A stretch of 21,303 nucleotides of DNA, taken from IMG/VR virus record IMGVR_UViG_3300030102_001489, positions 774 through 22,076 of that record. One strand, given 5' to 3'. Position numbers and translations under genes: made by a program. This stretch comes from a virus. A model generated the notes under the pieces. It made no database searches and was not told the DNA's origin. It saw nothing but the letters and a program-made list of their open reading frames with translations. Every line of letters begins with the position of its first letter. Positions within the stretch are counted from its first letter, which is position 1. Below, piece after piece: positions 1-21,303 of the stretch.

Positions 1-1
1 C

Positions 2-133
2 ATGCAAATTATAAAAATTTTACAACAAATGGTATCTCAAGGTGCTACAGATGAGCAGATAGAGGCTTTTTTGCAAGAAGTTGGTATAACTATGGAAGAA
101 TTGCAACAAGCTAGGGAGATGTTTGGTATATGA
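2..133 (+). CDS. Small helical protein, 3' end or complete 43-aa gene
   Basis: An open frame runs from the window edge to a TGA at 131-133. If the ATG at base 2 is the true start the product has 43 residues; the frame is open to the edge, so this may be only the C-terminal part of a longer protein, and any ribosome binding site would lie outside the window. The peptide is rich in Gln, Glu and Met (QQMVSQGATDEQ, then EVGITMEELQQA) and looks like two short amphipathic helices. It overlaps the next gene by 4 nt (ATGA), so the two are probably translationally coupled. I do not recognise the family and assign no function. Confidence 0.5.
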   Translation: MQIIKILQQMVSQGATDEQIEAFLQEVGITMEELQQAREMFGI

Positions 134-1038
134 GCCGTATCGCTAGAGCAGCTGAATTAGCTAAGAGAGTGCTTGGTACCGATAGAGGTGCTAGAAATAA
201 AGAATTAATGCAACAAATGAGAATGGAACGTATGGTTCCTGGTCGTGCTCAAAATTTAGCAGAAACAGTCTTAAAAACTCCAAGCCCACGTTCAGGTGGC
301 TTATCTAATGCAGCAAAAGCTCTTGGTGCTAGCACTTTAGCAGAAGATATTGCTATGGCAGCTTTAGGCGCAGGTTCAGTAGGTGCAGGTGCTTATATGC
401 TAAAAGACGTACCACCAGAAGAGCTTGGTAAAATGGGTGCACAATTACGTATGTCATTTGATGAAATGCTCCAAAAAATACAAAACACAGCGCAAGATGC
501 TACAACAGTACCACAGGCATATTTTATGCAAATGCAACAAGGCTATGAAGCAGAAAAACTTAGACAAGAAGCCTTACAAAATATACAAGAGTTTGGTGAT
601 CCAATGGGCGAGCCTGTAGAAATGCCACCTACTATTGAAGAACAAGCGATAAAGCCTGTTTCTGTGTTTATGGCTGAAGGTGGTCTTGCTATGTCCGACA
701 ATGAACCTAGATTTGAAACTAGGTCACCAGAGGGTCAAATATTTTCAATAGATGCACAGATAGAAAACCTAATGAAATCTTACAATATGCTTGTAAATGC
801 TAATGAATTTGGTAGAGCACAAGAAGTTGCAGACCAAATTGACCAGTTACAACAGCAAAAAATAGGTATTCAGGCTCAAAATGATCCTTTTATAATGCAA
901 TCAGGACCTTTAACAGACTTATCTAGTAAAATAGGACCTATGATGGGCACTCTTGGAGCTATGGGCCAAAGTGCTAGAACCATATCAAATCGTGACAGAG
1001 AAGCTATATCTAGCCTACTAGAATCTATATCTGAGTAG
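130..1038 (+). CDS. Unknown phage protein, 302 aa, with Gly-Gly motif
   Basis: The start is an ATG in a 4-nt overlap with the gene before it, with AGGGAG at 113-118 as a somewhat distant ribosome binding site. Residues 1-50 are basic and helical. Residues 68-91 form an Ala/Gly-rich hydrophobic stretch (AMAALGAGSVGAGAYML) that could be a weak membrane or helix-packing segment. Residues 100-155 are Met/Gln-rich helix. At 180-187 sits FMAEGGLA, one of several M-x-x-G-G motifs in this window. Residues 205-250 form a second Gln-rich helical section. There is no signal peptide and no catalytic motif I can name. It sits directly before the 673-aa protein and the terminase, so it is probably a late gene; virion-internal or ejection roles are possible but only inferred. 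Confidence 0.85.
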   Translation: MSRIARAAELAKRVLGTDRGARNKELMQQMRMERMVPGRAQNLAETVLKTPSPRSGGLSNAAKALGASTLAEDIAMAALGAGSVGAGAYMLKDVPPEELGKMGAQLRMSFDEMLQKIQNTAQDATTVPQAYFMQMQQGYEAEKLRQEALQNIQEFGDPMGEPVEMPPTIEEQAIKPVSVFMAEGGLAMSDNEPRFETRSPEGQIFSIDAQIENLMKSYNMLVNANEFGRAQEVADQIDQLQQQKIGIQAQNDPFIMQSGPLTDLSSKIGPMMGTLGAMGQSARTISNRDREAISSLLESISE

Positions 1039-1044
1039 CCAAAC

Positions 1045-3066
1045 ATGGCTGCAAGAAAGGAAATACTTTCAGATTTAAGCTCAAAGATAGCCGAAGGCAA
1101 CATTCGTGAAGCTTATCGTGACTTTGAAGAACTACCTATTGTAGATCAGATAGCTGTTAGTATCTCTCCTGGTGTTGGAGATGCTATTGCGGCCTTTGAA
1201 GTTGGAGAATTTGGTCGTAGAGCTAAAACCAACATACAAGACCAAGATAGGCTAGGTGCAGCAGGCAATATAGCCCTAGCTGGACTAGCTGGCTTAAGCC
1301 TAGTACCCTTGTTCCGATTCCTTCGTGGTGCAAAAGGTGTAACAAAGTCTGGTACGAAAGTAGCAGAGGCTCCCAAGAAAACCGATAAACCCCCTGTTGA
1401 AGAGCCGTTACAACTTTCTGCACCCAAGGATCTACCTGAAGTAGAATTACCAGAGGTTTTACCCTTTGTTTCTAAGCCAGCTAAAGATTTAGCCTATCAA
1501 ACAGCACAGGATGTGTTACCTTTACAATCAAAAGCTAGAAAGTTCTTACATGGACACTACAAAAAAATAGATCCAGATGTAAATATGCTAACGCCAGAAG
1601 ATTGGGTAAAAACACTGACTGACCCAAATAATGAAATACCGCTTGGAGAACTCAGAATACTTAACGTTTTAGACGAACTTAATCAAATACACCCAAAACT
1701 TATTAAAGAAGCTGCAGGCTCAGAAAAAATATCTAAAGGATTTCTTGATAATTACATGGCACGTCAACAAAGAGATGCTTTACAAATAAGAAACGTTCCA
1801 TCAGGTCAATTACAGAACCCTGATATAGAATTTGCAAACTCTGATCTAAGAAGATCACAACAACAAAAGCTATTCTTTGTCCGTGGTGCAGGTGAGCAAA
1901 GAAAAAGGGTTAATCATTATGAAAATTTACGTTTACAAAACGACAATGCTATTTATCCAAACAATGTGCCAATACAAGATGCGGGTAATTTACCACAAAG
2001 AATAAGTGGTGATAATACGTATGTTTTTAGTGGTATAGGATTTAACAAGCCGTTAAAAAGAGCAGAAGAACAACTAAGATTTGATCAAGAAGCATCGCAG
2101 AAAACTTTAGATGAAATAACAAAAAAACTTAAAAGTATTGATATTAAAGAAGATGATGTTTTTATGGATATTTTTAGAGTGCAATCAGATTTTGCTACTG
2201 AGGTTGGAAGAGATGTAAATTTTGTAAACCCTAAAATAGAAGCAGAAAAAGTAAAGAAAATACTTAGATATAACAAGTTTGTTGATGAAATAAATCCCAT
2301 ATTAGCTAGAAATCCAGATGAGCTTGCATCGATAAGAATAGAGGCTGAAGCTAGTAAAGACTTAAGTAAACTTGGCGTTACAGAATACACATTAGAACCC
2401 AAAGATTTAGAAGCTATAACTGGCAAATCATATTTAGAGTCATTAGATAAAACACCAGAAGAAATATTTTTTATGACTGAATCTGGACTTGGCGGCAAAC
2501 AAAAATATTTTGAAGCAGGAAAAACTTTTGATGCAAGAGCTAAAGCTTATTACAAAGATTTAATGACAAGTGATTCTGCTGGTATGTATATCCCAGGTAC
2601 AGAATTAAAAAAAGGTGTAACTATACTAAAGAAAGCGATTGTGCCAAAAGCAGATTTTGAAAATAAGTATAAGATAGATCCATATTTTGAAAAAAGCACA
2701 ACTAATGAAATGAAACTACCTGTAAGGACACACGTGCTGCAAGCTTATAAAGAGGGTAGAGATGGTGTGCATATAGGCAGAGCACAGGCTATTAGCGAGG
2801 GTGCGGATCCTGCAGAAAAAACTGGACAACGTGTTTTAGAAAAATATGTTAGAGGTGAGAAAGAGTTAAATCAAATAATTCAAGAATTAGGACTAGGTAA
2901 TCAAAAAAATAAAATTCTAACACAAGTTAAAAATACCGATACTGAATTTGACGGCACCTATCTTAAATTTACAGATGATGTAAAAAAAGCCATTGCAGAG
3001 CAAGGCATAAACGCATTTAAGCTTGGTGGACCTGTAGATATTGATAAAATGTTAGCCGAGTTATGA
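1045..3066 (+). CDS. Large unknown protein, 673 aa, possible virion-internal/ejection protein
   Basis: One long frame starts 6 nt after the previous stop; no clear Shine-Dalgarno precedes it. Residues 1-70 contain a conserved-looking segment (SPGVGDAIAAFEVGEFGRRA at 41-60), followed by a hydrophobic span at about 71-91 that could cross a membrane. The middle is Lys/Glu-rich with no motif I recognise. The C-terminus reads YLKFTDDVKKAIAEQG and then FKLGGPVDIDKMLAEL, ending on a Gly-Gly motif. By memory of marine phage proteins, this kind of ending (a YLxxT segment followed by F-x-x-G-G-x-V) occurs at the end of large phage polyproteins; that is recall, not a search result. Size, the single hydrophobic span and the position before the terminase suggest an internal or DNA-ejection protein. 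It overlaps terL by 4 nt. Confidence 0.85.
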   Translation: MAARKEILSDLSSKIAEGNIREAYRDFEELPIVDQIAVSISPGVGDAIAAFEVGEFGRRAKTNIQDQDRLGAAGNIALAGLAGLSLVPLFRFLRGAKGVTKSGTKVAEAPKKTDKPPVEEPLQLSAPKDLPEVELPEVLPFVSKPAKDLAYQTAQDVLPLQSKARKFLHGHYKKIDPDVNMLTPEDWVKTLTDPNNEIPLGELRILNVLDELNQIHPKLIKEAAGSEKISKGFLDNYMARQQRDALQIRNVPSGQLQNPDIEFANSDLRRSQQQKLFFVRGAGEQRKRVNHYENLRLQNDNAIYPNNVPIQDAGNLPQRISGDNTYVFSGIGFNKPLKRAEEQLRFDQEASQKTLDEITKKLKSIDIKEDDVFMDIFRVQSDFATEVGRDVNFVNPKIEAEKVKKILRYNKFVDEINPILARNPDELASIRIEAEASKDLSKLGVTEYTLEPKDLEAITGKSYLESLDKTPEEIFFMTESGLGGKQKYFEAGKTFDARAKAYYKDLMTSDSAGMYIPGTELKKGVTILKKAIVPKADFENKYKIDPYFEKSTTNEMKLPVRTHVLQAYKEGRDGVHIGRAQAISEGADPAEKTGQRVLEKYVRGEKELNQIIQELGLGNQKNKILTQVKNTDTEFDGTYLKFTDDVKKAIAEQGINAFKLGGPVDIDKMLAEL

Positions 3067-4523
3067 ATCTAGCACACCTATCTGACCAAGAAATAAAAGA
3101 AACCTTAGTTCTTAAAGAACGCCTTGAACTACTGAAAAACCAATCAAAGTGTCAAGATAGCTTCTTAGAGTACGTTAAATACATGTGGCCAGAGTTTATT
3201 TGTGGTCGACATCACAAAATCTTTGCACAAAAGCTAGAAGACGTAGCAAACGGCAAAATCAACCGTTTAATCGTAAATATGCCCCCTAGACACACCAAAT
3301 CAGAGTTTTGTTCTACCTATTTTCCAGCTTGGATCATGGGTAAACAACCAAATCGTAAGATTATGCAGACTACTCACACGGGCGAACTAGCTGTAAGGTT
3401 TGGTCGTAAGGTCAGAAATATGATGGATACTGATGAATATAAGCGTATCTTTGACAAAGTTGAGCTCCAAGCTGATTCTAAGTCAGCAGGTAGATGGGAA
3501 ACCAACAAAGGTGGTGAATACTTTGCAGCTGGTGTCGGTGGTGCTATAACAGGTCGTGGTGCAGACTTACTTATTATTGATGATCCACACTCTGAACAAG
3601 ATGCTCTGAGTCCTAGTGCTCTTGAATCTTGTTACGAATGGTACACGTCTGGACCTAGACAGCGTTTGCAACCAGGTGGTGCCATCATATTGGTTATGAC
3701 TAGATGGAGCACCATTGATTTAACTGCAAAATTACTGGATGCACAGAAAGAAGAAGCTGCAGATCAGTGGGAAATCGTAGAGTTTCCTGCTATATTCCCT
3801 GACACAAACAATGCACTATGGCCAGAGTTTTGGCAATTAGATGAGTTAGAAAAGGTAAAAGCATCACTACCCGTTCAAAAATGGAACGCACAATGGATGC
3901 AGAACCCAACATCTGAAGAGGGTTCAATTATAAAACGTGAGTGGTGGAATATATGGGAACACGATGAATTACCAGGAGTAAGCTACATAATACAAAGCTA
4001 CGATACCGCTTATTCAAAAAAAGAAAACTCTGACTATTCTGCAATATCTACTTGGGGTGTGTTTCAGCCAACTCCAGATTCGCCTGATTGTCTGATTTTG
4101 CTTGATGCTCAAAAAGGTCGTTGGGACTTTCCTGAACTTAAACGTATTGCATACAATGAATACAAATATTGGGAGCCAGATATGACATTGATAGAAGCAA
4201 AAGCATCTGGTACGCCACTTACTCATGAACTTAGAAGACTAGGCATTCCTGTAGTAAATTATTCACCAACTAGAGGGCATGATAAAAATACTAGGATGCA
4301 TTCGGTAGCACCCATATTTGAATCTAATCTCGTCTATGCACCACAACGTAAGTTTGCAGAGGAAATGATCGAAGAGTGTGCAGCTTTTCCTTTTGGAAAA
4401 AATGACGATTTATGTGATACTATGACTCAAGCTCTAATGAGATTTAGAGAGGGTGGTTTAGTATCGCTTGACGATGACTATTCAGATCAAGAAAAAGCAC
4501 CAGTTAGAAGGGTATATTATTAA
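3063..4523 (+). CDS. terL: Terminase large subunit (packaging ATPase/nuclease)
   Basis: This is the motor that pumps DNA through the portal into the procapsid and cuts the concatemer. The ATPase half shows the Walker A-like MPPRHTKS at residues 73-80 (the PPRHxKS form common in phage terminases), Walker B LLIIDDP at 169-175 with the two Asp residues, and the coupling segment ILVMTRW at 209-215. The RNase H-like nuclease half has the expected acidic residues: Asp314 in SYDTA, Glu378 in LIEAK and the Asp cluster 448-452 in KNDDLCD. At 486 aa it is full length for the family. It begins in a 4-nt overlap and its TAA overlaps the portal ATG by 1 nt. No small terminase subunit is visible here; it may lie upstream. 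The C-terminal tail carries REGGLVSL, similar to the Gly-Gly motifs in neighbouring proteins. Confidence 0.97.
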   Translation: MNLAHLSDQEIKETLVLKERLELLKNQSKCQDSFLEYVKYMWPEFICGRHHKIFAQKLEDVANGKINRLIVNMPPRHTKSEFCSTYFPAWIMGKQPNRKIMQTTHTGELAVRFGRKVRNMMDTDEYKRIFDKVELQADSKSAGRWETNKGGEYFAAGVGGAITGRGADLLIIDDPHSEQDALSPSALESCYEWYTSGPRQRLQPGGAIILVMTRWSTIDLTAKLLDAQKEEAADQWEIVEFPAIFPDTNNALWPEFWQLDELEKVKASLPVQKWNAQWMQNPTSEEGSIIKREWWNIWEHDELPGVSYIIQSYDTAYSKKENSDYSAISTWGVFQPTPDSPDCLILLDAQKGRWDFPELKRIAYNEYKYWEPDMTLIEAKASGTPLTHELRRLGIPVVNYSPTRGHDKNTRMHSVAPIFESNLVYAPQRKFAEEMIEECAAFPFGKNDDLCDTMTQALMRFREGGLVSLDDDYSDQEKAPVRRVYY

Positions 4524-6997
4524 TGGCAATAGAAAAAGACATCAACCCAACCGTACTTAACGAAGAAAACCAAATACCACTAGGTGATGAAGGCATGGAA
4601 GTAGCTTTAGCCGCTATTGAAGATGCAAGAGAAGAAGATTTTGTAATGCAAGACGATGGTAGTGCTATTTTAGAATCAAGTATGCAAGAGCAAATAGATA
4701 CAGGGTTTGATGAAAATTTAGCTGAGTCTATGAGTGAACAAGACTTAAATCGTATTGCTAATGAACTTGTTGACGGCATTGAAAAAGATAAATCATCTAG
4801 AGAAGATTGGGAGCGAACATACACTGATGGTCTGAAATATTTAGGTATGAAGTTTGATGACGAAAGATCTGAGCCTTTTGAAGGTGCTTCTGGAGTTATA
4901 CATCCTTTACTTGGTGAGGCAGTGACAACTTTTCAAGCACAAGCTTATAAAGAACTCTTGCCATCTGGTGGACCTGTAAAAACTCAGATTATTGGTGCAT
5001 ATGATTCTGCTGTAGAAGAACAAGCCCAAAGAGTGAAAGAATTTATGAACTATCAGATAACTCATGTGATGGAAGAGTTTGATGAAGAGTTAGACCAAAT
5101 GTTGTTTTATTTGCCTTTAGCTGGTTCAGCATTTAAAAAAATATACTATGACGAGGCTTTAGGTAGAGCAGTTTCTAAATTTGTAGCCCCCGAAGATCTT
5201 ATTGTTCCTTATTTCACTACTGATCTAGAAACCTGTCCTCGTATCACCAATGTGGTAAAAATGCCTGAAAATGAAGTTAAAAAACTACAAGCATTAGGTT
5301 TTTATCGCAAAATAGACATACAAACAGGCGATGATGCCGATATGTATTCAGATGCTAAAGAAGAAATCAACAAGCTCACAGGTATGGAGCCAAGCTATGA
5401 TACAGGAGAAGTATCAATATTATATGAAGTACACTGTAATTTAGAGATAGACGGCTTTGAAGACGTAAACGAGGATGGCGAACTAACGGGTGTAAAACTA
5501 CCATACATAGTAACTATAGATGCAAATTCTAATGATATATTGTCCATACGTAGAAATTACAAAGAAGACGATAGACTAAAAAACAAAATAGAATACTTTG
5601 TGCATTTCAAGTTTTTACCTGGTTTAGGTTTTTATGGCTTTGGTTTAACACATATGATTGGTGGTTTGTCCAAAGCTTCTACATCAATATTGAGACAGCT
5701 TATTGACGCTGGTACACTTGCTAACTTACCTGCTGGTTTTAAAACACGTGGTATAAGAATCAGAGATGAGGACACTCCCATACAGCCAGGAGAGTTTAGA
5801 GATGTTGATGCTCCAGGCGGATCTTTAAGAGAATCCATACAACCCTTACCGTTTAAAGAACCTAGTGGCACACTGTTAAATTTATTAGGTATATTAGTAG
5901 ATGGTGGTAAAAAGTTTGCTTCTATTGCTGAAATAAATACAGGCCAGGGTAATCCAAATGCTCCAGTAGGTACAACATTAGCTTTATTAGAGAGATCTAC
6001 TAAGGTTTTATCAGCTATACATAAAAGACTACATAACTCACAAAAGAAAGAGTTTCGTTTATTAGCACAAGTATTTCAAGAATATCTACCTCCAGAATAT
6101 CCATATGCTATTGCAAATGGCAACGCTACTATAAAACTATCTGATTTTGATGACAATATTGATATTTTCCCAATATCAAATCCCGATATTTTTAGTCAAT
6201 CACAGCGTATTGCGATGGCACAAGAGATGATGGCACTAGTACAATCAAACCCACAAGTACATGGTCCTAATGGTATTTACGAATCTTATAAACGCATGTA
6301 TGCAGCAATAGGTGTAGATAATATTGAGCAAATATTAACACCACCCCCACCGACGGATCCTAGACCATTAGAAGCTGGGTTTGAAAATAATAAACTTTTA
6401 CTTGGTCAGCAAGCACAAGCGTTTGGACAACAAAACCATGATGCTCACATAGCTACGCATATTGCATTATTAAAAACACCACCAGTACAAATGAACGCTC
6501 AGGTGCAAGCTTTGATACACTCACATATTATGCAACATTTACAGATGAAAGCAGATATATTGGGTGAACAACAAATGACACCCGAGGTGCAACAACAGTT
6601 TCAACAAATACAACAACAAGCACAACAAGTTAGTCCAGCTGAGGCAGAACAATTAGTACAGCAAGCAGGTGATTTACTAGCACAATTTTCAGCACCAATT
6701 ATGGCTCAGCTTATTACTGAATACAGTCAAAGTGTTGCAGATCCTAGTGATGAAGATCCATTAGTTGCTATTAGAAAGCAAGAACTTGCACTCAAAGGAC
6801 AAGAGCTTTCATTAGAACAGCAACAATTCTTACAAGAAGAAAAACGAAAAGCTATGGACGCACAAAGCAGAATAAACGTTGATAGAGAAAGAATAAACTC
6901 TATGGAAGATATTGCGGAGCTACGAGATGAAACAGCTAGAGCAAGACTAGAACAGCAAGCTCGTTTTAAAATGATGGACATACAAAATAAAAATTAA
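4523..6997 (+). CDS. Portal protein (P22-like, podovirus type)
   Basis: The portal is the ring at one capsid vertex through which DNA enters and leaves; it also nucleates assembly with the scaffold. The core is recognisable from segments such as FEGASGVIHPLLGEA (119-133) and YKELLPSGGPVKTQIIG (142-158), which I know from portals of marine podovirus-like phages in the P22-type group. At 824 aa it is long, as in P22-like portals with an extended C-terminus. Residues 681-715 are very Gln-rich and residues 747-818 (beginning DPLVAIRKQELALKGQEL) are a probable coiled coil that could form the barrel inside the capsid. The first 70 residues are acidic. The start codon overlaps the terL stop (TAATG). 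Family assignment is confident; the barrel interpretation is inference. Confidence 0.93.
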   Translation: MAIEKDINPTVLNEENQIPLGDEGMEVALAAIEDAREEDFVMQDDGSAILESSMQEQIDTGFDENLAESMSEQDLNRIANELVDGIEKDKSSREDWERTYTDGLKYLGMKFDDERSEPFEGASGVIHPLLGEAVTTFQAQAYKELLPSGGPVKTQIIGAYDSAVEEQAQRVKEFMNYQITHVMEEFDEELDQMLFYLPLAGSAFKKIYYDEALGRAVSKFVAPEDLIVPYFTTDLETCPRITNVVKMPENEVKKLQALGFYRKIDIQTGDDADMYSDAKEEINKLTGMEPSYDTGEVSILYEVHCNLEIDGFEDVNEDGELTGVKLPYIVTIDANSNDILSIRRNYKEDDRLKNKIEYFVHFKFLPGLGFYGFGLTHMIGGLSKASTSILRQLIDAGTLANLPAGFKTRGIRIRDEDTPIQPGEFRDVDAPGGSLRESIQPLPFKEPSGTLLNLLGILVDGGKKFASIAEINTGQGNPNAPVGTTLALLERSTKVLSAIHKRLHNSQKKEFRLLAQVFQEYLPPEYPYAIANGNATIKLSDFDDNIDIFPISNPDIFSQSQRIAMAQEMMALVQSNPQVHGPNGIYESYKRMYAAIGVDNIEQILTPPPPTDPRPLEAGFENNKLLLGQQAQAFGQQNHDAHIATHIALLKTPPVQMNAQVQALIHSHIMQHLQMKADILGEQQMTPEVQQQFQQIQQQAQQVSPAEAEQLVQQAGDLLAQFSAPIMAQLITEYSQSVADPSDEDPLVAIRKQELALKGQELSLEQQQFLQEEKRKAMDAQSRINVDRERINSMEDIAELRDETARARLEQQARFKMMDIQNKN

Positions 6998-7036
6998 CAC
7001 TTGCAAATTTAAAAATCATTCAACATAATAAAGCAC

Positions 7037-7243
7037 ATGATTAAAAGAACAGAAATAAATCAACAGAAAACACCTACAGCATTAAATAATAAAAACAGCT
7101 ATAGCAATAAAGGTAACGTATCTTTAAAAACTGACGCTGGTACGTTTGATGCTAATACCACACCTAAACCAGGAATGGGAAAAGGTAAAGCTAGAGGTAT
7201 GGGTGCTGCTGAGTTTGGTGGCAAGTTCTCTGGCATTTATTAA
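7037..7243 (+). CDS. Small conserved phage protein, 68 aa, Gly-rich C-terminus
   Basis: The ATG follows a 39-nt gap without a clear ribosome binding site. The N-terminal 35 residues are Asn/Lys-rich and probably disordered. The C-terminus reads GKARGMGAAEFGGKFSGIY; this RGMGAA-xx-GG-x-F type of ending is familiar from small proteins of uncultured marine phages that sit near the portal gene. The last base of its stop codon is the first base of the next ATG. Its position between portal and scaffold points to head assembly, but function is unknown. Confidence 0.8.
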   Translation: MIKRTEINQQKTPTALNNKNSYSNKGNVSLKTDAGTFDANTTPKPGMGKGKARGMGAAEFGGKFSGIY

Positions 7244-7449
7244 TGGATTCAGTTTGGCTTGCGAACAAGTTTTTAAAAGAACTTGAAGCCAGAAGAGAAG
7301 ACACGAAAGATGCTATGTTAGCAGGTTGCAAAGACTTCTCTCAGTATGAATATCTGCGTGGGCGGTACAGTTCTCTCGCCGACACAGAAAATATATTTAG
7401 AGAACTGCTAGGAAAACTACAACAAGATGACACAGATACAAGTACCTGA
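7243..7449 (+). CDS. Small helical phage protein, 68 aa
   Basis: A short acidic, helical protein starting on a TAATG overlap. The middle, KDFSQYEYLRGRYSSLADTENIFRELL in outline (Tyr-Glu-Tyr-Leu-Arg-Gly then a Leu/Glu helix), resembles small phage proteins found near portal genes in T7-like and marine podovirus genomes; these are uncharacterised. The last 23 nt overlap the following GroES-like gene in a different frame, so the two are likely translationally coupled. A role in the head or neck module is suggested only by location. Confidence 0.8.
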   Translation: MDSVWLANKFLKELEARREDTKDAMLAGCKDFSQYEYLRGRYSSLADTENIFRELLGKLQQDDTDTST

Positions 7450-7939
7450 TCATGTTGCAAAGTCTATCGAGGCAGAGCAAAAACTACAAAACAAAAATGC
7501 AGTAGAAACACCAACAGAGGATGGTGGTGCTACTAAAAAAGAAAACCCAGCATATGTCAAAGAATCAGCTAGGGTTTTAGATCCAACTCTTTTAGAAAAA
7601 TCAGTATTAGAGCGTATGCCACAACCAACAGGCTGGCGGATGCTTATCCTACCTTATGCGGGTAAGGGTGTTACTGATGGTGGTATTCACTTAGTACAAC
7701 AAACTGTAGATAGAGAATCTTTAGCTACTGTTGTTGGGTATGTGGTAAAGATGGGGCCAGATTGTTACAAAGACACATCAAAATTTGATAAAGCCTGGTG
7801 CCAAGAAAAACAATGGGTATTGATAGGAAGATATGCTGGTGCAAGATTCAAACTCGGCGATGAATCTGAATGTAGAATCATTAATGATGATGAAGTAATT
7901 GCAACAATACTAGATCCTAATGATATTCTTGCAGTATAA
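7427..7939 (+). CDS. GroES-like co-chaperonin
   Basis: Residues 68-170 match the Cpn10/GroES fold: GWRMLILPYA aligns with the first strand, GVTDGGIHL (81-89) with the GroEL-binding mobile loop and its Gly-Gly-Ile core, ATVVGYVVKMG (100-110) with the GxVxxVG strand, WVLIGRYAGARFKL with the VGDxVxFxxYxGxxxK strand, and IINDDEVIATILDPNDILAV with the C-terminal DEEVLIMxESDILA-type end. In the cell GroES caps the GroEL folding chamber; phage versions such as T4 gp31 adapt host GroEL to fold the major capsid protein. There is an extra N-terminal region of about 67 residues, polar and probably disordered, not present in GroES. No GroEL gene is in the window, so it would work with host GroEL. It lies just before scaffold and capsid genes, fitting a capsid-folding role. 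The start overlaps the preceding gene; AGGA lies about 15 nt upstream. Confidence 0.85.
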   Translation: MTQIQVPDHVAKSIEAEQKLQNKNAVETPTEDGGATKKENPAYVKESARVLDPTLLEKSVLERMPQPTGWRMLILPYAGKGVTDGGIHLVQQTVDRESLATVVGYVVKMGPDCYKDTSKFDKAWCQEKQWVLIGRYAGARFKLGDESECRIINDDEVIATILDPNDILAV

Positions 7940-7948
7940 GGAGAAAAA

Positions 7949-8896
7949 ATGGCAGAAGAAAACGCAAAAGTTTTAGAAGAAGAACAAGTCGAAGAGGGCG
8001 AGGTTGTAGAATTAGAACCAATAGAGGAGGAACAACCTAAAACTGAAATACCTATGGAGCCTGCGGACAAAGAAGCAGACGCTCAAATAGAGGATGTTTC
8101 AGACACGCCAGAAGCAAAACAAGAAGAAGAGCTTGAAGATTATTCAAAAAGTGTCCAAAAGCGAATAAACACGTTAACAAGAAAATTAAGAGAAGCAGAG
8201 CGTGGGCAAGAGTCTGCTTATGAATATGCAAAAAGGACTGCAGCAGAAAACGAACAGTTAAAAGCAAAAACCTCTAATTTAGACAGATCTTATTTAATGG
8301 AGGCGGAAAATAGGCTTAAATCACAAAAACAGCAAGCTACCACAGCATTAAAATCAGCACACGAGGTGCAAGACTACGATAAAGTTGCAAAGGCACAGGA
8401 GGTTTTAGCAAAAATAGCCGTTGAAGAAGCGAAAGTAAATGCTTCAAAAGTAGCACTAGAACAAGAACCACCCTTAGAACAAGCACAACCAACACAAATT
8501 CAACAAAATGTGCAACAACCAATTCAAGGTTATCAACCACCTCCCAAACTTGATGAAAAACAAGAGGCGTGGGTTGAAAATAATACTTGGTTTGGTGAAG
8601 ATGAAATAATGACATTAGCTGCTTTTTCAATAGACCAAAAATTAATTCAAGAAGGGTATGATCCTAAAACTGATGAATATTATAATGAAGTTGATAAAAG
8701 ATTAAGGATAAATTTTCCGCACAAGTTTGAAGAGTCTTCTGCTACATCGAAGCCTCAACAAAAGGTGGCTTCAGCAGGCAGAGTAGCTGGTAATACTAGC
8801 TCAAAAAGACAAGTTAAGTTGTCGCCAGCAGAAGTACAAATGGCAAAAAGATTAAACGTACCCTTAACAGAGTACGCAAAATATGTTAAAAGGTAA
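7949..8896 (+). CDS. Capsid scaffolding protein
   Basis: Scaffolds co-assemble with the major capsid protein to form the procapsid and then leave. The 315-aa product has the expected composition: residues 1-65 are strongly acidic, 66-170 are a long Lys/Glu/Gln coiled coil, 172-200 a Pro/Gln linker, and residues 208-257 a conserved helix region (WVENNTWFGED, then EGYDPKTDEYYNEVDKRL) that I know from scaffold proteins of podovirus-like phages. The C-terminal end is basic (KLSPAEVQMAKRLNVPLTEY), typical of the capsid-binding hook. The start has a strong site AAGGAG at 7938-7943, 5 nt before ATG, so high expression is expected. No maturation protease motif is present. Confidence 0.9.
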   Translation: MAEENAKVLEEEQVEEGEVVELEPIEEEQPKTEIPMEPADKEADAQIEDVSDTPEAKQEEELEDYSKSVQKRINTLTRKLREAERGQESAYEYAKRTAAENEQLKAKTSNLDRSYLMEAENRLKSQKQQATTALKSAHEVQDYDKVAKAQEVLAKIAVEEAKVNASKVALEQEPPLEQAQPTQIQQNVQQPIQGYQPPPKLDEKQEAWVENNTWFGEDEIMTLAAFSIDQKLIQEGYDPKTDEYYNEVDKRLRINFPHKFEESSATSKPQQKVASAGRVAGNTSSKRQVKLSPAEVQMAKRLNVPLTEYAKYVKR

Positions 8897-8901
8897 TAGT
8901 T

Positions 8902-9387
8902 ATGACAGAAAATAACAATAAAACAAATAACAGAACACCACGTTCTGCTGACACTCGAGCTGAAAAAGTCGCTCGCAAACCATGGAGCCCCCCATCTACT
9001 TTGGAAACTCCACCTGCACCTGATGGTTATACCTACAGGTGGATCAGAGCTGAGAATGTAGGCGTTGAAGATCGAAAAAACATAACTGCCAGACTAAGCG
9101 AGGGCTTTGAACTCGTTAGATCTGATCAGTTAAGTCAAGAAGATCAAAACAAATACGATTCAATGCAACAAGGTCAACACGCAGGTGTGGTTGCAAGAGG
9201 TGGTCTGCTTTTGGCTAAGATTCCTAATGAAACACGTGAAGAGAGAAACTCCTATTTCGCACAACGTGCACAAACACAGCAACAAGCTATTGATAATGAT
9301 CTTATGAGGGAATCAGATCCAAACTCTCCGATATTAAGTCCAGAGAGAAAAAGCAAAGTAACTTTTGGCGGTGGTCAACGTAGTTGA
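8902..9387 (+). CDS. Conserved capsid-module protein, 161 aa
   Basis: A polar protein between scaffold and decoration genes. The central segment (PDGYTYRWIRAENVG, RLSEGFELVRSD, AGVVARGGLLLAKIP, then ERKSKVTFG near the end) is a combination I recall from uncharacterised proteins that always sit next to the scaffold and capsid genes in marine phage contigs. The first 30 residues are basic and disordered (RTPRSADTRAEKVARKPW). No enzyme motif is seen. An AAAAGG stretch lies about 9 nt before the ATG. It may be an assembly factor or minor head protein; this is inference from location. Confidence 0.87.
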   Translation: MTENNNKTNNRTPRSADTRAEKVARKPWSPPSTLETPPAPDGYTYRWIRAENVGVEDRKNITARLSEGFELVRSDQLSQEDQNKYDSMQQGQHAGVVARGGLLLAKIPNETREERNSYFAQRAQTQQQAIDNDLMRESDPNSPILSPERKSKVTFGGGQRS

Positions 9388-9424
9388 TTACTAAAACTAA
9401 TAAACAAATATAAGGTGACTTATT

Positions 9425-9985
9425 ATGGCTAACAAAGATGCCCCATTTGGAGCAAGACTTGTAGGTAAATTAGGTTCTGGCGTTACAACTAATGGAACAA
9501 CAGAATACAAAATTGCCTCTGGTGCTTCAGGGAATATTTTTTCAGGCGATTTAGTGAAAATGACCAACGCAGGTACTATTTTAGTAGCTGCTGCTGGTGA
9601 TGAGTCCATTGGTGTATTTAGAGGTTGTCAATTTACCGATACTAACGGTGATGTTGTATTTAAATCTCATTATCCTGATGGCACTGTAGCGTCTGATATA
9701 GTAGCGTTTGTACATGATGACCCTAATGCTGTATTTGAAATCCAAAGTGCAGGTTCTCCAGCTCAAACCGATGTTGGTTTGAATGCAGATATTTCATATA
9801 CTGCTGGCTCTACCAAAACTGGTATGTCAGCCGTAGAATTATCTGGAACAACAGCGGCGACAACTGCGACTTTCAGAATCATGGGATTCTCGAGTGATCC
9901 AGACAACAGCACAACAGGCTCAGCTAATGTAAACGTTATTGTTAAATTTAATGAGCATTTCTATATCGATCCAACAGGAGTATAA
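9425..9985 (+). CDS. Putative capsid decoration protein
   Basis: A 186-aa beta-rich protein with abundant Gly, Thr, Ser and Ala and few charged residues. It begins MANKDAPFGARLVGKLGS, a start I recall from small proteins immediately before the capsid gene in marine phages. Segments such as SGNIFSGDLVKMTNAGTI and GDESIGVFRGCQFTD look like short beta strands, as in capsid decoration (cement) proteins. A clear ribosome site AAGGTGA lies at 9412-9418. It is followed after 3 nt by the major capsid gene, so the two are probably made together in similar amounts. Decoration function is inferred from size, composition and place. Confidence 0.75.
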   Translation: MANKDAPFGARLVGKLGSGVTTNGTTEYKIASGASGNIFSGDLVKMTNAGTILVAAAGDESIGVFRGCQFTDTNGDVVFKSHYPDGTVASDIVAFVHDDPNAVFEIQSAGSPAQTDVGLNADISYTAGSTKTGMSAVELSGTTAATTATFRIMGFSSDPDNSTTGSANVNVIVKFNEHFYIDPTGV

Positions 9986-9988
9986 ATA

Positions 9989-10891
9989 ATGGCAATAAAT
10001 AGAGCGCAATTAGCGAAAGAATTAGAGCCAGGTCTAAATGCTTTGTTCGGTATGGAATATGCCCGATACGAAGCTCAACATTTAGAAATTTTTGATACAG
10101 AAACTTCTGATAGAGCGTTTGAAGAAGAAACTCTTATCGTAGGATTCGGTAATGCAGAGGTAAAATCAGAAGGTAGTGGTGTCAGATTTGATACAGCTAA
10201 CGAAGGTTATACATCACGTTACACCCACGAGACAGTAGCTTTAGCTTTCGCACTAACTGAAGAAGCAGTTGAAGATAATCTATATGATAGACTCGGAGCA
10301 AGATATACCAAAGCACTAGCTAGATCTATGGCTAACACAAAGCAAATCAAAGCTGCAGCTGTATTGAACAATGCGTTCTCTACAGTAGGTGGAGATGGCA
10401 AAGTGTTGATCGCTACAGATCATCCACTAGGCGGAGGCGGTTCACTAGCAAACAGGGCTACCACTATGGCGGACTTGAATGAAACTTCACTTGAAGATGC
10501 TTTAATTAGTATCTCTACATTTACTGATGATAGAGGTCTAAATATAGCGTTGAAAGGTATGAAACTCATCGTTCCACCACAATTAGTGTTTGTCGCTGAC
10601 AGATTACTGCAAACTCCAGGTAGAGTTGCTACATCTGATAACGACATCAACGCTATCAACAATACTGGTATGATTCCTGATGGTTATGTTGTAAACAACT
10701 ATCTAACAGACACAGATGCTTTCTTCTTGAAAACAGACTGTCCTGATGGATTTAAGTATTTTGAAAGATCTCCAATGACAACATCATTGGAAGGTGACTT
10801 CGATACAGGCAACATGAGATATAAGGCTAGAGAGCGTTATAGCTTCGGATATTCAAACTTTAGAGCCGTTTTCGGTTCTCAAGGAGCTTAA
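9989..10891 (+). CDS. Major capsid protein (HK97 fold, Mu gpT-like)
   Basis: The protein that forms the icosahedral shell. Residues 140-155 (LIATDHPLGGGGSLAN) followed by DLNETSLEDALISISTF (162-178) and GLNIALKGMKLIVPPQLV (183-200) match the Mu-like major head protein family with the HK97 fold. The C-terminal part (MRYKARERYSFGYSNFRAVFGS) is the usual P-domain end. At 300 aa it needs no long N-terminal delta domain, consistent with the separate scaffold gene. The site AGGAG at 9976-9980 lies 8 nt before the ATG. A strong terminator follows 43 nt after the stop, so this gene ends a transcription unit with much read-through control. Confidence 0.93.
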   Translation: MAINRAQLAKELEPGLNALFGMEYARYEAQHLEIFDTETSDRAFEEETLIVGFGNAEVKSEGSGVRFDTANEGYTSRYTHETVALAFALTEEAVEDNLYDRLGARYTKALARSMANTKQIKAAAVLNNAFSTVGGDGKVLIATDHPLGGGGSLANRATTMADLNETSLEDALISISTFTDDRGLNIALKGMKLIVPPQLVFVADRLLQTPGRVATSDNDINAINNTGMIPDGYVVNNYLTDTDAFFLKTDCPDGFKYFERSPMTTSLEGDFDTGNMRYKARERYSFGYSNFRAVFGSQGA

Positions 10892-10901
10892 GGAACGATT
10901 T

Positions 10902-10929
10902 ATTGTAGCGTTTCTCACTCAACTACAAT
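10902..10929 (+). repeat. 7-bp inverted repeat before the terminator
   Basis: ATTGTAG at 10902-10908 is repeated exactly in inverted form as CTACAAT at 10923-10929, with a 14-nt loop. It lies between the capsid gene stop and the terminator. It may form a weak mRNA hairpin that protects the 3' end, or be chance. Confidence 0.35.
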
Positions 10930-10933
10930 TCTT

Positions 10934-10959
10934 AAGGGAGCTTCGGCTCCCTTTTTTTT
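10934..10959 (+). terminator. Rho-independent terminator with UUCG tetraloop
   Basis: AAGGGAGC pairs perfectly with GCTCCCTT around a TTCG loop, closed by a C-G pair, giving the very stable cUUCGg tetraloop. The stem runs into an uninterrupted T tract (eight T at 10952-10959, the first two pairing with the stem). It is the only strong intrinsic terminator I found in the window. Confidence 0.93.
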
Positions 10960-10960
10960 G

Positions 10961-10989
10961 TTGATTACTTTGATTTCTAGGTGTAAACT
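10961..10989 (+). promoter_or_regulatory. Possible sigma70-type promoter
   Basis: TTGATT at 10961-10966 and TAAACT at 10984-10989 are separated by 17 bp and each match 4 of 6 consensus bases (TTGACA and TATAAT). The pair begins two bases after the terminator and would restart transcription for the gene at 11064, leaving a leader of about 70 nt. In AT-rich DNA such matches arise by chance, so this is a candidate only. Confidence 0.35.
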
Positions 10990-11013
10990 CAAGGTAGTTT
11001 AAAATTAATTAGC

Positions 11014-11043
11014 TTAATGAGGATCGATTTCGATTTCCATTAA
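11014..11043 (+). other. Leader hairpin upstream of 11064 gene
   Basis: TTAATGAGGATCG (11014-11026) can pair with CGATTTCCATTAA (11031-11043) around an ATTT loop, with one A-C mismatch and two G-U pairs. The AAAGGAG ribosome site at 11051-11057 lies just after the stem. It could stabilise the mRNA 5' end or keep the ribosome site open. Confidence 0.45.
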
Positions 11044-11063
11044 TACAAGTAAAGGAGTTCATA

Positions 11064-11780
11064 ATGGCTAATCCACATTTTCAAAACTTAATCCTAAATG
11101 CAGGTAATACTGTAGCAACAAAACATAAGAAAGATGTTCCTATGTTTCATGTGAATCCATCAAGTACGTTATTTTATCAATATGCAAATGATTTTATGAC
11201 TTACAATTCAGGTGACTTTACAATAACAACGACTGAAGCAGGTACTGGCTCAGCAACAGAGGCTTTAACTTCTGGTGCAGGTGGCCAACTATTGCTTACT
11301 AATGCTGCTGGAGATAATGATTTAGACTTTTTACAATTAAAAGGCGAGTCTTTTAAACTAAGTAGTAGTAAAAGAGCTTTTTTTGAAGCTAGATTTAAAG
11401 TTAGTGATGCGACACAATCTGACGTTGTTATGGGTTTGCAAATAACCGATACCACACCATTAGCAGTTAGTGACGGTGTTTATTTTATGAAAGATGACGG
11501 TGATACTAACCTAGACTTTCATATTGAAAAAGACGGCACAGATACTACTACTGCTGCAGTAACCACATTAGCTGATGATACTTTTGTAACAGTTGGTTTC
11601 TTTATAGATCCAAATACATCGCAAGTTTCTTACTTCATAGGTGAGGCGGAACCAGTAGGTGTTGTAAACACTAATTTACCAGATGACGAAGAACTAACGG
11701 TGTCATTTGGTATTCAAAATGGTGAAGCAGCAGCTAAAACTATGACAATCGATTACGTAAATGTAATTTGCGAAAGATAG
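11064..11780 (+). CDS. Predicted beta-sandwich (lectin/jelly-roll-like) virion protein, 238 aa
   Basis: Residues 30-236 alternate short strands and turns in the manner of concanavalin/LamG-like beta sandwiches: KRAFFEARFKVSDATQSDVV, MGLQITDTTPL, VSDGVYFMKDDGDTNLDFHI, DDTFVTVGFFIDPNTSQVSY and the closing strand MTIDYVNVICER. That pattern (a strand with an outer F-E-A-R-F-K segment, then a ligand-face strand, then a final D-Y-V) is what suggests the fold; no residue proves sugar binding. It has its own terminator upstream, a candidate promoter and a strong AAAGGAG site (6-nt spacing), so it is probably made at high level, as expected for a capsid surface or head-fibre protein. Acidic and Thr-rich, no membrane segment. 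Confidence 0.85.
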   Translation: MANPHFQNLILNAGNTVATKHKKDVPMFHVNPSSTLFYQYANDFMTYNSGDFTITTTEAGTGSATEALTSGAGGQLLLTNAAGDNDLDFLQLKGESFKLSSSKRAFFEARFKVSDATQSDVVMGLQITDTTPLAVSDGVYFMKDDGDTNLDFHIEKDGTDTTTAAVTTLADDTFVTVGFFIDPNTSQVSYFIGEAEPVGVVNTNLPDDEELTVSFGIQNGEAAAKTMTIDYVNVICER

Positions 11781-11789
11781 GAGTAAACA

Positions 11790-12194
11790 ATGGCTGATAC
11801 AGTAACTTCGCAAACTATTCAGGATACTGATAGAGTTGCAATATTAAAGTTTACTAATGAATCTGATGGCACAGGAGAATCTTCTGTAAAAAAAGTAGAT
11901 GTTTCAGCATTACAACCTAATGATTTAGGTGTTTCTTGCACTAGCGTTTCTATAGCACGTATTTATTGGGCTACTAGAGGCATGGGTGTAGACATTGAAT
12001 TTGACGCATCAACTAATGTTTTAGCTATTCCATTACCAGCAGATAGCACAGGTGATGAATACTATGATGATAGATTTAGTGGTATACCTAATAACGCGGG
12101 TTCTGGAGTGACGGGAGATATTGACTTTACGACTGTAGGCCACTCAAGTGGTGATGCTTATTCTATTATTTTGGTATTGAATAAGAACTATTAA
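11790..12194 (+). CDS. Conserved phage virion protein, 134 aa
   Basis: Beta-rich protein with AGGAG 6 nt before its ATG. The opening MADTVTSQTIQDTDRVAILK, the block FTNESDGTGESSVKKVDVSA and the end GDIDFTTVGHSSGDAYSII are the signature of a small family I recall from many marine phage contigs, usually placed after the capsid gene. No function is established. Position and lack of enzyme motifs make a structural part of the head or neck most likely. Confidence 0.85.
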   Translation: MADTVTSQTIQDTDRVAILKFTNESDGTGESSVKKVDVSALQPNDLGVSCTSVSIARIYWATRGMGVDIEFDASTNVLAIPLPADSTGDEYYDDRFSGIPNNAGSGVTGDIDFTTVGHSSGDAYSIILVLNKNY

Positions 12195-12198
12195 ATGA

Positions 12199-12498
12199 AT
12201 GGCTACCAGAAAACCAGCTAAACAGATCCGTAGAACAACTGGAAAAGGTGGTAATTACCGCCCCACTAAAAAAGGGGCGGGAATGACCCGTAAGGGCATA
12301 AAAGCATATCGTAAAGCCAATCCAGGCTCAAAATTAAAAGGTGCCGTTACTGGCAAAGTTAAAAAAGGTAGTAAAGCGGCAAAAAGGAGAAAGTCTTTTT
12401 GTGCAAGATCACTTGGTCAGTTAAAGAAAAGTTCTGCAAAAACAAGAAATAATCCTAATTCAAGAATAAGGCAAGCTAGAAGAAGATGGAAGTGTTAA
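12199..12498 (+). CDS. Highly basic small protein, 99 aa, no acidic residues
   Basis: By direct count 35 of 99 residues are Lys or Arg and none is Asp or Glu. The blocks KKGAGMTRKGIKAYRKANPG, KGSKAAKRRKSFCARSLGQ and the end RIRQARRRWKC are conserved in a family of small basic proteins that I recall from cyanophages, other marine phages and some giant algal viruses, with no known function. Two Cys (68, 99) could pair or bind metal. Such charge implies DNA or RNA binding. It is the first of six basic-protein genes; the next ATG follows its stop directly. A competing ATG at 12195 gives only an eight-codon peptide. Confidence 0.87.
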   Translation: MATRKPAKQIRRTTGKGGNYRPTKKGAGMTRKGIKAYRKANPGSKLKGAVTGKVKKGSKAAKRRKSFCARSLGQLKKSSAKTRNNPNSRIRQARRRWKC

Positions 12499-12789
12499 AT
12501 GGCTAAATCAGATCCAAAAGTAGGCACAGGTAAAAAACCAAAAGGGTCAGGTCGAAGGTTGTATACCGATGAAAATCCAAAAGATACAGTTTCAATCAAA
12601 TATGCAACAGTGCAAGATGCTAGAGATACTGTTGCAAAAGTAAAAAAAACAAAAAAACCATTTGCTAGATTAATTCAAATACTGACAGTTGGCGAACAAA
12701 GATCTAAGTATGGAGGCAAGCCTAGGCAAGCAGAAATATTTAGAAGAGGCAAAGATGCGATAAGAAGAAAACATGGTAGAATAAAATAA
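12499..12789 (+). CDS. Basic conserved phage/algal-virus protein, 96 aa
   Basis: The N-terminal block VGTGKKPKGSGRRLYTDENP (8-27) followed by KDTVSIKYAT and a helical part (DARDTVAKVKKTKKPFARLI, ILTVGEQRSKYGG) is a recognisable small family shared by T4-like cyanophages, uncultured marine phages and, as I recall, some nucleocytoplasmic large DNA viruses. A Pfam DUF exists for it, I think DUF5872, but I am not certain of the number. Basic overall, no catalytic motif. Its stop overlaps the next start by one base, so it is part of a tight translational chain. Function unknown; nucleic-acid binding is inferred from charge. Confidence 0.85.
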   Translation: MAKSDPKVGTGKKPKGSGRRLYTDENPKDTVSIKYATVQDARDTVAKVKKTKKPFARLIQILTVGEQRSKYGGKPRQAEIFRRGKDAIRRKHGRIK

Positions 12790-13112
12790 TGGCAAAAAAG
12801 AAATTAAATAAAGTTATCAAAGGCTTGCAAAAAGCAAGTAAAACGCATGCTGCACAAGCAAAAACTCTAAAGTCTATAAAAATGAAAAAAGGCGGTAAGG
12901 TAAAAAGCGGTGGCAAAATTTGTCCAGAAGGCAAAGCATGGGCAAAGCGTACTTTTGATACATATCCTTCAGCATATGCAAATATGGCTGCATCAAAATA
13001 TTGTAAAGACCCAAACTACGCTAAAGGAAGTAAGAAAAGAAAGAAAAAAGCCACAGGTGGTTTTGTTTCTATAAGAGGTCAAGGTATAGTTATGAAAGAA
13101 AGATTAAGATAA
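12789..13112 (+). CDS. Basic protein with YPSAYAN motif and C-terminal GG tag, 107 aa
   Basis: Three parts can be seen. Residues 5-33 are a basic helix (VIKGLQKASKTHAAQAKTLK) related to the separate 41-aa protein at 14799. Residues 42-79 hold a small conserved domain with CPEGKAWAKRTFDTYPSAYA and a second Cys in ASKYCKDPNYAK; the YPSAYAN motif is known from small phage and algal-virus proteins of unknown function. Residues 90-107 form a C-terminal tag, GGFVSIRGQGIVMKERLR, that resembles the tag on the next protein. KKGGKV and KSGGKI add two more Gly-Gly motifs. It joins both neighbours by 1-nt overlaps. Function unknown. Confidence 0.86.
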   Translation: MAKKKLNKVIKGLQKASKTHAAQAKTLKSIKMKKGGKVKSGGKICPEGKAWAKRTFDTYPSAYANMAASKYCKDPNYAKGSKKRKKKATGGFVSIRGQGIVMKERLR

Positions 13113-13555
13113 TGGGTCAGTTAGCAGAGTGGAGAAAACAAAACTGGGTGCGTATTGGTACCGATGGATCCATAAAAGGACCATGTGGTACAAGTAAAGA
13201 TAAAAAAAATCCAGATCGTTGTTTACCAAAAGCAAAAGCACAAAGTTTAAGTAAAGCAGAACGAGCAAAAACAGCTAGAAAAAAGAAAGCTGCTGGTAGA
13301 AAAGGTAAAACAGTTGTAGCAAATACAAAAAAAGCTAGAGTGTCAATGAAAACAGGAGGAACTATGTTAAAAAATAAACAAAAAGCAGATTTAAATAAAG
13401 ATGGTAAAATATCTTCATATGAGATGAAAAGAGGCATGGCGATAGAAAAAGCCATGAAAAAACAAAACCGTGCTAAAATGAAAGACGGTGGTTTTATAGC
13501 TAAAGGTTGTGGAGCTGTAATGAATAACCGTAGAAAAGTTACAACCATTAGTTAG
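13112..13555 (+). CDS. Basic protein with EF-hand loop and GG tag, 147 aa
   Basis: Residues 5-65 (AEWRKQNWVRIGTDG, then GPCGTSKDKKNPDRCLPKAK and SKAERAKTARKKKAAGRKGK) are a conserved basic domain seen in many phages, with two Cys that might bind metal. Residues 93-104 are a canonical EF-hand calcium loop: DLNKDGKISSYE has Asp1, Asn3, Asp5, Gly6, Ile8, Ser9 and Glu12 in place. Residues 126-147 (GGFIAKGCGAVMNNRRKVT) are a tag similar to the end of the previous protein. A strong internal ribosome site and ATG at 13364 could also give a 63-aa product holding only the EF-hand and tag. The function is not known; the calcium loop is seen, its use is inferred. Confidence 0.87.
   Translation: MGQLAEWRKQNWVRIGTDGSIKGPCGTSKDKKNPDRCLPKAKAQSLSKAERAKTARKKKAAGRKGKTVVANTKKARVSMKTGGTMLKNKQKADLNKDGKISSYEMKRGMAIEKAMKKQNRAKMKDGGFIAKGCGAVMNNRRKVTTIS
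13354..13359 (+). promoter_or_regulatory. Internal Shine-Dalgarno AGGAGG
   Basis: A perfect AGGAGG lies inside the 13112 gene, 4 nt before an in-frame ATG at 13364 (residue 85). It is also the coding sequence for Gly-Gly of a TGGT motif, so it may simply reflect the protein. Confidence 0.5.
13364..13555 (+). other. Possible nested gene product, 63 aa EF-hand protein
   Basis: Starting at the internal ATG would give MLKNKQKADLNKDGKISSYE and the C-terminal tag without the N-terminal basic domain. The perfect upstream AGGAGG supports it. The full-length reading frame is equally intact, so this is an alternative product, not a replacement. Confidence 0.35.
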
Positions 13556-13563
13556 GAGATAAA

Positions 13564-13731
13564 ATGCCAAAGAAAAAATCAGAAGATCCAAAACTACAAG
13601 CTAGATTAAACGCAAAAGTTCGACCAGACGAGCAAGTATCTAATGAGCGTGTTTATTATAATATGCCAAAGAAAAAAGCTCCTGCAAAAAAAAACACTGC
13701 TAAAAAAGGCAGACCAAAGAAAAAGGATTAA
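13564..13731 (+). CDS. Small basic AT-hook-like protein, 55 aa
   Basis: This frame is short but has a good site AGGAG at 13554-13558, 5 nt before ATG, and fits exactly between its neighbours. The product is very basic. The C-terminus KKGRPKKKD (47-55) contains the GRP core of an AT-hook, a motif that binds the minor groove of AT-rich DNA. MPKKK occurs twice, at residues 1-5 and 34-38, and the underlying 15-nt sequence is identical (13564-13578 and 13663-13677). This suggests internal duplication or fusion of two tiny genes. Binding to the phage's own AT-rich DNA is plausible but inferred. Confidence 0.8.
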   Translation: MPKKKSEDPKLQARLNAKVRPDEQVSNERVYYNMPKKKAPAKKNTAKKGRPKKKD

Positions 13732-13733
13732 TT

Positions 13734-14081
13734 ATGTTTAAAAGGACTAAATATTATGCAAGTGGCGGTCGTTCTAAAGGCAGTAAATACATGTCTAAAG
13801 GCGGTAAAGCTACAAAATATATGGCAAAAGGTGGTAAAGCTACTAAATACATGGCGAAAGGCGGAAAGGCTTCTAAGTATATGGCTAAAGGAGGTAAGGC
13901 CTCTAAATATATGGCAAAGGGAGGCAAGGCTTCAAAATACATGGCTAAAGGTGGTAAAGCGTCTAAATATATGGCTATGGGGGGAAAAGCCTCAAAATAT
14001 ATGGCTAAAGGTGGCAAAGCTTCAAAGTACATGGCAAAAGGGGGCAAAGCTTCCAAATATATGTCTAAAGGCGGTGCTTAA
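13734..14081 (+). CDS. Tandem KYMAKGGKAS repeat protein, 115 aa
   Basis: After a 17-residue start that itself looks like a degenerate unit (KYYASGGRSKGS), the protein consists of nine complete ten-residue units of consensus KYMAKGGKAS and a final eight-residue unit ending SKGGA. It has no Asp or Glu and about 33 Lys or Arg. It begins 2 nt after the previous stop, with AAAGGATTAATT before the ATG. The pattern Lys-Tyr-Met-Ala-Lys-Gly-Gly suggests an extended or helical basic polymer able to coat DNA or RNA, or a scaffold of many identical binding sites. Function is unknown. Both other frames through the repeat happen to be open, which is a by-product of the periodicity. Confidence 0.85.
   Translation: MFKRTKYYASGGRSKGSKYMSKGGKATKYMAKGGKATKYMAKGGKASKYMAKGGKASKYMAKGGKASKYMAKGGKASKYMAMGGKASKYMAKGGKASKYMAKGGKASKYMSKGGA
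13785..14078 (+). repeat. 30-bp coding tandem repeat, ten units
   Basis: Ten in-frame units (nine of 30 bp, the last 24 bp) encode KYMAKGGKAS with minor change. Reading each unit out, no two are identical in DNA: Gly codons vary among GGT, GGC, GGA and GGG, Ala among GCT, GCA, GCG and GCC, Lys between AAA and AAG. The only protein changes are S/A in position 4, T/S in position 10 and one K-to-M. Confidence 0.95.
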
Positions 14082-14096
14082 TATAAATTATTAGAT

Positions 14097-14104
14097 AAAG
14101 GGGG
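14097..14104 (+). promoter_or_regulatory. Ribosome site deciding a TTG start
   Basis: AAAGGGGG lies 5 nt before a TTG at 14110. No in-frame ATG exists in the conserved N-terminal part of the following protein, so this site supports the unusual start codon. Confidence 0.7.
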
Positions 14105-14109
14105 TTACT

Positions 14110-14799
14110 TTGTCTTATTTAATATCAAACATACCACAGTTTAAATGCTGGGTAAGAAAAGAATTTACAGCTAATCATCAAAAGTATCATGGTGAATACT
14201 TACATGCGTTAGCTTTTGCCGTGAATACAATTCCAGACAGATCGCTGTCTTTTCAGGTTGTTTTTACAGGCTGTGAAACAGATCTTGAAGATAACACGGA
14301 TGAAAATATACATGGTGGTGCTATGTGGGCACGTATGCCTATACAGGCATTGATAGCGGATGTGCCATTAGAAGAATGGCCTGAGCCTATGGAGGATCAC
14401 TTAGCACAACCCTGGGACTGTTTATCACATCATCATTCAGTGGTTGTTTTAGACCGTGTTAGTTCCTCACCCTGGATATGTAAAATTGACGGAGAGTTTC
14501 ATACGGGTACTTATATGTTTACCGTAGATTACACAGAACATAGTATTGCTGATGATTCTGCACAACATAAACAAAGTCATGTGCTATACTTAACTGACGC
14601 GGGTGAATACACTGGTAATTTTATAGCTTTACCTAACAATAGAGTTAGAGCTACAAATCCAGCTTTATGGCGTGTTGGTGAAGGTCCACCAGACTTTTCT
14701 CCAAGTCAATGGATTCATTCAGCAGAAAAACATGATAGTTATATGGATTCAAATATAACGTTTGACAATCTATATAACCAAGATGATAGGTATAAATAA
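14110..14799 (+). CDS. Conserved phage protein, 229 aa, TTG start
   Basis: The frame opens with TTG, preceded by AAAGGGGG. Family resemblance supports it: the beginning SNIPQFKCWVRKEF followed by a YHGEYLHALAFAV-type segment, a middle with WICKIDGEFHTGTYMFTVDY and an end with FIALPNNRVRATNPALW and PPDFSPSQW are a set of blocks that I recall from uncharacterised proteins of T4-like cyanophages and other marine phages. The composition is soluble and mixed alpha/beta with many Trp and His. No catalytic motif I can defend. It follows the repeat gene by 28 nt and its last base is the first base of the next gene's ATG. Function unknown; it stands between basic proteins and connector genes. Confidence 0.87.
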   Translation: MSYLISNIPQFKCWVRKEFTANHQKYHGEYLHALAFAVNTIPDRSLSFQVVFTGCETDLEDNTDENIHGGAMWARMPIQALIADVPLEEWPEPMEDHLAQPWDCLSHHHSVVVLDRVSSSPWICKIDGEFHTGTYMFTVDYTEHSIADDSAQHKQSHVLYLTDAGEYTGNFIALPNNRVRATNPALWRVGEGPPDFSPSQWIHSAEKHDSYMDSNITFDNLYNQDDRYK

Positions 14800-14924
14800 T
14801 GGCAGAATTAAGCGTAACAGCAAAAAGAAAACTTATTAAAGAGCTGAAAGGTGCTTCAAAGTTACACGCAAAACAAGCTAGACAGATAGAAAGATCTCTT
14901 AAAAAAACTAAGAAGAAAAAATAA
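14799..14924 (+). CDS. Tiny basic protein, 41 aa
   Basis: It is short but framed by 1-nt overlaps with both neighbours (TAATG on each side), which strongly supports that it is translated. The sequence contains LIKELKGASKLHAKQARQIE, then a run of Lys. It is related to residues 5-33 of the protein at 12789 (VIKGLQKASKTHAAQAKTLK): both share ASK-x-HA-x-QA. It probably forms one basic amphipathic helix. Function unknown. Confidence 0.75.
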   Translation: MAELSVTAKRKLIKELKGASKLHAKQARQIERSLKKTKKKK

Positions 14925-15595
14925 TGTCTCTCTCTGGTAGTACAAACTTTGAACCAAATGTTACAGAGTTCATAGAAGAAGCGTATGAACGTTGTGGTGC
15001 AGAATTAAGAACAGGATATGATCTTAAAACAGCCATAAGAAGTGTTAATCTAATGTTAGCTGAATGGGCTAATAGGGGATTAAATCAGTGGACAATTGAA
15101 GAAGCCACACAAACTGTGACTGAAGGCACTACAAGTTATTCACTTAATCCCAATGTTATTGATGTATTAGATGTTGTTCTACGTAGAACAATTAATCAAA
15201 CTCAAACAGATATTAGTATTAACAGAATCAGTAGATCAGAATATCTAAACATACCTAACAAAACCACAAAAGCTAGACCATCACAATTTTTCTTTGATAA
15301 ATTAACAACTCCAGCATTAAAAATATGGCCTGCACCAGAAAATAGTACAGATATATTAGTATTTAATAAACTTGTCAGAATGGATGATGCAGACAAAGGC
15401 ACTAATACCATGGATATGCCATTCAGGTTTTATCCTTGTTTTGTTGCAGGTTTAGCCTATTACTTATCACAAAAAAAGAATCCACAACTTACTCCACAGC
15501 TCAAAGCTCTGTATGAAGAAGAATTTAGACGAGCAGCCGATCAAGATGAAGACAGAGCATCATTTAGAGTAAGACCTGATATAAGGATGAATTGA
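14924..15595 (+). CDS. Head-tail connector/adaptor protein, 223 aa
   Basis: Conserved blocks: helix FIEEAYERCGAE (16-27), RSVNLMLAEWANRGLNQWTI with the M-L-A-E-W segment seen in P22 gp4-like adaptors, a beta-rich middle with ALKIWPAPE, and a C-terminal helix FRFYPCFVAGLAYYLSQK ending in FRVRPDIRMN. Proteins of this pattern sit after the capsid in podovirus-like genomes and are thought to form the ring under the portal (gp4 or tail-tubular-A type). The length fits. Its stop TGA overlaps the ATG of the next gene. I am confident of a neck role, less of which exact ring. Confidence 0.75.
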   Translation: MSLSGSTNFEPNVTEFIEEAYERCGAELRTGYDLKTAIRSVNLMLAEWANRGLNQWTIEEATQTVTEGTTSYSLNPNVIDVLDVVLRRTINQTQTDISINRISRSEYLNIPNKTTKARPSQFFFDKLTTPALKIWPAPENSTDILVFNKLVRMDDADKGTNTMDMPFRFYPCFVAGLAYYLSQKKNPQLTPQLKALYEEEFRRAADQDEDRASFRVRPDIRMN

Positions 15596-15933
15596 TGGCG
15601 TACGCACTTGGCAAGTTTGCAAAAGGTTTATGTGATCGCTGTTCTTTTGAATATAAATTGAGCGAACTTAAAGAAGAGTGGAATGGTGCAAAGGTTTGTC
15701 CTGATTGTTATGAACCAAAACATCCACAGCTTGAACCATTAACTGCAACTGCAGATCCAGAAGCATTATATAGACCAAGACCAAACAATGATCAAGAAGA
15801 GGGAGAAGGCTTTGTTGTTGTGGTGCAGTCTAATATTTTAATACCAGATTATTTAAATCCATCTACTTTACCTACTAACTTTACAATGACTAAGATGACA
15901 GGTAATGTTGGCGAGGTTACAATAGTTACATGA
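15595..15933 (+). CDS. Zinc-ribbon phage structural-module protein, 112 aa
   Basis: I choose the ATG at 15595 over an in-frame TTG three bases upstream because AAGGA at 15583-15587 is spaced 7 nt from it and it overlaps the previous stop as TGATG. Cys13-x2-Cys16 and Cys35-x2-Cys38 form a zinc-ribbon pattern around KLSELKEEWNGAKV, followed by EPKHPQLEP, a block I recall from a small family encoded between adaptor genes in marine phages. The second half is Pro/Glu-rich then beta-like (FVVVVQSNILIPDYL). Zinc binding is seen as a motif only. It may be a minor neck or tail part. It overlaps the next gene by 4 nt. Confidence 0.82.
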   Translation: MAYALGKFAKGLCDRCSFEYKLSELKEEWNGAKVCPDCYEPKHPQLEPLTATADPEALYRPRPNNDQEEGEGFVVVVQSNILIPDYLNPSTLPTNFTMTKMTGNVGEVTIVT

Positions 15934-16604
15934 CCTTATCTGAACTTAAAACACTTATTCAAAACTATGTTGAAAATAGTGAAACTACATTTGTTAATAC
16001 ACTAGATGATTTTATAAAAAATGCAGAAGAAAGAATATTTGAACTAATACAGTTTGATTTTTTTCGCAAAAATGTTACGGGTAATCTTACAACTGGCAAT
16101 ACATACCTTACGGCTCCGACAGATTTTCAAATGAGTTTTTCACTTGCCGTCATTGATGGTAATGGTGACTATAAATATTTAGATAAAAAACATCCGACAT
16201 TCATGCGTGAGTTTAGTGTTGATCCGACAGATACTAGTGCAAGAGGACAACCTTTATACTACGCAGATTTTGATAAAGAGTTATCAACAGCTAGTGATAA
16301 TGGTTCTACTTTAATTGTAAGCCCTGTACCAGATGCAGATTATAATGTTGAACTGCATTATTTATTTAAACCTAATTCTTTAGTCACTGATACCACAGGC
16401 ACATGGATTTCTAATAATGCTAGAAATGCTTTATTGTATGGATCTTTAGTAGAAGCAAACATATTTTTAAAAGGTGAAAGCGATATGCAACAGCAGTACG
16501 AGCAACGCTTTTTACTAGAAATAACAAGGCTTAAAAACCTTGCTGAAGCTCGCGGAAGGAGAGATGAATATCGATATGACTCTTTGAGGACTACGGTATC
16601 TTAA
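15930..16604 (+). CDS. Second adaptor (tail tubular A/gp4-like) protein, 224 aa
   Basis: Starts in an ATGA overlap. It begins with a helical bundle (LKTLIQNYVENSETTF, DDFIKNAEERIFELIQFDFF), then a beta-domain (NLTTGNTYLTAPTDF, STLIVSPVPDADYNVELHY) and ends in helices with ARNALLYGSLVEANIFLKGE and LAEARGRRDEYRYDSLRT. This alpha-beta-alpha plan and the ending are familiar from phage adaptor proteins of the tail-tubular-A type, which join portal and tail. It shares overall plan, not close identity, with the 14924 product, so the window may encode two stacked rings. Confidence 0.75.
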   Translation: MTLSELKTLIQNYVENSETTFVNTLDDFIKNAEERIFELIQFDFFRKNVTGNLTTGNTYLTAPTDFQMSFSLAVIDGNGDYKYLDKKHPTFMREFSVDPTDTSARGQPLYYADFDKELSTASDNGSTLIVSPVPDADYNVELHYLFKPNSLVTDTTGTWISNNARNALLYGSLVEANIFLKGESDMQQQYEQRFLLEITRLKNLAEARGRRDEYRYDSLRTTVS

Positions 16605-16609
16605 AATAA

Positions 16610-17341
16610 ATGAAACAAACAGAAAGTCTTAAAGGCAAAACAGTTGCCATAGTTGGTATGGGTAAAAGCTGGTTTGATTATAATTTAGCAAAATCGCATG
16701 GCGTACACTTTGATGAGGTATGGGCTATAAATGGTGTAGCATCAGTAATATACCATGATAGAGTATTTATGATGGATCCCGCATCAAGATTTTTAGATAC
16801 AGATGATGCAGGAGGTCAGACTGAAAGTATGACAGAAATGCTCCAGAAGCATGAGGGTCCGATATATACATGTGAATTAGATGATCGTTGCCCTGGTCTT
16901 GTCGAATATCCTTTAGAGGAAGTAGTACAATATTCTAATTGCCATTATCTTAATAATACAGTCGCATATGCTGTTGCGTTTGCATATTGGAATGAAGTAG
17001 CTAATCTTAAAATGTTTGGTGTAGATTTTAGTTACAAAGGTAATTTACATTTTGCAGAGTCTGGTAGAGCATGTGTTGAATTTTGGCTAAGTAAATGTAT
17101 ATCAGCAGGTATGCAAGTTGAAGTAGCACATACCTCTAGTTTATTAGATACAGATGTACCAGCAGAACAGAAACTTTATGGTTACCATAGGCTAGAAAAT
17201 CCTTACATAATTTTGGTTGGAGAAGATGGTATCAAACTAGAAAGAATTAGTAATCTAGATATTGTTGAACATAGACAACAGCCAACACTAATAGATCGAA
17301 ATGACTCACATTTAAAACCACCAGAGCCAAAAAAATGGTAG
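16610..17341 (+). CDS. Conserved Rossmann-like phage protein, possible glycosyltransferase fold
   Basis: The 243-aa product begins with a beta-Gly-x-Gly turn, KTVAIVGMGKSWFDYN (10-25), then DEVWAING, VFMMDPASRFLDTDDAGGQT (52-71), YTCELDDRCPGLVEYPLEEV, YLNNTVAYAVAFA (113-125), NLKMFGVDFSYKGNLHFAES (132-151) and EVAHTSSLLDTDVP (171-184). I know this as a strongly conserved family of marine phages without assigned function. The order of elements (a G-x-G-x-S opening, a segment with a D-P-S-like end, an N-N-T-x-A-x-A-x-A helix and a G-x-D strand) loosely parallels the DUF115 and GT42 sialyltransferase-like fold; this is my inference and no catalytic residue is proven. It sits between neck and fibre genes and overlaps the next start. 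Confidence 0.85.
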   Translation: MKQTESLKGKTVAIVGMGKSWFDYNLAKSHGVHFDEVWAINGVASVIYHDRVFMMDPASRFLDTDDAGGQTESMTEMLQKHEGPIYTCELDDRCPGLVEYPLEEVVQYSNCHYLNNTVAYAVAFAYWNEVANLKMFGVDFSYKGNLHFAESGRACVEFWLSKCISAGMQVEVAHTSSLLDTDVPAEQKLYGYHRLENPYIILVGEDGIKLERISNLDIVEHRQQPTLIDRNDSHLKPPEPKKW

Positions 17342-17634
17342 ATGAAATTACACCAGCAGGTATGCCTGGATTAGGTCTTATAGAGGCCAAAACAAGTAAT
17401 TATGGTGGACATCCTCCAGAGTTTTGGGCAGAAAGACTTACAGAAAAAATAGTTAGCACTAGCAATAGTGAAGATCCATATATAAAAGAACAAGCTGTAG
17501 CTTATAGAGATGCTATTTACCAAGTTTGTTTGATTTATATAAAAAATGCTATAAAATCTTATAAAGCTACTTTGATACAAGACTTTGCAAAGTCTGGTGA
17601 TACGGAGTTAGCAGATATAATTAAAAGGATTTAA
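17335..17634 (+). CDS. Small conserved helical protein, 99 aa
   Basis: The ATG lies inside the end of the previous gene (7-nt overlap). Pattern: a Gly/Pro-rich start (GMPGLGLIEAKTSNYGGHPP), then FWAERLTEKI and long helices (YIKEQAVAYRDAIYQVCLIY, KATLIQDFAKSGDTELADII). The GGHPPEFWAERL block is one I recall from phage proteins of unknown function near fibre genes. No catalytic motif is apparent. It may be a chaperone or a minor tail component; location is the only support. Confidence 0.82.
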   Translation: MVDEITPAGMPGLGLIEAKTSNYGGHPPEFWAERLTEKIVSTSNSEDPYIKEQAVAYRDAIYQVCLIYIKNAIKSYKATLIQDFAKSGDTELADIIKRI

Positions 17635-17635
17635 T

Positions 17636-18064
17636 ATGGCTATTTCATCAACATTAACCACAAGTTTTAAGAAAGAACTTCTTGAAGCAGTGCATAACTT
17701 CAAAAACTCAGGCGGAGATACTTTTAAACTAGCTCTATATACAAGCTCAGCTACTTTAGGTGCTACCACTACAGCTTTTACTACAACAGGACAAGCTAGT
17801 GGTACTAACTACACATCTGGCGGTAGTAATTTAACAAGAGTAGATCCTACTTCAAGTGGCACGACAGGTTTTACTGATTTTGCTGATTTAACTTTTGGTA
17901 CAGCTACAATTACTGCTAGAGGTTGTATGATTTACAACTCTACTGATAGTAATAAATCTGTAGCTACGATCGACTTTGGTGGTGATAAAACATCAACTGC
18001 AGGAGATTTTACAATAGTTTTTCCAGCTGCAGCAGCAAGTACGGCTATTATAAGAATAGCTTAG
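17636..18064 (+). CDS. Conserved virion protein, 142 aa, beta-rich
   Basis: Preceded by AAAAGGA with 6-nt spacing. Composition is Thr/Ser/Gly/Ala-rich with few charges. Blocks FKLALYTSSATLGATTTAF, GTNYTSGGSNLTRV, FADLTFGTATITARGCMIYN, ATIDFGGDKTSTAGDFTIVF and the hydrophobic end AAAASTAIIRIA are those of a widespread family of small phage structural proteins placed beside fibre genes; I am not aware of a proven function. Probably part of the tail tip or fibre base. Confidence 0.83.
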   Translation: MAISSTLTTSFKKELLEAVHNFKNSGGDTFKLALYTSSATLGATTTAFTTTGQASGTNYTSGGSNLTRVDPTSSGTTGFTDFADLTFGTATITARGCMIYNSTDSNKSVATIDFGGDKTSTAGDFTIVFPAAAASTAIIRIA

Positions 18065-18075
18065 TCTAGCCTAAT

Positions 18076-18837
18076 ATGGCTAATATAACTGGTTGGGGTC
18101 GAGGCACCTGGGGTGAAGGTGCTTGGGGCGAACCCGTACCAGTTACTCTTACAGGTTTAGCAGCTACAAGTGCATTAGGCACTGTTTCTATTGTAGCTAA
18201 AGCTAACGTAACTCCATCATCACAAGTTGGCACTTCAGCGGTAGGTACACTTACTTTCGATTGTGAGTCTAATGTTAGTCCAAGTGGAGTATCTGCTACT
18301 TCAGCTCTTGGAACTCTCACAGTAGTAGCAAAAGCTAATGTCACACCATCTTCACAAGTAGGCACAAGTGCCGTAGGATCTCTTACAATTGTTGCTAAAG
18401 CAAATGTAACACCCAGTTCACAAGTAGGTACAACCGCAGTTGGTGGGGTTGGCGTAAACGGTGATGCAGTTGCAAACGCTCCTAGTGCTGTGGCCACACT
18501 TGGTAGTGTAAGCGTAGATGTTGATGGAGAAGCAAATGTAGTGATTTCAGGCCTTTCGGCAACATCCTCCGTTGGATCTGTAACCGTACATCACAACGCT
18601 AAATTTAATATTGATGGTAATTCTGCATCTGGAAATGTTGGATCTATAACAACAATATCCAAAGCCACTGTTACTTTAACAGGTGTGTCTTGTGCTGGTG
18701 AAGTTGGTGGGGTATTAGTTTGGTCGCTAATAGATGATACACAAACAAAAAATTATGCTAATATAAATACTGACCAAAGTTCATCCTTTGCTGAAATTAA
18801 TGAAACACAAACTCCAAATTGGGAAGAGGTAGCATAA
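18076..18837 (+). CDS. Fibre-like protein of 22-aa beta repeats, 253 aa
   Basis: The N-terminus GWGRGTWGEGAWGEPVPV is Trp/Gly-rich, a start I recall from marine phage fibre proteins. Residues 21-217 are about nine imperfect units of roughly 22 aa with consensus ANVTPSSQVGTSAVGTLTIV, giving a regular beta structure. The C-terminus holds three eleven-residue units (DDTQTKNYANI, NTDQSSSFAEI, NETQTPNWEEV) that end the protein. This architecture fits a fibrous virion protein; adhesion to the host surface is inferred. No strong ribosome site; the gene begins 11 nt after the previous stop. Confidence 0.82.
   Translation: MANITGWGRGTWGEGAWGEPVPVTLTGLAATSALGTVSIVAKANVTPSSQVGTSAVGTLTFDCESNVSPSGVSATSALGTLTVVAKANVTPSSQVGTSAVGSLTIVAKANVTPSSQVGTTAVGGVGVNGDAVANAPSAVATLGSVSVDVDGEANVVISGLSATSSVGSVTVHHNAKFNIDGNSASGNVGSITTISKATVTLTGVSCAGEVGGVLVWSLIDDTQTKNYANINTDQSSSFAEINETQTPNWEEVA
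18136..18726 (+). repeat. 66-bp coding repeat, about nine units
   Basis: The 22-aa repeat region of the fibre-like gene. Three central units (residues 43-60, 87-104 and 109-126) encode almost the same peptide NVTPSSQVGTSAVG but use different codons throughout. Confidence 0.85.
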
Positions 18838-18840
18838 AAT

Positions 18841-21168
18841 ATGGCAACTTATGTAAATAATTTACGATTAAAAGAAATCGCAACTGGTGATGAGTCAGGT
18901 ACTTGGGGTACATCTACCAATACTAACCTTGAATTAATCGGAGAGGCTTTAGGAATAGGCACTGAAGCTATTACTACTAATGCTAACACTCACACAACTA
19001 CTGTTGCAGACGGAAGCTCTGATGCAGGTAGAGCTATATATTTAAAGTACACAGGTGCTTTAGACTCTGATTGCACGATAACCATTGGTCCAAACACCAT
19101 GAAAAGAGTGCACATTATAGAAAATGCTACTACTGATTCAGGCAGTAGCGGACCTTATAATATCATTATCTCTCAAGGCTCAGGCTCAAATGTAACAATA
19201 GCAAACGGAAAAGTAGCAGTAGTTCAGTTAGATGGAGCAGGTTCAGGTGCAGCCGTATTAGATGCTTTTACAGATTTACAAGTCACAGATAGCTTATCTG
19301 TAAATGGCACAACTTTAACAATAGGTGACGCTACTGCTGAAGATACTAAACTTGTTTTTGATGGTAACGCACAAGATTTTTATATTGGATTAGATGATTC
19401 AGCAGACGATTTAGTGATTGGTTTGGGATCAACAGTTGGCACAACACCAATCATTTCTCTTACTGAAGCTGGGGCCGTAAATTTAAAAAATGTAGGCACA
19501 GGAGACGATAATCCTATGTCTCTTACTCTACAAACATCTGAAACAGATATAGCAGCAGATGATGTACTAGGAAAAATATCTTTTCAAGCACCAGACGAGG
19601 GTACAGGAACAGATGCAATTTTAGTAGCAGCAGCTATACAGGCTATTTCAGAAGGTGATTTTAGTGCTTCTAGTAATGCTACTAGCTTGGCTTTTATGAC
19701 AGGGGCAAGCGAAGCGGCAACTACGAAAATGACTGTTACATCAGCAGGAAATGTTGGGATTGGTGAAACAACGGTAGACTCAAAACTTGAAATCAAACAA
19801 GGTTCTGCAAACTGGTATGAGGGCATAAGAATAAATAGGTCTAGCAATACTACACAATTTGGTACATTTTCTAATAATAGTGGTGCAACATTTATAGGTG
19901 CTGCTGATACTGCAGGTGGTAGTAATAACGCAATATTGTTTGGTAACTCTACAGATGGTACTACATTCACAGAAAGGATGCGTATAGGCTCTTCGGGTGG
20001 AATTGCAATAGGTCAATCATCATTAACAGGTGGAAATACATTAGTTGACATACATGGTTCAGGATCAGGAGTAGGTGCAAACATAGCATTTGCCAATGAC
20101 CATAATACAAATTTGTTTTTTGTTGGTATTGAGGGTAATACAACAGGCGATGCTATGATTTATCAAACAAAAGACGCCGATATAAACTTTTATACTAATA
20201 ATACTTTTAGAGCAAAAATAGACAATTCTGGTAACCTTGGACTTGGCACGACTAGTCCTAGTGCAGCCTTAGATATTTTAGGCACTACATCAGATCAATT
20301 AAGATTGAGAACAGCAGGGTCAGAAGAATACAAAATAGGTAGAAATGCATCAACTGGTCTTTTAGATTTTAGTGGAACACAAAGTGGTTTTACAGGATAT
20401 ACCTTTGGTGGCGTTGATGGTGAGCACATGCGTATTAATAGTTCAGGAAATGTTGGAATCGGTACAGATACACCGACAACTTATAGTTTATCTGGAACAC
20501 ATGTAGAATTATTAGCAAGCACTGCTAATCATTATTCATTTTTGCATGTTAATACTAATAGTGTTAAATCATTTCTTGCTACAAATGATTCTGCTGGTTT
20601 GACTGCATTATTTACTTTTTCTTCTCATCCTTTAACTTTTGGTACAGCTAACTCTGAAAAAATGAGAATAGATACTTCAGGTAATATTTTAGTAGGTGTA
20701 AGTTCAGGAAGAACAGGAGGTCAAATATTTGGAAATGCCACACCATCTAATCCATTTTTAGAAACACAAAACTCCACAGCTGGGGCAACTCACTTTTTTT
20801 CATTACATAGAAATTCCGCAGGAACAGAAATTGGTTTTATAAAAATATCAAATACAGGTACTACTTACGATACTGGTTCTGATTACAGATTAAAAGAAAA
20901 TATAGAACCAATACAAAATGGTTTAGAAAGACTTAATGAACTTAAGCCAGTTAAATTTAATTGGAAAGAAGATGGTACATCTAGCGAAGGTTTTATAGCT
21001 CACGAAGTTCAAGAAATATTTCCTGATGCAGTAGCAGGTGAAAAAGATGGTGAAATGATGCAAGGCATGGATTATGGAAGAATTACACCATTATTAGTAA
21101 AAGCTATACAAGAACAACAAACAATAATTGATGATTTAAAAACTAGAATAGAAGCCTTAGAAGGCTAG
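18841..21168 (+). CDS. Tail fibre with C-terminal S74 self-cleaving chaperone
   Basis: A 775-aa trimeric fibre precursor that would contact the host receptor. Residues 1-150 (beginning MATYVNNLRLKEIATGDESG, then WGTSTNTNLELIGEAL) are a conserved anchor domain I know from many marine phage fibres. The shaft carries recurring turns of the form M-[R]-I-x-x-S-G-N-[V/L]-G-[I/L]-G-T near residues 303, 464, 536 and 614, typical of beta-helical fibres. Residues 680-775 are the Peptidase S74 intramolecular chaperone, SDYRLKENIEPI to the coiled-coil end. Ser680 and Lys685 are the expected catalytic dyad, and cleavage before Ser680 would release the last 96 residues after trimer folding. Receptor specificity cannot be read from the sequence. 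Confidence 0.93.
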   Translation: MATYVNNLRLKEIATGDESGTWGTSTNTNLELIGEALGIGTEAITTNANTHTTTVADGSSDAGRAIYLKYTGALDSDCTITIGPNTMKRVHIIENATTDSGSSGPYNIIISQGSGSNVTIANGKVAVVQLDGAGSGAAVLDAFTDLQVTDSLSVNGTTLTIGDATAEDTKLVFDGNAQDFYIGLDDSADDLVIGLGSTVGTTPIISLTEAGAVNLKNVGTGDDNPMSLTLQTSETDIAADDVLGKISFQAPDEGTGTDAILVAAAIQAISEGDFSASSNATSLAFMTGASEAATTKMTVTSAGNVGIGETTVDSKLEIKQGSANWYEGIRINRSSNTTQFGTFSNNSGATFIGAADTAGGSNNAILFGNSTDGTTFTERMRIGSSGGIAIGQSSLTGGNTLVDIHGSGSGVGANIAFANDHNTNLFFVGIEGNTTGDAMIYQTKDADINFYTNNTFRAKIDNSGNLGLGTTSPSAALDILGTTSDQLRLRTAGSEEYKIGRNASTGLLDFSGTQSGFTGYTFGGVDGEHMRINSSGNVGIGTDTPTTYSLSGTHVELLASTANHYSFLHVNTNSVKSFLATNDSAGLTALFTFSSHPLTFGTANSEKMRIDTSGNILVGVSSGRTGGQIFGNATPSNPFLETQNSTAGATHFFSLHRNSAGTEIGFIKISNTGTTYDTGSDYRLKENIEPIQNGLERLNELKPVKFNWKEDGTSSEGFIAHEVQEIFPDAVAGEKDGEMMQGMDYGRITPLLVKAIQEQQTIIDDLKTRIEALEG
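20878..21165 (+). other. S74 intramolecular chaperone domain and cleavage site
   Basis: Codons 680-775 of the fibre gene. The predicted cut is between Gly679 and Ser680 (YDTG/SDYRLK). Ser and Lys of the S-D-x-R-L-K motif are both present, so self-cleavage is expected. The end (AIQEQQTIIDDLKTRIEAL) is a trimeric coiled coil. Confidence 0.88.
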
Positions 21169-21178
21169 GAGAATAAAT

Positions 21179-21303
21179 ATGGCAATATCTTACGAATGGG
21201 ATTGTAAAACTTGTGATACATACCCAACAAAAAGCGGTAAATCAAATGTAGTTTATAATGTGCATTGGAGGCTGACGGCTACTGATGGAACTAATAAAGA
21301 CAG
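21179..21303 (+). CDS. Start of a small phage protein (cut by window end)
   Basis: An ATG with AGGAG at 21167-21171 (7-nt spacing) opens a frame to the window edge. The first 41 residues include MAISYEWDCKTCDTYPTKSG and SNVVYNVHWRLTATDGTN. A VVYxVHWRL segment followed by DG occurs in small proteins placed after phage fibres; the family is uncharacterised. Two Cys (C-x2-C) near the start may be metal-binding. Confidence 0.75.
   Translation, partial: MAISYEWDCKTCDTYPTKSGKSNVVYNVHWRLTATDGTNKD

Follow-up and report, generated by a model that had tools for sequence, protein, structure and literature searches.

A GroES-family co-chaperonin with a conserved N-terminal extension, associated with one major capsid protein family in HTVC023P-type phages and their relatives

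Known phage co-chaperonins and the gene neighborhood

Folding of the T4 capsid protein gp23 requires phage-encoded gp31, which caps GroEL; the existence of gp31 has been explained by the large size of this client (~56 kDa), and gp31 is able to replace GroES for host clients (PMC6318259). Closer to the present locus, co-chaperonin GroES is among the 13 core genes of HTVC023P-type pelagiphages (PMC9599517), and the map of Roseobacter phages CRP-901/902 shows it as well (PMC10149686). A co-chaperone GroES is annotated in the two Pelagibacter phages HTVC023P and HTVC027P, and also in 023Pt_psg01 and DSL-LC04, the closest isolate relatives of the virus considered here, where the annotated gene order is portal, small genes, GroES, scaffold-like gene, two conserved genes and capsid.

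The window, i.e., the whole stretch of 21,303 nucleotides analyzed here, corresponds to positions 774 to 22,076 of IMG/VR record IMGVR_UViG_3300030102_001489 (22,076 bases). The gene for the phage co-chaperonin GroES (Cpn10 family) lies at 7427..7939, where the sequence-only reading had placed it; like the other head genes described here it is found on the plus strand, and it specifies 170 amino acid residues from an ATG start. Directly 5′ is a gene for a 68-residue protein (7243..7449), which overlaps the GroES start by 23 nt. This overlap is kept in 157 of 165 relatives, 23 nt being the commonest length, and the same type of gene is immediately upstream of GroES in 151 of the 152 loci with room for it. 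Immediately downstream lies a scaffold-like gene (7949..8896; 315 residues; PHROG 28737, function unannotated), an arrangement seen in each of the 131 loci long enough to show it (126 identified by script, and five more in which small ORF overlaps occur). Its product is acidic with a conserved basic C-terminus, and from position and composition we infer that it is the scaffold protein. The major capsid protein (MCP) gene follows at 9989..10891 (300 residues, 32.8 kDa; PF25209, E 5.4e-14; PHROG 371 major head protein). The placement before scaffold-like and capsid genes had thus been correctly recognized.

The GroES proteins of HTVC023P (gp36), HTVC027P (gp55), 023Pt_psg01 and DSL-LC04 are orthologous to the window protein at 40-49% identity, occupy the same slot between portal/small genes and the scaffold-like gene, and accompany an MCP of the same family (65-69%). 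Both family match and gene neighborhood assign the window gene to the GroES of HTVC023P-type phages (PHROG 3188), and the MCP (65-69%) and terminase (57-61%) identities place the window phage as a sister group to them. At least 599 relatives of the gene are present in IMG/VR. The genome collection yielded only 59-62% relatives, on contigs that carry the phage head module and had been binned as Candidatus Pelagibacter and Rhodobacteraceae. The gene is already known and annotated: that it is a phage-encoded GroES stands, but it is no oddity of the window phage, since it is found, with a comparable extension, all through a large group of phages.

Several other ORFs of the window deserve mention. 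The large terminase is preceded by a 673-residue ORF (1045-3066) with no family match; the related phage DSL-LC04 encodes a PcfJ-like protein (L002 2207-4684) beside its terminase, which may or may not be a relative of this ORF. A run of four small and strongly basic ORFs (99, 96, 107 and 147 residues) is found at 12199-13555, the first of them matching the C-termini of several far larger uncharacterized PHROG phage proteins. A 115-residue ORF (13734-14081) is built up almost wholly from some ten repeats of the Lys-rich 10-residue unit KYMAKGGKAS (DNA period 30, 9.7 copies). Lastly, a 229-residue ORF with a TTG start (14110-14799) matches PHROG 3704 "ferredoxin" (E 2.6e-30); it has no Pfam match, which makes the name doubtful.

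The Cpn10 domain and its mobile loop

The product of 7427..7939 is a genuine Cpn10/GroES-family co-chaperonin. Pfam PF00166 (Cpn10) matches residues 66-161 (7622..7909) with an E value of 4.1e-5 and 24 bits vs a curated cut-off of 21.1, and spans profile positions 3-93 of 93, which is the whole domain. PHROG 3188 "co-chaperonin GroES" gives an E value of 8.6e-14, and a family profile of 105 relatives compared with PDB sequences identified bacterial GroES 3nx6 (E 1.6e-9). Scores for the NCBIfam GroES equivalog and subfamily models stayed below cut-off, at best 22.4 bits vs 96. Weak single-sequence PDB matches to tRNA synthetases (E 0.04) gave way to GroES when the profile was used, and we regard them as chance.

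An AlphaFold monomer model built from the family alignment has a core pLDDT of about 76-94, mostly 82-94, and its top 36 Foldseek matches in the PDB are all Cpn10/GroES or T4 gp31, the gp31 chains ranking 35-36. Structural alignment with VIA superimposes it on bacterial GroES 8wuc (Z 10.8, 92 residues, 23% identity) and on T4 gp31 from its complex with GroEL (Z 8.2, 2.0 Å, 72 residues). Alcohol dehydrogenases occur further down the VIA results, at Z under 7, as would fit the GroES-like domain known in these MDR enzymes. The GroES β-barrel, for which the sequence-only reading had proposed structure prediction as a check, is thus seen in the monomer model.

Compared with bacterial GroES, the predicted β-barrel, a GGI-x-L mobile loop and the Cpn10 domain from end to end are shared, whereas the phage protein has some 64 extra N-terminal and 9 extra C-terminal residues, four more residues after the loop tripeptide (3nx6 alignment), and a conserved CYKDxxKFxxxWC stretch in place of the roof loop. 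The latter occupies residues 111-125 (7757-7801); W124 and C125 are nearly invariant across 153 relatives, and C113 and C149 are invariant within the window clade. The C-terminal strand of GroES is not the terminal DILAV, as previously supposed, but NDDEVIATI (about residues 153-161), which aligns with EDDILAVI of 3nx6 and closes the Cpn10 domain at about residue 161; LDPNDILAV is a further tail past the domain, its likeness to the GroES end being coincidental.

The mobile-loop region covers residues 80-97 (7664..7717), within which residues 85-89 read GGIHL and provide a hydrophobic tripeptide, I87-H88-L89, of the GGI-V-L type. The loop noted earlier is thus present, and its motif is found in 149 of 153 relatives. 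As first remarked, GroEL is absent from the window; none was detected in its whole 22-kb record or in 21 other records searched, several of which are fragments, and the partner GroEL is consequently most likely that of the host.

Since the loop motif with its GroEL-contact tripeptide is kept in 149 of the 153 relatives, a working lid would be by far the simplest reading. It is highly improbable that the GroES fold now serves in a virion or assembly protein, such as a portal-proximal ring or a decoration protein, and has ceased to work with GroEL. The location among head genes and the added N-terminal segments would suit such a protein; against this, a structural protein has no need of the GroEL-binding motif, and DSL-LC04 has a different gene annotated for decoration ("cement protein").

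The N-terminal extension

The extension had been described as 67 polar residues foreign to GroES. It is real and under selection, but it is not simply polar, since only residues 18-42 or thereabouts evolve freely. Judged by conservation and substitution patterns, it is tripartite. Residues 1-17 (7427..7477, the first 23 nt of which overlap the upstream gene) form a conserved terminal motif, M-x-K-I-x-V-P-D-H-V-A-x-x-I-E-x-E, with the conserved stretch proper at residues 3-17. Among 64 close sequences, P7 and A11 are found in 100%, H9 and E15 in 98% and I14 in 97%. Residues 18-42 (7478..7552) constitute a variable linker, probably disordered on its pN/pS and pLDDT values, in which both sequence and length vary within the same set. 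Residues 43-66 (7553..7624), the pre-barrel segment, conform to YVxxxARVLDPTLLxKSxLxRMPQ, with Y43, R49-P53, L55, R63, P65 and Q66 invariant in the 64 sequences.

The pN/pS ratios, which are rough because synonymous sites are near saturation, are 0.20 for the motif (codons 9-17, i.e., outside the overlap with the upstream gene), 0.97 for the linker (a comparison with 27% gapped pairs), 0.22 for residues 43-66 and 0.11 for the barrel. The AlphaFold model has a weakly predicted helix at residues 8-23 (pLDDT about 60), predicted disorder at 23-50 (pLDDT below 50) and short helices at 46-49 and 58-63 in the pre-barrel segment. Conserved ends with a neutral middle are what a tethered peptide would show.

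These data also bear on the start of the protein. Initiation at Met64, the extension then being a miscalled start, might be suspected from the conservation of this residue in 98% of the close group. In view of the selection pattern along the extension we reject it as extremely improbable: the linker is neutral but codons 9-17 and 43-66, none of them in the gene overlap, have ratios of 0.20-0.22, and distant relatives, which mostly have LPxPxGWR or LPxPxGYR at this point and no internal Met, still possess an extension with a conserved motif.

Most GroES extensions of the HTVC023P-type phages and DSL-LC04 likewise begin with a conserved motif. In place of the KIxVPDHVAxxIExE of the window clade, the HTVC023P-like relatives have P-K-x-x-x-A-L-x-x-K-Y-x-x-E (pN/pS 0.40) followed by a neutral linker (0.98), and the conserved YV...ARVLDPTLL segment is a property of the window clade that the HTVC023P-type phages do not share. 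One or the other motif, strictly defined, is found in 140 of 153 distinct relatives; five of those failing the strict pattern show a near variant (PK...ALLDxYK, PK...GLLDxYK), which brings the total to about 95% of the 153. When the first 60 residues were shuffled, the second motif occurred in a mean of 1.65 of 76 sequences vs 76 of 76 real ones, a control for composition only, with a pattern written from the same sequences. Clades differ in their tail motif, and several members with an MCP of this family (L005, L007, L088 and L089) have only a short one or lack it, so it is not required everywhere for the basic function.

With regard to what the peptide might do, recruitment of the MCP or the scaffold protein is plausible. 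The tethered peptide might dock on nascent MCP or scaffold as its phage partner, or else on the exterior of GroEL, and docking by the tail might lead the lid to favor phage over host clients; both steps are more speculative than the lid itself. The specific proposal of a client-docking handle, in which the seven copies around the lid would capture nascent capsid (or scaffold) protein and pass it on to host GroEL, is tentative and in our estimation rather unlikely. Mimicry of scaffold or MCP by the tail was rejected, a position-matrix scan of the ORFs of eight related-phage loci, including the window, having given background scores only. Scaffold C-termini (VPLEEYAKYVK and similar) resemble the tail motif superficially.

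Association with the capsid protein and the proposed role

To avoid selecting on the gene itself, loci were picked by MCP search and not by GroES. All 43 IMG/VR loci matched by the window MCP and having at least 3 kb of upstream sequence contain GroES, 1.97-2.26 kb upstream of the capsid ORF. This is also true for 63 of 63 divergent IMG/VR loci, collected with a distant MCP alignment led by ctpbd312, whose MCP is 37% identical to that of the window. In the phage collection 21 records carry this MCP, and Cpn10 was found in 17 of the 17 tested; the remaining four have the same MCP match figures as the tested records. Conversely, whole-record searches of eight phages with a related terminase and another MCP revealed Cpn10 in none (0/8). 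Because the phages are related, these numbers are not independent of one another; even so, no exception was seen.

The association could represent inheritance of a single block of head genes. Against this, the gene stays with the MCP in all 17 records, including vir526 and ct7ZZ929, in which Cpn10 is present outside the portal-capsid block. The head regions of these two had seemed free of Cpn10, and an archaeal host without a lid was considered; this idea was abandoned when the whole-record search located the gene elsewhere. In vir526, a virus assigned to Methanomicrobiales, it lies upstream of the terminase (BK063670.1 42883-43134) and not between portal and scaffold. In Caulobacter phage GB2A, gp089c (L091 3805-4236) is annotated as hypothetical; it is a Cpn10 in the same slot (PF00166, E 1.1e-10, above cut-off). 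Caulobacter phages RW, RLK and KcrB probably also carry Cpn10.

From the linkage to the MCP, the capsid protein would be the most likely client. We therefore propose, with a probability of roughly 0.8, that the phage GroES caps host GroEL through its GGI-x-L loop and helps to fold head proteins, most likely the 33-kDa MCP. The protein would dock on host GroEL by this mobile loop, and its most likely client would be encoded 2 kb downstream; we infer separately the heptameric lid, its binding to GroEL and the MCP as client. A general takeover of GroEL, in which the phage lid supplants host GroES or outcompetes it for broad phage or stressed-cell folding with no special tie to the capsid, is possible though considerably less probable. 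The loop is of the standard GroEL-binding kind, and gp31 can substitute for GroES on host clients (PMC6318259); the strict association with one MCP family, together with the absence from terminase-related phages with other MCPs, points instead to a head-specific client.

The capsid-folding proposal resembles the role of T4 gp31, to which the protein had been likened at the outset. The fold is the same and so, presumably, is the job of a phage lid for capsid folding, although sequence comparison with gp31 gave no significant alignment. Gp31 (111 residues) is without a comparable long N-terminal tail, and T4 gene 31 is located outside the capsid gene block, whereas the window gene is within the head genes. 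The clients also differ, gp23 being about 56 kDa and the window MCP only 32.8 kDa, so T4's reason of enlarging the cage is not applicable. A gp31-like role is still the most likely one, given the MCP linkage, without the cage-size reason; the analogy may hold for role and not for cage size. It speaks against a capsid lid that this MCP is small enough for the ordinary GroEL/GroES cage, so that host GroES might be expected to suffice. Instead of enlarging the cage, the phage lid might compete better for GroEL, line the cage differently or recruit the client via the tail.

In the part of the viral-chaperonin literature that we covered, no prior statement of the strict capsid linkage or of the tethered peptide was found, and it is these two features that deserve the attention of specialists. 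The linkage provides a clean comparative case in which the presence of a phage lid follows a particular capsid protein, and not phage group or host, the recorded hosts of the lid-bearing phages being Pelagibacter, Roseobacter, Caulobacter, Alcaligenes and cyanobacteria, plus one virus assigned to a methanogen. If the docking reading is true, the phage GroES would be a substrate-selective co-chaperonin co-evolving with one capsid family. The question of why a phage should encode its own GroES becomes testable, beyond the cage-size answer given for T4, in small cultured phages with a 33-kDa MCP.

Follow-up and report, generated by a model that had tools for sequence, protein, structure and literature searches.

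Organization of the basic gene block

Six consecutive small genes in the late region of a viral fragment encode proteins rich in lysine and arginine, and the locus raises the question of whether these proteins form a set that is packed into the phage head with the DNA. We analyzed a window of 21,303 nucleotides, comprising most of the 22-kb IMG/VR fragment. Its late region has a podovirus-like order: terminase, portal, GroES-like, scaffold-like and capsid protein genes are followed by the basic cluster and then by genes for the neck, for an SU10-type adaptor and for a tail protein bearing an S74 chaperone domain. The relevant features, in window coordinates, are as follows.

7037-7243, + strand: extra basic gene next to the portal gene, 68 aa, net charge +7, pI 10.1, C-terminal tag RGMGAAEFGGKFSGIY
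7427-7939: GroES-like co-chaperonin of the phage type, between the portal and scaffold-like genes
9989-10891: capsid protein gene, upstream of the basic block
12199-12498, + strand: g1, 99 aa, DUF6321 protein ending in RRWKC
12499-12789, + strand: g2, 96 aa, basic arm and predicted three-helix bundle, LYTDENP motif
12789-13112, + strand: g3, 107 aa, N-terminal helix, AKRTFDTYPSAYAN module and C-terminal tag RGQGIVMKERLR
13112-13555, + strand: g4, 147 aa, WVRIGTDGSIKGPCGTSKDKKNPDRCLP module, EF-hand-like loop and C-terminal tag KGCGAVMNNRRKVTTIS
13564-13731, + strand: g5, 55 aa, basic, ending in KGRPKKKD
13734-14081, + strand: g6, 115 aa, KYMAKGGKAS decapeptide repeat
14799-14924, + strand: extra basic gene, 41 aa, net charge +12, resembling the N-terminal helix of g3
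14924-16604: neck/adaptor genes, downstream of the basic block

The six ORFs were found at 12199-14081, where the initial annotation had described them, and its account of their tight spacing (gaps of 0, -1, -1, +8 and +2 nt from g1 to g6) and of their position between the head and neck genes is borne out by the coordinates. The counts of K+R against D+E from g1 to g6 are 35/0, 28/9, 31/4, 41/10, 19/6 and 33/0, with net charges of +13 to +35 and pI values of 10.4-12.0. The remaining window proteins are almost all acidic, only two of 24 being clearly basic (14799-14924 and 7037-7243), and a run of at least six among 8 basic genes of 30 arises in 0.1% of permutations, with the charge classes set post hoc. 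These two extra genes may be further members of the basic set; the profile of the 41-aa gene also matches g3-type proteins, and the 68-aa gene belongs to a tag-bearing family present in 59 relatives. Among same-length relatives, 61-74% of the differences in g1-g4 fall at codon position 3 (such relatives number one for g5 and zero for g6), which shows that g1-g4 are under selection as proteins. Elsewhere in the window, a late gene with a TTG start (14110-14799) matches a PHROG labelled ferredoxin, a label that is doubtful because Pfam finds no match, and a protein made of repeats resembling TSAVGTLTIVAKANVTPSSQVG (18076-18837) is probably structural.

Families, folds and motifs of the individual proteins

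The composition reported for g1, 35 basic and zero acidic residues, was reproduced. The protein is a full member of DUF6321 (PF19846), scoring 45.5 bits against a Pfam cut-off of 28.5. DUF6321 occurs as one copy per genome in 18/18 phage genomes or contigs of 31-229 kb, a figure that describes copy number and not prevalence, since several of the genomes were chosen through DUF6321 matches. The structural model of g1 is poor (pLDDT 67), and its fold matches in BFVD are essentially only DUF6321 phage proteins. For g2, neither Pfam nor PHROG gave a significant match; its AlphaFold2 model (pLDDT 80) shows three helices in a bundle and a basic arm that is disordered, and a fold search of the PDB with this model returned no match. 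Sequence searches of the PDB with g1-g4 gave nothing significant, and a single radical-SAM match for g2 was at chance level and was rejected. Both g3 and g4 match PHROG families of unknown function, phrog_27331 (E=1.5e-25) and phrog_23735 (E=5e-22), respectively. A cysteine pair is kept in about 90% of dereplicated relatives in the g1 module and likewise in that of g4; the pair in g3 is less conserved.

Regarding the motifs proposed earlier, the EF-hand loop of g4 has the canonical form DLNKDGKISSYE and is conserved in relatives, but the Pfam EF-hand score of 19.9 bits lies below the cut-off of 25.9. Similarly, the AT-hook-like GRPKKK of g5 is present near the C-terminal end, but Pfam gives no AT-hook match up to E=1. 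No Pfam or PHROG family matches g5, whose relatives occupy the same position in 59 loci. The description of one protein as a pure basic repeat fits g6, in which the decapeptide repeat is accompanied by 33 basic and no acidic residues; KGG-repeat ORFs with varying repeat number stand at its position in relatives. No protamine, HU or H1-like family was matched by the cluster proteins in Pfam, PHROG or NCBIfam, and neither PADLOC nor NCBIfam returned anything for the set. The suggested recurrence in large algal viruses was not upheld for the two families searched, as neither g1 nor g2 had a significant match among algal viruses in BFVD fold searches.

Co-occurrence of the modules

The modules of g1-g4 are reordered and sometimes fused across IMG/VR loci, and the block is found at either of two sites, the capsid/neck interval or the portal/GroES interval. 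Among 32 loci picked by their capsid protein and not by the modules, all extending 4 kb or more downstream, 16 have two or more of g1-g4 (g4 in 16, g1 in 15 and g3 in 14). Phage C75C1 has a different backbone and carries g1-g3-g4, and the cultured pelagiphage HTVC027P also has the modules as separate genes. The genes therefore deserve the name of a set, as had been proposed, in the sense that g1-g4 appear together in phage backbones that are not related to each other and form fusions in cyanophages. A point against the head-cargo reading comes from HTVC010P, in which the DUF6321 gene lies near a peptidase and small membrane-like proteins and not near head genes.

Two contigs from Pelagibacteraceae single-cell assemblies (AG-447-N17 and AG-919-D18; our loci L448 and L450) carry g1 relatives with 91% and 78% identity, which is a hint that phages of the window kind infect SAR11. 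In a further five loci (L080, L180, L181, L191 and L279), long KGG-rich basic proteins end in RGAGIARKGVRPAKM or a related tag, several of them with dockerin-like DLTGDGxVTxAD loops; these proteins may be an alternative basic set in other phages.

A fusion of the four modules in T4-like cyanophages

The recurrence in cyanophages was confirmed, and it takes the form of a fusion. In T4-like cyanophages, the T4-GC119 gene, previously a gene cluster of unknown function (PMC3037559), sits between the terminase genes gp16 and gp17. Its representative S-SM2_109 contains g2 (108 bits), g4 (76), g3 (94) and g1 (101) in that order within one chain, and S-SM1_115 and S-SCSM1_29 contain the g4, g3 and g1 modules. 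The g2 segment is also found in a P-TIM68 protein one gene away from gp23, and in 120 of 122 cyanophage proteins with DUF6321, this domain forms the C-terminal end. The T4-GC119 proteins and the window thus share the g1-g4 modules, but the former are single polypeptides with acidic linkers and protease-like sites, whereas in the window the modules are encoded separately, some with C-terminal tags, and are accompanied by extra basic proteins. S-SZBM1_195, an abundant virion protein adjoining T4-GC119, was considered and is not one of the g1-g4 modules. In the open-access literature we found no prior description of a head polyprotein in cyanophages or of basic pelagiphage proteins and no paper naming DUF6321, and on this basis the polyprotein reading and the basic set are provisionally new.

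Junction motif and prohead protease

In T4, the prohead protease gp21 cleaves after L/I-X-E, and the internal proteins bear a short capsid-targeting sequence (PMC9026906). We examined the module junctions specifically because whole-protein enrichment of [LI]xE is weak, other ORFs also exceeding shuffling. In the cyanophage module proteins, the 8 residues preceding a module contain [LIVM]xE, a motif wider than the T4 rule in allowing V or M at P3, at 65 of 82 distinct junctions; shuffling yields 23.5 of 82, and control 8-mers taken further upstream 6 of 243. The predicted sites in S-CREM2 ORF160 read LSE/ARDGK, LEE/KKNCW and ISE/GKKDACY. Neither [LI]xD nor the reversed motif is enriched at these junctions. 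The same motif enrichment is seen in gp21 and gp22 of S-SM1, the expected substrates of the prohead protease, and cyanophage gp23 retains a T4-like site. The pattern suggests that the cyanophage polyprotein is cleaved at its junctions.

The distribution of the protease follows the two gene formats. Peptidase_S77 is present in 6/6 cyanophages checked and in 0/12 phages with separate modules; in the latter 12 related phages neither Peptidase_S77 nor S78, the two families searched, was found. This contrast agrees with the polyprotein model but, because it follows phage lineage, does not test the model independently.

Detection in virions

Published proteomes place relatives of the modules in particles. 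In CsCl-purified virions of S-CREM2, ORF160 was detected with 7 unique peptides and the DUF6321 protein ORF137 with 4 unique peptides at 4.1% coverage (PMC10665884 Table 3). ORF160 contains the g4, CW.GY.KKG and g3 modules; ORF137 is net acidic outside DUF6321, which, like its low coverage, counts against the head-cargo reading. S-SCSM1_29 carries a 'virion protein' label in its record; we counted 48 such labels in that record and 45 proteins were detected by MS (PMC9602691), which makes an MS basis for the label very likely, though not certain. S-SZBM1_192 is absent from the 30 proteins detected in S-SZBM1, which again counts against head cargo. In total, association with virions holds for three of the four proteins with clear module matches, and for one of the three it comes from the label. 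Virion detection alone does not place a protein in the head, and we infer a location in the head rather than the tail; the window's own phage would likewise carry its proteins in the virion. The interpretation given in the initial annotation is partly supported, and its proposal that the set is packaged with DNA gains strong indirect backing: relatives of g1, g3 and g4 occur in purified cyanophage virions, and sites of the T4 prohead-protease type lie between the g1-g4 modules.

Exchangeable C-terminal tags

In phages of the window type, one kind of C-terminal tag recurs on g3, on g4 and on no fewer than three unrelated proteins. We counted 401 tagged ORFs, where shuffled ends would lead one to expect 10, and 397 of them lie on the strand along which the loci had been oriented. 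Since the loci are related to each other, these numbers lack independence. Bodies of the g3 and g4 types exchange tags, an exchange that points to the tag being a separable element. In one case the body bearing the tag is acidic (L187:1088-1351), and a plain basic tail is therefore ruled out as the full account of the tag. Our guess is that KGCGxVMxxRRKxT might steer proteins into the procapsid.

A possible role as head cargo, and the alternatives

Four of the six proteins correspond to pieces of one virion-found, cleavable-looking cyanophage protein, and the set is therefore probably packed into the head with DNA. The reading that we favor, and hold to be reasonably likely, is that the window set is basic head cargo resembling the T4 internal proteins, encoded here by an operon and in cyanophages by a single polyprotein gene. 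Basic proteins would be built into the procapsid and then kept in the head alongside the DNA. T4-like cyanophages string relatives of the g2, g4, g3 and g1 modules in one polypeptide, which the prohead protease would cut at [LIV]xE before each module, leaving basic pieces inside the prohead. In the podovirus-like phage of the window, with no protease of this type found in its relatives, the pieces come from separate, closely spaced or overlapping genes, and some carry the swappable tag KGCGxVMxxRRKxT, perhaps directing them into the procapsid. Within the head, the simplest view is that they would bind DNA, neutralize its charge and help to compact it, and they might be ejected with it; condensation of DNA by the set is plausible from its charge. 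Membership of g5, g6 and the 41-aa gene (14799-14924) would follow by position and charge only. A broader version, in which the modules are a mobile head-cargo kit with two routes (a protease-cut polyprotein in T4-like phages and, in phages without a prohead protease, single-module genes with a portable C-terminal GxG tag of the forms KGCGxVMxxRRKxT, RGQGIVMxxRLR and RGAGIARKGVRPAKM) and the tag is a novel capsid-targeting signal, is tentative.

The proteins could instead be ejected effectors that travel in the head and do their work once injected into the host, where they might, for instance, target host nucleic acid or counter restriction; their charge would then only help packaging. T4 IPI acts in this way against restriction (PMC9026906), and the modules are diverse, shuffled and furnished with paired cysteines, as cargo with separate targets might be. 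However, a bulk charge role better fits g1 and g6, with their extreme charge and lack of any acidic residue, and the low-complexity repeat found in g6, and PADLOC gave no match to a defence or counter-defence family; we regard effectors as rather unlikely. Assembly factors for packaging or head completion (partners of terminase, portal or scaffold that are not stably in virions) might be expected from the cyanophage gene between the small and large terminase genes and from the window block between the capsid and neck genes. Relatives are nevertheless found in purified virions, while the terminase subunits of those phages are neither labelled nor listed as virion proteins, which makes this role improbable.

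Small Lys/Arg-rich proteins with helical modules are also able to bind RNA, and the genes could encode RNA-binding or ribosome-associated late proteins that are co-transcribed with the head genes and act in the cell. The protease-like junctions, the targeting-like peptides and the relatives detected in virions speak against this, and we consider it very unlikely. Lastly, the AT skew is positive (0.30-0.37 over 12001-14000) and g5 and g6 are little conserved outside close relatives, as would be the case if A-rich, lysine-rich ORFs without a common function had produced the pattern as a composition artefact. For g1-g4 this is refuted by the third-codon-position bias of 0.61-0.74; known families, conserved Cys and Trp and cyanophage relatives detected as proteins also oppose it, and for the block as a whole such an artefact is scarcely credible.

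Comparison with known systems

The favored head-cargo reading rests on likeness of features to T4 and not on sequence homology. T4 IPI, IPII and IPIII are small net-basic head cargo; the proteins of the set share the small size and the charge and would share the role. The cyanophage carriers have targeting-like peptides: T4 ipII and ipIII start with MKTYQEFIAE/A in the T4 record, the DUF6321 protein S-SZBM1_192 starts with MKTFKQYITE/A, and a targeting-like peptide, KSFQEFQTE/GKK, lies inside the cyanophage polyprotein. Examined as T4 internal proteins are, the carriers come with the protease, L/I-X-E-like boundary sites and presence in virions by published data, S-SZBM1_192 being the one not detected. 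In contrast, none of g1-g6 starts with a targeting sequence of the MKT[YF]xEFxxE type, the phages with separate modules are without the T4-type protease, and the window proteins form a multi-module kit. By membership tests the window proteins are thus not T4 internal proteins, but they probably work like them.

T4 gp22 and gp67 are also head proteins that are cut into several fragments by the prohead protease gp21 (PMC9026906); however, gp67 is strongly acidic whereas the modules are basic, and most T4 core peptides leave the head. The histone H1-like protein Hc2 of Chlamydia resembles g6 in its Lys-rich repeats and in a size set by repeat number (PMC2848022), but it is cellular and has another repeat unit, and the likeness is meant as an analogy. 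DUF6321, a Pfam family without assigned function, is here tied to three partner modules and to virions. It and its partners, found in pelagiphages and many cyanophages, previously had no assigned role; if the reading is true, they would be internal head proteins of these marine phages, and the large gene that separates the two terminase genes of cyanophages, labelled 'hypothetical', would encode a processed polyprotein. One head-cargo set would then exist in two genetic formats, depending on the presence of the prohead protease, and every cut site and module would be a concrete prediction, checkable in existing virion mass-spectrometry data.

Targeting-like starts in other cyanophage proteins

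In 21 of 109 cyanophage loci (L302:4059-4379 and L310:2468-2797 among them), the gene that follows T4-GC119 begins with a targeting sequence like that of T4 (MKSFNQFMTE/SINI...), and it probably encodes a further internal head protein. A nicotinamide mononucleotide adenylyltransferase, an enzyme found repeatedly in cyanophage virions, starts in S-SCSM1 (S-SCSM1_91; L439:38607-39836) with MKSFLQFLKE/A, much like the T4 capsid-targeting sequence, and this resemblance could account for its presence in the particle.
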